From positions 3,070,565-3,134,564 of the forward strand of contig JAHBUV010000001.1 in NCBI GenBank assembly GCA_019637915.1: a stretch of DNA of 64,000 nucleotides, in the 5' to 3' direction. The notes beneath the pieces are model-generated. The model saw nothing but the letters and a program-made list of their open reading frames with translations. It did not search any database and was not told the DNA's origin. The translations under genes and the position numbers were made by a program. Shown one piece after another: positions 1 to 64,000 of this stretch; positions within the stretch are counted from its first letter, which is position 1, and each line of letters opens with the position of its first letter. Source of the DNA: Pseudobdellovibrionaceae bacterium. Its GTDB lineage: Bacteria > Bdellovibrionota > Bdellovibrionia > Bdellovibrionales > Bdellovibrionaceae.

Positions 1-88
1 TGATGGCGAGCACGATCATGATCTCGATGAGGGTCATGCCGCGCTGGTTGCGGAGAGCCGGGAACGGGGAACGACGAAGCAAATTCAT
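1..88 (-). CDS. gspG: Type II secretion major pseudopilin GspG (N-terminal part)
   Basis: Only the first 29 codons are inside the window; the gene runs off the left edge. The start ATG at 86-88 follows a strong AGGAGG ribosome site. The peptide has a short basic leader ending in QRG, then MTLIEIMIVLAI. This is the prepilin-peptidase site, with Gly at -1, N-methylated Met at +1 and Glu at +5. GspG forms the periplasmic pseudopilus of the type II secretion system. It is the last visible gene of the gspC-D-E-F-G series, 41 bases after gspF, which supports the G assignment over minor pseudopilins GspH-K. Confidence 0.88.
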   Translation of the reverse strand, partial: MNLLRRSPFPALRNQRGMTLIEIMIVLAI

Positions 89-129
89 GAATGATCCTCC
101 TGATGCTGACAAACCTTCGAAAGGGTAAA

Positions 130-1347
130 TCACCCGCCGAGGTTTGTCATCTCGAACATCGGCACCATCACCGCCATGACGATCACCCCGATGATGATCC
201 CCATGAGAACGGTGACGACGGGACCCATCAGGCCCGTCATCGCCTCCAATTTCGATTTGACCTGGAAATCGAAGGCGTCGGCGACCTGAGTCAACATGTT
301 CTCGAGCTCGCCGGTCTTCTCCCCGATATTGACCATGTGAATCACGATCGGCGGGAATTGCCCTGATTTTTTCAAAGGGCCGGAAATCGATTCCCCCTCG
401 GAGATATTGCTGCGGGCTTCAATGATCGCCTGGGCGATGACGTGGTTGTTCACGACGTTTTTAACGATGTCCAATGCGTAAAGCATAGGCACCCCGCCGT
501 TCAACAAAGTCGCGAGAGTCCGCGTGAAGCGGCCCACCGCCACCATGCGGATCACGGGGCCGAAGACGGGCAGCTTGAGGGCGATGGCGTCCCATTGTTT
601 GGCGCCGTTCTCGGACTTCTTCCAGTTGTTGAAGATGACGTAACCCAGCACCATGGCGCCGACGATCAGGTACCACGAGTTCACCAGGAAGCCGGAGAAG
701 TTGATGATCATGACGGAGTACCAGGGCAGGGTGAGCTGGGGATTCGATTCGAACACCACCACGAGCTTCGGGATCAGGAAGACGAAGAGGCCGATTAGGA
801 TGGCCATGGTCACGACCAGCATGATGATCGGGTAGGTCATGGCGCTCGAGACCTTCTGGCGCAGTTCCGCCGAGGACTCGGTGAATTCGGCCAGGCGCAT
901 GAGGATCATGTCGAGGGAGCCGGAGGCCTCGCCCGCCTCGACCATGGAGATGTAGATGTTGTCGAAGATGTTGGGGTACTTGGCGAGGGCTTTGTTGAGG
1001 GGGGCCCCCTCGTTCACCATGTTTTTGCAATCGGAAATGGCTTCGGAGAGCACGGCGTTCTCCACCTGCTCGGCGACGGCGTTCAGGGCGTCCACGAGGG
1101 GGATGTTGGCTTTCACGAGGGTCGCGAGCTGGCGGGTCATCAGCGACAGGTCCTTCACGCCGACGCTTTTGCCCCGCGTGGCGATCTTCTTCTTGGCGCC
1201 GCCTTCTTTCTTCTTGTCCTTGATGTCGGTGACGAAGACGCCGTCTTTTTTCAGGCGGGTGCGGGCCGCCCGCATGTTCTCGGCGTCGACGACGCCCTTG
1301 GTGTTGCGCCCCGCTTTGGTCAGGCCTCGGTATTCGAAAATCGGCAT
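130..1347 (-). CDS. gspF: Type II secretion inner-membrane platform protein GspF
   Basis: A 405-residue protein of the usual GspF/PilC length. It starts MPIFEYRGLTKAG, typical of the family. It has two repeated cytoplasmic T2SSF domains and three membrane segments at roughly residues 170-195, 220-245 and 378-400. A lysine-rich insert (KKKEGGAKKK) lies near residue 45. GspF is the polytopic platform protein that couples the GspE ATPase to pseudopilus assembly. It follows gspE in the operon, separated by 165 bases that contain a large inverted repeat. The family call is firm; the type II rather than type IV pilus role rests on the neighbouring gspC and gspD. Confidence 0.95.
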   Translation of the reverse strand: MPIFEYRGLTKAGRNTKGVVDAENMRAARTRLKKDGVFVTDIKDKKKEGGAKKKIATRGKSVGVKDLSLMTRQLATLVKANIPLVDALNAVAEQVENAVLSEAISDCKNMVNEGAPLNKALAKYPNIFDNIYISMVEAGEASGSLDMILMRLAEFTESSAELRQKVSSAMTYPIIMLVVTMAILIGLFVFLIPKLVVVFESNPQLTLPWYSVMIINFSGFLVNSWYLIVGAMVLGYVIFNNWKKSENGAKQWDAIALKLPVFGPVIRMVAVGRFTRTLATLLNGGVPMLYALDIVKNVVNNHVIAQAIIEARSNISEGESISGPLKKSGQFPPIVIHMVNIGEKTGELENMLTQVADAFDFQVKSKLEAMTGLMGPVVTVLMGIIIGVIVMAVMVPMFEMTNLGG

Positions 1348-1456
1348 AGGGAAAGATTAGCGGAAATCAGGAGGGGGGGACAGGACTTTCGCGGAGGAAC
1401 AACCCACGGACCAAAGTCCAGACAAACAACAACCCCCCTCAATCACAGAATCCCGA

Positions 1457-1502
1457 ACCGGGATACCGGTCTACAGGTTAACGGGTAGACCGGTATCCCG
1501 GT
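1457..1502. repeat. Perfect 18-bp inverted repeat between gspE and gspF
   Basis: The left arm ACCGGGATACCGGTCTAC (1457-1474) and the right arm GTAGACCGGTATCCCGGT (1485-1502) are exact reverse complements around a 10-base loop. The element begins 11 bases beyond the gspE stop codon. It has no U-tract on the minus strand, so it is not a typical intrinsic terminator. It may be an mRNA stability or attenuation hairpin between gspE and gspF, or a dispersed repeat. Confidence 0.85.
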
Positions 1503-1512
1503 GCGTGCGGCC

Positions 1513-3201
1513 TTAGATATCCAGTTGGGTGTTCGACAGAACTTCCTCGATCGTCGTGATGCCCGACATCACCTTCTGGATGCCGTGATCGCGGAAGGTC
1601 TTCATGCCGTTTTGGATCGCCAGCTTCTTGATCGTGCCGCCGTCCTTGCGCTGCATGATCAGCGAGCGGATGTCGTCCGTGATGACGAGCATCTCGCCGA
1701 TCAGGGTCCGGCCGACGTAGCCCTTGCCGCCGCAGTGATCGCAGCCGACGGCCTTGCAGATGTTGGCGTGGGCGATGGACTCGCGGGTGATGCCGAGCAT
1801 GTTCAATTCGAAATCGCTCGGCGTGTAGGGCTGTTTGCAGTGCGGGCATAGCACCCGCACCAGGCGCTGCGACACGACGCCCAGGATGGACGAGGCGATC
1901 AGGAAGGGTTCCGCCCCCATGTCCGTCAGGCGCGGGAAGGCGCCGGCGGCGTCGTTGGCGTGGATCGTGGACATCACCAAGTGACCGGTCAGCGAGGCGT
2001 TGATCGCCAGTTCGCAGGTTTCCAGGTCGCGGATCTCACCGACCATGATGATGTCGGGGTCCTGACGCAGGAAGGAGCGCAGGGCGCTCGAGAAGGTCAG
2101 GCCGATCTTGGAATTCACCTGCACCTGGCCGAGGCCGTGCAGCCGTTGCTCGACCGGGTCCTCGACGGTGAGGATGTTGACGTCGGGCTGGTTCAGGCGC
2201 GACAGCATGGCGTACAGGGTCGCGGATTTCCCGGAGCCGGTGGGGCCGGTGACGAGGATGATGCCGTAGGTGCGCTGGATGAGGTCGCCGAGTTTGTCGA
2301 GGTTTTCGCGCGAGTGGCCCAATTGCTCGAGCTCGAGCACGACGTTGCTGCGATCCTGCAAGCGCATGACGATGCGCTCGCCGAAGGCGGTGGGCACGGT
2401 GGACAGACGGATGTCGATGTCCTTGCCGCCGACCTTCAGGGGGATGCGGCCGTCCTGGGGCAGGCGTTTTTCGGCGATGTTGAGGTTGCCCATGACCTTG
2501 ATGCGGGAGGTGATGGCGTTCTGCAGCTTCTTCGGCGGCTTGAAGATGTCGTACAGCAGGCCGTCCATGCGGAAGCGCACGACCATGTCTTTTTCGTAGG
2601 GCTCGATGTGGATGTCGGTGGCCTTCTCTTTGACGCCGCGGAAGAGCAGGCTGTTGACGAGCTTGATGACGGGGGCGTCGTCCTCGCCGGCCTCGAGCAG
2701 ATCGATGATGGGATCGTCGAGGTCGTAATCCTCCGCCTCGATCTCATCCAGGCCGGACAGGTTCGCCGTGGATTTCTCGTAGACGCGGTTGATGGCGTCC
2801 TGGAGCTTGGAGGCGGTGGAGATCAGGGGTTTCACCCGCTTGCCGAAGAGGACCTGCAGGTCGTCCAGGGTCTTCAGGTTCACCGGGTTCGAGGTCAGGG
2901 CGATGACCTCGTTGCCGTCCTCGCGGAAGGGCAGGACGCTGTTGGTCTTGGCGTAGTTGATCGGGATGTCGCGCACCAGGTCCGTCGAGATGTCGGCGAC
3001 CGGGATGTCCTTGATGAAATCGAGGCCGAGCTCGCGGCACAGGTCCGCCACCAGCTCCTCGGCGGTGCCGTATTCCTTTTTTTCGAGGGCGTCGCCGATG
3101 CTCGAAGGGCGCAGGGAGGACGTGCTGGCCAGGACCGAGCGGATCTGGTCCAGCGACAAAGAGGTGCTCTTCGAGAGGAGTTGGTTGATGTCCAAAGCCA
3201 T
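1513..3201 (-). CDS. gspE: Type II secretion ATPase GspE
   Basis: A 562-residue cytoplasmic secretion ATPase. The N-terminal GspE/MshEN domain spans about residues 1-140. The nucleotide-binding core has Walker A GPTGSGKS at 319-326 and the Walker B region DPDIIMVGEIRD at 381-392. A four-cysteine zinc site is formed by CPHC (452-455) and CDHC (487-490), as in GspE/PilB enzymes. It powers extension of the pseudopilus. It lies between gspD and gspF with only 27 bases to gspD, so it is almost certainly co-transcribed. The zinc-site cysteines and all ATPase motifs are intact. Confidence 0.96.
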   Translation of the reverse strand: MALDINQLLSKSTSLSLDQIRSVLASTSSLRPSSIGDALEKKEYGTAEELVADLCRELGLDFIKDIPVADISTDLVRDIPINYAKTNSVLPFREDGNEVIALTSNPVNLKTLDDLQVLFGKRVKPLISTASKLQDAINRVYEKSTANLSGLDEIEAEDYDLDDPIIDLLEAGEDDAPVIKLVNSLLFRGVKEKATDIHIEPYEKDMVVRFRMDGLLYDIFKPPKKLQNAITSRIKVMGNLNIAEKRLPQDGRIPLKVGGKDIDIRLSTVPTAFGERIVMRLQDRSNVVLELEQLGHSRENLDKLGDLIQRTYGIILVTGPTGSGKSATLYAMLSRLNQPDVNILTVEDPVEQRLHGLGQVQVNSKIGLTFSSALRSFLRQDPDIIMVGEIRDLETCELAINASLTGHLVMSTIHANDAAGAFPRLTDMGAEPFLIASSILGVVSQRLVRVLCPHCKQPYTPSDFELNMLGITRESIAHANICKAVGCDHCGGKGYVGRTLIGEMLVITDDIRSLIMQRKDGGTIKKLAIQNGMKTFRDHGIQKVMSGITTIEEVLSNTQLDI

Positions 3202-3228
3202 GCAGCGATTCTACCCCGTTCGAAGAGT

Positions 3229-5748
3229 TTATTCCACCAAAGGTTCGTCAACGCCCTCGTCGGTGCCGGGCTGGAACTGCTGCGAGTCGCCGCCCGGGGC
3301 CGGGGAGGATTCCATGTCGGCGGAACTCATTTCCTCCTCGAGCAGTTCATCGGGGCCGCTGTCGCTGCTGGCGCCGTCATCGAAGATCTGCGGCGAGCCC
3401 GGCTCTTCCGCCGGGGCCGGCGGCACGTCGCGGGGCTCGAAGGGCGCCGGGGCCTCGGGGGCGGAGAATTCCGGGGAAACGGCGGCGCGATCGCCGCGCA
3501 TGATTTCCTCGACCTTGCGGCCGAAGGGATCCTTGCCGCCGCCGGCTTTGATGAACTCCAGGCGCTCGTCGATCTTGCGGCCGATGACCTGGTTGTTGTC
3601 GGCGGGGCTGCGCAGGACCTTCGGGGTCAGGAAGACCACGAGATTCACCTTCTCGCGATTGCTCGAGCGGGATTTGAACAGCCAGCCGATGATGGGCAGA
3701 TCGCCGAGCAGCGGGACTTTCGAGATGCTTTCGTTGTCGCTGTCGCGCAGCAGGCCGCCCAGGATGGCCGTGTTGCCGCTGTCGACGACGATGTTGGTTT
3801 TGATCGAACGCTTCGAGATGGCGATCGTGTTGTCGCTCAAGGCCTTCGGCGCCACGATGTTTTTCGTCGGCTGGTTGATGGACTGCTGCACTTCCATGCG
3901 GATCGAGTTGGAGGTGGGATTGATGAAGGGCTTGATCTGCAGCTTCAGGGTCGCGTCCTCGAACACCGCGGTGTTGGTGGTGCCGGCGGCAGTGACGTTC
4001 GCCTGCACGGAGGTCGCGACGCGGTCACCGACCTCGATGACGGCTTCCTCGTTGTTGAGGGCCGTGATCGTCGGGTTGGAGAGCACGTTCAGGCGGGTCG
4101 TGCTCTTCAGGAAGGTGAAAAAGCCCGTCAGGCTTTTCACCGTGATGGTTTTGTTGCTGGTCGGATCGGTGAGGGAGATGTTTTCCCCGTTGCCGAAGGG
4201 CAGGATGGCGCCGGTGCCGCCCACGGGGCTCAGCAGCTCCGTCAGGTTCAGGCCGCCGTTGAAACCGCCCTTGATGCCGCTTTTGTCGTATTGGTAGTAG
4301 CCGACCTTGTAGTCCATGCCCTCGGTCATGGACATTTCCATGATGTTCGCTTCCACGAACACCTGGTCGCGCGGGATGTCGATCTTGCTGAGCAGGTTCA
4401 GCACGCGGTCGTAGTCCGTTTTCGAGGCGCTGACCACCAGGGAGTTGGTGTTCTTGTCGGCGTTGATCTTGACTTCGCCGCCGAAGATCTGGTTTTCGGA
4501 AGCGGCCGTGCCGACGGGCGCGCCGAAACCGCCGAAGCCCGGGAAAGCGCCCGGGGCGTTGGCGCCGGCGCCGGTTTTCGGGGCGGCGTCCTTGGTCACG
4601 TTCTGCAGGACCTGGGCGATTTTTTCCGCGTCACCGTATTTCACGTAGTAGACGTAGACGCCGCCGATGGCGTCGGGGCGGACCGGGAAATCCAGTTGCG
4701 CCACCAGGCGCTTCACGCGGGCGATGCCGGATTTGTTGCCGACGACGATGATGGAATTGGTGCGGTCGTCGGGGATGGCCATGAAGAAGCTGTTGCCGCT
4801 CTGGCCCTGGGCACCGCCGCCGGTGCTGCGGGTGAAGCGGGGCACGCCGGCCGAGAACGAGCCGGGCATGCCGCCGGTGACGCCGGCGCCGCCGCCGGAT
4901 TTCTGGCCCTTGTTGACGATCTTGTCGATCAGATCCGCCATGTCCTTGGCCTTGGCCTGCTTCACGCGCACGACCTCGATCTGCTCCTCGAAGCCGGGGA
5001 CATCGAGCTGGTTGATGATCTTCATGACGCGATCGATGTTCGAGCCGTAGTCGGACAGGATGATCGAGTTGGTGGGGGAGTAAATGCTGAGCTCGCCGTC
5101 CTTCGAGGGCAGGATGCGCAGCTCGCGCTGCACGATCTCGGCGGAGATGTGTTTCAAATGGATGATCCGCGTGATCATCTGGTCGTCGCTCGGGTAGTAA
5201 GCGCCGGAGTAAGTCTCGATGGAGTCGCGCTGGGCGTTGCGGGCGTTTTTGACTTTCAGGAAAGCGCCGCTCGGCACGACGGTGTAGCCGTTGATGGCCA
5301 GGGCCGACAGGAAGGCCTTGTAGGCTTCCGCCACGGTGATCTTCGAGGGGGCGACGATGGTGATCTTGCCGCGCACGCCGGGATCGATGATGAAGTTCTT
5401 GCCGGTGAGCTCCGAGATCGTCTTGATGATGTCGGTGATCTCGACGTTCGGGAAGTCGAAGGACTCGATGGTCTCCGGGAAATTCTGGTTGTTGATGTCC
5501 TCGATGCCCGAGGCGTTGAATTTCTGCCGCTGGTTCTTGTTCAGCACGCCCGCGTCCTCCGCGGCGACCTGGGCCGACGGGCCGGTGGGCGCCGTGGTCG
5601 GGGCGGGAAAGCTCGGCGGGGCCGGGAAGGAGCTGTCGAAATCCGGCGGCGGAGGCATGTCCTCCTGGGCATGGGCGACGGGGCCGGCGGGGGCGCCGGC
5701 GAGTCCCGTCACGAGCGACGCGATCACGATTTTTTTGCTCTTCTTCAT
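3229..5748 (-). CDS. gspD: Type II secretion outer-membrane secretin GspD
   Basis: An 839-residue secretin with a signal peptide ending about residue 27 (VAHAQ). It then has N0-N3 periplasmic domains and the C-terminal secretin barrel. VPLLGDLPIIGWLF near 674 and LVVFLTPKVL near 703 are hallmark secretin sequences. Glycine-rich loops occur in the N3 region. An extra proline- and acid-rich tail of about 85 residues follows the barrel; this is where pilotin-binding S-domains sit in other GspD proteins, but I see no clear S-domain. It forms the outer-membrane exit channel. It is separated from gspC by 8 bases. Confidence 0.96.
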   Translation of the reverse strand: MKKSKKIVIASLVTGLAGAPAGPVAHAQEDMPPPPDFDSSFPAPPSFPAPTTAPTGPSAQVAAEDAGVLNKNQRQKFNASGIEDINNQNFPETIESFDFPNVEITDIIKTISELTGKNFIIDPGVRGKITIVAPSKITVAEAYKAFLSALAINGYTVVPSGAFLKVKNARNAQRDSIETYSGAYYPSDDQMITRIIHLKHISAEIVQRELRILPSKDGELSIYSPTNSIILSDYGSNIDRVMKIINQLDVPGFEEQIEVVRVKQAKAKDMADLIDKIVNKGQKSGGGAGVTGGMPGSFSAGVPRFTRSTGGGAQGQSGNSFFMAIPDDRTNSIIVVGNKSGIARVKRLVAQLDFPVRPDAIGGVYVYYVKYGDAEKIAQVLQNVTKDAAPKTGAGANAPGAFPGFGGFGAPVGTAASENQIFGGEVKINADKNTNSLVVSASKTDYDRVLNLLSKIDIPRDQVFVEANIMEMSMTEGMDYKVGYYQYDKSGIKGGFNGGLNLTELLSPVGGTGAILPFGNGENISLTDPTSNKTITVKSLTGFFTFLKSTTRLNVLSNPTITALNNEEAVIEVGDRVATSVQANVTAAGTTNTAVFEDATLKLQIKPFINPTSNSIRMEVQQSINQPTKNIVAPKALSDNTIAISKRSIKTNIVVDSGNTAILGGLLRDSDNESISKVPLLGDLPIIGWLFKSRSSNREKVNLVVFLTPKVLRSPADNNQVIGRKIDERLEFIKAGGGKDPFGRKVEEIMRGDRAAVSPEFSAPEAPAPFEPRDVPPAPAEEPGSPQIFDDGASSDSGPDELLEEEMSSADMESSPAPGGDSQQFQPGTDEGVDEPLVE

Positions 5749-5756
5749 CGGTTACC

Positions 5757-6719
5757 TCACCGGATGTTGTACTTCAAGTTCTGGTTGCGACCGCCGCGTT
5801 CAATGCAGATTTCAACCTGTCCCGAGTTGCGCAAGGTCGTGTACATTTCCATGGCTTGTTGCGGGCTGGTCACGGCCGTGCCGTTCACGCAAGTGATGAC
5901 GTCCATCACGTTCAAACCCAATTGCGTGTAGATGCTGCCCGGCTGCATCTCGACCAGGCGGTAGCCGTAGATCTCGCCCGTGCCGCCGCGCTTGGCGGGC
6001 ACCACGCGGGCCTGCATGAGGATGCTGGAGAGGTCGTTGGTGTATTTCAGCAGGTCGGCGCGCTTGATCTCGAATTCCGTCTCCGACACCTTCTTCACGT
6101 CGCCCGTTTGCGTGGGGGCGGCGGTTTTCAGGGCGATCTTCGGGGCGTTCTTCATCTCGATGAACTCCAGGCGACCGGTGTTCAGGTTGCGCAGGAAGAT
6201 CTTCATGCGCTCGACCTTTTCCAGGGTCGCGAGGTTCTCGATGCGCTGGCCGGGGCGGTAGGACAGGATCTGATTCTTGCCGCGGATCTCGAGGGCGGCC
6301 AGGGATTTCTCGGGATTGGAGTGCACGAGGGTGCCCGACAGGTTCAGCGGCAATTGCGACGGGATCGGCGGCAGCTCCTGGTGCTGACCGCCTTTGGCCG
6401 CCAGGGGATCGGGGATCTTGCCGTCGGAATTGAAGATGTTGCGGCTGACGATGTTCTGATAGCTCGCGAAATTGGCGCCGAAGTTCGGCTGCTTGGGGCG
6501 GGCGGGGGGCGGTTGCGTCGGCAGCATCGAACCGCGCACCCACAACGTGCCCAGGTCCGCCGCGAGGTAACCGGCGAGAACAAAAAGCGAAATCGGCAAG
6601 GCTTTCGCCCAAAGCGCGCTGCGGGCTCCGGAAGAGGCGGATGAGGGGGAGCGGGGAAATTTCACCGTCGCACAGTCCTTTGTTGAGAGGCCGAGCCCTG
6701 CAGCCTGGCCCGAATCCAT
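5757..6719 (-). CDS. gspC: Type II secretion protein GspC
   Basis: A 320-residue bitopic inner-membrane protein with one membrane segment at about residues 38-56 and a proline-rich linker. A homology-region domain begins around FASYQNIVSRNIFNSDG, which is typical of GspC. The C-terminal part reads as a PDZ domain (IYGYRLVEMQPGSIYTQLGL). GspC links the inner-membrane platform to the secretin. The ATG at 6717-6719 is preceded by GAGGG at a good distance; a GTG at 6665 with AAGGA is an alternative that would remove 18 residues. It is the promoter-proximal gene of the operon, reading away from the unknown gene at 6848. Confidence 0.9.
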   Translation of the reverse strand: MDSGQAAGLGLSTKDCATVKFPRSPSSASSGARSALWAKALPISLFVLAGYLAADLGTLWVRGSMLPTQPPPARPKQPNFGANFASYQNIVSRNIFNSDGKIPDPLAAKGGQHQELPPIPSQLPLNLSGTLVHSNPEKSLAALEIRGKNQILSYRPGQRIENLATLEKVERMKIFLRNLNTGRLEFIEMKNAPKIALKTAAPTQTGDVKKVSETEFEIKRADLLKYTNDLSSILMQARVVPAKRGGTGEIYGYRLVEMQPGSIYTQLGLNVMDVITCVNGTAVTSPQQAMEMYTTLRNSGQVEICIERGGRNQNLKYNIR

Positions 6720-6847
6720 TCGGGTCCCTCATAGACTAGCAAACAGTCCATGCCGGGGCAAAAATTTCCCTCTCGACCTAGGACCAGAATGCGAAAAGAA
6801 AAGAGACGATTTCACCGCCTCGCGGAGGGCGGAGGTAAAATCAAGGC

Positions 6848-7324
6848 ATGAACCTGATCTATTTCACCAACGGCGCGGGTCTGGCCGACGGGGAGATCCG
6901 CCGTCAATGCGCGCGCATTCCGGAAGTGCTGGCTTCGCTGCAGGACGCGCAAGCCTCCCATCCCACTTGGGATATCCTGAACACCTTTTTGTTGGATGAG
7001 GAATTCGCCCGCGCCGACGGCGATCAACGGCGGGATCTGGTCCGTTGGACGCAGTGGGGGCTTTTCGAGCGCTTCTGCCGCCAGCGCATCGTCTACGCGG
7101 AGATCTTTTACCGCGTGAATTACGCGAGCCCCCTGCTGGTGGCGAAGGAGTTCCGCTGGCTCCTGCGCACCGGGGAGCCCGTGAAGATCTACGTCATCGG
7201 ACCGGGTTTGGATGAGGTGCCGATGCTGTTGCGGGACGCCCGCGCGGAATTCATCGAGGCGATCGACGCCGATCCTTCACTGGCCTGGTTCTGGAGCGGT
7301 TTGAAGAAGGTCGCCAACGCCTGA
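6848..7324 (+). CDS. Conserved-looking hypothetical protein, 158 aa
   Basis: I do not recognise the family. It starts at an ATG with a modest upstream purine run and encodes a soluble protein rich in aromatic residues and arginine (for example RWTQWGLFERFCRQ and SLAWFWSGLKK). It has no signal peptide or membrane segment. It reads away from gspC, sharing a 128-base divergent intergenic region. Codon use matches neighbouring genes, which supports real coding. No function is proposed. Confidence 0.7.
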   Translation: MNLIYFTNGAGLADGEIRRQCARIPEVLASLQDAQASHPTWDILNTFLLDEEFARADGDQRRDLVRWTQWGLFERFCRQRIVYAEIFYRVNYASPLLVAKEFRWLLRTGEPVKIYVIGPGLDEVPMLLRDARAEFIEAIDADPSLAWFWSGLKKVANA

Positions 7325-7484
7325 TTTCCGCCCGCCCGCGGCCGGGGGCTTGTCGCGAGAACTTCACACGCCGCATTCTTGCTTTTTCACACAATCCGCA
7401 GAATTCTCAGAAGCAATCAAACCATCCCGATTTTGTCGGGAAGGACGCCGGCGCGGTTGTCCCGGCGGTCCATGAGGGGGTCGC

Positions 7485-7673
7485 GTGAAAATCCTTTTTC
7501 AAACTTTGGCTCTGTCCTTGTTTTCGACTTCCGTCATCATGGCCATTTACACTTCCTCGTCCGAGGCGGAACCGCGTCCGCCTCGGTCCCGCCCTCCGGT
7601 GACGGCGCCCAAGCCGGCCCCGGCGCCGGCGGAAAAAATGCCGACCCTGGTCCTGCCCGCCGCGCGCGACTGA
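7485..7673 (+). CDS. Small proline-rich exported or anchored peptide, 62 aa
   Basis: It has a GTG start with GAGGGGG a few bases upstream. The product has an N-terminal hydrophobic stretch (ILFQTLALSLFSTSVIMAIY) that could be a signal peptide or anchor. A proline/alanine-rich region of about 35 residues follows (PRPPRSRPPVTAPKPAPAPA). It ends 3 bases before the convergent gene at 7677. Low complexity makes the coding call uncertain, and no function can be given. Confidence 0.45.
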   Translation: MKILFQTLALSLFSTSVIMAIYTSSSEAEPRPPRSRPPVTAPKPAPAPAEKMPTLVLPAARD

Positions 7674-7676
7674 GTT

Positions 7677-8807
7677 TCAAACGAAAAACGGCTCGATCCC
7701 CGCGGGGCGGTCCTGGGACGGATGCAGGAACGCCGGCGGTTCCGCGTCCGGCGGACACAAGGAGTAGAGGGCGTAAGGCAGTTTGGCGCTGACCCAGGTG
7801 AGGGGGCGCCGCAAATGCAGGTCGCTGCGCATTTGCGTGTAGACCAGGAACTCGTTCTCCCGCGCCTCCTCGTAAGCGATCCAGGCGAGGCTTTCGAAGA
7901 TGTCCTCGTTGTCGGCGAAAAGAAAACACAGGTAACGGAAATTCAAGCCGGCTTCCATCTTCAGGCGGTGCACCGGCTTCGTCAGGGCCCGCGTCCAGCC
8001 GAAAATCCGGCCGAATTTCAAAAATTGACGGAAATTATGGGCCACCAGATTGTATTTCAGCGGAATGTACTCCTCGAGCCCGCCGGCGCTCCAGGGCGCG
8101 CAGCAGCCGATGACATTGTCCTGATGATCCAGGGCGACCAGGAAATCCTCCAGCTTCAGGCCCTGCCAGCGGCCCAGCAGATCCATGAAGGCTTCCGGCG
8201 TGATCGAGGTCAGGAAATCCCGCTCGCGGGATTTGCGCACGATGTAGTGGATCAGGGCGTCCTGCAGGTGGGCGGCGCCCCGGCGGATGCGCACGGAGGG
8301 CAGGGGCGTCGGGGCCCACGGAAAGCGGCCGTGCAGGCTGACGACATTGAAACGGCGATGCAGGAAATAGCGGGGGAAGGGCCGTTTGCCCGGGCGGGGC
8401 CGCATGAAGGCGTTCATCGCCTTGTTCTCGTGCAGATTCATCACCGACATGAAGTGATCCACCTGAAACACGCGGCGCACCTCCTCCATGACGGGGAGGA
8501 AGTGCTGCGACCAGCCGAGCACCGCCTGGCGGGTTTCCAGGATGCGCAGATCGCGGCCGAAAGCGACGCGGGCCGGGGCGCCGCCGGCCAGGGTCTCGCC
8601 GATGGCGAAGCTCGCCACGCCGAGGATCTCGCTCTTGTTCTCGTCCTTCAGGGTGTAGGTGACGTGGGTGTCGCTCTGGATGCGGGCCGGGCCGAAAAAA
8701 TCGCCGCCGCGGTCGACGCGGATCTCGGCGGGGCCGCGCAGGTGGAAACGTTTGAAAAAGGCGGACAGTTCCGCGCCCTCGGCGGGGTCGGCGATCTCCA
8801 GCTTCAT
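7677..8807 (-). CDS. Unknown protein, possible GNAT-like acyltransferase
   Basis: A 376-residue soluble protein starting MKLEIADPAEGAELSAFF. Its ATG overlaps the stop codon of the adenosyltransferase gene as ATGA, which fixes this start; the frame stays open 53 codons further upstream, but that part is antisense-like noise. The opening residues resemble the beginning of an acetyltransferase (GNAT) fold, with alternating charged and hydrophobic segments. I see no decisive acetyl-CoA loop. The tight overlap suggests translational coupling with the cobalamin adenosyltransferase. The acyltransferase idea is inference. Confidence 0.8.
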   Translation of the reverse strand: MKLEIADPAEGAELSAFFKRFHLRGPAEIRVDRGGDFFGPARIQSDTHVTYTLKDENKSEILGVASFAIGETLAGGAPARVAFGRDLRILETRQAVLGWSQHFLPVMEEVRRVFQVDHFMSVMNLHENKAMNAFMRPRPGKRPFPRYFLHRRFNVVSLHGRFPWAPTPLPSVRIRRGAAHLQDALIHYIVRKSRERDFLTSITPEAFMDLLGRWQGLKLEDFLVALDHQDNVIGCCAPWSAGGLEEYIPLKYNLVAHNFRQFLKFGRIFGWTRALTKPVHRLKMEAGLNFRYLCFLFADNEDIFESLAWIAYEEARENEFLVYTQMRSDLHLRRPLTWVSAKLPYALYSLCPPDAEPPAFLHPSQDRPAGIEPFFV

Positions 8808-9373
8808 GTTTTTTTCCAGATCACGTCCGGCGTGGACGTCATGTGATTGGTCCAGCGCGCGCAGACGAACAGCAGGTCGCTCAGGCGATTCAGGTAAATC
8901 AGGCTCGCGGCGGCGTGGGCGTCCCGGGCCGAGACCTCGGCGGCCCGGCGCTCGGCGCGGCGGCACACCGTGCGGGCCACGTGCAGGGCGACCGTGGCGG
9001 GATGGCCGGCGGGGAGGATGAAATTCCGCAGCTCCGGCAAAACCTGATCCAGCTCATCGATCTTGCCTTCCAGGCGCGCGATGTGGCTGTCCTGCACCGC
9101 GGGCAGCATCTTCAGGGTCTCCTCTTTGCTGCAGGCAAGCAGGCTGCCGATGTTGAACAATTCGCTCTGCACGTCCTCGAAAAAGGATTCCAGGCCCGCC
9201 AGGCGGGCGTCGGCCGTCAGGCGCAGGCGCACCTCGCCGAGCTGGCTGTTGAGCTCATCCACCGTTCCGTAGGCCTCGACGCGGGGGTTGAATTTCTCCA
9301 CGCTGGTGCCGTCGACCAAACGGGTCGTGCCCTTGTCGCCGGTTTTCGTGTAAACTTTGAGTTTGGACGGCAT
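8804..9373 (-). CDS. Cob(I)alamin adenosyltransferase, PduO type
   Basis: A 189-residue enzyme transferring the adenosyl group of ATP to cob(I)alamin to form adenosylcobalamin. The start MPSKLKVYTKTGDKGTT matches the ATP-binding N-terminus of the PduO/MMAB family. CRRAERR and YLNRLSDLLF in the C-terminal half are the conserved substrate-binding and helix motifs. Its stop overlaps the start of the next gene by 4 bases. Only 25 bases separate it from the divergent amidohydrolase at 9399. It implies an adenosylcobalamin-dependent enzyme elsewhere in the genome. Confidence 0.92.
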   Translation of the reverse strand: MPSKLKVYTKTGDKGTTRLVDGTSVEKFNPRVEAYGTVDELNSQLGEVRLRLTADARLAGLESFFEDVQSELFNIGSLLACSKEETLKMLPAVQDSHIARLEGKIDELDQVLPELRNFILPAGHPATVALHVARTVCRRAERRAAEVSARDAHAAASLIYLNRLSDLLFVCARWTNHMTSTPDVIWKKT

Positions 9374-9398
9374 GATTCCATCATGAGGAGGTTTTGCG

Positions 9399-10220
9399 GT
9401 GTCCTCAATCCCTTTTCTCGTCAGCATCCCGCATTCCGGTGAAAAAGTCCCGCCCCAGGCCCCCTGGCTGAACGGACTGCCGGAGGATCTGCTCATGTGC
9501 GACGTCGATCGCTACGTCGATCGGCTGTATGAGCCCGCCCTGAATGAATTGAAAATCCCCTTCGTGAAAACCGAGTGGCACCGTTACGCCGGCGATCTCA
9601 ACCGCTTGCCCGAGGACGTGGACGCCTCGTCCGTGGAGGGTGATCCCCATCCCGCCGGTCAGTTCAATCGCGGTTTCCTGTGGACCATCACCACCACGGA
9701 AAGACCTTTGATGACGAAGCCGATCAGCCCGGCCACGCATCAGGAGTTGGTGGAACTGATCTATGAGCCTTTTCATGCAAGCATTCGCCATCTTTATGAA
9801 AAATTCCGCCAGGAAGGGCACAAGGTCGTCTATCACCTCGATGCCCACTCGATGCCTTCCGTCGGAACGCGTCAGCATCGGGATCCGGGGGAGCGTCGCG
9901 CCGACATCGTGGTGAGCGATTGCCAAGGCCTCAGCTGCTCCGCGGCTTACCGGGATCTGGTGATCGCGGCCTACTGCGTGGCGGGTTTCAAAGTGGCCTA
10001 CAACTGGCCCTATCTCGGCGGCCGTGTCACGGAGACCTACGGTCTGCCGGCTCAAGGGCAAGAGGCTTTGCAGGTCGAGATGAATCGCGACTTATATATG
10101 GACGAGGTGACCAAGCGGTACCGGCCCGAAGCGGCGGCGAAGGTGCAGGCGAAAGTCAAAAAGGCCCTGGGCCTGATTTTCAGCCATTTGCCTCTGGTCA
10201 TGAACTCCAAAAAAAGCTAA
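9399..10220 (+). CDS. N-formylglutamate amidohydrolase family protein
   Basis: A 273-residue protein with the family's metal-site pattern: SIPHSG near the start, CDVDRYVDRLYEP, WHRYAGDLNR and YHLDAHSMPS. Enzymes of this family hydrolyse N-formyl-glutamate or similar N-acyl amino acids, for example the last step of one histidine-degradation route. The start is GTG with GAGGAGG 7 bases upstream. There is no hut cluster around it, so the substrate is uncertain. It is followed 12 bases later by resB, probably without functional linkage. Confidence 0.9.
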   Translation: MSSIPFLVSIPHSGEKVPPQAPWLNGLPEDLLMCDVDRYVDRLYEPALNELKIPFVKTEWHRYAGDLNRLPEDVDASSVEGDPHPAGQFNRGFLWTITTTERPLMTKPISPATHQELVELIYEPFHASIRHLYEKFRQEGHKVVYHLDAHSMPSVGTRQHRDPGERRADIVVSDCQGLSCSAAYRDLVIAAYCVAGFKVAYNWPYLGGRVTETYGLPAQGQEALQVEMNRDLYMDEVTKRYRPEAAAKVQAKVKKALGLIFSHLPLVMNSKKS

Positions 10221-10232
10221 GTTCCCCGAACG

Positions 10233-11624
10233 ATGTCCGACAAAAGATCAGGCTTCGCGCGGCTGATGAAGAGTCTCGCCTCGCTGAAGCTGGCTGTTAT
10301 CATCATGCTGGGACTGTCCGCGTTGATCGCGTGGGGCACCATCGTGGAGGCCCGTTTCGATGCCGAGGCCGCCCGCAAACTCGTTTATGACACCATCTGG
10401 ATGGAAGGCGCGCTGCTGATGCTGGCGGTGTCGCTGATCGCCGTCATGGTGGATCGCTGGCCCTGGAAGAAAAAGCACGCGGCCTTCGTGCTGGCCCACA
10501 TCGGCATCCTTTTCATTCTTTTCGGCGGCATCCTGACCATGAAGTACGGCCTGGACGGGCAGATGACCGTCGAGATCGGCAAGAGCAGCCGCCACGTCGT
10601 GCTGCCTATGGACACCGATCTGCTGGTGTACGCGAGCTTCGGCGGCGCGAACATGACGAAGCTCCACGAGGAGAGCGTCGATTATTTCCGCCGGCCGCCG
10701 ACCCCGGAAAAGCCGACCCGCATCCGCACGGATGACGGCGACATCGAATTCATCGATTACAAGAAATACGTCCTGCCCAGCCGCAAGGTCGTTCCCACCG
10801 AGGAAAAAGCCGCCGGCCCGGGTTTGCGTTTCCAGATCCAGAACCCCAACGTCAGCGTCGTCGAGTGGTTGGTGCAGCGCCAGCCCGATCGGCCCGCCAG
10901 CCATGATTTCGGTCCCGCCCGCATTCATCTGGGGACGGCCCCGCGGCAGGGTTCCGGCCACAATGAGATCTGGCTCACGCCCCTGGACGACGGCCGGATC
11001 CATTGGACCTTGTTCCGCCGCGATTCGGTGAAGCCGGCGGCGGCCGGCATCACGGAGGAGGGCGGGCAGGTGCAGACCGGTTGGATGGGCCTCGAGCTGC
11101 GGGTCCTGCGCTTCTACCCGAAGGCCCGCGAGAATTGGGATTTCGAAGAACGTCCCGCCCCCACGCCGCTCACCACCTCGGCGGTGAAACTGCGTTTCCG
11201 CGACCGTGAGCAATGGATTTTATTGAACGACACGGTCCGCCTGTTCACCGACTCGACGGCTTACATGGTGTCCTACATCAACCGCCGCATCGACCTCGGT
11301 TTCCCGGTGAAGCTCGACGAGTTCCAGATGATTCCCTATCAGGGCACCAGCCGCGCCAAAGAGTACAAAAGCCGCGTGCAGTTCCCGGATCAGGGTCCGG
11401 TGGAGATCTCCATGAACGAGCCGGGCGAGTACAAGGGCCTGACCTTTTATCAGGCGAGCTTCCAGAACGACGATCAGGGGCGGCCCATCGCCTCGGTGTT
11501 TTCCGTGAACTACGATCCGGGCCGTTGGTGGAAGTACCTCGGATCCCTCATCATGAGCTGCGGGGTGGTGGCTCTCTTCTGGATGCGGCGTCTGTATTGG
11601 CCGAAACCCGTCGGCGGAGGGTGA
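10233..11624 (+). CDS. resB: Cytochrome c biogenesis protein ResB/Ccs1
   Basis: A 463-residue membrane protein with the ResB pattern. A paired N-terminal membrane region (LAVIIMLGLSALIAWGTIVEA, then a second at about residues 55-72 and a third near 85-105) precedes a large periplasmic domain. A final membrane segment lies at about 430-450 (YLGSLIMSCGVVALFWM). Together with CcsA it forms system II cytochrome c synthase, delivering heme to CXXCH apocytochromes. It is followed after 1 base by ccsA, and the multiheme genes of alternative complex III are next, which are the obvious clients. Confidence 0.9.
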   Translation: MSDKRSGFARLMKSLASLKLAVIIMLGLSALIAWGTIVEARFDAEAARKLVYDTIWMEGALLMLAVSLIAVMVDRWPWKKKHAAFVLAHIGILFILFGGILTMKYGLDGQMTVEIGKSSRHVVLPMDTDLLVYASFGGANMTKLHEESVDYFRRPPTPEKPTRIRTDDGDIEFIDYKKYVLPSRKVVPTEEKAAGPGLRFQIQNPNVSVVEWLVQRQPDRPASHDFGPARIHLGTAPRQGSGHNEIWLTPLDDGRIHWTLFRRDSVKPAAAGITEEGGQVQTGWMGLELRVLRFYPKARENWDFEERPAPTPLTTSAVKLRFRDREQWILLNDTVRLFTDSTAYMVSYINRRIDLGFPVKLDEFQMIPYQGTSRAKEYKSRVQFPDQGPVEISMNEPGEYKGLTFYQASFQNDDQGRPIASVFSVNYDPGRWWKYLGSLIMSCGVVALFWMRRLYWPKPVGGG

Positions 11625-11625
11625 G

Positions 11626-13254
11626 ATGAAGATGAAGCGTTGGGTGCTGGTGGCGATGATGGCGGTCGGCGCGGTCTTCCGGGCGGAAGCCGGCGTGAAA
11701 ACCGGTGAGGCCCTGCGCGCCCTGCCGGTGCAGGATGGCGGACGCGTCAAACCCTACGACACCTTCGCGCAGGAAACCCTGAACGGCATTTACGGCAAGA
11801 AAACCTACGAGGGCCGCGACGCCTGGGAGATCGTGCTGACCTGGATGCTGGCGCCGACCGTGTGGGCCGACAAAGAGATCTTCGAGTTGCGCAACAAAGA
11901 CCTGCTCTCGGCCCTGGGCCTGGATTCCTCGCGCCGCTGGTTCAAGGGCGATGAGATCTTCGGCAAGGAGCGCTTCCCGGAGCTCATGCAGGACCTGCGG
12001 GCCCGCCGCGAAAGCAAGGAAAAGCTGAGTCCTTATTTCCAGGATCTGCAGCGCCTGGAAAACCAATGGTTCCTGTTCCGCGAGATGGCGACGGGTCGTC
12101 TGCTGCGCGTCCTGCCGCCGGCGGACGGCGACACCTGGATCCCGGTGGCGGACCTGCCGGCGGAAGCGCAGCCGCGCTTTCTGGAAATCACCCAGGAGTT
12201 CATCGCGCGACTGAGCGGCGTGGAGGGCTCGCCGGAGCGCCTGGATCGCGCCGTCGTGGCTTTCGAGGACTTCGCCCGCGCCCGGAACCCCCAGCTGGTG
12301 CCCTCGAAGCTCCACATCGCCACGGAGATTTTCTACAGCGACTTCCATCCTTTCCGCTGGGCCTACGTGGCCTACCTGCTGGGCGCGGTGGCCCTGCTGC
12401 TCTTCTGGTCGTTCAATAAAAATTATTTCGTGACGGCGGCCTGGGTCTTCATCCTGGCCGGTTTCCTCCTGAACACCGTCGGCTTCGGCCTGCGCGTCTA
12501 CCTGGCGGGCCGTCCGCCCGTGTCCAATATGTACGAGACCGTGGTGTGGGTGGCCTGGGGGGCCGTGCTCTTCGCCATGATCCTCGAAGCCCTGTACAAG
12601 ACGCGCCTGATCCTGCTGGCCGGGGCCATCACCGGCTGGCTCGCCCTCGTGGTGGCGGACTCGGCGCCGGTGGTGCTCGATCCGTCCCTGCAGCCTCTCG
12701 AGGCGGTGCTGCGTTCGAACTACTGGCTGATCATCCACGTGATGACCATCACCATCTCCTACGCGGCGTTTTTCCTCGCTTTCATCCTGGGTGACGTGGG
12801 TCTGATCTATCACTTGAAGAATCCGCGACAACATGCCGACAAAATCCGTGGAGTGGTGAACGCCATTTACCGCTGCATGCAGATCGGCGTGGCCTTCCTG
12901 GCGCCGGGAATCATTCTCGGCGGCGTGTGGGCCGACTACAGCTGGGGCCGCTTCTGGGGTTGGGATCCGAAAGAGACGTGGGCCCTGATCGTGCTCCTCG
13001 GGTACCTGGCGGTTCTGCACGGCCGGCTGTCGGGCTGGATCAAGGATTTCGGTCTGCTGATCACCGCGGTTGTGACCTTTTCTCTGGTTATCATGGCCTG
13101 GTACGGAGTGAACTTCGTGCTTGGCGCGGGGCTTCATTCCTATGGTTTCGGCGCGGGTGGCGTGGAGTACGTCGGCGGTTTTCTCTTTTTGCATTTTCTT
13201 TTTGTCGTCTACGTCTGGATTCTGCATCGCTCGCGCGCGCCGAGCGCGCGGTGA
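11626..13254 (+). CDS. ccsA: Cytochrome c biogenesis protein CcsA/ResC with long N-terminal domain
   Basis: A 542-residue heme-handling membrane protein. The C-terminal ~300 residues are polytopic and carry the tryptophan-rich heme motif WGRFWGWDPKETWAL and the conserved PPVSNMYETVVW segment. The first ~240 residues form a signal-peptide-bearing soluble domain before the first core membrane span. This makes the protein longer than plastid-type CcsA. It acts with ResB in heme attachment. The start overlaps closely with the end of resB. No defect in the heme-binding motif is visible. Confidence 0.93.
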   Translation: MKMKRWVLVAMMAVGAVFRAEAGVKTGEALRALPVQDGGRVKPYDTFAQETLNGIYGKKTYEGRDAWEIVLTWMLAPTVWADKEIFELRNKDLLSALGLDSSRRWFKGDEIFGKERFPELMQDLRARRESKEKLSPYFQDLQRLENQWFLFREMATGRLLRVLPPADGDTWIPVADLPAEAQPRFLEITQEFIARLSGVEGSPERLDRAVVAFEDFARARNPQLVPSKLHIATEIFYSDFHPFRWAYVAYLLGAVALLLFWSFNKNYFVTAAWVFILAGFLLNTVGFGLRVYLAGRPPVSNMYETVVWVAWGAVLFAMILEALYKTRLILLAGAITGWLALVVADSAPVVLDPSLQPLEAVLRSNYWLIIHVMTITISYAAFFLAFILGDVGLIYHLKNPRQHADKIRGVVNAIYRCMQIGVAFLAPGIILGGVWADYSWGRFWGWDPKETWALIVLLGYLAVLHGRLSGWIKDFGLLITAVVTFSLVIMAWYGVNFVLGAGLHSYGFGAGGVEYVGGFLFLHFLFVVYVWILHRSRAPSAR

Positions 13255-13388
13255 GTGCTGAAAAAGCGGGCACGATGAATTTTGTGGTGATGCTGCTTTC
13301 TCAGTCAGCTTGCAAAAAGCTCTTGCCGCCCTCCCGAAGAGACGCTTAAATCGGGTCAAACCAAAATCAACCAGCATAGGTGCGCGCG

Positions 13389-13925
13389 ATGCCTTGGAAA
13401 ACATCTGTGAAAGCCACCTTGGGGCTTGCCTTGACCGGTCTTGTCCTCGGGGTTTTTCTGTCGGGCTGTAAATTTCAACCGGGTTGGGGCTACAACAAAG
13501 GTTATCAACCGGAGCAGCCCATCCCGTTCGAGCACAGCCTTCACGTCGGCAAGCTCGGCATGCAGTGCCAGTACTGTCACAATCAGGTGGAACGCTCGCA
13601 GCACGCCAACGTGCCCACGCTCGCCACGTGCATGAACTGCCACATGCAGGTGAAGACCGACAGCCCGCACATCCAGAAACTGGCCGAGACCTACAACAAG
13701 GGCGGAACCATCGAGTGGGTGCGCGTGCACATGCTGCCGGACCACGTGCAGTTCAACCACTCGGCCCACATCCGTCGCGGCGTGAACTGCCAGACCTGCC
13801 ACGGCCCCATCGAAACCATGCAGAAGGTTTATCAGTTCAGCGACCTCAGCATGGGTTGGTGCGTGAACTGTCACCGTCAGCCTGAGAACAACGCTCCTCT
13901 CAACTGCACGACCTGCCATCACTGA
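13389..13925 (+). CDS. actA: Alternative complex III subunit ActA, pentaheme cytochrome c
   Basis: A 178-residue exported cytochrome. Five heme attachment motifs can be read: CQYCH, CMNCH, CQTCH, CVNCH and CTTCH, the number expected for ActA. The N-terminal hydrophobic segment ends with LSGC, which is a lipobox, so it is probably a lipoprotein. ActA is the peripheral electron-transfer subunit of the quinol:cytochrome c/acceptor oxidoreductase that replaces the bc1 complex. A GTG at 13380 is an alternative start three codons earlier. It is first in actA-F, after a 134-base gap from ccsA. Confidence 0.93.
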   Translation: MPWKTSVKATLGLALTGLVLGVFLSGCKFQPGWGYNKGYQPEQPIPFEHSLHVGKLGMQCQYCHNQVERSQHANVPTLATCMNCHMQVKTDSPHIQKLAETYNKGGTIEWVRVHMLPDHVQFNHSAHIRRGVNCQTCHGPIETMQKVYQFSDLSMGWCVNCHRQPENNAPLNCTTCHH

Positions 13926-13932
13926 GGAACTT

Positions 13933-16900
13933 ATGTCGGAAAAGAATCGTCCCGAAATCCAACGCGATCAAACCTACTGGCGGAGTCTCGAGCACTACAA
14001 TCAGGATCCTGAATTCCTGAAGCTCGCCGAAACCGAGTTCCAATCGTCCCCCTTGCGCGAAGGGGAGGCCGAAGACGGCGTCGCCCGCCGGGAGTTCCTG
14101 AAGCTCATGGGCGCCTCGCTCGCCATGGCCACCGCGAGCTGCGTGCGCCGCCCGGTGCAGAAAATCGTGCCCTACAACAAGCAGCCCGAGGAGATCACTC
14201 TCGGCGTGCCCAATTACTACACGTCGTCTTATTTCGACGGCTCCGAGTCCATGGGCCTGCTGATCAAGACCCGCGAGGGCCGTCCGATCAAGATCGAGGG
14301 CAACAGCGACCATCCCCTGAACCGCGGTGTCTCCATCAAGGGTCAGGCCTCGATCCTGAACCTCTACGATCCGGAGCGCCTGCGCGGCCCGAAGAAAAAC
14401 CTCTTCAACGAAAAACGCACCAACAAAGACACCATCGGCGCCAACTGGGACAGCATGGACCAGGACATTGCCACCCAGCTGAAAAAAGGCGGCGTCGTCG
14501 TCCTGACGGGCGCCCTGAGCGGTGTCGCCAATCGCGCCGTGGTAAAGGACTTCTGCCAGGCCTTCGGCGCCAAGCACGTGCAATTCGAGCCCTTGTCCCA
14601 CGAGGAAGTGCGCGCCGGTCAGAAAGCCTGCTACGGCGATGACCTGGTCCCTTTCTACCGTTTCGACAAGGCGAAGCTCATCGTCTCCGTGGACGCCGAT
14701 TTCCTCGGCGCCTGGCTGATGCCGATGACCTTCAGCGGTCAGTTCGCCGAAGGGCGCAAGGACATCGAAACGATGTCGCGCCTGGTGGCCTTCGATTCCA
14801 ACTACTCGCTGACCGGCGCCAACGCTGATATCCGCGTCAAGATCAAACCCTCCCAGCAGCTCGACGTGGTGCTGGGCCTTCTGCACGAGATCGTCGTCAA
14901 GAAGGGCCGCTCCTCCCACGCCGGCAACGGCGCGGTGAAGTCGGTGGTGGATTCGGGCGCCGGGGCCGCCGCCCGCTTGGGCATCGAGCCCGCTTTGCTC
15001 TCGCAGATCGCCGATGATCTGTGGGAGAACCGCGGCCGCTCCCTGGTCGTCGCCGGCGGTCTGCCGACGTTGACGGCGCAGGCCGCGGAATTGCAAATCG
15101 CCGTGAACTTCCTGAATCAGGTCCTCGACAACGAGGGCAAAACCATCGAGGCGAAAAACGCCAACGTCGGTTTGCAGGGCTCCTGGGCCGACATGCTGGC
15201 CCTGATCAACGACATGAAGTCCGGTCAGGTGAAAACCCTGATCATGCACAAAGTGAATCCGGGTTACGTGCTGCCGAAGGCCCTTGGTTTCTTCGAGGCC
15301 GTTCGCAAGGTCGAGATGGTGGTTTCCACCGCCGACCGCCAGGATGAAACCTCGGGTGAGGCTCATTTCATCATCCCGGACAACCATCCTCTGGAAACCT
15401 GGGGCGATGCCGAGCCGGTGAGCGGCGTCTTCATGATCCAGCAGCCGTCCATCCGCCCGATGTACGACACGCGCAGCTTCCAGCTGTCCCTGATGACCTG
15501 GGCCTTCATCGCCAAGCAGGGCCCGAAGCGCCTGCAAGAGTATGAGACCTACTACGACTACCTGCGCGCCGTGTGGCGCGAGGAAGTGGCGCCGAAAGTC
15601 GCGCGCGGCAAGAGTTTCGACGATTTCTGGCTCGAAGTTCTGCAAAAAGGCGTGGTCGGCGAGGTGGGTTCGGCCTCGGGTCGTTCCTTCCGCACGGACG
15701 CTTTCACCTCGATCAAAGCCCCGAAGGCCGCGACCGGCCTGGAGCTGGTGTTGTACCCCACCGTCATGATGGGCGACGGCTCCAACACCAACGCCTCGTG
15801 GTTGCACGAGCTGCCGGACCCGGTGACCAAAATCACCTGGGACAACTACGCCAGCGTGTCCCTGGGTTTCGCCAAGAAAAACTCCCTCCGTCAGGGCGAC
15901 GTGATCGAAGTGACGGTGGGCGGGAACAAGCTCGAGCTGCCGGTCAACGTGCAGCCGGGCCTGCACGATGACGTTCTGGCCGTGGCCATCGGTTACGGCC
16001 GCACCGCCGCCGGCAAGATCGCCAACAACATCGGTCTCAACGCCTACACCTTGATGGGCTTCAACGGCACCAAGGCGATCGCCTCGGGTCTGCCGGTGGA
16101 ATTCAAAAAGACCGGCAAAACCTATGAGCTTGCCAACCCGCAGGGTGGCCAGACCATGGAAGGCCGTCAGATCGTCGTCGAAGCGACGCTGAAGGAATAC
16201 CTCAAGAAGAAAGACGCCAACATCCATCGCCACCACATCTGGTCCCTCTGGTCCGGCCATCAATACAATGGCCACAAGTGGGGCATGGCGGTGGACCTCA
16301 ACTCCTGCACGGGTTGCAACGCCTGCGTGATCTCCTGCCAGTCCGAGAACAACATCCCGGTGGTCGGCAAGAAGTACGTGCTGCAGGGTCGCGAGATGGC
16401 CTGGATCCGCATCGATCGTTATTACGTCGGAACGCCGGAAGACGCCGAAGTGGTGTTCCAGCCGGTGATGTGCCAGCACTGCGACAACGCGCCTTGCGAA
16501 ACGGTGTGCCCGGTCGTCGCCACGACCCACACGGACGACGGTCTGAACGCCATGACCTACAACCGCTGCGTCGGCACCCGTTACTGCTCCAACAACTGTC
16601 CTTACAAAGTCCGTCGCTTCAACTGGTTCGGGTACGCCCAGAACATCGAAAAGCCCCTCCACATGGCCCTCAACCCGGACGTCACCGTGCGCACCCGGGG
16701 GGTCATGGAGAAGTGCACGTTCTGCGTCCAGCGCATCAAGACCGCCGTCAACACGGCGAAAAAAGAGAACCGCCCGCTGAAAGACGGCGAAGTGAAGACC
16801 GCCTGTCAGACGGCCTGCCCCTCGGACGGCATCATCTTCGGCGACATGAACGATCCGAACTCGCAGGTGTCGAAGTACTTCAAAGAGGAGCGCGCCTACG

Positions 16901-17001
16901 GCTTGCTCGAAGAGTGGAACGCGGCCCCGGCGGTTCGTTACCTGACCAAGATCCGCAACAACGGCAAAGACGCTCGGCATGAAAAAGGTGAACACGCATG
17001 A
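13933..17001 (+). CDS. actB: Alternative complex III subunit ActB, molybdopterin-like/iron-sulfur fusion
   Basis: A 1022-residue subunit combining an N-terminal domain related to molybdopterin oxidoreductases with a C-terminal ferredoxin-like domain. [20 protein letters not shown] segment near residue 53 resembles a twin-arginine signal. Iron-sulfur ligands are clear in [46 protein letters not shown] and CQTACP. In known ActB proteins the molybdopterin-like domain lacks the cofactor, while the clusters carry electrons from quinol to ActA/ActE. The end overlaps actC as ATGA. Confidence 0.95.
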
Positions 17002-18362
17002 TCAAGCGGAATAAACTCATCCTCGGTCACAAGGACCTGAAGTCCATCACGGACGACATCTGCCAGCCGGTGGAAACCCCGCCGGGCAAGGGCTGGCTGA
17101 CCCTGTTCCTGGGCGCCAAGACCTTGCTGATCTTCTACATCATCATCCTCGGCTGCGTGATCGCCAAAGGGATGGGGCTCTTGGGCGTGAACCACCCGGT
17201 CGCCTGGGGGACGATGATCATCACCTTCGTGTTCTGGATCGGGATCGGTCACGCCGGCACCCTGATCTCCGCCATTCTCTTCCTGTTCCGCCAGAAATGG
17301 CGGACCTCGGTGGCGCGCACCGCGGAGGCCATGACCGTGTTCGCGGTGATGACCGCGGGTCTCTTCCCGCTGCTGCACACCGGTCGTCCCTGGCTCGATT
17401 TCTGGCTCTTCCCGTACCCGAACCAACGGGGCCCGCTGTGGGTGAACTTCCGTTCGCCGCTGCTGTGGGACGTGTTCGCCGTTTCGACTTACGCCACGGT
17501 GTCCATCGTTTTCTGGTACATCGGGATGGTGCCGGACTTCGCGACCCTGAAGGACCGCGCCAAAAACCAGATCCGCCGCAAGATCTACGGGGCCTTGTCC
17601 CTGGGCTGGCGCGGTTCGGCCCGCAACTGGAGCCACTATGAGATGCTCTATCTGCTGCTGGCCGGTCTGTCGACGCCGCTCGTGCTCTCCGTGCACACCA
17701 TCGTGTCCTTCGACTTCGCCGTCGCCCAGCTGCCCGGCTGGCACACGACGATCTTCCCGCCGTACTTCGTCGCCGGCGCCATCTTCTCCGGCTTCGCCAT
17801 GGTCGTGACCCTGATGACCCTGGTGCGCATCGGTTTCCCGCAGTTCAAGGACTACATCACCATCGACCACATGGAAGTGATGAACAAGATCATCATGACC
17901 ACGGGGATGATGGTGGGATACGCCTACGCCAGCGAGTTTTTCGTCGCCTGGTACTCGGGCAACATCTACGAGCGTTACGTGTTCTTCGTCAGCCGCGCCT
18001 TCGGTCCCTACGCCTGGTCGTACTGGATCATGATCTGCTGCAACGTGCTCATCCCGCAGGTCTTCTGGTTCAAGAAAATGCGCCGTTCGATCCCGGTGAT
18101 GTTCGTCGTCTCCATCTTCGTGAACATCGGGATGTGGTTCGAGCGTTACGTGATCACGGTGACCTCGCTCCACCGCGACTTCCTGCCGTCCAGCTGGGGG
18201 AACTACGCGTGGAGCTTCTTCGACGGCGCCGTGCTCTTCGGTTCCTTCGGTCTGTTCCTGACACTCTTCTTGTTGTACCTGCGGGTCATGCCGGCGGTCT
18301 CCATCGCCGAAGTGAAACCCGTCCTGCCGGTGGGCCGCGATGACGGCCATGGGGGTCACTAA
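16998..18362 (+). CDS. actC: Alternative complex III subunit ActC, NrfD-like quinol-binding membrane protein
   Basis: A 454-residue polytopic membrane protein of the NrfD/PsrC type with about ten hydrophobic spans. Highlights are [36 protein letters not shown] and [20 protein letters not shown]. ActC is the main quinol-oxidising subunit of complex III replacement enzymes. The start overlaps actB by 4 bases and its stop overlaps actD by one base, indicating translational coupling. Confidence 0.94.
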
Positions 18363-18889
18363 TGGCCAAGAAAGCAACGGGCGGCCTGGCCGCCATCTTC
18401 CACGATGAAAAGCAGATCCTGCAGGCGGCCACGCGCTGCCGCGAGATGGGCCTGTCGAAATTCGACGCCGTCACGCCCTATCCGGTGCACGGCATGGAAG
18501 AGGCCATCGGCATCAAGCGCTCGGCCATTCCCTACGTGACCTTCGTCGGCGCCCTCATCGGTTGCAGCGTCGGCCTGTTCATCACGGTGTGGTGCTCGGC
18601 GGTCAGCTGGCCGATCAACATCGGCGGCAAGCCGATGATCTCGCTGCCGGCTTTCATCCCGATCATGTTCGAATTGACCATTCTCTTCGCGGCCCTGTCC
18701 TCCGTGGCGGCCTTCGCCTGGCTGTGCCGGCTGCCGAAGATGGACCCCGTGGTCATCGACCCGGACCTGACCTCGCACAAATTCGCGATCTTCGTTCCAG
18801 AGCACGACACCGGTTATGATTCCGGCAAGCTGGAGCAGGTGTTCAAGGATCTCGGCGCCGCCGAGGTCAAACGAATGGCGGAGTACTAA
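18362..18889 (+). CDS. actD: Alternative complex III subunit ActD
   Basis: A 175-residue protein with the DUF3341 signature. It has a soluble N-terminus containing FDAVTPYPVHGMEEAIGIKRS, then two membrane spans at about residues 60-80 and 95-120, and a C-terminal tail. ActD contacts ActC in solved complexes and has no cofactor. It lies between actC (one-base overlap) and actE (2-base gap). Confidence 0.92.
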   Translation: MAKKATGGLAAIFHDEKQILQAATRCREMGLSKFDAVTPYPVHGMEEAIGIKRSAIPYVTFVGALIGCSVGLFITVWCSAVSWPINIGGKPMISLPAFIPIMFELTILFAALSSVAAFAWLCRLPKMDPVVIDPDLTSHKFAIFVPEHDTGYDSGKLEQVFKDLGAAEVKRMAEY

Positions 18890-18891
18890 TC

Positions 18892-19458
18892 ATGAAGATC
18901 TCTGTGCTGAAAGACTTGATGATCCTGGGTTGCGCGGGCGCTCTGGCGGCCTGCTCGGGCGGCGACAAGCCGAACGTGGAACTCATCCAGGACATGATGC
19001 AGACGCCGGCCCTGAAGGCCCAGTCCTACGACGAAGCCTCGCCGAACCACGCCAGCATGCGCGTGCCGGCCGAGCACACCGTGCCGGTGGGTTACGTGCC
19101 CTACAAATACGGAACCAACGTCGAGCAGGCCTCCAAGGAGTTGAAGAACCCCCTGGCCGGCGACACCTCGGAGCCGGTGATGTGGACGGGGATCCGCGTG
19201 TATGAAACGCAGTGCTCGATCTGCCACGGTCCCAAAGGGGAAGGCGGCGAGGCCTCGAAATCCCCCGTGTCCGAGCTGATGGCCCTGAAACCGCCGAGCC
19301 TGTTGACGGACAAAGTGCGCTCCATGAGCGACGGCCACATCTACCACATCATCACGATGGGGCAGGGTGTGATGGGTCCCTACAACGCCCACGTTCCGCA
19401 GAAGGACCGTTGGCAACTCGTGAATTTCATCCGTCACCTTCAGAAGAACGCCAAGTAA
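18892..19458 (+). CDS. actE: Alternative complex III subunit ActE, monoheme cytochrome c
   Basis: A 188-residue exported cytochrome with a lipobox-like signal end (LAAC) at about residue 21 and a single heme motif CSICHG. The distal methionine is likely in the ITMGQGVMGPY region. ActE passes electrons from the complex to a soluble or oxidase-bound acceptor. It is placed between actD and actF as in other act operons. Confidence 0.93.
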   Translation: MKISVLKDLMILGCAGALAACSGGDKPNVELIQDMMQTPALKAQSYDEASPNHASMRVPAEHTVPVGYVPYKYGTNVEQASKELKNPLAGDTSEPVMWTGIRVYETQCSICHGPKGEGGEASKSPVSELMALKPPSLLTDKVRSMSDGHIYHIITMGQGVMGPYNAHVPQKDRWQLVNFIRHLQKNAK

Positions 19459-19467
19459 GGAAGAACC

Positions 19468-20667
19468 ATGGCCAGTCATCAACACACGGATCTGCACGTC
19501 AGCAAGTTCAAGGCTCCCCAGAGCCTGAAAACCGCCGCCTTCGCGCTGCTCGCCATCGGCCTGATCACCTTCGTGGTCGGTCTGATGCGCAATCAGGAGC
19601 GCATCTGGGCGTCGTACCTGACCTCGTTTTTCTTCTTCAGCTGCCTGGCTCTGGGCGGATTGTTCTTCGCCGCGATCAACAACCTCACCAAGGCCGGCTG
19701 GTCGGTGACCATCCGCCGCTACTCGGAGGCCATGACCTCCTTCATCCCGGTGATCCTGATCGGCGGCCTCGTGCTGGTGGCGGGGATGAAGCATCTCTAC
19801 CCCTGGGCGGACCCGGACGTCGTCGCCTCGAACCCCGTGGTCGCGGCGAAGACCGCTTACCTGAACGTCGGCTTCTTCGTGCTGCGCCTGGTGCTCTTCA
19901 CCGCCGGCTGGTTCATCTTCAAGTGGTTCATCGTCGGCAACTCGGTCAAGCAGGACACCGACGGTTTTGAGAGCCACACCCTGAAGAACGTGGGCCTCTC
20001 CATCGGCTTCGTGGCTTTCTTCGCCCTGACCTTCTCGCTCTTCAGCGTCGATCTGCTGATGAGTTTGCTGCCCACCTGGTACTCGACGATCTTCGGGATC
20101 TACTGCTTCGCCGGTTTGTTCCAGTCGACCCTGGCGGTGCTGGCCTTGATCATCATCTTCATGCGCCGCACGGGTTTCGTGCGCGGCTACGTCACCGTCG
20201 AGCACCTGCACGACACGGTGAAGTACCTGAAGGGCTTCACGGTCTTCTGGGCTTACATCGCCTTCTCGCAGTTCATGCTGATCTGGTACGCGAACATCCC
20301 GGAGGAGACGGAGTACTACATCATGCGCTCCCTGCACGGCTGGTTGGGCGTGTCCTTCGCGCTGCTCATCTTCCGCTTCATCGTGCCCTTCATCGCGCTC
20401 CTGCCCCGCGGGGCCAAGCGCAACGAGAACCACGTCATTGCCGTCTCCGTCCTCGTGCTGGTGATGCAGTACGTGGACATCTGGTGGATGGTGTACCCGA
20501 ACTTCTTCGGGGGCGAGATGACCTTCGGCTTCTGGGAGATCGGCATGTTCGCGTTGTTCGCGGGCCTCTTCCTGATCTGCCTGATGAGCTTCTTCACGAA
20601 GTTCTCCCTGGTGGCGGTGAAAGACCCGCGCATCCAGGAAGCCATCAACCACCACGTCACCTATTGA
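19468..20667 (+). CDS. actF: Alternative complex III subunit ActF
   Basis: A 399-residue polytopic membrane protein distantly related to ActC/NrfD, with around ten hydrophobic spans. Conserved-looking blocks include SWSVTIRRYSEAM-type residues near 70, GYVTVEHLHDTVKYLKG near 235 and FIVPFIALLPRGAKRN near 300. ActF pairs with ActC in the membrane part of the complex. It ends the act operon. No cytochrome oxidase genes follow in this window, although act and cox genes are often neighbours. Confidence 0.92.
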   Translation: MASHQHTDLHVSKFKAPQSLKTAAFALLAIGLITFVVGLMRNQERIWASYLTSFFFFSCLALGGLFFAAINNLTKAGWSVTIRRYSEAMTSFIPVILIGGLVLVAGMKHLYPWADPDVVASNPVVAAKTAYLNVGFFVLRLVLFTAGWFIFKWFIVGNSVKQDTDGFESHTLKNVGLSIGFVAFFALTFSLFSVDLLMSLLPTWYSTIFGIYCFAGLFQSTLAVLALIIIFMRRTGFVRGYVTVEHLHDTVKYLKGFTVFWAYIAFSQFMLIWYANIPEETEYYIMRSLHGWLGVSFALLIFRFIVPFIALLPRGAKRNENHVIAVSVLVLVMQYVDIWWMVYPNFFGGEMTFGFWEIGMFALFAGLFLICLMSFFTKFSLVAVKDPRIQEAINHHVTY

Positions 20668-20668
20668 T

Positions 20669-21148
20669 ATGTCTCGCCGCCTGACGATCTGGCTCACGTT
20701 GGTTGTGATCATCGTGAGCGACCAGATCACCAAAGTCTGGGCGCGGGAAACACTGAAACCCCTGGGCGTCATCGAGTACCTCGGGGGTTTCGTTCGTTTG
20801 CAGTCCGTGGAAAACCCCGGCGCCTTCCTGAGTTTCGGCGCGCAGTGGGGGGAGCTCACGCGGCAGTGGGCTTTTCAGGGCGGGGTGGTGCTGATCCTGC
20901 TCTTCACCGCCTGGATGCTGTGGAAGAAGCCCCTCAGCCGGGTGTGGGTGCTGGGCCTGAGCCTGATCCTGGCGGGCGGCATTGGCAATCTCATCGATCG
21001 TGTGTGGAAAGACAGTGTGACGGATTTCCTCGTGCTCGGTTTTGAAAGCTTGCGCACGGGCGTCTTCAATATCGCGGACGCGGCGATCATCCTCGGCATG
21101 ATTCTCATTTTGTTGCCGGAGAAAAAGCCGGGCATCGCCCGGCGTTAA
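20669..21148 (+). CDS. lspA: Lipoprotein signal peptidase LspA
   Basis: A 159-residue inner-membrane aspartic protease that removes signal peptides of prolipoproteins. Four hydrophobic spans and the conserved blocks are present: SDQITKVWA, ENPGAFLSFG, GGIGNLIDRVWKDSVTDF and VFNIADAAIILG. The two catalytic aspartates lie in GNLIDR and NIADAA. It starts one base after the actF stop. The adjacency is sensible because ActA and ActE carry lipoboxes. A GC hairpin (21127-21143) overlaps its last codons but lacks a U-tract. Confidence 0.95.
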   Translation: MSRRLTIWLTLVVIIVSDQITKVWARETLKPLGVIEYLGGFVRLQSVENPGAFLSFGAQWGELTRQWAFQGGVVLILLFTAWMLWKKPLSRVWVLGLSLILAGGIGNLIDRVWKDSVTDFLVLGFESLRTGVFNIADAAIILGMILILLPEKKPGIARR

Positions 21149-21303
21149 TCTGACGAAAGCCACCCCCTTGGCCGCTCTCGCCCGAGACAATTCGATTTGT
21201 TTCCATTTGTTTTTTATTGATCATTTTTTTTGTTGCATCCCATTCCGGAACCTCACTAGGCTTTAGACCAGTGCCATTGTGGCACGAAGGAAAGGAATCC
21301 CCG

Positions 21304-22257
21304 ATGACGAAAATCATTCTGTCTTTGCTGACACTGACTGTTGGCGCGACCGCTCTCGCTGCGGCCGATATTCCCCAACCGATGCGCCGCGGTTATGAAC
21401 TTTACGGAGCTCCCCAGGTGAAATGGGTCATGCCCCCGAATCGCGCCCACTTGATGGATCGTCGCGAACGCGTCGCCAACATCACGGAAGAGCAGTTCAA
21501 CCAGATCATCGACGATGTCATGAAGTACTGGCAGCCGATCGCCCAGGCCAAAGGGGTGAATCTGGTGGCCGAGAAAAATTGGTCCGATGGCACGGTCAAC
21601 GCCTACGCTTCGCAGTCGGGGAACACCTGGCGCGTTGCCATGTTCGGCGGTCTCGCCCGTCGCCCGGAAGTGACGCCCGATGGTTTCGCTCTCGTTGTTT
21701 GCCATGAGCTGGGTCACCACTTCGCCGGTTACGCCTTCTACGGCAGCCGCGACTGGGCCTCCAGCGAAGGGGAGTCCGATTACTTCGCCACCAACGCTTG
21801 CGCCAAAATGATCTGGGGCAAAGACTTCCGCGGCAACGAGCGCTTCCGCCGCATCCGCAACGTCCCGGCCCCGGTGCAAGAGAACTGCACGGCGGCCTGG
21901 CCGAACAACGCCAACGCCCAAGCCTGGTGCGTGCGCGCCGCGGCCGGCGGTCACTCGCTGGCGACGCTCCTGGCCAATCTCGGCAATGATCCGGCGCCGA
22001 AATTCGAAACCCCGGACACCACGGTGGTGTCGCGCACCAACACGGCTCACCCCCGCGGTCAGTGCCGTTTGGACACGTACTTTGCCGGTGCTTTGTGCAC
22101 CAAGACCTGGGACATGAACACCATCCCGGGCCGCAATCACCCGAAAGGTCAGAACAGCCAGGCGGCTGAGCTCGAGTCCATGAAGGTCTCCTGCTACGCC
22201 AGCGAGGGTTTCAAGATCGGCATGCGTCCGAGCTGCTGGTTCAAAGCCCTCAACTAA
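21304..22257 (+). CDS. Secreted zinc metalloprotease with HELGHH motif, copy 1
   Basis: A 317-residue protein with a signal peptide ending near AAAD (about residue 20). The zinc motif CHELGHHFAGY lies near residue 139, followed by SSEGESDYFAT, whose Glu could be the third ligand as in gluzincins. Several cysteines suggest periplasmic or extracellular disulfides. It is closely similar along its length to the gene at 22469, so this is a tandem duplication. The ATG has AAGGA upstream. A GTGCCA/TGGCAC inverted repeat (21271-21285) lies in the leader. Type II secretion genes nearby could export it; that link is inference. Confidence 0.85.
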   Translation: MTKIILSLLTLTVGATALAAADIPQPMRRGYELYGAPQVKWVMPPNRAHLMDRRERVANITEEQFNQIIDDVMKYWQPIAQAKGVNLVAEKNWSDGTVNAYASQSGNTWRVAMFGGLARRPEVTPDGFALVVCHELGHHFAGYAFYGSRDWASSEGESDYFATNACAKMIWGKDFRGNERFRRIRNVPAPVQENCTAAWPNNANAQAWCVRAAAGGHSLATLLANLGNDPAPKFETPDTTVVSRTNTAHPRGQCRLDTYFAGALCTKTWDMNTIPGRNHPKGQNSQAAELESMKVSCYASEGFKIGMRPSCWFKALN

Positions 22258-22285
22258 GTTCGGCGAAAAGATCTGAAATAAAATG

Positions 22286-22316
22286 AAAAGCGCACGGTCC
22301 TCCGTGCGCTTTTTTT
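22286..22316 (+). terminator. Intrinsic terminator after protease copy 1
   Basis: The stem AGCGCACGG/CCGTGCGCT with a TCCT loop is followed by a run of T residues and preceded by AAA. It lies 29 bases after the stop codon. Confidence 0.9.
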
Positions 22317-22468
22317 ATGCATACTGCTCGGCGTTGCACCTTCGCGTCCTCGGCCATCAAAAAGTCTCATGCCTCACCCAAAAATTTTTGTGCCACTTTG
22401 GAACCACTTTTTTGTTGAAACGAAAAAACAGAGGATTAATGTCTCCCTCCAACGAAGAGGGGGATCCC

Positions 22469-23413
22469 ATGAAAAACATTTTGTTCGTTTTGCTGCCGGT
22501 TTTGTTCCTGGGGGGAGTGAGTGAGGCTCAGTCGCGCCGGACGTCCCGTCCCGCGGGTTATGGCTTCCAGGTGATGGGCTCGGGTCCGGTGAAGACCGTG
22601 ATGCCGCCGAACAATCTGCATTTGATGGATCGCCGCGAGCGCGCCGCCAATATCAATGAAGAACAATTCAACAGCATCGTCGACGGCGTGGCCGCCACCT
22701 GGTCGCCGATCGCCAAGAGCAAGGGCGTTGAGCTCGTGTTCCACAAAAAATGGGATGATCCCACCGTCAACGCCATGGCCTATCAGGAAGGCAACACCTG
22801 GCACGTCGAAATGTACGGCGGTCTCGCCCGTCGCCCGGAAGTGACGCCGGACGGTTTCGCCCTCGTCGTCTGCCACGAGCTCGGTCACCACTTCGGCGGT
22901 TACCCCTTCGTGAGCGGTTGGGCCTCCAATGAAGGCCAGTCGGATTACTTCGCCAGCCAGGTCTGCCTGAAGAGCCTGTGGGGCCGTGATCTGCGCGGCA
23001 ACGAGCGTTTCCGCCGCCTGCAGCAGGTTCCCGATGTGGTGCAGGCGTCTTGCACCCAGGCCTGGCCGAACAACAGCAATGCCCAGGGCTGGTGCGTGCG
23101 CGCCGCCGCCGCCGGCCAGTCGCTGTCGAATCTGCTGAACGCCAACAAAGGCGGACAACAGCCGCACTTCGAAACCCCGGATAAAACCCAGGTTCCGAGC
23201 ACGGTCTCCAGCCACCCGAACGCGCAATGCCGTCTGGACACCTACTTCGCCGGCGCCCTGTGCACGAAGGGCTGGGACATGAACCTCATCCCCGGCAAAG
23301 GCCAAGGCAACACGGCCGCCGCTGAAGCCGCCGCCATGCCGTTCTCCTGCACCGAAAAAGAAAACTTCAGCCTCGGCACCCGCCCGCGCTGCTGGTTCAA
23401 GCCGCTGCTCTAA
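22469..23413 (+). CDS. Secreted zinc metalloprotease with HELGHH motif, copy 2
   Basis: A 314-residue paralogue of the preceding gene. The start at the ATG preceding KNILFVLLPVLFLGG has AAGAGGGGGA upstream; the frame is open further back, but that part lies in the terminator and leader. It has a signal peptide ending near SEAQ. Its motif CHELGHHFGGY and downstream SNEGQSDYFAS match copy 1. Blocks such as ARRPEVTPDGFALVV and QCRLDTYFAGALCTK are shared. Central loops differ, so the copies are not recent identical duplicates. Having its own terminator and leader suggests separate expression. Confidence 0.85.
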   Translation: MKNILFVLLPVLFLGGVSEAQSRRTSRPAGYGFQVMGSGPVKTVMPPNNLHLMDRRERAANINEEQFNSIVDGVAATWSPIAKSKGVELVFHKKWDDPTVNAMAYQEGNTWHVEMYGGLARRPEVTPDGFALVVCHELGHHFGGYPFVSGWASNEGQSDYFASQVCLKSLWGRDLRGNERFRRLQQVPDVVQASCTQAWPNNSNAQGWCVRAAAAGQSLSNLLNANKGGQQPHFETPDKTQVPSTVSSHPNAQCRLDTYFAGALCTKGWDMNLIPGKGQGNTAAAEAAAMPFSCTEKENFSLGTRPRCWFKPLL

Positions 23414-23436
23414 GAGAAGACAAAAATGCATTTTTG

Positions 23437-23462
23437 AAAAGGCCCCGCCCGGGGCCTTTTTT
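23437..23462. terminator. Bidirectional intrinsic terminator
   Basis: AAAAGGCCCCG and CGGGGCCTTTT form a stem around a two-base centre, with T runs on both strands. It serves protease copy 2 on the plus strand. It touches the stop codon of the SDR gene arriving on the minus strand. Confidence 0.88.
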
Positions 23463-24388
23463 CATGTCAGGCGCTTGTTCGTGAATCGCCGGCCCCAGGT
23501 GCGGGCTTTCGGCAAAAGATAAAAAAGCGCCGGCAGCAGCAGCCGTCGCGGCAGCAGGCGGCGCAAATAGTAAAACACCGAAGCGTCGATGGTGGCGGGG
23601 ATCCACAGGGGCGGATTCTGCGCCTTGATGGCTTTCAACACGAGATTCGCCACGCTGTCCGGCGTGGCCCAGGCGCGGTTCATCATGCGGCCCACGAAGG
23701 GGATCATGTTGCGGTAGTAATCCTGGTAGGGTCCTTCGAAGGACACCTCCGGCTTTGATTTCTCCGTGTAATAGACGTTTTCAAAAGAGCGCGAGCGGAT
23801 GAATCCCGGCTGCACCAGCACGACGTCGATGCCGAAGGGTTTGGTCTCGTACCACAGGGCCTCGGAGGCGCCTTCAAGGGCGTATTTGGAGGCGCTGTAG
23901 GACGCCATGGTGGGCATCGCCATCATGCCGCTCACGGAAGAGATGTTGATGATCTTGCCGCGCCCGCGTTCGCGCATATTGGGCAGCACCAGGCGGATCA
24001 GACCCATGGGGCCGAAGTAGTTGGTGGCCATCTGTCGGCGCTCGTCCTCGTCGGTCATGTCCTCGACGACGGCGCGGTAGCTGATGCCGGCGTTGTTCAC
24101 CAGCACGTTGACGCCGCCCCAGCGCTCGTCGATGTCGCGGACCAGGCGTTGCCGCTGCTCTTCATCCGTGACGTCCAGGGCATGGATCCAGAAACGGTCG
24201 CCTTCGGGCAAAATCCCGCGCAGCCGCTCGATGGATCCCTCGCGGGCGGTGATGACGATGCGGTAACGGGTTTCCAGCATCAGGCGCTTCGCCAGGGCGA
24301 GGCCGATGCCGGAACTCGCGCCCGTGACCAGGATCACCGGCCGGAAGTACTGCTCTTTCTGCGGGAAGAAGCGGCTCCACCAGCTCAT
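23462..24388 (-). CDS. Short-chain dehydrogenase/reductase
   Basis: A 308-residue SDR enzyme. It has the NAD(P)-binding motif VTGASSGIG at about residues 22-30, the NNAG motif and the catalytic SYSASKYA (Tyr-x3-Lys). A C-terminal extension of about 50 residues is basic and leucine-rich (YYLRRLLPRRLLLPALFYLL), suggesting membrane association, as in lipid-acting SDRs. The substrate is unknown. Its ATG overlaps the stop of the TPR gene as ATGA, so the two are coupled. Confidence 0.9.
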   Translation of the reverse strand: MSWWSRFFPQKEQYFRPVILVTGASSGIGLALAKRLMLETRYRIVITAREGSIERLRGILPEGDRFWIHALDVTDEEQRQRLVRDIDERWGGVNVLVNNAGISYRAVVEDMTDEDERRQMATNYFGPMGLIRLVLPNMRERGRGKIINISSVSGMMAMPTMASYSASKYALEGASEALWYETKPFGIDVVLVQPGFIRSRSFENVYYTEKSKPEVSFEGPYQDYYRNMIPFVGRMMNRAWATPDSVANLVLKAIKAQNPPLWIPATIDASVFYYLRRLLPRRLLLPALFYLLPKARTWGRRFTNKRLT

Positions 24389-24993
24389 CGTTTCATCGTC
24401 CTTTTGCGGCGGGTGATGTCCAGGGCGAACTGCGTGGTGGACACCAGCTCCGGGATGTTTTTCTTTTGCCGCAGCTCCAACGCCTTGGTGAAAAACTCCT
24501 CGGCCTCTTTGAGCTGCCCCTGATCGAAACGCAGGCGTCCCAGATGCTGCCAGGCGAAGTCCTCGAGCTCCGCCAGGCTCGCGTCGCGGGCCTGGAATTC
24601 CAGCACGGAGCGGAAGGCGGTCTCCGCCCCGAGATCGTCTTTTTTCAGGCGCAAAACATCACCGTAGCGCAAAGTGTGCACGGCCCAGGCGGCGGAGCCC
24701 AGTTGGAAATTCTCGATCAGCTCGAGGGATTTCTCGAGGGCCTTGGCGGCCCCTTCGTGCTTGCCCAGGATGATCGAGTAGGAACCCACTTCGCCGAGGA
24801 ACTTCACCAAAGCCCGCAGGTTTTCCGGCGGCCTGGCGGCGTCGCTCACGGCGGGGGCGGCGGGGAAGGGGATTTTCTTGATCTCTTTCAGCAGGAAGTC
24901 CACGTAGGACTGCATGGAAGCCTTGTCCTCGGGGATCGGCTTCAGGTCGGTTCCGAAACGATACTGCAGGTTGAAGGGTGGTTTCTTCGCCAT
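24385..24993 (-). CDS. TPR-like repeat protein, 202 aa
   Basis: A soluble helical protein with at least two tetratricopeptide-like units in its C-terminal half (for example GAAKALEKSLELIE and GQLKEAEEFFTKALELRQKK). TPR proteins act as protein-interaction scaffolds; the partner is unknown. The last four bases overlap the SDR start. It may modulate or localise that enzyme, but this is inference from gene coupling only. Confidence 0.8.
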   Translation of the reverse strand: MAKKPPFNLQYRFGTDLKPIPEDKASMQSYVDFLLKEIKKIPFPAAPAVSDAARPPENLRALVKFLGEVGSYSIILGKHEGAAKALEKSLELIENFQLGSAAWAVHTLRYGDVLRLKKDDLGAETAFRSVLEFQARDASLAELEDFAWQHLGRLRFDQGQLKEAEEFFTKALELRQKKNIPELVSTTQFALDITRRKRTMKR

Positions 24994-25035
24994 AGGCCCG
25001 CCTTCAGGATGAAGCGCGGGCCGGGGGATGTCATC

Positions 25036-25872
25036 TTATTTGGTGGCTTTGGTTTCGGCTTTTTTCTCGTCTTTTTGCGCGGCTTCCGGGGCGGCGGTGG
25101 ACGTGAATTTGTAGGTGGCGCTGGTGTAGCTCACCAGGTTGTAGGCGCGTTTTTGATCGTCCTGGGATTCGATCTTGTTCATCCAGGTCAGCACGATCTC
25201 CTGCTCGGATTTGCGCGTGGCCAGCAGTTTTTTATGGCCGCCCTGGGATTCGATCACCTGCAAGGGCAGGAGGCTGCTGCTTTTCTCCTGGATGGCGGCG
25301 CGGCTCTTCACTTTCTGGTTGTTGGATTCAAGGGCCAGGCGCACGAATTTTTTGATGCCGCCGTCGAGGCTGCTGATGGCCAAAGGGGCTTCCGCATCAT
25401 TCGTCAGGGGAAGCGCGGCTTGCGAGCCCACGGGGGCCGAGGTGTGGCAGGTGACGGCCGCTTTTTCGATGCCTTCATTGTTCAGTTGCAGGGAGCCGCT
25501 CAAGGCCTGGGCATTGCTGGTGATTCCAGTCATTTCCACCCACGACGCCATCTCGGTCAGCTGCCAGGTGCCGGGCTTTTCCGTGATCAGCTCTTTCAGC
25601 GGGAAGGCGTCTTGATCCGTCACGGCCTCCACGGTTTGTTGGCAGGCGCCTTGGGCGCTCATGTCTTGAGGGCTCACCGACTTCAGATCCAAGCCGGGGG
25701 TTTCGCCATCATAAGCGGGTTGGCCGTTCTGACCTTGAGTCTGCGTGGTCTTGGCTTTCCCTTGTCCCGCGCGGGTGGTGGATTTCCCGTCATTCTTCTG
25801 GCCGCAGGCCACAAAGGACAGGGTGACCAATAAAGTGGCGCAGACGGTGCCGGCAAAAGAGCGCTGGAACAT
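25036..25872 (-). CDS. Putative lipoprotein, 278 aa
   Basis: The start chosen is the ATG at 25870-25872 with GAGGAGG 6 bases upstream. The product begins MFQRSFAGTVCATLLVTLSF and reaches VACGQK, a lipobox with the acylated Cys near residue 23. A Gln/Gly/Thr-rich linker follows. The mature part is mostly beta-rich with scattered cysteines and ends in a Lys/Ala/Glu-rich tail. I do not recognise the family. Confidence 0.78.
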   Translation of the reverse strand: MFQRSFAGTVCATLLVTLSFVACGQKNDGKSTTRAGQGKAKTTQTQGQNGQPAYDGETPGLDLKSVSPQDMSAQGACQQTVEAVTDQDAFPLKELITEKPGTWQLTEMASWVEMTGITSNAQALSGSLQLNNEGIEKAAVTCHTSAPVGSQAALPLTNDAEAPLAISSLDGGIKKFVRLALESNNQKVKSRAAIQEKSSSLLPLQVIESQGGHKKLLATRKSEQEIVLTWMNKIESQDDQKRAYNLVSYTSATYKFTSTAAPEAAQKDEKKAETKATK

Positions 25873-26100
25873 GGGAAACCTCCTCAATACTCCCAAGCCA
25901 AGCAAGCTTGGGGCCAGGAAGGGCCTCGCCAGATCGATTCAAAGGCCTTTCCAGGATCTCTTTTTCAAAGAAACCTTCGCGAGAACCCCCGGAGGCTGAC
26001 ATTTGCCGGCACAGGCTGTCGATTTTTTCATAAGCAGCTGTTCAGGATCGAGACAGAGCCGAGGGCCTGAAACGCTTCCCGAACGGGCCTTCCCCTTGCA

Positions 26101-26763
26101 ATGGCTTCGCTCCACATGATGAGCACACTCCTGCTGGCGGGAAATTTCCAAAATGTCGGGTCGGTTTTCCAGGGTCTGTCGGGGTATCGCTTCGTCCATT
26201 GCCACAGTGTCGACTCATTGCGAAATGAGTGGCTCAAGGGGGGTGTGGCGGTGGTGGCTCTGGCCCTGGATTCCCTGACTCCCTCCATGTTTCAATTGCT
26301 GCAAGAGGGCCAGAACAGCCGGCCCGGGGTGAAGTGGGTGATCTTCGTGCGTCAGGCGGCGGGGTCTTTGGTGGGGGGCAACACCCCCCGGCAGCTGTTC
26401 TTCCAGGGCCCGCGCCAGGCGGACTGGGGGCCCCGGCTGCGGCGCTGGTTGCGCGAGGAGAACCTGCATCATCGAAAAACCCCTCGCCGCGAGTGCCAGG
26501 GCGGGGTGAGGCTCAAGGAGTCCGATTATTCCCGGGTCGCCACCGCGCAAAAGGCCTTTGGCCGGATCGCCAATTTGAGCCCCTTCGGCTTGGGGCTGAT
26601 GTTCGAGGGCTCACCGCCTTTTCCGGAAGGGGAGTTCGTCGAGGTGGCGTTTCGGGACACCCTGGGACAGGCGCGGCAATTCCATGCGCAGATCCGCTGG
26701 ATGAGGCGTCATCCCGACGGCCGCGCCGAGGTGGGCCTGCAGTTCCTGGCGGCCTCTTCTTGA
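26101..26763 (+). CDS. PilZ-like domain protein, 220 aa
   Basis: The last ~95 residues have the layout of a PilZ domain. RRECQGGVRLKES and a basic region come first, then NLSPFGLGLMFEG (the usual NLSxxGxxx position) and AEVGLQFL near the end. The first ~110 residues look like a receiver or response-like fold without a clear phospho-acceptor. PilZ domains bind cyclic di-GMP, but the canonical RxxxR and D/NxSxxG residues are imperfect here, so binding is uncertain. The 228 bases upstream of the start hold no gene I can support. Confidence 0.65.
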   Translation: MASLHMMSTLLLAGNFQNVGSVFQGLSGYRFVHCHSVDSLRNEWLKGGVAVVALALDSLTPSMFQLLQEGQNSRPGVKWVIFVRQAAGSLVGGNTPRQLFFQGPRQADWGPRLRRWLREENLHHRKTPRRECQGGVRLKESDYSRVATAQKAFGRIANLSPFGLGLMFEGSPPFPEGEFVEVAFRDTLGQARQFHAQIRWMRRHPDGRAEVGLQFLAASS

Positions 26764-26873
26764 GTCTCTCTTCATGAGGTCTTTCTTGACCTCGGAACCC
26801 TTTCAGCCTAATTGTGTTTTGATGCGCATGACCACACTGTCATCTCTCACCACGACCGCGGACCTGAACTAAG

Positions 26874-28841
26874 ATGTCTCAGTTCACAATTTATCTTCCT
26901 GACAATTCTTCGAAGGTCTTCGATCACCAGCCGAGTGCCCTGGACGTCGCCCAGAGCATCGGCCCGCGTCTGGCCAAAGACACCCTCGGTGTCCGCATCA
27001 ACCAGGATCCGGAGATCCGCGATCTGCGCACGCCTTTGCGCGACGGCGACAAGGTTCAGCTGATCACCACGAAAAGCCCCGAGGCCAACGAAGTGATCCG
27101 TCACTCCGCCGCCCACGTCATGGCGCAGGCCGTGCAGGAATTGTGGCCGGAGGTGAAAGTCACCATCGGCCCGGTGATCGACAACGGTTTTTACTACGAC
27201 TTCGATTCGCCCTTCACGTTCACCGAGGAGCACTTCGCCGCCATCGAAAAGAAGATGCAGGAGATCGTCGACAAGGATCTGTCCATCAAGCGCGAGGACT
27301 GGCCCCGCGAGAAGGCCATCGAGACCTTCAAGAACATGGGCGAGCGCTTCAAGGTCGAGATCATCGAGGACCTGAAGGACGAGAAGAACGTCGGCATCTA
27401 CTTCAACGGCGACAAGTGGTTCGACCTGTGCCGCGGCCCCCACGTGCAGTCGACGGGGGCGATCAAGGCCTTCAAGCTCATGTCCGTGGCCGGCGCCTAC
27501 TGGCGGGGGAACGAGAAGAACCCCATGCTCCAGCGCGTGTACGCCACCGCCTTCACCGACAAGAAGGAGCTCGAGCAGCATCTCCACAACCTTGAAGAGG
27601 CGAAGAAGCGCGATCACCGCAAGCTCGGCCGCGAACTCGGCCTTTTCATGTTCCACGAGTGGGCGCCGGGTTCGCCGTTCTTCACCGGCAAGGGCTCGGT
27701 GGTCTACAACGAGCTGCAGGGCCTGATGCGCGACCTGTACCGTGAATTCGATTACCAGGAAGTCATCACCCCGCAGATTTTCGACACGACCCTGTTCCGC
27801 ACCTCCGGCCACCTGGAGAACTACAAAGAGAACATGTACTTCACCAAGGTGGACGAGCGCGACTTCGGCGTGAAGCCGATGAACTGCCCCTCGCACTGCC
27901 TGCTGTACGGGTCGGAAAAGCACTCCTACCGCGAGCTGCCGTGGCGGATCGCCGACTTCGGTCGGCTGCACCGCTTCGAGAAATCCGGCGCCATGCACGG
28001 CCTCACCCGCGTGCGCACCTTCTGCCAGGACGACGCCCACATCTTCTGCACGGTGGACCAGATCGAGCAGGAGATCGGCTCCTTCATGCGCATGCTCTCG
28101 AAAGCCTACGAGATCCTGGGCATGCCGAACTTCAAGATCTACCTGAGCACCCGCCCGGACAACCGCATGGGCAGTGACGAGGTCTGGGACAAGACCGAAG
28201 GGGCTTTGTCGAAGGCGTTGGAGAAGATGAACCTGCCGTACACGGTCAACCCGGGCGACGGGGCCTTCTACGGACCGAAGCTCGACATCATGTTCGTGGA
28301 CGCCTTGAACCGCCCGTGGCAGCTCGGCACCTTGCAGGTGGACATGAACATGCCGCAGGCCTTCGAACTCAGCTACGTCGGCGAGGACAACAAGGACCAC
28401 CGTCCGGTCATGCTCCACCGCGCGGTGCTGGGCTCTTTGGAACGCTTCATCGGCGTTTACCTCGAGCACACGGCCGGTCACCTGCCGCCCTGGCTGTCGC
28501 CCGTGCAGGTGATGATCCTGAACATCACCGACCGCGTGAACGGGCACTGCGAGAACCTGATGGCGACCCTGAAAGAGCGCAAGATCCGGGTCGAGTTCGA
28601 CCGTCGTCCCGAGAAATTGAATTACAAGATCCGCGAGGCCCAGCTGCAGAAGATCCCCTACATGATCGTCATCGGCGACAAAGAGGCGGAAAAGGGCGAG
28701 GTCTCGGTGCGGCTGCGCGACGGCAGCCAGATCAACAACGTTCCGGTGGCGCGCCTGCTGGAATGGATCGACAACGACATCAAACAGCGTCGGTTGCAAC
28801 CGACCAATCCCAACAATCAGACCCAGGAGGTCAGTCATTAG
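26874..28841 (+). CDS. thrS: Threonyl-tRNA synthetase
   Basis: A 655-residue class II synthetase charging tRNA-Thr. The domain order is an N-terminal TGS domain, the editing domain with HSAAHVMAQAV, the catalytic core with MNCPSHCLLY and FGRLHRFEKSGAMHGLTRVR, and a C-terminal anticodon-binding domain. The zinc-binding cysteine and histidines of the core are present. It precedes infC as in many bacteria. Its stop codon overlaps the likely AUU start of infC. A short leader with a GAGGTC/GACCTC hairpin (26776-26793) is present, but I cannot assign regulation. Confidence 0.96.
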   Translation: MSQFTIYLPDNSSKVFDHQPSALDVAQSIGPRLAKDTLGVRINQDPEIRDLRTPLRDGDKVQLITTKSPEANEVIRHSAAHVMAQAVQELWPEVKVTIGPVIDNGFYYDFDSPFTFTEEHFAAIEKKMQEIVDKDLSIKREDWPREKAIETFKNMGERFKVEIIEDLKDEKNVGIYFNGDKWFDLCRGPHVQSTGAIKAFKLMSVAGAYWRGNEKNPMLQRVYATAFTDKKELEQHLHNLEEAKKRDHRKLGRELGLFMFHEWAPGSPFFTGKGSVVYNELQGLMRDLYREFDYQEVITPQIFDTTLFRTSGHLENYKENMYFTKVDERDFGVKPMNCPSHCLLYGSEKHSYRELPWRIADFGRLHRFEKSGAMHGLTRVRTFCQDDAHIFCTVDQIEQEIGSFMRMLSKAYEILGMPNFKIYLSTRPDNRMGSDEVWDKTEGALSKALEKMNLPYTVNPGDGAFYGPKLDIMFVDALNRPWQLGTLQVDMNMPQAFELSYVGEDNKDHRPVMLHRAVLGSLERFIGVYLEHTAGHLPPWLSPVQVMILNITDRVNGHCENLMATLKERKIRVEFDRRPEKLNYKIREAQLQKIPYMIVIGDKEAEKGEVSVRLRDGSQINNVPVARLLEWIDNDIKQRRLQPTNPNNQTQEVSH

Positions 28842-29505
28842 CATTCCGGGTGGACGTAACGATTTTCGAGGTGGTCCTGGTTTCCGTGGCAAGCGCGGGG
28901 ACAAAGACGGCTTGCGTGTCAATCGCGAGATTCGCGCGCCGCAAATCCGCGTGATCGACGAAGCCGGACAGATGCTCGGCGTGATGAGCGTGCCGGAAGG
29001 CGTGCGATTGGCCGAGGACCGGGGCTTGGACCTGATCGAGATCGCGCCGACGGCTTCGCCGCCGACGTGCAAGATCATGGACTACGGCAAGTACAAGTAC
29101 GAGAACAAAAAGAAGGCGGTCGCCGCCCGCAAGAAGCAGGTCATCGTCACGGTGAAAGAGGTGCAGATGCGCCCGCGCACCGACGATCACGACTTCGAGA
29201 CCAAGATGCGCCACGCCCGCCGTTTCCTCCTCGAGGGGGACAAGGTGAAGGTCAACATGCGCTTCATGGGCCGCGAGATGGCTCACCAGGAGCTGGGCAT
29301 GGTTCAGATGAACAAGGCCATCGACTTCGTGAAGGACATCGCCTTGGTGGAGAGCCCGCCGAAGATGGAGGGCAAGAACATGTTCACCATCATCGCCCCG
29401 GATCAGACCAAGATTAAGGATTTCCTGAAGGCGAATCCGCAGCTGGCGAAAAAAGGCCCGGCCGAGGACGAAGCGGACGGCGCCGACGACAACGACGGCG
29501 AATAA
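28837..29505 (+). CDS. infC: Translation initiation factor IF-3 with probable AUU start
   Basis: IF-3 binds the 30S subunit and controls start-codon choice. The core (VNREIRAPQIRVIDEAGQML to the KxNPQLAKK region) is intact. No ATG or GTG exists in frame upstream. The candidate ATT at 28837 has a perfect AGGAGG at 28825-28830 with 6-base spacing and overlaps the thrS stop codon. The first alternative is a TTG at 28912 with poor spacing. The ATT start gives 222 residues, adding a Gly/Arg-rich N-terminus. E. coli infC also uses AUU for self-repression, and Myxococcus IF-3 uses a rare AUC start, so the same control is likely here. Confidence 0.9.
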   Translation: MSIPGGRNDFRGGPGFRGKRGDKDGLRVNREIRAPQIRVIDEAGQMLGVMSVPEGVRLAEDRGLDLIEIAPTASPPTCKIMDYGKYKYENKKKAVAARKKQVIVTVKEVQMRPRTDDHDFETKMRHARRFLLEGDKVKVNMRFMGREMAHQELGMVQMNKAIDFVKDIALVESPPKMEGKNMFTIIAPDQTKIKDFLKANPQLAKKGPAEDEADGADDNDGE

Positions 29506-29511
29506 GCTCTT

Positions 29512-31170
29512 ATGCAGGCGGGCGAAGCGACGGACGCCGGAGTCCGACCGAGGTTCTGGAAACGTTGGTTCAACCGCTTCTTGGCCGAATACCGCGTATT
29601 GGGTTTCACCCGGCGCGGTTTTTTTATGCTCTTGCTGGGTCTGTTGTTGCTCAGCCAAGTCGCGGCCTTTGTGGGCCGCATCGCTTTGATCTCATCCCAT
29701 CAAGCCATTGTGGAGGCCATGGACAACGACGCCGGTGAGGGTGTCAAAGTCGGCCAACGTTCGCATTGGGTCAATGACAATGGTTTCCGCTATTACGGAC
29801 CCTTGTATTACCGCATCGCCCAGACGCTCTCATGGACCTCATTTTCCACGGGAGCGGAAAATTTGCCGCCGGCCTTGGAAAATGAAAAGGCGGTGCACTT
29901 CAGTTTGATGCTGCTGTCTTTGCTGTCCGTTTACGGATTGGCCTGGGTGCTGGCGTCGCTTCTGACCCGGGACCATTTATTGAAAATGCTGGGCGTGATG
30001 CTGATCGCTCCGGCGTGTTTGCTGAACCCGATCTGGTCGCAGTTTCTTTTCACCGTTCATCCGGATTTGTTTTTGGCCTTCCTGTGCGCCGCCGCCATGG
30101 CGGCGAGTTTGCGCATGGCCGCCGATCCGGACGATGCCTTTCGTTGGAAGTGGGCGGCTTTCTGGTGGGGCCTGACTTTGAGCACGAAACTGTCGGCCTT
30201 GTTCCTGATGCCGGCGCAGCTGGTTTTCCTCTGGAAAAAAGGCGATGGACGCGGCACTTTCGAGCGTTGCAAGCGCTTCACCTGGTTCACGCTGGCGGTG
30301 TATTTGATCGTCGGCTTCCCGCAGAATTTCGATTTTTACGGCAACATCCGTTCGCTGGCGGGTTTGTCCCGTTACAGTCACTCGCCGACCTGGGAAAGCT
30401 TCTTCGATTGGTGGCGTTTGTGGGGCGTGCAAGCGTGGGCGCCCTTGATGACGCTCCTGGGTTTCGCGGTTTTCCTGCAGGCCTTTCCGGCCGTGGCGGA
30501 GCGGGCGGCCCCGTCGTTGCGCCGTTCATGGTGGTGGATCCCCGCGGCCTTGAGCGGCATGTTGCTCCTCTCCGTGCGCCGGTTGATCTTGATTCATGAT
30601 TATTACGTCTTCCCTTTCGTGGCGGTGGCCTGGGTGTTGGCAGCGTGGTTGTTCTCGCGCTGGAGTTTTCGTCCGGCGCTGCACTCGCCCTGGGCGAGGG
30701 GACTGGTGATGCTGGTGGGGTTGGCGATCGCCTTGCCGATGATCCCGCCGTCTTTGCAGGCCAATCAACGGGTGCTGGCGAGGATGCGCTCATGCCAGCC
30801 GGCTTTCGAGAAGGCTTTCGACATCATGTCGAAAGTCGTTGATCGCGGCGGGAAGGTCTTGGTGACGCCGTACACCCCGCGCCCGCTGTCGCCGCTGACG
30901 AAAGTGCACTGGGAGATCACCGATGAACGCATGACGGAATTCGCCCCGTCGTTGATGGTGATGAATCCCATCCGTTACTACGGCCGCTTCACCGACGGCG
31001 ATGATGTCAGCGAGTACGTGAAGACCAACAACAAAGAGTGGCCGCAGGTGCAGGCCTTCTACCGCCGCTTCGCCCACCGCAACGAAGCTCAAACCGCCGA
31101 TGGCCGCACCTGGAAAAAACTCCAGGACGAGGAGCTCCTTCGCTGCGGCATCGAAGTTTGGGAGCCTTAG
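29512..31170 (+). CDS. Membrane glycosyltransferase of the GT39/ArnT-like type
   Basis: A 552-residue polytopic membrane protein. After a cytoplasmic basic segment come about 11 hydrophobic spans. The first outward loop carries acidic MDNDAGEGV, the position of catalytic aspartates in PMT/ArnT-type enzymes, which use polyprenyl-phosphate sugars. A soluble C-terminal tail of about 120 residues follows. The acceptor is unknown. No Shine-Dalgarno is obvious. It begins 6 bases after infC and thus splits the usual infC-rpmI-rplT order. Confidence 0.75.
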   Translation: MQAGEATDAGVRPRFWKRWFNRFLAEYRVLGFTRRGFFMLLLGLLLLSQVAAFVGRIALISSHQAIVEAMDNDAGEGVKVGQRSHWVNDNGFRYYGPLYYRIAQTLSWTSFSTGAENLPPALENEKAVHFSLMLLSLLSVYGLAWVLASLLTRDHLLKMLGVMLIAPACLLNPIWSQFLFTVHPDLFLAFLCAAAMAASLRMAADPDDAFRWKWAAFWWGLTLSTKLSALFLMPAQLVFLWKKGDGRGTFERCKRFTWFTLAVYLIVGFPQNFDFYGNIRSLAGLSRYSHSPTWESFFDWWRLWGVQAWAPLMTLLGFAVFLQAFPAVAERAAPSLRRSWWWIPAALSGMLLLSVRRLILIHDYYVFPFVAVAWVLAAWLFSRWSFRPALHSPWARGLVMLVGLAIALPMIPPSLQANQRVLARMRSCQPAFEKAFDIMSKVVDRGGKVLVTPYTPRPLSPLTKVHWEITDERMTEFAPSLMVMNPIRYYGRFTDGDDVSEYVKTNNKEWPQVQAFYRRFAHRNEAQTADGRTWKKLQDEELLRCGIEVWEP

Positions 31171-31176
31171 ACGCCC

Positions 31177-32157
31177 CTATGGACCGCCGCGGGTCTCCCC
31201 TGATGGGGCCGTTGGGGTCTCAGTGGGACTTGTAGCGCCCGCCGGAGCCCCTGGCATCTCCGTGGGTCCTTCCGCCTCCGGGGCGGCGGCGGAGTTGGTC
31301 GGCAAGGGGATCGAGAGGCTCGACAACGTCCAGCAACCGTAGGACAGGCGGAAGCCCGCATGGGCGACGCGCCGATCGGTGGAGATCAATTCATAGGCGA
31401 GACTGGGGCGGGGAGAATCCAATTCCGGGGCGCGCTCATGGGCGACGACCCACCCAGGCGTGGACGCCAAGGTTTTCCAGGCGGATTCCAGTTCAGCCCG
31501 GTCCCCGCTGCAGGGCAGGTGCACATCGTCATTGGTGCCGAAATGAACGAACTGCCCGCGCTGCACCAGCCGCGTCCACTGCGGGACTTGACTGGCGTCA
31601 TTGACGATTTTCAGCAGCAAAGCTTTCGTCTCTTCCGCTTTCAGGCAAGATCCTGTCGGGAAATCCAGCGCCGCCAAGTAGCCCGGCAGGAATTTGTCGA
31701 TCGGGCAGCCCGAACCGCCGGTGATGTAGAAGTAATCTTCGGGGAACTGAATGCCGGCGAAGACTTTTTTCGCCTCGTCGATGCGGCCGGCGACTTCGTG
31801 GCATTTCGAAATGGCGAAAATGCGGTCGGTGAATTCCGAATCCAGGCCGGCGCGGGGGTTGTAGTCTTCAAAGGTCGAGTTGTCGACGGCCGATTGGCAG
31901 GCCGCGAGGTTGCTCCGGTAGAGATCCAGCTTTTGCGCGCAATCCGTGGTTTCGCTGATCCGCTGGAGCACGCCCTGGCAGCGGCTGGCCTCTTGCGGCG
32001 TCATGGCCGGCGTGGCGACCAGGCCGTCCTCGCTGATCAGGCCGAAGGGCAGCTCCACCAGGGTTTCATGCATCTGCCGGGAGATCGCCAGATAGGCGCC
32101 AACGGCCGCGATGAGGGCGGCGCCTGAAGCCAAAAACAACCGGGTCGACTTTTTCAC
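31177..32157 (-). CDS. Hypothetical exported/anchored protein, 326 aa
   Basis: It has a GTG start with AAAGGA upstream. An N-terminal membrane segment (LFLASGAALIAAVGAYLAI) is followed by a periplasmic domain with about seven cysteines. The C-terminus is Pro/Thr/Ala-rich low complexity from about residue 290. It converges with the glycosyltransferase gene, their ends only 6 bases apart. I do not recognise the family. Confidence 0.75.
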   Translation of the reverse strand: MKKSTRLFLASGAALIAAVGAYLAISRQMHETLVELPFGLISEDGLVATPAMTPQEASRCQGVLQRISETTDCAQKLDLYRSNLAACQSAVDNSTFEDYNPRAGLDSEFTDRIFAISKCHEVAGRIDEAKKVFAGIQFPEDYFYITGGSGCPIDKFLPGYLAALDFPTGSCLKAEETKALLLKIVNDASQVPQWTRLVQRGQFVHFGTNDDVHLPCSGDRAELESAWKTLASTPGWVVAHERAPELDSPRPSLAYELISTDRRVAHAGFRLSYGCWTLSSLSIPLPTNSAAAPEAEGPTEMPGAPAGATSPTETPTAPSGETRGGP

Positions 32158-32381
32158 GCTCGGGTCCTTTCGTGCTCTTCCCCTCGATCCTGCGGGAAAA
32201 AAGATGGCAATTCAAGGGTTTGGCTGGACCCCCGGAGCGGGAGGCGGGAAACAGCCGGGGCGTGGCGGCAGGGGGGCCTGCGAAACCCGGTCATTTTTGG
32301 CAAGTGCCTGAAAGGGCTTGCCTTTCGACCCCGCTCATCCTAGAACGGACCCCTCAACAAGCTAGCCATGGCTCACAAAGT

Positions 32382-32402
32382 CGATCTCTGTTGTGGAGAT
32401 CG
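32382..32402 (+). promoter_or_regulatory. Hairpin in the rpmI leader
   Basis: CGATCTC and GAGATCG are exact complements around a 7-base loop, 25 bases upstream of the rpmI start. L20 represses the L35-L20 operon through leader RNA structure in other bacteria; this hairpin could belong to such a structure, but I cannot show an L20 site. The rest of the 270-base gap (32158-32427) shows no gene. Confidence 0.4.
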
Positions 32403-32427
32403 CGCCTCGCTGGATGGAAGGAAGACC

Positions 32428-32619
32428 ATGAAACAACGCACTCACTCCGGTGCGAAGAAGCGCCTCCGCTTGAAAAAAAGCGGCAAGGTGAAACGCAAAC
32501 AATGCGGCATGCGCCACTTGAACGGCCACATGAGCTCGAAACGCAAACGCCAACTCGGCGAAGGCGTTTATGTCGATGACGCCAACATGTACCAAACCAG
32601 CCGCACGCTGGTGTTTTAA
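32428..32619 (+). CDS. rpmI: 50S ribosomal protein L35
   Basis: A 63-residue basic protein beginning MKQRTHSGAKKRLRLKKSGK, as expected for L35. The ATG at 32428 has AAGGAAG upstream. The reading frame is open for 20 more codons, but that segment (with cysteines and acidic residues) is not part of L35 and probably is the leader. It is followed after 10 bases by rplT. L35 binds 23S rRNA near the exit tunnel. Confidence 0.95.
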   Translation: MKQRTHSGAKKRLRLKKSGKVKRKQCGMRHLNGHMSSKRKRQLGEGVYVDDANMYQTSRTLVF

Positions 32620-32629
32620 GAGGTGAACC

Positions 32630-32977
32630 ATGGCTCGTGTTAAATCCGGTAAAATCACCCGCGCTCGTCACAAAAAAGTCCTCAAACGCACCAAAGGCTT
32701 CTACTCGGCCGGCTCGCGCGCGTACATCCACGCCCGCGAAAAAATGGATCGCGCCCTCGCGTACGAATACCGTCACCGCAAGATGCGCAAACGTCAGTTC
32801 CGCACCCTGTGGAACCAGCGGATCAACGCCGCCGCCCGCTTGAACGGCACGACCTACAGCCGCCTCATCGGTGGTCTGCTCAAGGCCGGCATCGAGATCG
32901 ACCGCAAGGTTCTGGCTGATCTCGCCGTCAACGACGCCGCCGCTTTCACGTCCCTGTGCAAACACGCTCTGGCTTAA
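32630..32977 (+). CDS. rplT: 50S ribosomal protein L20
   Basis: A 115-residue protein of normal L20 length. It has the basic extended N-terminus ([24 protein letters not shown]) split here for brevity, and the [16 protein letters not shown] helix region. L20 is needed for early 50S assembly and in other bacteria represses its own operon. The start has GAGGTGAACC just upstream. No terminator is obvious before the isoprenoid operon 33 bases later. Confidence 0.96.
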
Positions 32978-33010
32978 GGCCGGGGCGCGTTTCCGAGAGG
33001 CCATGACAAC

Positions 33011-34060
33011 ATGGCGGATCTGAATTCCGAATTCGAAAAAAGAAAGCGCGATCACATCCGGATCGCGCTGGACCCCCGGGCCCAATCGTCGGTGACGAGC
33101 GGGTTCGATGCCGTGGAACTCGTCCACGAAGCCCTCCCTGATCTGGATTTTCAAGACATCGATTCCTCCTGGAGCTTTCAAGGCCACGCCTTGAGCGCGC
33201 CGTATTTCATCAGCTCCATGACCGCCGGCCATGATCAGGGCCGCGACCTGAATCGTCACCTCGCCCGCCTGGCGCAAGAGCGCCGTCTGCTCATGGGCGT
33301 GGGCTCGCAGCGCCGCGAGCTCAGCGATCCCGGCGCCGCCGAGGAGTGGCGGCAGATCCGCCGGGAGGCGCCGCGCGCCGTTCTGCTCGGCAACCTGGGG
33401 CTGGCGCAACTCATCCGCACCCCCGGCGATCAGGTGAAAGCCCTGGTCGACAACCTGCAGGCGGCGGCTTTGTTCATTCATCTGAATCCCTTGCAGGAGT
33501 GCCTGCAACCCGAGGGCACGCCGCAGTTTCGCGGCGGTTTGAAGGCCATCGAGCGATTGGTCAAGGAACTGCCGGTGCCGGTGATCGTGAAAGAGACCGG
33601 CAGCGGCTTTTCCGCCGCGACCTTGCGCCGCCTGGACGGCGCGGGCATCCACGCGGTGGACGTCAGCGGCCTGGGCGGCACGCACTGGGGCCGGGTGGAA
33701 ACCCAGCGCCTGGAAGAAAGTGATTTTCGTTCGCAAGCCGGGACGGCCTTCGCCGATTGGGGCGTGCGCACGGTGGAGTCTTTGCTTCACGCGAAAGAGG
33801 TCCGTGTCAGTTATCAACTCTGGGCGTCGGGGGGTGTGAGAAACGGCCTCGACGTGGCAAAATCAATCGCCTTGGGAGCGCAAGCGGTGGGCCTCGCCCA
33901 ACCCTGGCTGCGGGCGGCGATGGAAGCCGATCCGGAGCGGGCTCTGCACCGTTTGGCGGACCGATTGGATTATGAATTGAAGGTGTCTTTGTTCTGCACC
34001 GGTCAGCGGACCCCCGCTGAGCTGCGTGCGACCGGGAGGTGGACATGGCGAAATTCTTGA
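33011..34060 (+). CDS. fni: Type 2 isopentenyl-diphosphate isomerase
   Basis: A 349-residue FMN- and NADPH-dependent enzyme interconverting IPP and DMAPP. Conserved motifs include KRKRDHIRIAL at the start, SSMTAGHDQG, MGVGSQR, KETGSGF, VSGLGGTHWGRVE and ASGGVRNGLDVAKSIALGA (phosphate/FMN binding). It opens the mevalonate operon. Its last 16 bases overlap mvaA, showing coupling. The type 2 enzyme typically accompanies the mevalonate route, which agrees with the neighbours. Confidence 0.95.
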   Translation: MADLNSEFEKRKRDHIRIALDPRAQSSVTSGFDAVELVHEALPDLDFQDIDSSWSFQGHALSAPYFISSMTAGHDQGRDLNRHLARLAQERRLLMGVGSQRRELSDPGAAEEWRQIRREAPRAVLLGNLGLAQLIRTPGDQVKALVDNLQAAALFIHLNPLQECLQPEGTPQFRGGLKAIERLVKELPVPVIVKETGSGFSAATLRRLDGAGIHAVDVSGLGGTHWGRVETQRLEESDFRSQAGTAFADWGVRTVESLLHAKEVRVSYQLWASGGVRNGLDVAKSIALGAQAVGLAQPWLRAAMEADPERALHRLADRLDYELKVSLFCTGQRTPAELRATGRWTWRNS

Positions 34061-35328
34061 GCGAGGTTTTCCAAGGCTTCTCCAAGTTGGACCGTCACGA
34101 GCGCCTCGAGGCCCTGATGGAAACCGGGCTGCTCAGCGCCGAAGAGGCCGAGTACCTCGAGCGCGGCGGCCTGCGCGACATCAAGCTCGGCGAGAAGTTC
34201 ATCGAGAACGTCATCGGCTGGTTCCAATTGCCTTTGGGCGTCGCCACGAATTTCCGCATCGACGGCAAGGATCGCCTGATCCCCCTGGCGGTGGAAGAGA
34301 CCTCGATCGTCGCCGCCGCCAGCAAGACGGCGAAATGGATCCGCGAGCACGGCGAGATCCGCACCGAGGTCCTGGGCGCCGACATCATCGGCCAGATCCA
34401 GCTCGCCCGGGTGAAGGATCCCGTCGCCTTTGAGAAAACCCTGCTCGCGCGGAAACAAGACCTGATCGACCTCGCCAATCGCGAAGTGGCCGACGGCCTT
34501 GTCCGCCGCGGCGGCGGCGTCACCGACATCCAGGTGCGCCAGGTGTCCCGCGGCGACGGCGGCTTCATGGCCGTCGTGCACGTCCTGATGAACCCTTGCG
34601 ACGCCATGGGCGCCAACATCATCAACCAGGTCTGCGAATTCCTGAAAGAACCGATCGAGTCTTTCACCGGCGAAAAAGTCACCATGTGCATCCTGTCGAA
34701 CCTCGTCGACACGAAGATCACCCGCGCCACGGTGACCATGAAGATCGACGAGGAGACCGGCCGCAAGATCGCGGAGGCCTCGCTGTTCGCCGAAATGGAC
34801 CCCTACCGGGCCGCCACCAACAACAAGGGCGTCCTGAACGGCATCGATCCGATCCTGATCGCCACGGGCAACGACTGGCGCGCCGTCGAGGCCGGCGTGC
34901 ACGCCTATGCCGCCCGCAGCGGCCAGTACCGCTCCGTCACCCGCTGGACTTATCAACAAGGTCAGTTGACGGGCGTCCTGGAAGCCCCGTTGATCGTGGG
35001 CACCGTGGGCGGGGTCACGACCCTGCACCCGACGGCGAAGCTGTCCATGAAGCTCCTTGAGGTGAAGAGCGCCAACGACCTGTCCCGCGTGCTGGCCGCC
35101 GTGGGCCTGACGCAGAACCTGGGCGCCCTGCGCGCCCTCACCTCCGTGGGGATCATCGAAGGCCACATGAAACTGCACATCAAGAACCTGGCCCTGGGCG
35201 CCGGGGCCGAGGAAAAGGAACTCCCCGGCATGGTCAAAAAACTCGAGGAGGTGCTAGCCCTGCGCAAACGCATCTCTTTGAGCAACGCCGTGGAAGCTCT
35301 CAATGAACTGAGAGCCTCTCGCCTGTAA
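34045..35328 (+). CDS. mvaA: Class II hydroxymethylglutaryl-CoA reductase
   Basis: A 427-residue soluble enzyme reducing HMG-CoA to mevalonate. Diagnostic regions are ENVIGWFQLPLGVATNF, PLAVEETSIVAAASKTAKW (catalytic Glu), an IATGNDWRAVEAGVHAYAAR block holding the catalytic Asp/Lys neighbourhood, and VGTVGGVTTLHPTAK. The length and lack of membrane segments mark it as class II, as in Gram-positive cocci and some Bdellovibrio relatives. The ATG at 34045 has GGAGG with 5-base spacing and overlaps fni. Confidence 0.95.
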   Translation: MAKFLSEVFQGFSKLDRHERLEALMETGLLSAEEAEYLERGGLRDIKLGEKFIENVIGWFQLPLGVATNFRIDGKDRLIPLAVEETSIVAAASKTAKWIREHGEIRTEVLGADIIGQIQLARVKDPVAFEKTLLARKQDLIDLANREVADGLVRRGGGVTDIQVRQVSRGDGGFMAVVHVLMNPCDAMGANIINQVCEFLKEPIESFTGEKVTMCILSNLVDTKITRATVTMKIDEETGRKIAEASLFAEMDPYRAATNNKGVLNGIDPILIATGNDWRAVEAGVHAYAARSGQYRSVTRWTYQQGQLTGVLEAPLIVGTVGGVTTLHPTAKLSMKLLEVKSANDLSRVLAAVGLTQNLGALRALTSVGIIEGHMKLHIKNLALGAGAEEKELPGMVKKLEEVLALRKRISLSNAVEALNELRASRL

Positions 35329-35340
35329 GAGGACAACGAC

Positions 35341-36270
35341 ATGGCCTTGATCTTTTCCGTTCCCGGCAAAACCTTTTTGGCCGGGGAGTACCTGGCGCTG
35401 GAAGGCGGGCTGACGTTGCTCGCCATGTCCGAGCCGCGCTTTGAAATGCGCGTGGAGCTCGGCGCGGGCCGCCGCGCGGGCCTGAGCGAGGGCTCGCCGG
35501 CGATGAACTACATCCGCCGTCACGAGGAGTTTTTCCGCGGTCTCGACCTGACCTTCCGCGATCCCCACGAGGGCGCGGGGGGCCTGGGCGCTTCGACGGC
35601 GCAGTACCTGACGGTGTTCGCCATGCACTCGTGGAAATCCGCCGCCAATGACGAAGCCGACCGCGAGCTCGACACCAAGGCCTTGCTGGAAAATTACCGC
35701 CAGGACTCCTGGAACGGCGAGGGCAAAGCGCCCAGCGGTGCCGACCTGATCGGCCAGCTCAAGGGCGGTTTCACGTTTTTTGAACGTCAGACGGGTCTCA
35801 TCTCGCGCGGGGCCTGGCCCTTCGCGGAGATCGTGCCGGTCCTGATCCGCACCGGCGTGAAGGTGCCGACCCACGAGCATCTGCGTCGGCTGAATGAGCT
35901 CGACGTGACGGATCTCGCTCCCGTGATGACGGCGATCCGCCAGGCCTGGAATGACCGCGATGACCGCGGCTTCGCCGACCACCTGAACCGCTACGGCAAG
36001 GCCCTGGCGAAAAAAGGCCTGACCGCCGAATCGACCCTGGATCTGCTCCATGACCTCGCCTGGATGGAGAGTGTTGCCGCCGCCAAGGGCTGCGGTGCCT
36101 TGGGCGCGGACTTCGTGCTGGCCCTGGTGCGTCGCGATCTCAAACGCTCTTTCGATCTGTGGGCCGAGGAGAAAGAGCTCACCACGGTGCAACTGCTGGA
36201 TCATGTTTCTCCGGGGCTCGCTTTGAAGGTCGAAAAAGCCGTGCCCTTGATGAAGGAGAACAGCCTGTGA
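35341..36270 (+). CDS. GHMP kinase, probable phosphomevalonate kinase
   Basis: A 309-residue GHMP-fold kinase. It has the N-terminal PGKTFLAGEYLALEGG motif, the ATP loop GAGGLGASTAQYL and the C-terminal GCGALGADFVLALV. Two GHMP kinases and the decarboxylase lie together in this operon. The gene at 37225 has the clearer mevalonate kinase sequence, so this one is assigned to the phosphomevalonate step by elimination. It is shorter than many bacterial phosphomevalonate kinases. It ends with TGA overlapping the GTG start of mvaD. Confidence 0.8.
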   Translation: MALIFSVPGKTFLAGEYLALEGGLTLLAMSEPRFEMRVELGAGRRAGLSEGSPAMNYIRRHEEFFRGLDLTFRDPHEGAGGLGASTAQYLTVFAMHSWKSAANDEADRELDTKALLENYRQDSWNGEGKAPSGADLIGQLKGGFTFFERQTGLISRGAWPFAEIVPVLIRTGVKVPTHEHLRRLNELDVTDLAPVMTAIRQAWNDRDDRGFADHLNRYGKALAKKGLTAESTLDLLHDLAWMESVAAAKGCGALGADFVLALVRRDLKRSFDLWAEEKELTTVQLLDHVSPGLALKVEKAVPLMKENSL

Positions 36271-37223
36271 CGTCGGTGACCGCTCCGTCCAACATCGCGC
36301 TGATCAAATACATGGGCAAGGTCGAGGGCACGGGCAACAGGCCCACCAACGCCTCCTTGTCGTACACGATGAATCACCTGGTGACCGAGGTCTCGATCGC
36401 GGCTTTGCCGAAAGAGGCCACGGAAGACCGCTGGCGGCCGCTGGTGAAACCGGGTTTCGGGGCGCCGGCCTTGAGCGAAACGGGCCGCGCGAAATTCCTC
36501 AACCACTTCCGTTTTTTGAAAGAGACCTGGGGCGTTCCGGGTTTCCACGAGATCGCTTCGGCCAACAATTTCCCATCCGACTGCGGGCTCGCGAGCTCCG
36601 CCTCGAGTTTCGCGGCTTTGACCAAGGCCGCGGCCCGGGCTTTCGGGCGCGGGGAGAGCGCCGAGGAGCTGTCGCGCCTGAGCCGTCGCGGTTCGGGCTC
36701 GTCCTGCCGTTCCTTCTTTTCGCCCTGGGCCCTGTGGCGGGAAGAGGGCGCGGAGAGCGTCGATGACCTGGGCTTCGGCGATCTTCTGCACGCCGCCGTC
36801 GTGGTGAGCGCCGGCATGAAGCAGGTTTCCTCCAGCGAAGCGCACCGGCGGGTTCTTTCCAGCCCGAAATTCGCCGGCCGCCCGGAGCGCGCCGAGCAGC
36901 GTTTGCGCGAACTGATGTCCGCGCTGCGGGAAAAAAACTGGACGGAGGCTCACCGCGTGACCTGGGACGAGTTCGTCGACATGCACGAGCTTTTCGAAAC
37001 CAGCCAGCCGGCTTTCGGCTACCGCAACCGCGCCTCCAAAGACGTCGTCGATGCCTGCCGCCACATCTGGAGCTTCAAAAACGACGGGCCGCTCGTCACC
37101 ATGGACGCCGGTCCCAACGTGCACCTGCTGTTCCGCCCCGATCAGCGCGAGCTCGCCGACAAGATGGTCACGCACTTCCAGGAAAAACACGTCGTCATGA
37201 GCTCCTGGCGGGGACTCAAGTAA
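36267..37223 (+). CDS. mvaD: Diphosphomevalonate decarboxylase
   Basis: A 318-residue enzyme making IPP from mevalonate diphosphate with ATP. The GTG start overlaps the previous stop codon and has AAGGAG upstream. Family motifs are present: APSNIALIKYMGK, ASANNFPSDCGLASSASS, SRRGSGSSCRSF and VTMDAGPNVHLLF, which carries the catalytic Asp. The usual Trp of IKYWGK is Met here, and the usual small residue after NNFP is replaced by Ser-Asp. These are tolerated-looking substitutions rather than signs of decay. Confidence 0.93.
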   Translation: MTSVTAPSNIALIKYMGKVEGTGNRPTNASLSYTMNHLVTEVSIAALPKEATEDRWRPLVKPGFGAPALSETGRAKFLNHFRFLKETWGVPGFHEIASANNFPSDCGLASSASSFAALTKAAARAFGRGESAEELSRLSRRGSGSSCRSFFSPWALWREEGAESVDDLGFGDLLHAAVVVSAGMKQVSSSEAHRRVLSSPKFAGRPERAEQRLRELMSALREKNWTEAHRVTWDEFVDMHELFETSQPAFGYRNRASKDVVDACRHIWSFKNDGPLVTMDAGPNVHLLFRPDQRELADKMVTHFQEKHVVMSSWRGLK

Positions 37224-37224
37224 A

Positions 37225-38115
37225 ATGGGCACCCCTTTCGAGGCCGTGGCTTGCGGCAAGTGGATCCTGGCCGGGGAGCACGCGGTTCTGCGCGGCAGCC
37301 CGGCCTTGGTGTTCCCGCTGAAGACGCGCTCTTTGCGTCTGCGCTACGCGCCGGGCCCGCACGCCTTGAAGGTGCATCTGTCCGGCGACAACGGCCGTGA
37401 GCTGGAGCCGCTGTTCTGGGCCGTGCTGGAGCGCGCCTGCGACCTTTTGAAAACGCCGCGGGCGATGCTGAACGGAACCATCGAGATCGAGTCATCGATC
37501 CCGATCGGCGCGGGCCTGGGCGCTTCGGCGGCCTTCTGCGTGGCCATGACCCGCTGGTTCCGCGAGATCGGCTTGCTTCGCAGCGCGGACCTTTACGAGT
37601 TCGCGCGCACCCTGGAGAATCTCTTCCATGGCGAGAGCTCGGGCGTCGACATCGCCGTCGCTTTGTCCGGCGAAGGCCTGCACTTCGAGCGCGGCGGACC
37701 GAGATTTTCCGTGGCGCCGCGCTGGCAGCCGCGTTGGTACATTTCCTACACCGGCCGCCGGGGCGTGACCTCCGAGGCCGTGCAAAAAGTCAAAAAGCTC
37801 ATCGAAGCCGACCCGGAGAAGGGCCGCTTGCTCGACGAGCAGATGCGCTCCGCCGCCGAAGATTGCGAACGTGCCTTGTCCTTGGAGGAAGGGCAGGGGT
37901 GGCCCCTGCTGGTGTCCTCGGTGCGCCGGGCAGCGGAGTGTTTCCAGTCCTGGGGATTGTGCGAGGGCGAAGTCGGCGAGCATTTGCAAAGCCTCGCCCG
38001 GGCCGGCGCCGTGGCGGTGAAGCCCACCGGCAGCGGCGGCGGCGGTTACGCCTTGTCGCTCTGGAAGGACGAGCCGCCCGCCGAATGGCGCGAGCGGCTG
38101 ATTTCGTGCAATTGA
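37225..38115 (+). CDS. mvk: Mevalonate kinase
   Basis: A 296-residue GHMP kinase with CGKWILAGEHAVLRGSPALV, the ATP loop IPIGAGLGASAAFCVAM, HGESSGVDIAVAL (catalytic Asp) and KPTGSGGGGYALSLW near the C-terminus. It phosphorylates mevalonate at O5. It ends the operon one base before the convergent gene at 38117. With fni, mvaA, the second kinase and mvaD, all steps from HMG-CoA to IPP/DMAPP are encoded here. HMG-CoA synthase is not in the window. Confidence 0.92.
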   Translation: MGTPFEAVACGKWILAGEHAVLRGSPALVFPLKTRSLRLRYAPGPHALKVHLSGDNGRELEPLFWAVLERACDLLKTPRAMLNGTIEIESSIPIGAGLGASAAFCVAMTRWFREIGLLRSADLYEFARTLENLFHGESSGVDIAVALSGEGLHFERGGPRFSVAPRWQPRWYISYTGRRGVTSEAVQKVKKLIEADPEKGRLLDEQMRSAAEDCERALSLEEGQGWPLLVSSVRRAAECFQSWGLCEGEVGEHLQSLARAGAVAVKPTGSGGGGYALSLWKDEPPAEWRERLISCN

Positions 38116-38116
38116 A

Positions 38117-40126
38117 TTACGGGCAGGTCAAGCTGCGGTTGTTGGCCGCGGCGTAATCCATGAACGGGCGGCAGGCGTCGGTCATCTGGCCGCTGTCGGC
38201 GGCGCCCATCAGCAGACGCAGCAGGCCCGATGAATGATTGTCGTTCTTGTGGGGACGGAAAGTGTTTTTCGCGCTGTACAACGCCCCTGAATCCACGACC
38301 AGGGCGCAGGCCATGTTCTTCACGCCGGCTTGCGCCGCGCGGCCGCTCCGGTCCCGACGGACTTCGTTCATCACCAGGTTGGAGAAGTAATCCGCCCAGT
38401 CCTCTTCGGCGGATTCGAATTCCTGGGGCGTGCGCAGGTTCTGCTGAACCTCTTCCACGGACGAGACGTTCATCTTGAACGGATTGCGGTTCACCGTGCA
38501 GGCCCGGGTCGTCGCGAAGCCCGGGCTTTTCGTGCCGGCGTTGGCGAGGGCGTAAGACACCACGTGACCGATCTCATGGGCGAGCACGCCCAATCCCACT
38601 TCCGGCTGATTGATCGACGACCAGCTGATGGAAACGCGTTTCAGCATGGGGAGCGCGTAGTCGGAGAACGTGGTCGTTTCCCCGGCTTCGGCGCAGACCC
38701 GTTGCAGGGGTTGCTGGTTCTCCGTGCCGTCCTCCAGGGAGTAGATCTTTTTGAGGAAAACGATCTTGTCCAGGAGCCCTTGCTTCAGCATCTCCTGATC
38801 GGCGAGGTGGCTCAGGCCGACTTTCTCGATCTCCAGCTCGATGGTGCGCTGGATCTCGCTCGCGGATTCCGGCATGATGACGGAGAGGTTGTCGATGACC
38901 TGGTTCACCTCGTCCCGCTGGTCGGGCGCGATGCGGATCGCCACCCGGCGGGATTTTTCCTTGAGCTCGTCGATGAGGATCCGGAACTGCCGCTGCTTCA
39001 GGGGCGAAGCGGTGCTGGACAGCGCGAGGTTGACGGACGGTTTGCATGTCTTGTCGAACTTTTCCAGATCCCAGGCGGTGATGCGCGGTTCCGCCAGCGC
39101 GTCTTTTTGCAGCAGTCGTTCCCAGCGGGAGTCTTTTTTCAATTCCTGGATGCGGGCCGCCGGGTTGACGATGACCCGGGAGAGCTTCTTGAAAAGCGAT
39201 CCCTTGAAGATCTGCTCCATCAGCTCCACGGACTGGGTCATCTCCAGGTAATCGTTCACCTGCGACTGTGTGGAAAGGTCCCCTTTGAGCGCCCGTTGCG
39301 CGATCACGTGGTTGTTGAGCGAGGTCAGGCTGGCGCCGCTCAGGCGGAAAATGTTCTCGAAGGAGGACAGTTTGCCGAGATTTTCCTTCGCGTCGAGAAA
39401 AAGCGATCGGGCGGGATCCATCGCGGGGTACTTTTTAATCAATCGCACCACCAAGCGCTCCGCGGGCGTCAGGTAACTGAGAAGGGTCTTTTCGAGGCTG
39501 GTCTCGTAAAAAACGGAGTAAATTTCCAGGACGGCTTCCCGCTGGTCGGCGGGAACGCGATCCAGGTTGGCCAGAAGGGTCTCGCGGTCGAATTTCTTTT
39601 TCTCCTGGAGATTTTTCTGTGACTGGTTGAAATCCTCGACGATGGCCGACAGCGAGTTGACGCTCAGGAGAAGGGCGACCGGGATGCGCAGGGGGCCCAG
39701 GTTCCGCGGCACGTAACCCCGTTTGGCCAATTGCAGGAAGCGGGAGTTCTGGGTCACGGTGACTTGCTGGCGCTCCTCCATCAATTCCTTCATGGCGGGA
39801 CGGACGCGGCCGTTCCACCAGTTTTCGAAGGTGGCGCTCGGGTTTTTGCGGGCATCGAGCAGGTCGTAGGCGCCCCAATTGGCGATCGCGGGGCCGCAGA
39901 GGCTTTCAATGCAGGCCAGGATGTCCTTGGGTTCTTCCGGACGCGACATCAGGCTTTGCGGCAGTTCTTCCTTTTTGTCCTCCGCGACGATTTTGTTCGG
40001 CCGCAGGCGCTCGAAGACCGCCGGCAAACCGGACGGGCGCGCCTGGCTTTCGCGCAGGACGGAGGCCGAAGCGGCCAAAGGGGAAAGGATCAAAAAAGTG
40101 CCCAAAGCGGATTGCCAACGTGCCAT
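38117..40126 (-). CDS. Large exported protein with HExxH metallopeptidase motif
   Basis: A 669-residue protein. The ATG at 40124-40126 has AGGAGG upstream; the signal peptide is LGTFLILSPLAASASV. About 450 mostly helical residues follow, then LGVLAHEIGHVVSYAL (zinc motif HEIGH) near residue 525 and EEDWADYFSNLVMNE about 60 residues later, where Glu could be the third zinc ligand. Cysteines near the motif suggest disulfides. This fits a periplasmic or secreted gluzincin-like protease, but I do not recognise a named family. It converges with mvk. Confidence 0.78.
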   Translation of the reverse strand: MARWQSALGTFLILSPLAASASVLRESQARPSGLPAVFERLRPNKIVAEDKKEELPQSLMSRPEEPKDILACIESLCGPAIANWGAYDLLDARKNPSATFENWWNGRVRPAMKELMEERQQVTVTQNSRFLQLAKRGYVPRNLGPLRIPVALLLSVNSLSAIVEDFNQSQKNLQEKKKFDRETLLANLDRVPADQREAVLEIYSVFYETSLEKTLLSYLTPAERLVVRLIKKYPAMDPARSLFLDAKENLGKLSSFENIFRLSGASLTSLNNHVIAQRALKGDLSTQSQVNDYLEMTQSVELMEQIFKGSLFKKLSRVIVNPAARIQELKKDSRWERLLQKDALAEPRITAWDLEKFDKTCKPSVNLALSSTASPLKQRQFRILIDELKEKSRRVAIRIAPDQRDEVNQVIDNLSVIMPESASEIQRTIELEIEKVGLSHLADQEMLKQGLLDKIVFLKKIYSLEDGTENQQPLQRVCAEAGETTTFSDYALPMLKRVSISWSSINQPEVGLGVLAHEIGHVVSYALANAGTKSPGFATTRACTVNRNPFKMNVSSVEEVQQNLRTPQEFESAEEDWADYFSNLVMNEVRRDRSGRAAQAGVKNMACALVVDSGALYSAKNTFRPHKNDNHSSGLLRLLMGAADSGQMTDACRPFMDYAAANNRSLTCP

Positions 40127-40203
40127 TTGCCCTCCTCGGGGGTCTGCTCCCAATGAGCAAGCCGCGGACCAAGGCGCCGGGCAAGGAGTTGGCGTTCGGG
40201 TGT

Positions 40204-41361
40204 TCAGCTTTTAGACGGTGCCAAAAAGAGGTCGTCCCAGGGGATGTCTTTCAGGCCCACGGATTTCGATGATTTGGTGTAGATCAACGGGACTTGTGGG
40301 AGGAAAGGCGCCCCGTCGCGGAGCCAGGCCGTGACGTCGGGGAACCAGCGCGAGGGCGCGGGGCCGAGCCCCGCTTGCAAGGCTTTGGTTTCTTCACCGA
40401 CGAGGTCGACGCTGGCATCGGGGAGATTTTCACGGATCCACTCGCCGGCGCGGCGATGGTGGGCGGCGGCGGCGTCACCGAGTTCGAGCATCGAGCCCAG
40501 GATCAGGTGGCAGGGGCGGTCGCGGCGGATTTCTTTCAGGCTCTGCAGCCCCTCCTGCAGGCTTTCCGGGCTGGAGTTGAAAGCGTCCTCGATGACCAGG
40601 CGTCCGTCGGGCAAAGTGCGGAGGGAAAAACGTCCCGGCAGGGGCGCCCATTTCTGCAGGCCCTCGCGGATCTCCTCGCGGCTGGCGCCGAGGGCGACCG
40701 CGAGGCCGATGGCGGCCAGGGCGTTGGCGGGCAGGCGGCGGTGCAGGCCGTGCAGGAAGATCTCATCCACGCCGAGGGGGCTTTGGTAAACCAGGGCCCA
40801 GCCCTGTTCGCGGGCCTCGGCTTTCAGCAGGCGGATGGCGTCGTCGAGGCTTTCGCCGAAGGTGAAGGCGTGGCGGTTTTGCGACTGCAGCTCGCGGCGC
40901 GGGCGCGGATCATCGCCGGGGATCACGAAAAATCTCGGGGAAGGGTGCGACAGCACGCTCAGTTTTTCACGCACGAGGGGTTCCACACCGCCGAACTCGG
41001 CGACGTGAGCATGGCCGATGTTGAGCAGCGCTGCCACGTCGGGGCGCAGGAAGCGAAAGGCGCGGTGCAGGTCGCCGCGGTGGCGGGCGCCGACCTCGGC
41101 CAGGAACAGGCGCGCGTCCGCGGGCAGGGACAACAGCTGCCGGGCGAGCGCCGTCTTGGTGTTCAGGTTCGCCGGCGAGAAGTGAAAACCGCGGCGGCCT
41201 TCCAGGATCCGCACCAGCATCTCTTTGACCGTGGACTTGCCGTTGGAGCCGCTGACCGTGACGACGGTGAAGCCGCGCCTCTCGAGGCGGTTTTGCTCCG
41301 CCGCGAGGAAGATCTTTTCGCGCTCCTGAGTGGTCAGGCTTTCAGTTCGTTTCGGCTCCAC
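40204..41361 (-). CDS. Mur ligase family protein lacking the N-terminal UDP-binding domain
   Basis: A 385-residue ATP-dependent amide ligase related to MurF. The ATP loop VTVSGSNGKSTVKEML begins only ~25 residues from the start, so the UDP-sugar-binding domain of true MurF is absent. Other MurF-like landmarks are SPANLNTKTALARQL, LAEVGARHRGDLH and IEDAFNSSPESLQ in the C-terminal domain. The GTG at 41359-41361 is the likely start and overlaps the GCS2 gene by 28 bases. The substrate is unlikely to be UDP-MurNAc-peptide. It sits in a coupled unit with a GCS2-type ligase and a PepSY membrane protein. Confidence 0.82.
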   Translation of the reverse strand: MEPKRTESLTTQEREKIFLAAEQNRLERRGFTVVTVSGSNGKSTVKEMLVRILEGRRGFHFSPANLNTKTALARQLLSLPADARLFLAEVGARHRGDLHRAFRFLRPDVAALLNIGHAHVAEFGGVEPLVREKLSVLSHPSPRFFVIPGDDPRPRRELQSQNRHAFTFGESLDDAIRLLKAEAREQGWALVYQSPLGVDEIFLHGLHRRLPANALAAIGLAVALGASREEIREGLQKWAPLPGRFSLRTLPDGRLVIEDAFNSSPESLQEGLQSLKEIRRDRPCHLILGSMLELGDAAAAHHRRAGEWIRENLPDASVDLVGEETKALQAGLGPAPSRWFPDVTAWLRDGAPFLPQVPLIYTKSSKSVGLKDIPWDDLFLAPSKS

Positions 41362-42398
41362 AGGCAGGCCCCCAGGTCTTGGTCCTTTTGAAAGCGGCTG
41401 ATCATCTCGTCGGCGGGGGTCTTCTGGTCGCGGGCGCGGCGTCGGTAGACCTCGAGGGCGGCGGGATCGAAGCCGTGGTCTTTCAGGACCTCGTCGGCGC
41501 CGGTGAAGAACTCCGTCAGGCGCTCCGCCACGGTCTCGGCTTTCAGGCCGAAGCGGGCGACGTTGCCGAGGTCGTAGATGCGCGACTGCGGACGGGCGCG
41601 GCCGGTGAGCTTCGGATTGAGCAGCAGGTTCAGGAAGCACAGGATCTGGGCCTCGAATTCGCCGAGGCTGTCGGTCATGTCGAAGACCTTGAATTCCAGC
41701 CGCCCGTCTTCATGGGGATGGAACTCGATGGTCGGGGCGACCGTGCTGCGTTTGAACATGCGGTAACTGTGGCCGAAGCCGCCGCGGTAGTTCCACAGCT
41801 GGCCTTTCAGGAAAGGGCTCGCCACGGAAAGCGCCGACAGGGCGGGGCCGTAGTGGTCGATCTTGGCCTCGAGGTCCTTCGGATCGATGCGGGAGCGCAT
41901 CTCCGGCGGCACGCTGACGTTGATGTCGGGGCCGAAGGTGGTCATGACCTCCATGGCCCACAGCCAGAAATCGTGGCGGCGTTTGTTCTGCGGGCCGTGG
42001 AATTCGAACTCCGTCGGGTGATGCGACAGCGCCACCAGGGTCGCGTCGACGGGCTTCAGGGCCTCGTTCAGGCGGCCGTGCAGGAGCTTCAGGGTGTCGA
42101 GGGTTTCGCGCACGCTGTCGCAAACGGGCGTGCGGATCTCGAGGCCCTTCGGCTGCATGTCGGCGGCGCTCGAGTCCTGGTGGGGGACGTGATAGCCTTC
42201 GACGACGTAAGGCATGGGTTTGGTGTGCGGTGGCTCGAGCTCGAGACCGTCGAGGGTGGCGATGCCGTCCAGGGGGATCGACTCCAGCACCTCGTTGAGG
42301 GGGCGGAATTTCAGATCGTGGTGCCACAGGGGTTTGGAGTCCGAGCGGCGCATGACGAGATACTCGGCCTCGAGGCCGAAACGAAAGCCGTTGCTCAT
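41334..42398 (-). CDS. GCS2-type glutamate-cysteine ligase-like carboxylate-amine ligase
   Basis: A 354-residue protein of the GCS2/YbdK-like family. It begins NGFRFGLEAEYLVM, the first substrate/metal-binding block with paired acidic residues. It continues with PKGLEIRTPV, TFGPDINVSV and APTIEFHPHEDGRLEFKVFD. Such enzymes join an amino group to a glutamyl or other carboxylate using ATP. Its ATG overlaps the PepSY stop as ATGA, and its end overlaps the Mur ligase start. Which acid and amine it uses cannot be told from sequence. Confidence 0.85.
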   Translation of the reverse strand: MSNGFRFGLEAEYLVMRRSDSKPLWHHDLKFRPLNEVLESIPLDGIATLDGLELEPPHTKPMPYVVEGYHVPHQDSSAADMQPKGLEIRTPVCDSVRETLDTLKLLHGRLNEALKPVDATLVALSHHPTEFEFHGPQNKRRHDFWLWAMEVMTTFGPDINVSVPPEMRSRIDPKDLEAKIDHYGPALSALSVASPFLKGQLWNYRGGFGHSYRMFKRSTVAPTIEFHPHEDGRLEFKVFDMTDSLGEFEAQILCFLNLLLNPKLTGRARPQSRIYDLGNVARFGLKAETVAERLTEFFTGADEVLKDHGFDPAALEVYRRRARDQKTPADEMISRFQKDQDLGACLWSRNELKA

Positions 42399-42880
42399 TT
42401 GAAATACTTCCTCTGAATGAATTGAAAGAACAGATAAAGACCGGACAGATAAAGAACGAGCAGGGCCACCGCGCCCGGCAGGAAAAGGCCGTAGCGCACC
42501 CAGGGGCCGAAGAAGGCGCCCTCGTGCAGGGACACCAGCAGGCCCATGCGCCGCGGTTCCACCTGCAGGATCTCGCCGGTGGCGGGATGCACTTGCGCTT
42601 CCAGCTGGTGCTTCTTGAAGCGCACGCGGAAGAGGCCGCTCGAGGGGCGCACGTCGATCTGGCTGACGTCGGCCCAGCTCTTCACGCCGAGTTCGGGATG
42701 GCTTTGCAGGCTTTCGAGCAGGTGGTCAAAGCGGATGTCGAGCCGGGACTCGGTGATTTTTTGCGACTCCGGCTGCACCCAGGTGTTGAACCCGCGGGTC
42801 ATGAGCAAAATGCCGGTCACGACCATCAGTCCGACCGGAAGAAGAGCCACCACCGTGAGCCATCGATGCCATTTTCTCAT
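42395..42880 (-). CDS. PepSY-associated membrane protein, 161 aa
   Basis: It begins MRKWHRWLTVVALLPVGLMVVTGIL, the characteristic start of PepSY-TM proteins. A periplasmic PepSY-like domain follows (VSQIDVRPSSGLFRVRFKKH, then VHPATGEILQV), and a second membrane span lies near the C-terminus. Related proteins occur with iron reductases and siderophore systems or as inhibitors of peptidases. It leads the three-gene overlapping unit with the two amide ligases. Confidence 0.85.
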   Translation of the reverse strand: MRKWHRWLTVVALLPVGLMVVTGILLMTRGFNTWVQPESQKITESRLDIRFDHLLESLQSHPELGVKSWADVSQIDVRPSSGLFRVRFKKHQLEAQVHPATGEILQVEPRRMGLLVSLHEGAFFGPWVRYGLFLPGAVALLVLYLSGLYLFFQFIQRKYFK

Positions 42881-43124
42881 GAGGGCCGCAAGATGCGGCT
42901 TTTCGCGGAAAAGCGCAAAACAACCCCTCTCTGTCCGTCTTATTGAAAGCCAAAAGGTACGCCATCCCCGGGGCCCATTGGAATAAAATTCGCGATCCGC
43001 CTTTCAGAGGGAAAAAGGCCCGCGAAGTGGCTTCATTTTGGATCTGGAGTTCGATCTCCTGAAGGCGGTTCAAACTGGCCTCTTTGCGTGGAGATGATGC
43101 AATGAGGGAATAACCCGGGTCACA

Positions 43125-43163
43125 GTTCCCTTTTTGTCGTGCATCGCACGACAAAAAGGGAAC
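43125..43163. repeat. Dispersed hairpin repeat, copy A (perfect)
   Basis: The arms GTTCCCTTTTTGTCGTGC and GCACGACAAAAAGGGAAC are exact complements around ATC. It lies 16 bases beyond the sod stop codon, so it may also act as a terminator on the minus strand. Related copies occur at 55537-55585 and 57476-57510, with a degenerate half at 54463-54480. The remainder of the 298-base gap 42881-43178 shows no gene. Confidence 0.85.
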
Positions 43164-43178
43164 GGGGGGCCGGGAGGA

Positions 43179-43871
43179 TCAAGGGAGCTTGTTTTTCAAA
43201 GCTTCCTGGTCGTATTGATCGACCATTTTCCAGTTCACCACGGTCCAGAATTTTTTCAGGTACTCGGGGCGTTTGTTTTGGTAGCGCAGGTAGTAGGCGT
43301 GTTCCCAGACGTCGGCGCCCAGGATCGGCCAGCCGCGGTCGGCGACGACGTCCATCAGCGGATTGTCCTGGTTCGGCGTGCTGGTGATCTTCAGTCCTTC
43401 CGGCGTGCGGATCAGCCAGGCCCAGCCTGAGCCGAACTGCGCGGCGCCGGCCTTCTCGAACTCCTCCTGGAATTTGGCCACGGAGCCCCACTTGGTGACG
43501 ATGTCTTTCTCCAGGCGGGCCGGCAGGGCATTGTCTTTTTCATTCCCGCTCAGCACGGTCCAGAAGAAGGAGTGGTTCCAGTGGCCGCCCACGTTGTTGC
43601 GGACCGCGGCCGGTTGCTTCGAGGCGTTCTGCAGCAGGTCGAGCATCCGCGCCTTTTGCCCGCTCAAGGCCTTGTTGGCGTTGTCCACGTAGGCCTGATG
43701 GTGCTTGTCGTGGTGAATGGTCATGGTCTCGGCATCAATAGCCTTGTCGAGGCTGTTCGCCGCGTAGGGCAGGGGCGGCAGCTTGAAGGGCACGGACAGG
43801 GTGTTGAGATCCTTCAGGCTGGCTTGAGCCTGGAGCGCGAAGAGCACGGACAGCAAAGCAATTCTTTTCAT
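43179..43871 (-). CDS. Exported superoxide dismutase, Mn-type sequence
   Basis: A 230-residue Fe/Mn superoxide dismutase with an added signal peptide (MKRIALLSVLFALQAQAS), so it acts in the periplasm or outside. The metal ligands are visible in TIHHDKHHQAY, GGHWNHSFFW and GADVWEHAYY. The residues GGHWNH, FGSGWAWL and NQDNPLMD fit the manganese rather than iron subgroup; this is inference from pattern. GAGGAGG precedes the ATG. Exported SODs usually are Cu/Zn enzymes, so a secreted Mn-type one is less usual. Confidence 0.92.
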   Translation of the reverse strand: MKRIALLSVLFALQAQASLKDLNTLSVPFKLPPLPYAANSLDKAIDAETMTIHHDKHHQAYVDNANKALSGQKARMLDLLQNASKQPAAVRNNVGGHWNHSFFWTVLSGNEKDNALPARLEKDIVTKWGSVAKFQEEFEKAGAAQFGSGWAWLIRTPEGLKITSTPNQDNPLMDVVADRGWPILGADVWEHAYYLRYQNKRPEYLKKFWTVVNWKMVDQYDQEALKNKLP

Positions 43872-43917
43872 TGAACGACCTCCTCAGTCTGGAGGAGATC
43901 GTACAATCGCTCTGATT

Positions 43918-43956
43918 TGTCATCAACCGCGGAGAAGAGATCTTCTTTTGATGACA
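43918..43956. promoter_or_regulatory. Nested inverted repeats upstream of sod
   Basis: TGTCATCA (43918-43925) pairs with TGATGACA (43949-43956), enclosing AGAAGA-GA-TCTTCT. It sits 47 bases upstream of the sod start. It could be an operator or a leader hairpin; no regulator is identified. Confidence 0.45.
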
Positions 43957-43999
43957 GGACAGGAATGATTTGTTAGGTTTGAAGTCAGTTTCAAAAGGG

Positions 44000-44020
44000 T
44001 TCAATCCATCATGGATTGAA
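44000..44020. promoter_or_regulatory. 21-bp palindrome between sod and small ORF
   Basis: TTCAATCCAT-C-ATGGATTGAA is a perfect hyphenated palindrome in the divergent intergenic region. It is a plausible regulator-binding site. It lies 44 bases before the 34-residue peptide gene. Confidence 0.45.
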
Positions 44021-44063
44021 GTTTCGAATGGTTAGGGTCGCCATTCCACTTAAGGGTGGCGAT

Positions 44064-44168
44064 ATGTCTGACATCAGCCGTAAATTGCTCGATTTGCTTT
44101 TTGTTTTCGTTCCGTTGGTCCTTTTCCTCATCACTTTTTATCTTCTCGAAAGAAAACGGAAAAAATAG
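44064..44168 (+). CDS. Small single-span membrane peptide, 34 aa
   Basis: An ATG with AAGGGTGG four bases upstream opens a frame encoding MSDISRKLLDLLFVFV, then PLVLFLITFYLLERKRKK. The central hydrophobic stretch of about 18 residues followed by a basic tail is a convincing one-span membrane topology with cytoplasmic C-terminus. It precedes nhaA by 89 bases. Function is unknown; it may be an accessory peptide of a membrane protein, but this is only suggested by size and position. Confidence 0.5.
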   Translation: MSDISRKLLDLLFVFVPLVLFLITFYLLERKRKK

Positions 44169-44257
44169 CCCCCGGCCCATAAATTCTTAAGGGGCGTCCA
44201 GGACCCAGGTGTCGTGATTTGCGCCGGGGCCGATTCAATTTCTTCGCTGGAGGCGGC

Positions 44258-45436
44258 ATGTCCATCGTGCAAATAATGGCTTTTTTCGTTCGGCAACAGG
44301 TCTTTCCAAGCCTGATCCTGGTCATGGCGACGTTGATCGCGCTTTACTGCGCGAACTCGGTTCATGCGGATGGCTACTTTTCGTTGCTGCAGTTCAAAGT
44401 CGGTCCCCTTTCGATCCAGCACTGGATCAATGACGGGCTCATGACGGTTTTCTTTTTCGTCGTCGGGATGGAAATCAAGAAAGAGCTTCTCGTCGGGGAG
44501 CTTTCAAGTTTCCGCAAAGCGGCTCTTCCCGCGGTTGCCGCCGTCGGAGGGATGGTCGTCCCCGCCGCCTTTTTCTTTCTGATGAGTCCCTCCGGTGAAG
44601 CCCTGCGAGGATGGGGGATTCCCATGGCAACTGACATCGCTTTCGCTTTGGCGGCGCTCAGTGTCCTGGGGAGCCGGGTCCCGAACGCGCTGAAGATCTT
44701 TTTATTGGCCCTGGCGATCATCGATGACCTCGGCGCCGTCCTAGCGATCGCTTTTTTTTACACGGAGCAAATTCGGATTTTCGGGCTCTTGATCGCGTTC
44801 GGTCTGCTGCTGTTGATCGCTCTTCTGAAAAGACGGGAGTGCCGCCCCTATTTCGTCTACGTCACGATCGGGATCGCCGCCTGGACTGGGTTTCTGTATT
44901 CCGGCGTTCATGCGACGGTTGCGGGAGTCCTGATCGGATTGATGACCCCGATCAATTTCCATCGGGCCGGCTGGGTTCAAAGCGAGCCCATCGCCGAAAA
45001 ACTCATTCATGTCCTTCATCCGTGGGTCACGTGCTTCATCGTTCCCCTTTTCGCTTTCGCGAATGCGGGAATTGCGTTCGCGGGGACCGATTTCACTGAG
45101 GCCGCCCGTCATCCCGTTGCTTTGGCCATCTCCCTGGGGTTGGTCCTCGGGAAGCCGCTGGGGATTCTGTCTTTTTCCGCCCTGGCCGTTTTCTCTGGTT
45201 TCGCCCCTCTCCCGCAAGGAGTGGGCTGGACGCAGATGATGGGAGTCGGTGTTTTGGCGGGAATCGGCTTCACCATGTCGATTTTCATCTCCACATTGGC
45301 TTTGCCGCCGGATCTCGATGTCTACGCCAAGACTGGAATCATGCTGGGCTCTTCGATTTCTTTCGTCGCGGGGATGTTGATTTTGGGTTTGAGGCGACCC
45401 TCCTCAGCCCTTTTCCCGAAAGACTGGCGGGGATAG
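44258..45436 (+). CDS. nhaA: Na+/H+ antiporter NhaA
   Basis: A 392-residue polytopic antiporter exchanging Na+ for H+ and supporting pH and sodium homeostasis. The ATG at 44258 has GGAGGCGG just upstream; the frame is open 13 codons earlier without a good ribosome site. Family sequences are FFFVVGMEIKKELLVGEL, GIPMATDIAFALAAL and ALAIIDDLGAVLAIA, whose paired aspartates are the transport residues. All about 12 spans are visible. It is monocistronic between the small peptide and the porin. Confidence 0.95.
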   Translation: MSIVQIMAFFVRQQVFPSLILVMATLIALYCANSVHADGYFSLLQFKVGPLSIQHWINDGLMTVFFFVVGMEIKKELLVGELSSFRKAALPAVAAVGGMVVPAAFFFLMSPSGEALRGWGIPMATDIAFALAALSVLGSRVPNALKIFLLALAIIDDLGAVLAIAFFYTEQIRIFGLLIAFGLLLLIALLKRRECRPYFVYVTIGIAAWTGFLYSGVHATVAGVLIGLMTPINFHRAGWVQSEPIAEKLIHVLHPWVTCFIVPLFAFANAGIAFAGTDFTEAARHPVALAISLGLVLGKPLGILSFSALAVFSGFAPLPQGVGWTQMMGVGVLAGIGFTMSIFISTLALPPDLDVYAKTGIMLGSSISFVAGMLILGLRRPSSALFPKDWRG

Positions 45437-45454
45437 CGTCCGCGCGGATCGTTT

Positions 45455-45471
45455 TTTACGGCCTCTTTACG
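45455..45471. promoter_or_regulatory. Candidate KdpE box 1 (porin promoter)
   Basis: TTTACG-GCCTC-TTTACG is an exact direct repeat with an 11-bp period, the spacing used by OmpR/PhoB-family response regulators such as KdpE. It lies 54 bases before the porin start. The half-sites resemble the E. coli KdpE box as I remember it (TTTATA-N5-TTTACA). Confidence 0.6.
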
Positions 45472-45525
45472 TGATCTTGAAATCAAGAAGGCGCACAAGG
45501 AATCCATCGACCTTGAGGAGGAATG

Positions 45526-46626
45526 ATGGATTTTCAGAAGGGCATGATCTGGTGCGGAGTCTTCTTTTCAGCCCTGTCGGTCAGGGCTCAGAGCATTCAA
45601 TTCGGCGGCGACGTGGATTTTTTCCTGCAAACAGGCCCGCAGTCGGTGGAAACCGCGCCGGGCTCGCGGCAGTTGCCAGGCCGGATTTTCGATGCGCGCA
45701 TCAATCGCTTCATCCTGAATTGGGCTTCGCTTCAGGCCACTCTCAAAAAAGAGTCCCTGCAAACGCAGATCGAGATCGCGGGCGGGGAGGCGCTGGATGG
45801 CCTCACGCCGAATCTCGCCGGGCCCGGCGGTGACCCCGGCCGTTTCATCACGCAAGCCACGCTGACCTACGCGCCGAGCGGCTGGCGGGGCGCGAGTCTC
45901 AGCGCCGGGAAGTTCTTCACGCCCCTGGGTTTCGAAACCGTCAAGGCCAAGGACAATTGGCAGTATTCACGCAGCCTGGGATTCAATTACGCCATTCCCT
46001 TCTGGCATCAGGGCGTGACTCTCGGCGTGCCGCTCTGGCCGGAGCGCCTGAAGATGAATCTGTCCGTGGTGAACGGCTGGGACGGCCGGATCGCCGCCGA
46101 CAACAACCAGCATTTCAGCGCCATCCTCAGCGTGAACGCCACGCCGAACACGGATTTCACGGTCAATCTCAACGTCATGACGGGGCCGGAAAGCGCCGCG
46201 GACTCCGTGCGCGACGTGCAGGAACTCAATGTCAGTTACCGCCTGAATGAAGATTGGAGTTTCGCCGTGGACGGCATGACGGGGACGCAGACCAACGCGG
46301 TGGCGGATGACAGGGCCCGCTGGTCCTCCCTGGCTTTTTATGCCCGCCTCCTCGTTGCAGAGACCTGGGCCTTGAGCGCGCGCCTGGAGGAATTCGATGA
46401 TTCGGACCAAGGCTTCGCCCTCAGCGGCGGCCTGGGCGGGGCCGGTCTGAAACAAAAAATCACCGCTGCGACTTTGGCTTCGCGATGGGATCTGGGCGAG
46501 GGCCTGGAAACCCGCTTGGAGCTGCGGCAAGACCGGTCCGATTCGGACGCCTTCTTCCGGGACGCCCAAGGCGAGAAAGCCTCGACGCAAGCCTCCGCCA
46601 CCTGGGCCCTGCTCCACCGATTTTGA
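45526..46626 (+). CDS. Putative outer-membrane porin
   Basis: A 366-residue protein with a signal peptide ending near SVRAQS. Alternating amphipathic strands run throughout, and it has a C-terminal phenylalanine (ALLHRF), the outer-membrane beta-barrel signature. Two ATGs are adjacent; the second (45526) has better spacing from GAGGAGG. It resembles phosphate-selective/BBP2-type porins by layout (SLSAGKFFTPLGFE), but substrate specificity cannot be read. It lies just before kdpF and shares a candidate KdpE site, suggesting it supports potassium entry. Confidence 0.8.
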   Translation: MDFQKGMIWCGVFFSALSVRAQSIQFGGDVDFFLQTGPQSVETAPGSRQLPGRIFDARINRFILNWASLQATLKKESLQTQIEIAGGEALDGLTPNLAGPGGDPGRFITQATLTYAPSGWRGASLSAGKFFTPLGFETVKAKDNWQYSRSLGFNYAIPFWHQGVTLGVPLWPERLKMNLSVVNGWDGRIAADNNQHFSAILSVNATPNTDFTVNLNVMTGPESAADSVRDVQELNVSYRLNEDWSFAVDGMTGTQTNAVADDRARWSSLAFYARLLVAETWALSARLEEFDDSDQGFALSGGLGGAGLKQKITAATLASRWDLGEGLETRLELRQDRSDSDAFFRDAQGEKASTQASATWALLHRF

Positions 46627-46639
46627 CGGATTTTTTACG
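46623..46639. promoter_or_regulatory. Candidate KdpE box 2 (kdpF promoter)
   Basis: TTGACG-GATTT-TTTACG shows the same 11-bp direct repeat as box 1. It overlaps the porin stop codon and lies 37 bases before kdpF. Confidence 0.55.
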
Positions 46640-46676
46640 CGGGTCTCTTTTAACGTGAAAGCAAAGGAGTCGAGGC

Positions 46677-46760
46677 ATGGATTTCGTGATCGCGGGGATG
46701 ATCGGCGTGGCGGTGCTGGGATACCTGTTCTACGCCCTGATGCATCCGGAAAAATTTTGA
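46677..46760 (+). CDS. kdpF: KdpF small subunit, 27 aa
   Basis: The peptide MDFVIAGMIGVAVLGYLFYA continues LMHPEKF. It is a single hydrophobic span with the short polar end typical of KdpF, directly upstream of kdpA. AAAGGAG precedes the ATG. KdpF stabilises the KdpABC complex in the membrane. It is short enough to be missed by automated calling. Confidence 0.9.
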   Translation: MDFVIAGMIGVAVLGYLFYALMHPEKF

Positions 46761-46769
46761 GGTGAAAGA

Positions 46770-48461
46770 ATGAAACCCACGGATCTTTTCGAGCTGGCGC
46801 TGTTCCTGGTCCTGCTGACGGCGCTGACGCCGCCCCTCGGGGCTTACCTGCATCGTCTTTTCCGCGACACCGAACCGGTCGGTGGCCCCGCCGGCGCGGC
46901 CCTGGAGAGGTTCTTTTACCGCTTCTCGGAGGTCCGCCCCGGGCAAGGGATGAACTGGCGCCAGTACGCCGGAGCCTTGATGGTGTTCAACCTGCTCGGC
47001 GTGCTGGTGGTTTTTTTATTTCAGCTCTGGCAGCACGCGCTTCCGTTGAACCCGGCGGGATTGCCGGCGGTGTCCTGGCATTCGGCCCTCAACACGGCCG
47101 TGAGCTTCGTCACCAACACGAACTGGCAGGGTTACGCGGGCGAGACGACGATGAGCCATCTCACGCAGATGATGGCCCTGACGGTGCAGAACTTCGTGAG
47201 CGCGGCCACCGGCCTCGCGGTGGCCGTGGTCGTTGCCCGCGGCATCGCCCGCAAGAACACCCGGGATCTGGGCAACTTCTGGGTCGACCTCGTGCGCGGG
47301 GTTTTGTTTCTTTTGCTCCCGGCCTCGGTGATTTTGGGACTGGTTCTGGTCGGCGAGGGGGTCGTGCAGAATTTCAGCGCCGCGACCGCCGCGACGACCC
47401 TGGAGGGGGTGACGCAGACGATTCCGCTGGGGCCGGCGGCCTCGCAGATCGCCATCAAAATGCTGGGGACCAACGGCGGCGGTTTTTTCAACGCCAATGC
47501 CGCCCATCCGTTCGAGAATCCGACGCCCCTGTCGAATTTCCTGCAGATGCTGGCGATCTTCGTGATCCCGGCGGCGCTGACATCCATGTACGGCCGCATG
47601 ACGGGATCGCGGCGCCATGGCTGGGTGATCTTCGGGGTCATGGCCTTTTTGTTCGCGGCTTTCACGTTCCTGTCCCTGTGGTCCGAGTCGGTGGTGAACC
47701 CGCTCTTCGGAACGGGCTCCCTGATGGAGGGCAAGGAAACCCGCTTCGGCGTTTTCAACAGCATCCTGTTTTCCATCGTGACGACGGCGGCCTCCTGCGG
47801 GGCCGTGAACGCCATGCACGCGAGCCTCTCGCCCCTGTCGGGGGGGCTCGCCCTGCTCAATATGCAGTTGGGCGAGGTGATCTTCGGCGGCGTGGGGGCC
47901 GGCCTCTACGGCATGTTCCTGTTCATCCTGCTCACGGTTTTCCTGGCCGGCCTCATGGTGGGGCGGACGCCGGAATACCTCGGGAAAAAAATCGAGGCGG
48001 CCGAGATGCGCTGGGTGATCCTGGCCATCGTCGCCCCCTCGGCGATGATTCTCCTGGGGACGGCGATCTCGGTGCTGACGCCGGCGGGGCTGTCGAGCCT
48101 CGCGAACGGCGGACCCCACGGCCTGTCGGAAATCCTGTACGCCTTCACGTCGGCCGCGGCCAACAACGGCAGCGCCTTCGCGGGCCTCAACGCCAACACG
48201 GTTTATTACAATCTCATGCTGGCCGCGGCGATGTTCGTCGGCCGCTTCGCGGTGATCCTGCCGGTGCTCGCCATCGCGGGGGGCCTGGCGGCGAAAAAAC
48301 AATCGCCTTCGAGCGCGGGAAGCTTCGAGGTGGACACGGGCTTGTTCGCGGTCCTGCTGACCGGCGTGATCCTGATCGTCGGCGGCCTGACCTTTTTCCC
48401 GGTCATGTCCCTCGGTCCGATCGTGGAGCATTTTCTCCTGCTGCGCGGGCAGTCTTTTTAG
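46770..48461 (+). CDS. kdpA: Potassium-transporting ATPase subunit KdpA
   Basis: A 563-residue channel-like subunit that binds and conducts K+. Selectivity-filter-like loops typical of KdpA are visible: NTNWQGYAGETTMSHL, NGGGFFNANAAHPFENPTP, AASCGAVNAMHASLSPL and AANNGSAFAGLNAN. About ten membrane spans are present. GAGGTGAAAGA precedes the ATG, and it follows kdpF by 9 bases. Confidence 0.96.
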   Translation: MKPTDLFELALFLVLLTALTPPLGAYLHRLFRDTEPVGGPAGAALERFFYRFSEVRPGQGMNWRQYAGALMVFNLLGVLVVFLFQLWQHALPLNPAGLPAVSWHSALNTAVSFVTNTNWQGYAGETTMSHLTQMMALTVQNFVSAATGLAVAVVVARGIARKNTRDLGNFWVDLVRGVLFLLLPASVILGLVLVGEGVVQNFSAATAATTLEGVTQTIPLGPAASQIAIKMLGTNGGGFFNANAAHPFENPTPLSNFLQMLAIFVIPAALTSMYGRMTGSRRHGWVIFGVMAFLFAAFTFLSLWSESVVNPLFGTGSLMEGKETRFGVFNSILFSIVTTAASCGAVNAMHASLSPLSGGLALLNMQLGEVIFGGVGAGLYGMFLFILLTVFLAGLMVGRTPEYLGKKIEAAEMRWVILAIVAPSAMILLGTAISVLTPAGLSSLANGGPHGLSEILYAFTSAAANNGSAFAGLNANTVYYNLMLAAAMFVGRFAVILPVLAIAGGLAAKKQSPSSAGSFEVDTGLFAVLLTGVILIVGGLTFFPVMSLGPIVEHFLLLRGQSF

Positions 48462-48470
48462 AGGTGGATG

Positions 48471-50531
48471 ATGAATGACTTGAATGCGATCCGTGACTCC
48501 TTCCGGAAACTCCATCCCGCCGTGCAATGGCGCAATCCGGTGATGTTCGTGACCTGTCTGGGCGCCGTGCTCAGCAGCGCCTCCGTGGCGGTGGATGTCG
48601 CGCAAGGGCGCTCCTGGGGTTTCGACCTGCAGATCTCGCTGTGGCTGTGGTTCACCGTCCTCTTCGCGAACTTCGCGGAGGCCTTGGCGGAAGGCCGCGG
48701 CAAGGCGCAGGCGGAGAGCCTGAAACGCGCCCGCACCTCCACCCAGGCGAGACGCCTGCAGGGCCGTGAGGAAACGCGCGTCGGCGCGGGGGAATTGCGT
48801 CCCGGAGATCTCGTGGTCTGCGAATCGGGCGATCTGATCCCCGGCGACGGCGAGGTCGTCGAGGGCATCGCCAGCGTCGATGAGTCCGCCATCACGGGGG
48901 AATCGGCGCCGGTCATCCGCGAGAGCGGCGGTGACCGCAGCGCCGTCACCGGGGGCACCAAGGTGCTGAGCGACCGCATCGTCGTGCGCATCACGGCGGG
49001 ACCCGGGCACAGTTTTCTGGATCGCATGATCGCTCTCGTCGAAGGCGCGCAAAGGCAAAAGACCCCGAACGAGCTGGCGTTGAGCGTCGTTCTCTCGGGG
49101 CTCACCATCGTGTTCATCCTGGCGGTCGGCACCCTCAAGGCTTTCGCGGATTATTCCGCCGCGGCCGCCGGCCAGGATCTGTCGGGATTGATCACGGTGC
49201 CGGTCCTGGTGGCCCTGCTCGTCTGCCTCATTCCCACCACCATCGGGGGGCTTTTGAGCGCCATCGGCATCAGCGGCATGGACCGGTTGATCCGACGCAA
49301 CGTCATTGCCACGAGTGGCCGCGCCGTCGAGGCCGCCGGTGACATCGATGTGCTCCTGCTCGACAAGACGGGCACCATCACGTTGGGCAACCGCATGGCG
49401 ACGGAATTCCTGCCGGCGCCGGGCGTGCAGGCCGCGGAATTGGCGGAGGCCGCGCAGCTCGCCTCCCTGGCCGATGAGACGGCGGAGGGGCGCTCCATCG
49501 TGATCCTCGCCAAAGAGCGTTTCGGCCTGCGGGCCTCGCAACTGCAGCCTCAGCGCGCGCGCTTCGTGCCTTTCACGGCGCAGACCCGGATGAGCGGCGT
49601 GGACCTGTTGAACGAAGGGGGTGAAACCCGGCGCGCAGTCCGCAAAGGGGCCGGGGACGCCGTTCAAAACTGGCTGCGAGAACGGCAGGTGTCCTTGCCG
49701 CGCGAGGTGCAGCAGTCCCTCGAGGAGGTCGCCAGGAAGGGCGGCACCCCGCTCGTCGTGGCGGAGGACGCGCGGGTGCTGGGCGTGATCGCCCTCAAGG
49801 ACGTGGTGAAGGGCGGCATCAAAGAGCGTTTCGCGGAACTGCGCCGCATGGGCATCCGCACCGTGATGATCACCGGCGACAATCCGCTGACCGCGGCGGC
49901 CATCGCGGCCGAGGCCGGGGTCGACGACTTCATGGCCCAGGCCACGCCGGAGATGAAGCTCGCACGCATCCGCGAAGAGCAGGCGGCGGGCCGATTGGTC
50001 GCCATGACCGGCGACGGCACCAACGACGCCCCGGCCTTGGCCCAGGCCGACGTGGGGGTCGCCATGAATTCCGGGACCCAGGCCGCCCGCGAGGCCGGCA
50101 ACATGGTGGACCTCGACAGCAATCCAACGAAATTAATTGAGATCGTCGAGATCGGCAAGCAGCTCCTGATGACCAGGGGATCGCTCACCACCTTCAGCGT
50201 CGCGAACGACGTGGCGAAGTACTTCGCCATCCTGCCGGCCTTGTTCGGGGGGCTGTACGCTTTCTCTGGAGGGGAGGCGGGGCCTTTGTCGGCGCTCAAT
50301 ATCATGGGTTTGCATTCCCCGCGGAGCGCCATCTTGAGCGCGGTGATTTTCAACGCCTTGATCATCACGGCCCTGATCCCGCTCGCCCTGCGCGGCGTGA
50401 AGTACCGGGCGGTGGGGGCGAGCGCGATCCTGCGCCGGAATCTCCTGATTTACGGTCTGGGCGGCCTGGTGTCGCCTTTTGTCGGCATCAAACTGATCGA
50501 TGTCATCGTCGCCGCCCTCGGGCTGGCGTGA
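48471..50531 (+). CDS. kdpB: Potassium-transporting P-type ATPase subunit KdpB
   Basis: A 686-residue catalytic P-type ATPase. The phosphorylated Asp lies in [14 protein letters not shown] at about residue 298. The actuator motif is [12 protein letters not shown], and the hinge is [20 protein letters not shown]. Seven hydrophobic spans fit KdpB. Of two adjacent ATGs, the second (48471) has better spacing from GAGGTG. It follows kdpA by 9 bases. ATP hydrolysis here drives K+ through KdpA. Confidence 0.96.
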
Positions 50532-50541
50532 GAGGTGGAAA

Positions 50542-51105
50542 ATGATCCGCGAATTCGGCACGGCCTTGCGAATGATGTTCCTCATGACCCTGCTTTTGGG
50601 CGGCCTTTATCCCGTGTTGATGACGGGGGCGGCGGAGGCGATGTTCCCCGCCGCCGCCTCGGGGAGCTTGATCGAACGCGACGGGCGGGTCGTGGGGTCG
50701 GAGCTGATCGCGCAGAAGTTCACGCAAGAAGGTTTTTTCTGGCCGCGGCCTTCGGCGGTGGATTTCAACCCCCTGCCTTCGGGGGGGTCGAACCTCTCGC
50801 CGGTGGCGAAACAGCTGCGGGAGCGCTGGAGCGAGCGACGGGCGTTGTTCGCGGGACGGGACGACGTGCCGCAGGAGTTGCTTTTTGCCTCGGCCAGCGG
50901 TTTGGACCCTCATCTGAGCCCCGCCGGAGCGTTGTTCCAGGTGCCAAGGGTAGCGCGCGCCCGGGGCGTCGCGGAAGAGCGATTGAAGCAGCTTGTGCGG
51001 GATCACACGGAGGGTCCACAATGGGGTTTTCTGGGGGAAAGCCGAGTGAATGTGCTGAAGCTCAATCTCGCCTTGCTGGATCTTCTCTCTGAAAGGAACC
51101 CGTGA
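50542..51105 (+). CDS. kdpC: Potassium-transporting ATPase subunit KdpC
   Basis: A 187-residue protein with one N-terminal span (MMFLMTLLLGGLYPVLMT) and a periplasmic domain. It shows the KdpC landmarks SELIAQKF, FFWPRPSAVDFNPLPSGGSNL, SASGLDPHLSPAGALFQVPRVA and VNVLKLNLAL. GAGAGGTGG precedes the ATG. KdpC stabilises the pump and may help nucleotide binding. The end overlaps kdpD by 4 bases. Confidence 0.95.
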   Translation: MIREFGTALRMMFLMTLLLGGLYPVLMTGAAEAMFPAAASGSLIERDGRVVGSELIAQKFTQEGFFWPRPSAVDFNPLPSGGSNLSPVAKQLRERWSERRALFAGRDDVPQELLFASASGLDPHLSPAGALFQVPRVARARGVAEERLKQLVRDHTEGPQWGFLGESRVNVLKLNLALLDLLSERNP

Positions 51106-53783
51106 CGAAGCAGGATTCGCGTCCTGACCCGGATCTGCTATTGCAGGCGGTGAAAGCGCAGGAAGCCCCCGCCGGCCGCGGGCGTTTGCGGATTTTCCTG
51201 GGCATGTCGGCGGGCGTTGGAAAAACCTTCGCGATGCTCCGGGCCGCCCGGCAGAGGCAGGGCGAAGGCATCGACGTGGTGGTCGGGATCGTCGAGACCC
51301 ATGGGCGCTCCGAAACGGCGGCCCTGCTGGAGGGCTTGCCGGTCTTGCCGCGGCGGCGGATCCCCCACCGTGGCGCCGCGCTCGAGGAAATGGATCTCGA
51401 CGCCATTTTGCGGCGTCGTCCGGAGCTGGTGCTGGTGGACGAGCTCGCTCACAGCAATGCGCCGGGCTCGCGTCATCCGAAACGTTACCAGGACGTGCTG
51501 GAGCTGCTGGAGGCCGGCATCGACGTGGCGACGACCCTCAACGTGCAGCACCTTGAGAGCCGCAAAGACAGCGTCGAGGCCATCACCGGCGTCGCGATCC
51601 GCGAAACCGTGCCGGACTCCATTCTGGAAAAAGCCTCTTTGGTGGAGCTGGTCGACATCGCGCCCTCGGAGCTGCTCAAGCGTTTGCGCGAGGGCAAGGT
51701 TTACCTGGGCGACAAGGCGGAAAGCGCCGCGCGGAATTTCTTCAAGGAAGATCACCTCACGGCCTTGCGGGAAATGGCCTTGCGATTGACCGCCGAGCGG
51801 GTGGATCAGGATCTGCAGCGCTTCGCGGGCCATCGCGGGGCGGGCCGCCCGTGGCGCACCAATGAGCGCCTGATGGTGGCCGTCAGCCACAGCCCCCACT
51901 CGGAGAAACTGATTCGCGCCACGCGACGCCTGGCCTTCCGTTTGGAGGCGCCCTGGATCGCCGTGCACGTCGATGACGGCGTGAGGCTGAGCGAGGCGGA
52001 TCAGGCGCAGCTGTCGCAGAACATCCAGCTGGCGAGGCGCTTGAAAGCCGAGGTCATCACGACCGCGGACGCCGATCTGTCGGGGGCTTTGCGCCGGGTG
52101 GCCCGCCAGAAGGATGTCACGCAGATCATCGTGGGCCGCCCGACGCCGCGTTGGTTGCGCGATCGCCTGCAGGGCAGTTTGCTCGACCAGCTGGTGGCGG
52201 AGAACGACGAGGTCGATGTCCACGTCCTGCAGCCGGAGGAGCGCGCCTCGGCGGGGCGGCCCTTCTGGAAACGCTGGCGGGGTGAAAGCGGGCCGGCCGC
52301 TTACTGGAACGCCCTGTGCGTCCTCTTCGGGATTTCTTTCATCGGGGGGCTTCTCGAGCCCGTCCTGGGTTACCAGGCCGTGGGTTTCGTTTTTCTCCTG
52401 GCGGGTCTGTTCGCGGGGAGCCTCCTGTCCTGGGGGCCGGCGCTCTTCATCGCCGCGGGAAGCGCTCTCGTGTGGAATTTCTTCTTCATTCCGCCGCGCC
52501 TGACCTTCGCGATCTCGGCGCCGGAAGATGTGCTGATGTGTTTGACGTATTTTCTCGTGGCGTTGATCACGGGGTCCCTGACGCGCCGGGCCCGCCGCCA
52601 TGAGATCCTCACCCGTGTGAGGGAGGAACGCACGAACGCGCTCTTTGAGATCTCCCAGGACATCGCCGGCAGCCGCGACAAGAATGAATTCCTCGCCAAG
52701 GTCAGCGAAAGAGTGGGGCGGCTGCTGGACGGAGAGTGCGGTGTCTTGCTGCGCGACCGCGCCGGGCAGCTGGCCTGGGAGCGTTCGGCCCCTTACTCGC
52801 CGGTGTTGAACGAGAAGGAGTCGGCGGTGGCGGTTTGGGCTTTTTCCAAGGGCCAGGCGGCCGGCTGGTCCACCGAGACCTTGCCGGAATCGCGGACCCT
52901 GTCTTTGCCTCTGGTCGGGACGTCCGAGACCCTCGGGGTCTTCGTTTATCGCCCCCGCCGCCCGCGCAAACTGGATCTGGAGCAGGAGAACCTCCTGCAC
53001 TCCATTGTGCGCCAGCTCGCCGTGTCCTTGGAAAGGCATTTCTACGAGAGTCGCCTGCGCGAGGCCCAGCGCCTGGAGGAGTCCGAGAAGCTTCATCAAA
53101 CTTTGTTGAATTCGATTTCCCATGAGATGCGCACGCCCCTGACCACGGTGATCGGTTCGGCGACGGCCCTGGCGGACGACGGCACTCGCCGCGATCCCGA
53201 GGCGGTGCGCAGCCTGGCGGTGGAGCTCTTGAAGGCCGGGGACCGGCTGAACCGGGTGATCGAGAACCTCCTCGACATGAGTCGCCTGAATTCCGGCGTG
53301 CTGGCCCTGCAGCGCGAGCCCCATGACCTGCGCGATCTGGTGGGGGTGACCTTGCAGCGCCTGGGGGCGAACTTGGCGCAACACCCGTTGCGTGTCGAAG
53401 GGGGGGAGGATCTGCCCCTCGTGCCGTTGGATTTTCGCTTCATGGAGCATGCGCTTTCGAATCTGATCCTGAACGCGACCCAGTACACGCCACCAGGCAC
53501 GCGCATTCGGGTGAGCTTGCATCGAAGCGCGCCGGCGTGGGTCGAGCTGCGCGTCGAGGACGAGGGGCCGGGCGTGCCGGCGGAGTCCTTGCCGCGGATT
53601 TTCGACAAGTTCTACCGTGTGCCCGGCACTCCCGCGGGTGGCACGGGCCTGGGTTTGTCCATCGTCCGCAGCATCGTCGAGGCCCATCAGGGGGACGTGA
53701 GGGTGGAGAACGTGTCCCCCCACGGCGTGCGTTTCATCGTGCGTTTGCCGTTGGATGAGCGTCTCACGCAGGAGGTCCCGTGA
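51102..53783 (+). CDS. kdpD: Potassium/turgor sensor histidine kinase KdpD
   Basis: An 893-residue hybrid sensor of full KdpD length. The N-terminal KdpD domain carries Walker A GMSAGVGKT (34-42) and Walker B LVLVDELAH (109-117). A Usp-like domain spans about 253-378, followed by four membrane spans (about 402-492), a GAF-like region, HisKA with SISHEMRTPLT (His674) and the HATPase domain ending FRLPL-like IVRLPLD. The start is GTG overlapping the kdpC stop. It phosphorylates KdpE when K+ is scarce. Confidence 0.95.
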   Translation: MTKQDSRPDPDLLLQAVKAQEAPAGRGRLRIFLGMSAGVGKTFAMLRAARQRQGEGIDVVVGIVETHGRSETAALLEGLPVLPRRRIPHRGAALEEMDLDAILRRRPELVLVDELAHSNAPGSRHPKRYQDVLELLEAGIDVATTLNVQHLESRKDSVEAITGVAIRETVPDSILEKASLVELVDIAPSELLKRLREGKVYLGDKAESAARNFFKEDHLTALREMALRLTAERVDQDLQRFAGHRGAGRPWRTNERLMVAVSHSPHSEKLIRATRRLAFRLEAPWIAVHVDDGVRLSEADQAQLSQNIQLARRLKAEVITTADADLSGALRRVARQKDVTQIIVGRPTPRWLRDRLQGSLLDQLVAENDEVDVHVLQPEERASAGRPFWKRWRGESGPAAYWNALCVLFGISFIGGLLEPVLGYQAVGFVFLLAGLFAGSLLSWGPALFIAAGSALVWNFFFIPPRLTFAISAPEDVLMCLTYFLVALITGSLTRRARRHEILTRVREERTNALFEISQDIAGSRDKNEFLAKVSERVGRLLDGECGVLLRDRAGQLAWERSAPYSPVLNEKESAVAVWAFSKGQAAGWSTETLPESRTLSLPLVGTSETLGVFVYRPRRPRKLDLEQENLLHSIVRQLAVSLERHFYESRLREAQRLEESEKLHQTLLNSISHEMRTPLTTVIGSATALADDGTRRDPEAVRSLAVELLKAGDRLNRVIENLLDMSRLNSGVLALQREPHDLRDLVGVTLQRLGANLAQHPLRVEGGEDLPLVPLDFRFMEHALSNLILNATQYTPPGTRIRVSLHRSAPAWVELRVEDEGPGVPAESLPRIFDKFYRVPGTPAGGTGLGLSIVRSIVEAHQGDVRVENVSPHGVRFIVRLPLDERLTQEVP

Positions 53784-54463
53784 AGGAAGCGCCGGTCCGG
53801 GTTTTGGTGATCGATGACGAGTCCGCCATCCGCAACGTCATCCGCGTGGGTCTCGAGGCGCAGGGCCTGTCCGTCGCCCTGGCGGCGGACGGCGCACAGG
53901 GTTTGGGGAAGGCCTTGGAGTTCCATCCGCAGGTGGTGATCCTCGACCTCGGCCTGCCGGACATGGGCGGCCTTGAGGTGCTGCGGCGTTTGCGCGAGTG
54001 GACCTCGGTGCCGGTGATCATACTCACGGTGAACGACGACGAGCCGACGAAGGTGAGGCTGCTGGACGCGGGGGCCGACGACTATCTCACCAAGCCCTTC
54101 GGTTTGCCGGAGCTGCTGGCGAGGTTGCGCGTGGCTTTGCGCCACCATCACGCCGCCGAGGCCACGCCGGTGATCGAGACCGGCGATCTGCGCATCGACC
54201 TCAACCAGCGCGAAGTGAGGCGGGAGGGCCGTGTCGTCAAGCTCACCGCGACGGAGTACGCCATCCTGAGCCGACTGGCCCGCCAGGCGGGCCGGGTGAT
54301 CCCTCAATCACAATTGTTGACGGAGATCTGGGGCATCCACTCGGCCGATCAGTCCCATTACCTGCGCATCTACATCGCGCACCTGCGCAAGAAACTGGAA
54401 AAAGAGCCCTCCGCCCCCCGTCACATCCTCACGGAACCCGGCGTCGGCTACCGTTTTGGGTAA
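53780..54463 (+). CDS. kdpE: Response regulator KdpE
   Basis: A 227-residue OmpR/PhoB-family regulator. Its receiver domain has VIDDES at 10-15 and phospho-acceptor Asp56 in VILDLGLPD, the switch Thr in IILTVND and the Lys in LTKPFG. The C-terminal winged helix ends with GVGYRFG. It starts with a GTG overlapping the kdpD stop. It should activate kdpF-A-B-C when phosphorylated; candidate operators are at 45455, 46623 and 54529. Confidence 0.95.
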   Translation: MKEAPVRVLVIDDESAIRNVIRVGLEAQGLSVALAADGAQGLGKALEFHPQVVILDLGLPDMGGLEVLRRLREWTSVPVIILTVNDDEPTKVRLLDAGADDYLTKPFGLPELLARLRVALRHHHAAEATPVIETGDLRIDLNQREVRREGRVVKLTATEYAILSRLARQAGRVIPQSQLLTEIWGIHSADQSHYLRIYIAHLRKKLEKEPSAPRHILTEPGVGYRFG

Positions 54464-54480
54464 CAGTTCCCTTTTTTGAC
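54463..54480. repeat. Degenerate half of the dispersed hairpin repeat (copy B)
   Basis: ACAGTTCCCTTTTTTGAC directly follows the kdpE stop codon and matches the left arm of copies A and C. The complementary right arm is missing. Confidence 0.5.
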
Positions 54481-54528
54481 TCGTGACGGGTGATGAACAT
54501 GGGATCGGAATGACCCCGTGGCCTCTTT

Positions 54529-54545
54529 TTTACGCGGAATTGACG
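54529..54545. promoter_or_regulatory. Candidate KdpE box 3
   Basis: TTTACG-CGGAA-TTGACG has the same 11-bp direct-repeat pattern as boxes 1 and 2. It lies 47 bases before the small gene at 54593. Confidence 0.5.
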
Positions 54546-54592
54546 TCTCATCGCCTGATTTGGGCGTAGAATGAGAGGAAGAAAGGGTTGTT

Positions 54593-54748
54593 ATGCAATA
54601 CCTGAAGAGCTTCGTGCGGAAAGAAACTTTGCAGAACTTCAACACGGCCGATCTGATCCGTGAAATCCTGCACCGGATGAAATTGAACCATCACGAGCAG
54701 CTGCAGACGGTGAGATTCATTCAGTCCTTGGTGAACAAGCGCCGTTGA
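54593..54748 (+). CDS. Small basic helical protein, 51 aa
   Basis: The ATG is preceded by GAGAGGAAGAAAGGG. The peptide starts MQYLKSFVRKETLQNFNTAD, is soluble and predicted helical, and ends with basic KRR. There is no membrane segment or recognised family. It follows kdpE and has a candidate KdpE site in front, so it may belong to the potassium regulon. It converges with the DHFR-like gene. Confidence 0.5.
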   Translation: MQYLKSFVRKETLQNFNTADLIREILHRMKLNHHEQLQTVRFIQSLVNKRR

Positions 54749-54795
54749 CGGCCTTTCTCCGGTGGGGCCGCGATGGGCGAGAGAGGGAGGAGTTC

Positions 54796-55332
54796 TCAGC
54801 CCCGCACGCGGTAATGCGATTGCACGAGTCCGGAGGGAAAGCTTTTCGTGCTGACGTGGGTGAGGGAGATGTCCCCGTCCAGGGCGCCGAACAGCGGGCG
54901 CCCCGCTCCGAGGAGGACGGGGATGTGCGTGATCACGAGGTCCTCGATCAGTCCCTCGCGCAAAAAGGACTGGATGATCTGACCGCCATCGATGTACACG
55001 CGGCGACGGCCTTCTTTCTCCAGCAGAGCCATCGCTCCCTGGGCGGAGAGATCGGAAAAACGCACCCGTCCTTGAAGCGCTTCGGGCACCGTCGATGTCG
55101 CCAGTTGTTTGGACAGCACCAGCACCGGCTTGTTGTAGGGCCAAGGTTCGAAGGTCCGCACTTTCTCGTAGCTCCCGCGCCCCATGATGATCGCGTCGAT
55201 GTCGGCGATGAAGCGGGGATAACCATGGTCTTCCGCGGGATCATCGCGGCTGATCAGCCATTCGATGTCGCCATCCTGGCGCGCGATGAAACCGTCGAGA
55301 CTGGCGGCGATGAAGACATGTCCGGTGATCAA
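54796..55332 (-). CDS. Dihydrofolate reductase/RibD-like protein
   Basis: A 178-residue protein of the RibD C-terminal/DHFR-like superfamily. It has FIAASLDGFIARQDGDIEWL at the N-terminus, DAIIMGRGSYEKV (NADP loop) and VYIDGGQIIQSFLREGLIEDL, all typical of the group. The start appears to be TTG with GGAGG 4 bases upstream. It is commonly a stand-alone reductase of unknown substrate rather than true folate DHFR. Confidence 0.88.
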   Translation of the reverse strand: MITGHVFIAASLDGFIARQDGDIEWLISRDDPAEDHGYPRFIADIDAIIMGRGSYEKVRTFEPWPYNKPVLVLSKQLATSTVPEALQGRVRFSDLSAQGAMALLEKEGRRRVYIDGGQIIQSFLREGLIEDLVITHIPVLLGAGRPLFGALDGDISLTHVSTKSFPSGLVQSHYRVRG

Positions 55333-55413
55333 GAAGCCTCCGTCAGGGAAGGCCTTATTTTATCAAATGAGAGTGCCGGGGGCAAAGAAGGTGTGGTTGG
55401 AAGAGGGAGAAAC

Positions 55414-55442
55414 TGACGCACCGCTTGTCCGCTGCGGACTTC
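55414..55442. repeat. Direct repeat DR1 at left border of low-GC island
   Basis: This 29-base sequence matches 58157-58185 at 28 positions; only C/T at position 8 differs. It contains a small palindrome GTCCGC-T-GCGGAC. The pair brackets a 2.7-kb segment with lower GC content. Confidence 0.8.
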
Positions 55443-55536
55443 TCCAGGAAGCCCATGACGCAGATCGCTTCCGCCGCGGAAGTAAAAAGTTGGCCTTTGG
55501 AGTTTTTGAAAGGATGAGGGGTCAGAGGATGAGGGT

Positions 55537-55585
55537 CACAGTTCCCCTTTTTTGTCATGCGATGTGCGGCAAAAAGGGAGCTGTG
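55537..55585. repeat. Dispersed hairpin repeat, copy C
   Basis: The left arm begins CACAGTTCCCCTTTTTTGTC and the right arm ends GCAAAAAGGGAGCTGTG, with mismatches. It lies upstream of the membrane-protein gene, in the 345-base gap 55333-55677 that otherwise holds only DR1 and the promoter described next. Confidence 0.75.
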
Positions 55586-55604
55586 GCCTCAGGCCCTAAA
55601 AATC

Positions 55605-55651
55605 AATGTACATTCTATTTGACGTATTGAAATGTACAATCTATTTTACGT
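55605..55651 (+). promoter_or_regulatory. Tandem operator repeats overlapping a sigma70-like promoter
   Basis: AATGTACATTCTATTTGACG (55605-) and AATGTACAATCTATTTTACG (55631-) are two near-identical 21-bp repeats 26 bp apart, each with a TGTACA palindrome. A -35 TTGACG (55619-55624), 17-base spacer and -10 TATTTT (55642-55647) lie across them. A partial third TCTATTT follows. The XRE protein encoded at 56248 is the natural candidate to bind here. Confidence 0.7.
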
Positions 55652-55677
55652 AAAGTCTATTTAACATTGGAGTGCGC

Positions 55678-56244
55678 GTGAAATTTGAATTTTGGCAGAA
55701 GAAGATCACCCAAGTGTTTTTTTGGCTTTCGCCGGTCGCAATCGTCTTGTTGCTCCTCGCAAATTTTCCAACGGCTGAAAAGCTCATTTGGGAGCTTCCG
55801 GTGGTTGCTCCGATTTTGGTTTTGTTGTTTGCCGCTTGGATGATGTCCATGGTTTGCGTGGTGATGCTGACGGTCTTCGGCTCTCGTTTTAGAGATCAGG
55901 TTCTTCATGATTATGTGCTTCAGAAAGATCGTGATGAGCGGGAAGAGATCATTTCGGGCGAAGCGGCCAAAAAAGCCATTGTGATCACCATGGTTGTATG
56001 CGCTGTCGCTCTCATTTTTAGCACTGGCAGGTTGAATGTATTTGACGATATTGCGCGATCTTCATTGACGGTTGGTCACTTTCAGCTGACGGACTCTGCG
56101 GTCAAAGAAATCACGGACGGAGAGTTGAATGGGATTCAATATGAATTACCTATGTCTAAAACGGCGCTATTCCTGCTCATCATGCTTATACAGCTGACGT
56201 CTTATCATGGCATCAAAGCCTTTTCTCTGCGGAAGGGAAGCTAG
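55678..56244 (+). CDS. Membrane protein paired with XRE regulator, 188 aa
   Basis: A protein with four hydrophobic spans: two near the N-terminus (LSPVAIVLLLLANF and VVAPILVLLFAAWMMSMVCVVML), one at about 95-112 and one near the C-terminus. A charged loop LQKDRDEREEIISGEAAKKA separates the pairs. This layout and the adjacent small XRE gene resemble DUF2178-type membrane/regulator pairs. The second GTG (55678) has GGAG at a better distance than the first (55672). GC content and codons differ from the core genes. Confidence 0.8.
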   Translation: MKFEFWQKKITQVFFWLSPVAIVLLLLANFPTAEKLIWELPVVAPILVLLFAAWMMSMVCVVMLTVFGSRFRDQVLHDYVLQKDRDEREEIISGEAAKKAIVITMVVCAVALIFSTGRLNVFDDIARSSLTVGHFQLTDSAVKEITDGELNGIQYELPMSKTALFLLIMLIQLTSYHGIKAFSLRKGS

Positions 56245-56247
56245 TTC

Positions 56248-56484
56248 ATGCCAAGGATTCCGCAGAAATTGGTCATCGAGAACAGAATCCAAGAACTACG
56301 GGCAGAAAAAGGCCTGACCCAGGAACAGCTTGCAAACGCGGTCGATGTCACGAGAGCGACAATTATTTCTCTTGAAAAAGGCAGTTATAATCCTTCGCTG
56401 GAGCTGGCATTTAGAATTGCGAAGCATTTCGGAAAGCGTCTCGACGATGTTTTCATGGAAAAAAGCAACCGATCGAAACCATAA
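56248..56484 (+). CDS. XRE-family helix-turn-helix regulator, 78 aa
   Basis: A one-domain Cro/CI-type DNA-binding protein with [20 protein letters not shown] and a recognition helix region [20 protein letters not shown]. It ends soon after DDVFMEK, like the short YgzD/YozG-type regulators. It starts 3 bases after the membrane-protein gene and is likely co-transcribed, binding the tandem operator at 55605-55651. The membrane partner may regulate its activity. Confidence 0.9.
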
Positions 56485-56508
56485 ACCGCCGCCGCGATAA
56501 GGACTGGT

Positions 56509-57456
56509 GTGCCTATATTATTGATCATTCTGGCTCTGTTGATCGCGCCCTCCGCCCCAGCAAATGCCCAGGGATATCTCCGGGCCACTCATCAGGTAAG
56601 TGGTGAGGGATCGTCGAAATGCAAGGCGTATTTGCACGCGGTCGAAGGTGTTCGGGATCTGCCCATATTGCTTATGCTCGGTGGAACCGGAGTGTATTCC
56701 ACCGGCGACGCCGTCGAGAATAACGGAATTTTGAAGAGCCTGGTCGATCGCAAAAAAGTGATCGTTCTCACTTTGGATAAGCCGGGAATCTCATATTCGG
56801 CGACCGCGCCAAGGCACTTCGTTATCGATGACCTCATGTACAACCAATATACTCAAAGAGACCTCGTTCGCTGTGCGGGAAATGCATTGAAATGGGTTTC
56901 TGAAGCTAGATACGCCTCCACGTATTCGAATATTCATTTTCTGACTCAGAGTGAAGGCACCCAAGTCGCTGTCAGAATCTATGACGCTCTATCAAAGCAA
57001 GATCCAGGCATGGCTCGGCGAATTCGCTCGATGTTCATGGTCGGCCTCGTTATGAGGCCATGGAGGGATATTATTAATGCGCAACTTCCCGGCCCGGCGG
57101 AAAACGCCAATTTTTGGAAGGCTTATCAAAACCGTGATGATGTCACGTTGCGGAGCTTCGGCGGATTGGCGTATGCGTATTGGAATGAAATACTCTCTGT
57201 GGAATCGAATGAGGACGCTCTTCGCCGCCTTGTCGCTCAAAGCCCTGCCGCCTCACTTCAGATTTTTCACGGGTTGAAAGACGTCAATACGCTCGTGCAA
57301 CCGGTCATGGATTTCGAGGTCTGGAACAACTCTCGTCTTCAAAGCAAATCCCCAAGATGGGATCTTGCGGCCAGGTATTACAATGCTCCTCACGGATTAA
57401 ATATGGCGGCGTTCAGGGATATCCTTTCGGCGTTTGAGAGCGAATTGAAGCGGTGA
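56509..57456 (+). CDS. Exported alpha/beta hydrolase-like protein, 315 aa
   Basis: The GTG start has AAGGA upstream. A signal peptide ends near PANAQG. The nucleophile elbow appears as LTQSEGTQVAV, with Ser in Q-S-E-G and the first Gly of GxSxG replaced. A likely acid is in GLKDVNT and the catalytic His in NAPHGLN, giving the serine-acid-histidine order. The oxyanion region LLMLGGTGVYSTG fits the fold. It could be an esterase or acyl hydrolase; the substrate is unknown. Codons are more AT-rich than those of the flanking core genes. Confidence 0.75.
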   Translation: MPILLIILALLIAPSAPANAQGYLRATHQVSGEGSSKCKAYLHAVEGVRDLPILLMLGGTGVYSTGDAVENNGILKSLVDRKKVIVLTLDKPGISYSATAPRHFVIDDLMYNQYTQRDLVRCAGNALKWVSEARYASTYSNIHFLTQSEGTQVAVRIYDALSKQDPGMARRIRSMFMVGLVMRPWRDIINAQLPGPAENANFWKAYQNRDDVTLRSFGGLAYAYWNEILSVESNEDALRRLVAQSPAASLQIFHGLKDVNTLVQPVMDFEVWNNSRLQSKSPRWDLAARYYNAPHGLNMAAFRDILSAFESELKR

Positions 57457-57475
57457 GGGTGTGAGGGCACGATTT

Positions 57476-57510
57476 CTCCTTTTGTCGTGCAGCGCGCGGC
57501 AAAAAGGGAG
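57476..57510. repeat. Dispersed hairpin repeat, copy D
   Basis: CTCCTTTTGTCGTGC and GCGCGGCAAAAAGGGAG form an imperfect stem around AGC, 19 bases after the hydrolase stop codon. It is similar to copies A and C. Confidence 0.75.
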
Positions 57511-57673
57511 CTGGTTCCTCAGGCGGGAGGAGCCTTGGTGGACAATGCGTTTATGGTCAACGGCTGGGTTGAGACGATTTCTTTTATGACCGTACGCCGC
57601 CAATTTCAATAGGCACTAAATCTGCACAAGTGTATTTGTAACCAAGAAGTCTAATTTAAAAAGGAATGAAGCC

Positions 57674-58027
57674 ATGAAATTGTCGATCTTTTTTGCACTC
57701 TTTGCAGTTTTGAGCGTAGCCCACGCTGGTGAATCAAGTGCGGGTGACCGCTCCGTAGGTAAATGCGCCCAAGAAGTAAAGGACTGGGCTTATGGTCCAG
57801 CAATGGATTTGCGTTGGAGTGAATTGCGGACTGTTCAGGAGGTTCAGAACAGAAATTACTGTCTTTTCTTCGTAGGTGCAGACGATTTTTCAGGGAGTGG
57901 ACGTTCACTTATATCATACCTTCTGGAAGTCGATTCAAATAACTGCAAGGTAACTAAACTTCTTAAGTACGGTTATGAGACCCAAGGTGGTCTAGACGAA
58001 TGTAGATTCTCACAGGTTAAAAAGTAA
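57674..58027 (+). CDS. Small secreted protein, 117 aa
   Basis: A signal peptide (MKLSIFFALFAVLSVAHAGE) is followed by a mature domain of about 98 residues with four cysteines, likely two disulfides. AAAAGGAATG lies upstream of the ATG. The codon use is distinctly AT-rich (AGA, ATA, TTA appear) versus the GC-rich core. No family was recognised. It is the last gene of the island before a strong terminator. Confidence 0.78.
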   Translation: MKLSIFFALFAVLSVAHAGESSAGDRSVGKCAQEVKDWAYGPAMDLRWSELRTVQEVQNRNYCLFFVGADDFSGSGRSLISYLLEVDSNNCKVTKLLKYGYETQGGLDECRFSQVKK

Positions 58028-58090
58028 GTAGAGCTGCTTCACGCCATTAACAGCTCATCACTAAACACTGGTTTCCCGACCGACAAGAAA

Positions 58091-58128
58091 AAGCCAAGGC
58101 ACCGGATTCCCGGTGCCTTGGCTTTTTT
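58091..58128. terminator. Strong intrinsic terminator
   Basis: AAGCCAAGGCACCGG and CCGGTGCCTTGGCTT pair perfectly over 15 bp around ATTC, with a T run after and A run before. It closes the island's plus-strand transcription and might serve the minus strand too. Confidence 0.92.
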
Positions 58129-58156
58129 CCCCGCTCTTCCCCTGAACAAAGATCAT

Positions 58157-58185
58157 TGACGCATCGCTTGTCCGCTGCGGACTTC
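58157..58185. repeat. Direct repeat DR2 at right border of low-GC island
   Basis: The 29-base partner of 55414-55442 (one mismatch). It starts 29 bases after the strong terminator and ends 5 bases before the stop codon of the trmH-family gene. Confidence 0.8.
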
Positions 58186-58190
58186 GCGCT

Positions 58191-58928
58191 TCAGCGCGGG
58201 CGGCTCTGTTTCCAGGCGTACAAGGCAATGCTGGCCGCGACGGTGGCGTTCAGGGACTCCACCTCGCTGGTGGGCACGCTCAGGCGCGGCAGGGACTTCA
58301 GCGTGGCAGGCACGCCGGGGCCCTCTTCGCCGAGGAGCAGGCGCAGGTTCGCGGGCCAGGCGAAGCCCGCCACGCTCTCGCCCCGCATGTCGAGCGCGTA
58401 GCTCGGGCCTTTTGCAACATAATCCTTCAGCGGGCCGCTCAGTGAAAAGTCCATGCCGAGCACGGCGCCCGCGCTGGCCTTGACGGACTTCGGGTGCAGG
58501 GGATGGGCGGCCTCTTCCGTCAGGATGATCCGCTTCACGCCGAAGGCCCGCGCCGAGCGCACCACCGCGCCCAGGTTCGACGGATCCCCCAAGGGGCAAA
58601 CCAATTCCAGGCCTCGCGCCGGCACGGACAGATCGGCGGCCGGCCAGGCCGGCGCCTGCAGCACCAGCAGATTGAAATCCGTGCCCAGCACGTCGAGCTC
58701 TTTGAACAGCGCCGAAGACACTTCGTAAGCCTTGGCGGAGGAAACGGCCCCGCGCCCCGCCGGCACGAGCTCGGCCTTGATGTTCCACGCGCCGGGATCG
58801 CGCAGGAATTCCCGCACGAGCTTTTCGCCCATCAGGATGAACTCGCCGTTCTTGCGAAGGCCCCTGGAGGACGACAGCGTCTTCCAGCGCTTGAAGTTCG
58901 CGTTGTCCGCGGACTGAATGGCGATCAT
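58191..58928 (-). CDS. TrmH/SpoU-family RNA 2'-O-methyltransferase
   Basis: A 245-residue SPOUT methyltransferase with the knot motifs [26 protein letters not shown] and [15 protein letters not shown]. The N-terminal substrate-binding domain begins with an RNA-binding-like [19 protein letters not shown]. It methylates ribose in rRNA or tRNA; the target cannot be named. The ATG overlaps the rsmG stop as ATGA. Confidence 0.92.
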
Positions 58929-59791
58929 TCGCCCTCCAGGAGCGGGAAATCCTGCTCCTCCTCATTGGGCAGGGGCGCGTTCCTGATCTTCTCGAAGACC
59001 ACCAGACGGCGGTGGTTTTCCGTGTGCGGCAGGTCGTAGGCGATGTCGTCGACCAGGCGGTAATACTCGCCCCAGGTCTCCAGCGCCACGGGGATTTCCG
59101 GATCGGCGCCGGGGCCTTTCATGAAATACACGCGGCCGCCCTCCTGCAGGCAGGACAGGACGTTGCCGAGGGTGTTGCGCATGTCCTCGACGGCGCGGGT
59201 GATGACGCCGTTCACGGGGTACACCACGAAGGGATTGATGTTGCGGCCGAGGATGTCGAGGTTCCCGAGTTCCAGCGTCTCGCGTACTTTCTTGAGGAAG
59301 GCGACGCGTTTCTGCACGCCCTCGCCGAGAAGGACCTTCTCCCGCGGGAAAAGGATCTTCAGCGGAATGCCGGGAAAGCCCGGCCCCGTGCCGAGATCGA
59401 GCAGGGGAAAACGCAGATCCGTGTGGCGCGTGATGATCAGGCTGTCGACGAAGTGCTTGAGGGCGATGTCGCGGAATTTCAGCAGGCGCGTGAAGTTCTG
59501 GTGCTCCTGCTCGGCCATCAGCAGGGAGTAAAAGCGCGCCAGCTGCCGGCGCTGCTCGTGGGTCACCCAATCCAGGCCGTGGTTGCGGAAGATGTCGGCC
59601 AGGCGCTCGTCGGCCTCGATGACCGAATACACCGTCTCGGGCTTTTTGTGCTTGCCCCGCAAGGGGGTAGCACCCGTCGGCGCGGCCGGGCGTCCCGAAT
59701 TCTTCGCGGCCGCATCCGTCGCGGCGGGCTTGGCGGCGGCAGAGCGGCGGGCTTTGTAGGCGCTGTAATTGCTTTTGTTCTTATGAGCCAT
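58925..59791 (-). CDS. rsmG: 16S rRNA (guanine527-N7)-methyltransferase RsmG
   Basis: A 288-residue protein. The catalytic part has [20 protein letters not shown], the SAM motif [14 protein letters not shown] and [20 protein letters not shown], all typical of RsmG/GidB. An alanine/lysine-rich N-terminal tail of about 60 residues is longer than in E. coli. The start ATG at 59789-59791 is chosen since the family never extends into the upstream open part. It is coupled to the trmH-family gene. Confidence 0.92.
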
Positions 59792-59911
59792 GGCGTGGGG
59801 TCGAAATCTAATCGAGCTCAGCCGAAGCGGCAAGGGGAAAGCGCGTCAATTGCATCAGAAAGCATTGAAATCATTGAAAAAACAACAGGGTCGTGGGAGT
59901 TTGGCCCTCAT

Positions 59912-60940
59912 ATGTCATCCACACGCCTCGAACAGATCAAAGATGAAGCCCTGAAGGCCTTCGGGAGCGCCGCCAACAGCCGCGAGCTCTACGACCTCAA
60001 AGTCAAATACCTGGGCAAGCAAGGCCTGCTCACGGACATCATGAAAGAGATGGCCGCTTTGCCCAAAGAGGAAAAACCCCTCTTCGGCAAGAAGGTCAAC
60101 GAGGTGAAAGCCGGCCTCGAGGCCGCCTACACGCAGGCCGAAGAGGCCTTGCGCAAAAAAGAGATCGAAGAGCGCCTGGCGAAAGAGGAGCTGGATCTGA
60201 CCCTGCCGGGCGCGCGCCGCCTGCGCGGCGGTCCCCATCCCGTCGCCGTCGTGACGGACGAGATCGCCCGGATCATGTCGCGCCTGGGATACGCCCTGCG
60301 CACGGGGCCGCAAATCGAAAAAGATTATTACAACTTCGAGGCCCTGAACATCCCGGCCAACCACCCGGCCCGCGACATGGCAGACACCTTTTTCGTCGAC
60401 GACACCCACGTCCTGCGCACCCACACGAGCCCGATCCAGATCCATTCCCTGGAGAGCGAGAACCTGCCCCTGCGGGTGATCGGCACGGGGCCGGTGTACC
60501 GCTGCGACAGCGACATCTCGCACCTGCCGAACTTCCATCAGATCGAGGCCCTGTGTGTGGACAAGAAGGTCTCCATGGCGGATCTCAAGGGCACGATCAG
60601 CTTTTTCGTGCGCGAGTTCTTCGGCGCCGGCCTGAAAACGCGTTTCCGCCCGAGCTTCTTCCCCTTCACCGAGCCCAGCGCCGAGGTGGATTGCAACTGC
60701 CCGATCTGCAAGGGCAAGGGCTGCAGCCTGTGTAAACAGTCGGGCTGGATCGAGATCGGCGGCTGCGGCCTCGTCAATCCCAAGGTGTTCGAGCACGCCA
60801 AGATCGACCCCAAGAAATGGCAGGGCTTCGCTTTCGGCTTCGGCATCGAACGGATGGCCATCATCAAGTACGGCATCCCGGACATCCGCCTCTTCCCCGA
60901 AAACGACGTGCGTTTCCTCAGACCCTTCGCCGGAGAATAA
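59912..60940 (+). CDS. pheS: Phenylalanyl-tRNA synthetase alpha subunit
   Basis: A 342-residue subunit, close to the E. coli length. It has an N-terminal coiled coil ([20 protein letters not shown]) and a class II core with [51 protein letters not shown] and [15 protein letters not shown]. The ATG at 59912 gives the expected N-terminus; the frame is open much further upstream over antisense rsmG, which is not coding. Cysteines in [14 protein letters not shown] add a small zinc-like insert seen in some PheS proteins. Confidence 0.96.
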
Positions 60941-60943
60941 GCG

Positions 60944-63388
60944 ATGAAAATCAGCCTGCAATGGATCAACGACTTCGTCGACGTGTCCGATTACCTGAAC
61001 AAGGCGACCGAGCTCGCCGACAAGATCACCGCCGCCGGCCTCGAGGTCGAGGAGATCATCGACCGCCGCAAGGACTTCGACATGGTGGTGACGGGACTGA
61101 TCCTGGAAAAAGCCCAGCACCCCAACGCCGACCGTTTGAGCCTGTGCCGCGTGACCACCGGCGAGGGCGTCGTGCACCAGATCGTCTGCGGCGCGCAGAA
61201 CCACAAGACCGGTGATCGCGTCGTCGTGGCCTTGCCGGGCGCCGTGCTGCCGGGCAACTTCGCCATCAAACAGAGCAGCATTCGCGGCGTCGAATCGGGC
61301 GGCATGCTGTGCTCGCTGAAAGAGCTGGGCCTGGCGACGGAGTCGGACGGCATCGAGATCCTGCCGGAGAACGCCCCCATCGGTCAGGGCTTCGCCGAGT
61401 ACATGGGCCTGAACGACGTGGTCTTCGAATTGAAGGTCACCCCGAACCGCGCCGACTGCCTGTCGCACTTCGGGCTGGCGCGCGAGATCGCCTGTCTGTT
61501 GGGACGTGAATTGAAAAACCCGGCGGCGGAGTTTCCGGTGGCGGCTTCCTCCACGAAGCAGAGCATCGCCTTGTCGGTGAAAGAGCCCGAGCTGTGCCCG
61601 CGCTACGTGGGCCGCTTCATCGGGAACGTCCAAGTGGGGCCGAGCCCCGGTTGGCTGAAGAAGCGCCTGGAAACGGTCGGCCTGAACTCCATCAACAACG
61701 TCGTCGACGTGACGAATTACGTGATGATGGAGCTCGGCCAGCCCCTGCACGCCTTCGACGCGGGCAAGATCGCGGGCCGGCAGATCCTCGTCGAACGCGC
61801 CCAGCCCCAGGAGAAATTCGTCACCCTGGACGGCACCGAGGTCACCTTGAGCGGCGAGGAGCTCGTCATCCGCGATGGCGAGCGCGCCGTCGCCCTGGCC
61901 GGCGTGGTGGGCGGCAAGAACTCCGGCGTGTCGGAGGAGACCCGCGAGATTTTCCTCGAGAGCGCCAACTTCCAACCCATGAGCGTGCGCAAAACGTCGC
62001 GCCGCCTGGGGATCGAAACCGATTCGGCCTATCGCTTCAGCCGCGGCGTCGATCCCGACGGCGCCCTGCGGGCCGCCGATCGCGCCACGGAATTGCTGTT
62101 GAAGGTGGCCGGGGGCGAGGCCTTCGGCGACATCCACGACACGAACCCCCAGCCGGTGCGCAAGCAGTTCATCGAAATCCGTTTGAACGACATCAGCGAG
62201 CGCCTGGGCTACGCGGCCGAAGAGTCGCGCTTCCTGGATTACATGAAGCGCCTGACCTGCCAGGTGGAGACCCTCACCGAGGGCGCTTACCGCGTGCTGC
62301 CGCCGAGCTTCCGCTTCGATCTCGAGATGGATGTGGACCTCGTCGAGGAGTACGCGCGCCTGACGGGCTATGAGCACATCCCCGAGGCCCTGCCGGTCTT
62401 CGCGCAGGCGCCGGCCGCCCATGATGAGAAATACCGCCTCCTGCAGAAGTGGCACCGGCTGTTCCGTGGCCGCGGTTTCCTGCAGGCCGTGAACCCGGGA
62501 TTCACGTCCTCCGCGCGGGAGAAGGCCTTCCTCGGGGGCCAGCGTGGTCTGCCGGCGGCGGGCCTCGCGCTGTCGGAAGAGCCGATCCGGTTGAAGAACC
62601 CGCTCTCGGACGACCTCGATGTCATGCGCTCGAGTTTGAGCGAAAGCCTTTACCGCAATCTTTTGACCAATGTGAAGTACGGCAATGAAGAGGGCGCCCT
62701 GTACGAGATCGGTTCCACCTTCTCGCGGGCTGAGGGCGGCGCTTACGTGGAGAAAACCCGTTTGGGCCTGATGGCCTGGGGCCGTCCGCGGGGCTTGTGG
62801 ACGAAGACGCTGCAACACCCGGTGGTGTTTGACCTCAAGGCCGTGGTGGAGAACCTGCTCGAGTCCTTGCGCATTTCCTCTTACACCTGGGTGACGCCCC
62901 CGGATCGCGGCGAGGTGCCGGGCTTCTGCCACCGTGGGCAGTACGCCCAGCTTCTGGTGGAGGGCAAAAAGGTCGGCTTCATCGGCACCCTGCATCCGGT
63001 GCTGCTGGAGGAGGAGAAAATCCGCGTGCCGGCGGCCGTGGCCGAGTTCGACGTGGAGGCTTTGCTGAAGGGCCAGCCGCGCCCGTACCGGGCCGATTCG
63101 CTGTCGAAGTTCCCGGCGGTGGAGCGCGATTTCGCCTTCGTCATGCCGAAGAACGTGAAGATCGGCGAGGTTCTGAAGGACATCCGCAAGGCGGCGGGCG
63201 GGTTGCTTGTGGAGGCCGAGGTCTTTGACGTCTATGAGGGCGACAAGGTGGAGGCCGGCAAGAAGTCGGTCGCCGTGCGCTTGGTCTATCAGGACAAAAA
63301 TGCCACGCTGCAAGAAGCGCAGATCCAAGAGCTGCAGAGCAAGATCCTGGAGTCGGTGTCGAAAACTTTCGGGATCGTGGTGCGATAA
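60944..63388 (+). CDS. pheT: Phenylalanyl-tRNA synthetase beta subunit
   Basis: An 814-residue subunit, full length. The domains in order are an N-terminal tRNA-binding OB-fold (LEKAQHPNADRLSLCRVTTG), the B3/B4 editing region, B5, the catalytic-like core and a C-terminal FDX-ACB anticodon domain ending NATLQEAQIQELQ. It forms the alpha2beta2 enzyme with PheS and edits Tyr-tRNA-Phe. It starts 3 bases after pheS. Confidence 0.96.
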   Translation: MKISLQWINDFVDVSDYLNKATELADKITAAGLEVEEIIDRRKDFDMVVTGLILEKAQHPNADRLSLCRVTTGEGVVHQIVCGAQNHKTGDRVVVALPGAVLPGNFAIKQSSIRGVESGGMLCSLKELGLATESDGIEILPENAPIGQGFAEYMGLNDVVFELKVTPNRADCLSHFGLAREIACLLGRELKNPAAEFPVAASSTKQSIALSVKEPELCPRYVGRFIGNVQVGPSPGWLKKRLETVGLNSINNVVDVTNYVMMELGQPLHAFDAGKIAGRQILVERAQPQEKFVTLDGTEVTLSGEELVIRDGERAVALAGVVGGKNSGVSEETREIFLESANFQPMSVRKTSRRLGIETDSAYRFSRGVDPDGALRAADRATELLLKVAGGEAFGDIHDTNPQPVRKQFIEIRLNDISERLGYAAEESRFLDYMKRLTCQVETLTEGAYRVLPPSFRFDLEMDVDLVEEYARLTGYEHIPEALPVFAQAPAAHDEKYRLLQKWHRLFRGRGFLQAVNPGFTSSAREKAFLGGQRGLPAAGLALSEEPIRLKNPLSDDLDVMRSSLSESLYRNLLTNVKYGNEEGALYEIGSTFSRAEGGAYVEKTRLGLMAWGRPRGLWTKTLQHPVVFDLKAVVENLLESLRISSYTWVTPPDRGEVPGFCHRGQYAQLLVEGKKVGFIGTLHPVLLEEEKIRVPAAVAEFDVEALLKGQPRPYRADSLSKFPAVERDFAFVMPKNVKIGEVLKDIRKAAGGLLVEAEVFDVYEGDKVEAGKKSVAVRLVYQDKNATLQEAQIQELQSKILESVSKTFGIVVR

Positions 63389-63461
63389 AAAACTTGATCG
63401 GTTTCAAAGGGTTGGTAGGCTTTCTTTCAGATCGCCTTAATTGAAGGAGTGAGCGGGGTTT

Positions 63462-63812
63462 ATGACAGGTCAGAATTTGGGCAAATCCACAGTCACCAAA
63501 GCGGACATTGTCGAGAAGGTCTATCAAAAGATCGGCTTCTCCAAGAAAGAGGCCTCGGAGCTGGTGGAACTGGTGTTCACCTCTTTGAAGGACGTCCTTC
63601 AGAACGGCGAAAAGGTGAAGATTTCCGGTTTCGGGAACTTCGTCGTGCGCGGCAAGAATGAACGGGTGGGCCGCAACCCTCAAACGGGCGAGCAGATCAA
63701 GATCTCCGCCCGCCGGGTGTTGACCTTCCGTCCGTCGCAGGTCCTCAAGGCCATGCTGAACGGGGAGGATCTCACCAATCTGAAGGATGACGATGACGAC
63801 GACAACGATTAA
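63462..63812 (+). CDS. ihfA: Integration host factor alpha subunit
   Basis: A 116-residue DNA-bending protein with TKADIVEKVYQKIGFSKKEA, the beta-arm base KISGFGNFVVRGKNERVGRN and PQTGEQIKISARRVLTFRP. It has an acidic tail KDDDDDDND of its own. IHF bends DNA at regulatory and recombination sites. The pheST-ihfA order matches many proteobacteria. GAAGGAG is upstream of the start. Confidence 0.93.
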   Translation: MTGQNLGKSTVTKADIVEKVYQKIGFSKKEASELVELVFTSLKDVLQNGEKVKISGFGNFVVRGKNERVGRNPQTGEQIKISARRVLTFRPSQVLKAMLNGEDLTNLKDDDDDDND

Positions 63813-64000
63813 GCCCCAGCTTCCGGATCATCAGATCCAGGAGGCCGCTTCGGCCGCCGGCGGCGGCGAGCTTTACCTTGATGACCTGGATTTCGTCGAA
63901 ACCCCGCAGGTCCCGGTTTCGGCCACGGAGCCCCTGTCCCTGCCGGCCGCTCTCGTTGACGACAAACTGCTCGAAGAGATCAACGCCATCCCCGACAAGA
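63793..64000 (+). CDS. Start of a probable MerR-family regulator (cut by window)
   Basis: An ATG at 63793 with AAGGA 5 bases upstream, overlapping the end of ihfA, opens a frame that continues beyond the window for at least 69 codons. The product begins MTTTTIKPQLPDHQIQEAAS and is acidic and flexible, ending LLEEINAIPDK at the edge. MerR-type genes commonly follow ihfA in this gene order, and IPDK often directly precedes their helix-turn-helix. The MerR call is therefore inference from position and this tetrapeptide only. Confidence 0.5.
   Translation, partial: MTTTTIKPQLPDHQIQEAASAAGGGELYLDDLDFVETPQVPVSATEPLSLPAALVDDKLLEEINAIPDK

Follow-up and report, generated by a model that had tools for sequence, protein, structure and literature searches.

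What would a membrane protein and two ATP-dependent ligases, encoded by overlapping genes, make or handle together? The question is raised by three genes on the minus strand of the window, by which we mean the whole stretch of 64,000 nucleotides analysed here from a Pseudobdellovibrionaceae bacterium. The features that bear on it are these:

42395..42880, minus strand: PepSY_TM membrane protein gene, 161 aa (open reading frame and Pfam)
41334..42398, minus strand: GCS2-type carboxylate-amine ligase gene of a remote subfamily, 354 aa (open reading frame and Pfam)
40204..41361, minus strand: MurF-like ligase gene without the N-terminal UDP-binding domain, 385 aa, GTG start (open reading frame and Pfam)
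43125..43163, no strand assigned: perfect inverted repeat gttccctttttgtcgtgc-atc-gcacgacaaaaagggaac, between a superoxide dismutase gene and the operon

The gene order is PepSY, GCS2, Mur-like, and the open reading frame coordinates agree with the initial annotation of this DNA, which had described three genes with overlaps of 4 bases (PepSY and GCS2) and 28 bases (GCS2 and the Mur-like gene). Its description of two amide-forming ATP ligases translationally coupled with a PepSY membrane protein is likewise borne out by these overlaps and by Pfam. A superoxide dismutase gene lies upstream, across a gap of ~300 bp and the perfect inverted repeat, which is probably a terminator separating that gene from the operon. 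Neither the superoxide dismutase gene nor the downstream gene for a 678-aa secreted protein is a neighbour at any other locus, and both were therefore dropped as candidate operon parts.

Conservation across the phylum

We ran profile searches with the GCS2 and PepSY subfamilies over 369 genomes of the Bdellovibrio phylum (Bdellovibrionota). Each subfamily is found in 31 of the 369 genomes and both are found in 28, a co-occurrence with a Fisher p of ~2e-35 by genome and of 6e-16 by genus, the latter allowing for kinship to genus level. In 25 of the 28 shared genomes the two genes adjoin directly on one strand; in two, small secreted genes occupy the ~2 kb between them, and in one they lie on opposite strands at a distance of 2 kb. 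Three genomes carry the PepSY subfamily without GCS2. Carriers belong to four families and are patchily distributed, with both genes absent from many near relatives, including one genome of the window's genus.

The initial annotation had asked whether all three genes are conserved together and had named chance adjacency as a refutation. For PepSY and GCS2, chance is ruled out by the 28 shared genomes from 31 each and the Fisher values. The Mur ligase is conserved only in part, at 7 of 31 loci, so that the unit that is conserved is the pair of PepSY and GCS2 and does not extend to all three genes. Outside the phylum, one pattern scan with the window protein found at least five MAGs labelled Bacteriovorax, Bacteriovoracaceae or Proteobacteria. 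No description of the combination of PepSY, GCS2 and a second ligase was found in the literature searched; the operon is real and conserved and, within that literature, apparently undescribed, as the initial annotation had also held of the pathway.

The two ligases and the second-ligase slot

By sequence, the window GCS2 is a remote member of its family, scoring 33.3 bits against Pfam GCS2 (PF04107), over the cut-off, and 39.2 bits against the YbdK model TIGR02050, under the cut-off of 176.4. Because a sequence search of the PDB returned no match up to E = 1, fold comparison was needed. In Foldseek, the AlphaFold model (pLDDT 77.2, pTM 0.81) gave as its top matches 2gwc, a plant glutamate-cysteine ligase (E 5e-10), and two YbdK structures, 1tt4 (E 8.5e-10) and 1r8g, and it also matched GshAB, PafA/Dop and glutamine synthetases. 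Judged by this model, the protein has the GCS/glutamine-synthetase fold.

The carboxylate-amine ligase superfamily is marked by the motifs GhExE, [HD]x[NH] on strand 4 and Ex[RK]x2D on strand 6, and by arginines (PMC2588565). All are found in the window GCS2 and nearly all are invariant among 12 sequences: GLEAE at 8-12 (G8, E10 and E12 invariant), DIN at 158-160 (D158 and N160 invariant), EFKVFD at 235-240, with D240 replaced by E in Bacteriovoracaceae, and the invariant arginines R213, R217 and R233. A profile alignment to same-family YbdK-type enzymes pairs GLEAE with GVELE, LEIRTPVC with IEVNTKPC and SHHP with GTHP. Together, the fold match, the motifs and this alignment indicate that the window GCS2 belongs to a diverged subfamily and is intact as a ligase; it is not the canonical YbdK-type GCS2, which coexists with the operon GCS2, as a separate gene, in G030, G005, G029 and G059. 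It thus has the fold and superfamily motifs of the YbdK/GCS2 ligases, among them plant glutamate-cysteine ligase and the N-terminal half of GshAB, but stands far from them in sequence; the initial description of it as a glutamate-cysteine-ligase relative is right at the level of the superfamily and too strong if close kinship is meant. At one locus (L031) the GCS2 gene is split over two frames, possibly by a frameshift or an assembly error. A plasmid search yielded a single remote GCS2, which lies in a pilus cluster on a plasmid of Serratia symbiotica, a different context.

The Mur-like protein scores over the cut-offs for Mur_ligase_M (PF08245, 84.5 bits) and Mur_ligase_C (PF02875, 38.7 bits), and its nearest relatives are MurF enzymes. 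Its match to the MurF model TIGR01143 starts only at position 68 of 418 and reaches 203.6 bits, under the cut-off of 288.6, and the genome encodes its own full-length MurF elsewhere (G000:C1:1291177-1292472; 392 bits, model positions 1-415), which upholds the earlier view that this ligase cannot be a normal MurF. A missed upstream start carrying a UDP-binding domain had been named as a way in which that view might fail. This idea fails in turn, because extension of the reading frame to the upstream GTG at 41640 (478 aa) leaves the match starting at position 68 and adds no N-terminal domain.

The protein keeps the P-loop, Glu89, Lys133 and a DAFN.SPES motif; the P-loop, E89, K133 and N262 are invariant across the seven operon Mur ligases, all of which score under 255 bits against the MurF model. 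A tree unites these seven in one clade (100/100), apart from 14 MurFs of the phylum, with a long window branch. They have in common with MurF the central ATPase and C-terminal ligase domains, the P-loop, the conserved Lys and the DA(F/Y)N.(S/N)P.S motif, but their UDP domain is absent (in the window and three relatives) or degenerate (in three). Because these last three, in the same operon slot, retain a diverged N-terminal domain (match from position 2 or 6), loss of the domain appears to be a late and partial event, and we infer that the truncation came after the enzyme had left MurF function.

A Mur ligase directly follows GCS2 in seven genomes and in no other of the 369. An ATP-grasp ligase resembling cyanophycin synthetase and GshAB directly follows GCS2 in four genomes and is found nowhere else in the 369 at a comparable score; no genome has both. 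Two species (L079 and L081) have a second GCS2 in the slot, and most Bacteriovoracaceae loci have no second ligase in the operon. The ATP-grasp partner of the four sister operons scores 231 bits to PRK14016 and matches cyanophycin synthetase and the ATP-grasp half of GshAB, but differs from cyanophycin synthetase in being a stand-alone enzyme of ~325 aa that lacks a Mur domain and occurs only beside PepSY-GCS2. In a tree of the GCS2 proteins, the window sequence branches as sister to those linked to ATP-grasp ligases (97/92), apart from a clade that holds the remaining Mur-linked ones. Because the window GCS2 groups with the ATP-grasp-linked rather than the other Mur-linked GCS2s, the second ligase was swapped within one operon slot, and such replacement in place argues that the slot serves one function, a second ATP-dependent ligation.

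The membrane protein and the neighbours of its relatives

The PepSY protein scores 41.2 bits against Pfam PF03929, over the gathering score of 28.8. Two predicted membrane helices (2-33 and 133-160) stand on either side of one PepSY-type domain; His5 and His119, one near each helix, are invariant in 12 sequences, and the C-terminal tail is short and unconserved. The nearest PDB entry by sequence is the siderophore reductase FoxB, with an E of 0.033 that is weak and only suggestive. By fold, FoxB 7abw ranks fourth (E 0.04) for a model that is itself weak (pLDDT 70.7), and VIA-align was uninformative, its matches being middling ones, with Z under 6, to widespread small domains and to the N-domains of copper amine oxidases.

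The members of PepSY_TM described so far reduce ferrisiderophores or, putatively, copper; those that have been compared have at least four membrane helices, which in the haem-binding reductases carry paired His ligands for two haems (PMC13038864). Like FoxB, FpvG and CrpH the window protein belongs to Pfam PepSY_TM; it resembles FoxB 7abw weakly in sequence and in fold and has an invariant His near each helix, but at 161 aa and two helices it has half the helices of known members. His5 and His119 could supply the paired-His feature (PMC13038864), but with two helices per chain a FoxB-type arrangement would need a dimer. The initial annotation was right to call this a membrane protein; as for the role that it suggested, to handle, protect or sense the product, a haem-type metal-chelate reductase seems more likely than such a generic factor, because of the family and because of the transport genes near relatives.

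Those transport genes are of several kinds. FetB/FetA-like UPF0014 transporter genes follow in 15 loci (about half) and are fused in three; FetB is annotated as iron efflux. UPF0014 genes were looked for in 29 genomes of the window's family: three have one, all three copies lying inside the operon, and none of 17 non-carriers has one. At L080, the genes after GCS2-FetB-FetA overlap and best match FecB, FecD and FecE, which belong to ferric dicitrate import, and a solute-binding protein gene opens the operon in L029 and L070. Genes for a FetAB (UPF0014) exporter and a FecBCDE importer are thus adjacent in relatives of the window, but FetB is absent from the window genome and the relatives' proteins score under equivalog cut-offs, the FetB-like ones far under (100 bits, cut-off 410). 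At L097, which has PepSY without GCS2, the genes after PepSY encode TonB and a TonB-dependent receptor whose best score, under the cut-off, is to BtuB; the receptor looks more BtuB-like than siderophore-like. A di-haem CCP/MauG peroxidase gene is directly upstream in eight Bacteriovoracaceae loci, and a DsbD-like gene adjoins one tandem-GCS2 locus.

In both tandem-GCS2 species, a predicted Fur box (16/19) lies at -59/-60 before PepSY, and in a scan of 439,512 bases these boxes were the sole matches of 15 or more. The box sits inside a 26-bp block that is identical between the two species, with diverged flanks. It is likely, but not certain, that it belongs to the tandem-GCS2 operon, because a divergent gene lies ~100 bp away. 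Upstream of the window operon and the other first-family operons no Fur box rose above chance, the Bacteriovoracaceae operons have no convincing box, and a search upstream of the operons for Zur, MntR and IscR consensus sequences found none. For the window itself, a profile search of the genome found no UPF0014 gene, a consensus scan found no Fur box upstream of the operon and no importer gene was seen adjoining it; the link of this strain to metal is therefore through relatives only.

A proposed pathway and its alternatives

The operon very probably encodes a two-step amide-ligation pathway for a small molecule, with two ligases as its core. The biosynthetic and operon parts of this reading are well supported; the iron part we infer from relatives. 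That the product binds metal is suggested because, in relatives, the ligases come with genes for an importer and an iron-type exporter and with a control site for iron. We put at a little under even the chance that the three genes are one form, the one with a Mur ligase, of a modular operon that makes and handles a small amide-linked, probably iron (metal)-chelating molecule. More tentatively, we propose a complete metallophore pathway of a hitherto unknown class, without NRPS or NIS, in which GCS2 starts, a Mur-type, ATP-grasp or second GCS2 enzyme finishes, FetAB exports and a PepSY haem reductase of half the usual size removes the metal.

In the first step, GCS2 would activate a carboxylate with ATP and join it to an amine, as its observed fold and motifs suggest, the substrate being presumed. 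The second ligase, judging from its position and its replacement, may then extend or cap the product; in the window this enzyme would be MurF-derived and free of the need for a UDP-sugar handle, and elsewhere an ATP-grasp ligase or a second GCS2 would take its part. Judging by relatives, a FetAB-like ABC transporter would export the product. Finally, the small PepSY_TM protein, a putative half-size relative of haem-dependent ferrisiderophore reductases, might reduce the returning metal chelate at the membrane and so release the metal. In some lineages Fur would control the unit and a ferric-dicitrate-type importer would be co-transcribed; the window strain would have to rely on other transporters for both export and import. 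The metal would presumably be iron; copper is possible, because one PepSY_TM member is linked to copper (PMC13038864).

The main rival, which we think unlikely, is that the operon makes a glutathione-like low-molecular-weight thiol. GCS2 would produce gamma-glutamyl-cysteine or a similar dipeptide, the second ligase would add a C-terminal residue like the ATP-grasp half of GshAB, and FetAB, PepSY and the di-haem peroxidase would serve periplasmic redox or iron protection. The fold match of GCS2 to plant glutamate-cysteine ligase and GshAB fits this reading, as do the likeness of the ATP-grasp partner to cyanophycin synthetase and the GshB half of GshAB and the DsbD-like gene beside one tandem-GCS2 locus. 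Further, classical GshA is absent in 40 of 42 genomes searched and GshB is over the cut-off in 0 of 44; in the window genome the best GshB score is only 40 bits, under the cut-off, and GshA (PF04262) has no match. However, the patchy spread over 31 of 369 genomes is unlike that of a housekeeping thiol, GshB-like genes lie outside the operon in Bacteriovoracaceae and GshA is present in two carriers. The score of GCS2 (39 bits, cut-off 176) also sets it well apart from true GCS, and a cytosolic thiol would give no reason to expect a Fur box, an importer of the FecBCDE type or TonB as a neighbour.

A second alternative is a unit for iron efflux and peroxide defence, in which FetAB would export iron or an iron-peptide, the di-haem peroxidase would remove peroxide and the ligases would make an iron-buffering peptide. 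The iron-efflux annotation of FetB, the CCP_MauG peroxidase of the eight Bacteriovoracaceae loci and the superoxide dismutase gene upstream in the window all speak for it, but that gene is an unconserved neighbour beyond ~300 bp and the inverted repeat, and the Fur box and the co-transcribed Fe(3+)-dicitrate-type importer point to acquisition rather than efflux, so that we hold this account improbable.

It is more doubtful still that the two enzymes modify PepSY or another protein by attaching amino acids or a tag, in the manner of PafA/Dop or RimK. The GCS2 model does match PafA and Dop too, and the genomic pairing of GCS2 with PepSY is close and one-to-one; against this, the C-terminal tail of PepSY is the short, unconserved one described above, ligases of the MurF and cyanophycin-synthetase types use small peptides, and the PepSY subfamily occurs without GCS2 in three genomes. 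Many members of the Bdellovibrio phylum prey on bacteria, and the MurF kinship might suggest a truncated Mur ligase for recycling or editing the peptides of peptidoglycan, such as those of prey, with PepSY and GCS2 incidental, but this is hardly credible for an enzyme whose UDP-binding domain is lost or degenerate, which an ATP-grasp ligase replaces in the same slot, which occurs only with GCS2 and PepSY and whose genome has its own MurF.

On the metal-chelator reading, Mur-type and ATP-grasp enzymes, which are unrelated, would carry out the same step in sister operons, a natural experiment by which their shared substrate could therefore be found by comparison. If the reading is true, it would account for the way in which some Bdellovibrionota cope when iron or another metal is scarce, would give a substrate context to the poorly known UPF0014 exporters and would add a small, simple biosynthetic logic to metallophore chemistry, in an operon that genome mining based on NRPS or NIS would miss.

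Genes around the operon in the window

Directly 3' of the operon, on the same strand, lies the gene for a secreted protein of 678 aa that carries a zinc-peptidase-like HEIGH motif; this protein gave no match in Pfam or NCBIfam, and it is not conserved as a neighbour at the other operon loci compared. The superoxide dismutase, identified by Pfam, has an N-terminal sequence that by eye resembles a signal, and it is therefore probably exported. The mevalonate-pathway cluster, defined by Pfam and NCBIfam matches, comprises an HMG-CoA reductase (342 bits to TIGR00532), a diphosphomevalonate decarboxylase, a mevalonate kinase and a frame without a Pfam match.

Features of the window
34039-38115, plus strand, mevalonate-pathway cluster
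35341-36270, frame within this cluster, no Pfam match
38117-40153, minus strand, secreted protein
43179-43871, minus strand, Fe/Mn superoxide dismutase

GCS2 genes in other settings

At locus L031, the GCS2 gene is read as two overlapping frames (5423-6627), a possible frameshift or assembly error. At L030 3468-7149, genome G011 encodes a GCS2 without a PepSY neighbour, 5' of a type III glutamine synthetase, another enzyme of the same fold. A Serratia symbiotica plasmid (NZ_AP019532.1) carries a remote GCS2 relative (25% identity; L125 7001-8098) among its clustered conjugative-pilus genes, an odd location for a peptide ligase.

Secreted proteins beside the operon in relatives

In five loci (L076-L078, L082 and L083), PepSY and GCS2 are flanked or separated by a cassette of genes for secreted proteins or lipoproteins, whose products of ~120, 460 and 120 aa belong to no clear Pfam family. 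A secreted family of ~300 aa, without a Pfam match, adjoins the operon in six loci from two families. Its members share a stretch resembling 'KLKAD.GSLS', and the family is possibly an outer-membrane partner.

Members of the ~300-aa family, by locus
L063 2486-3382
L065 475-1371
L066 2449-3372
L067 9726-10649
L072 9660-10559
L075 8441-9439
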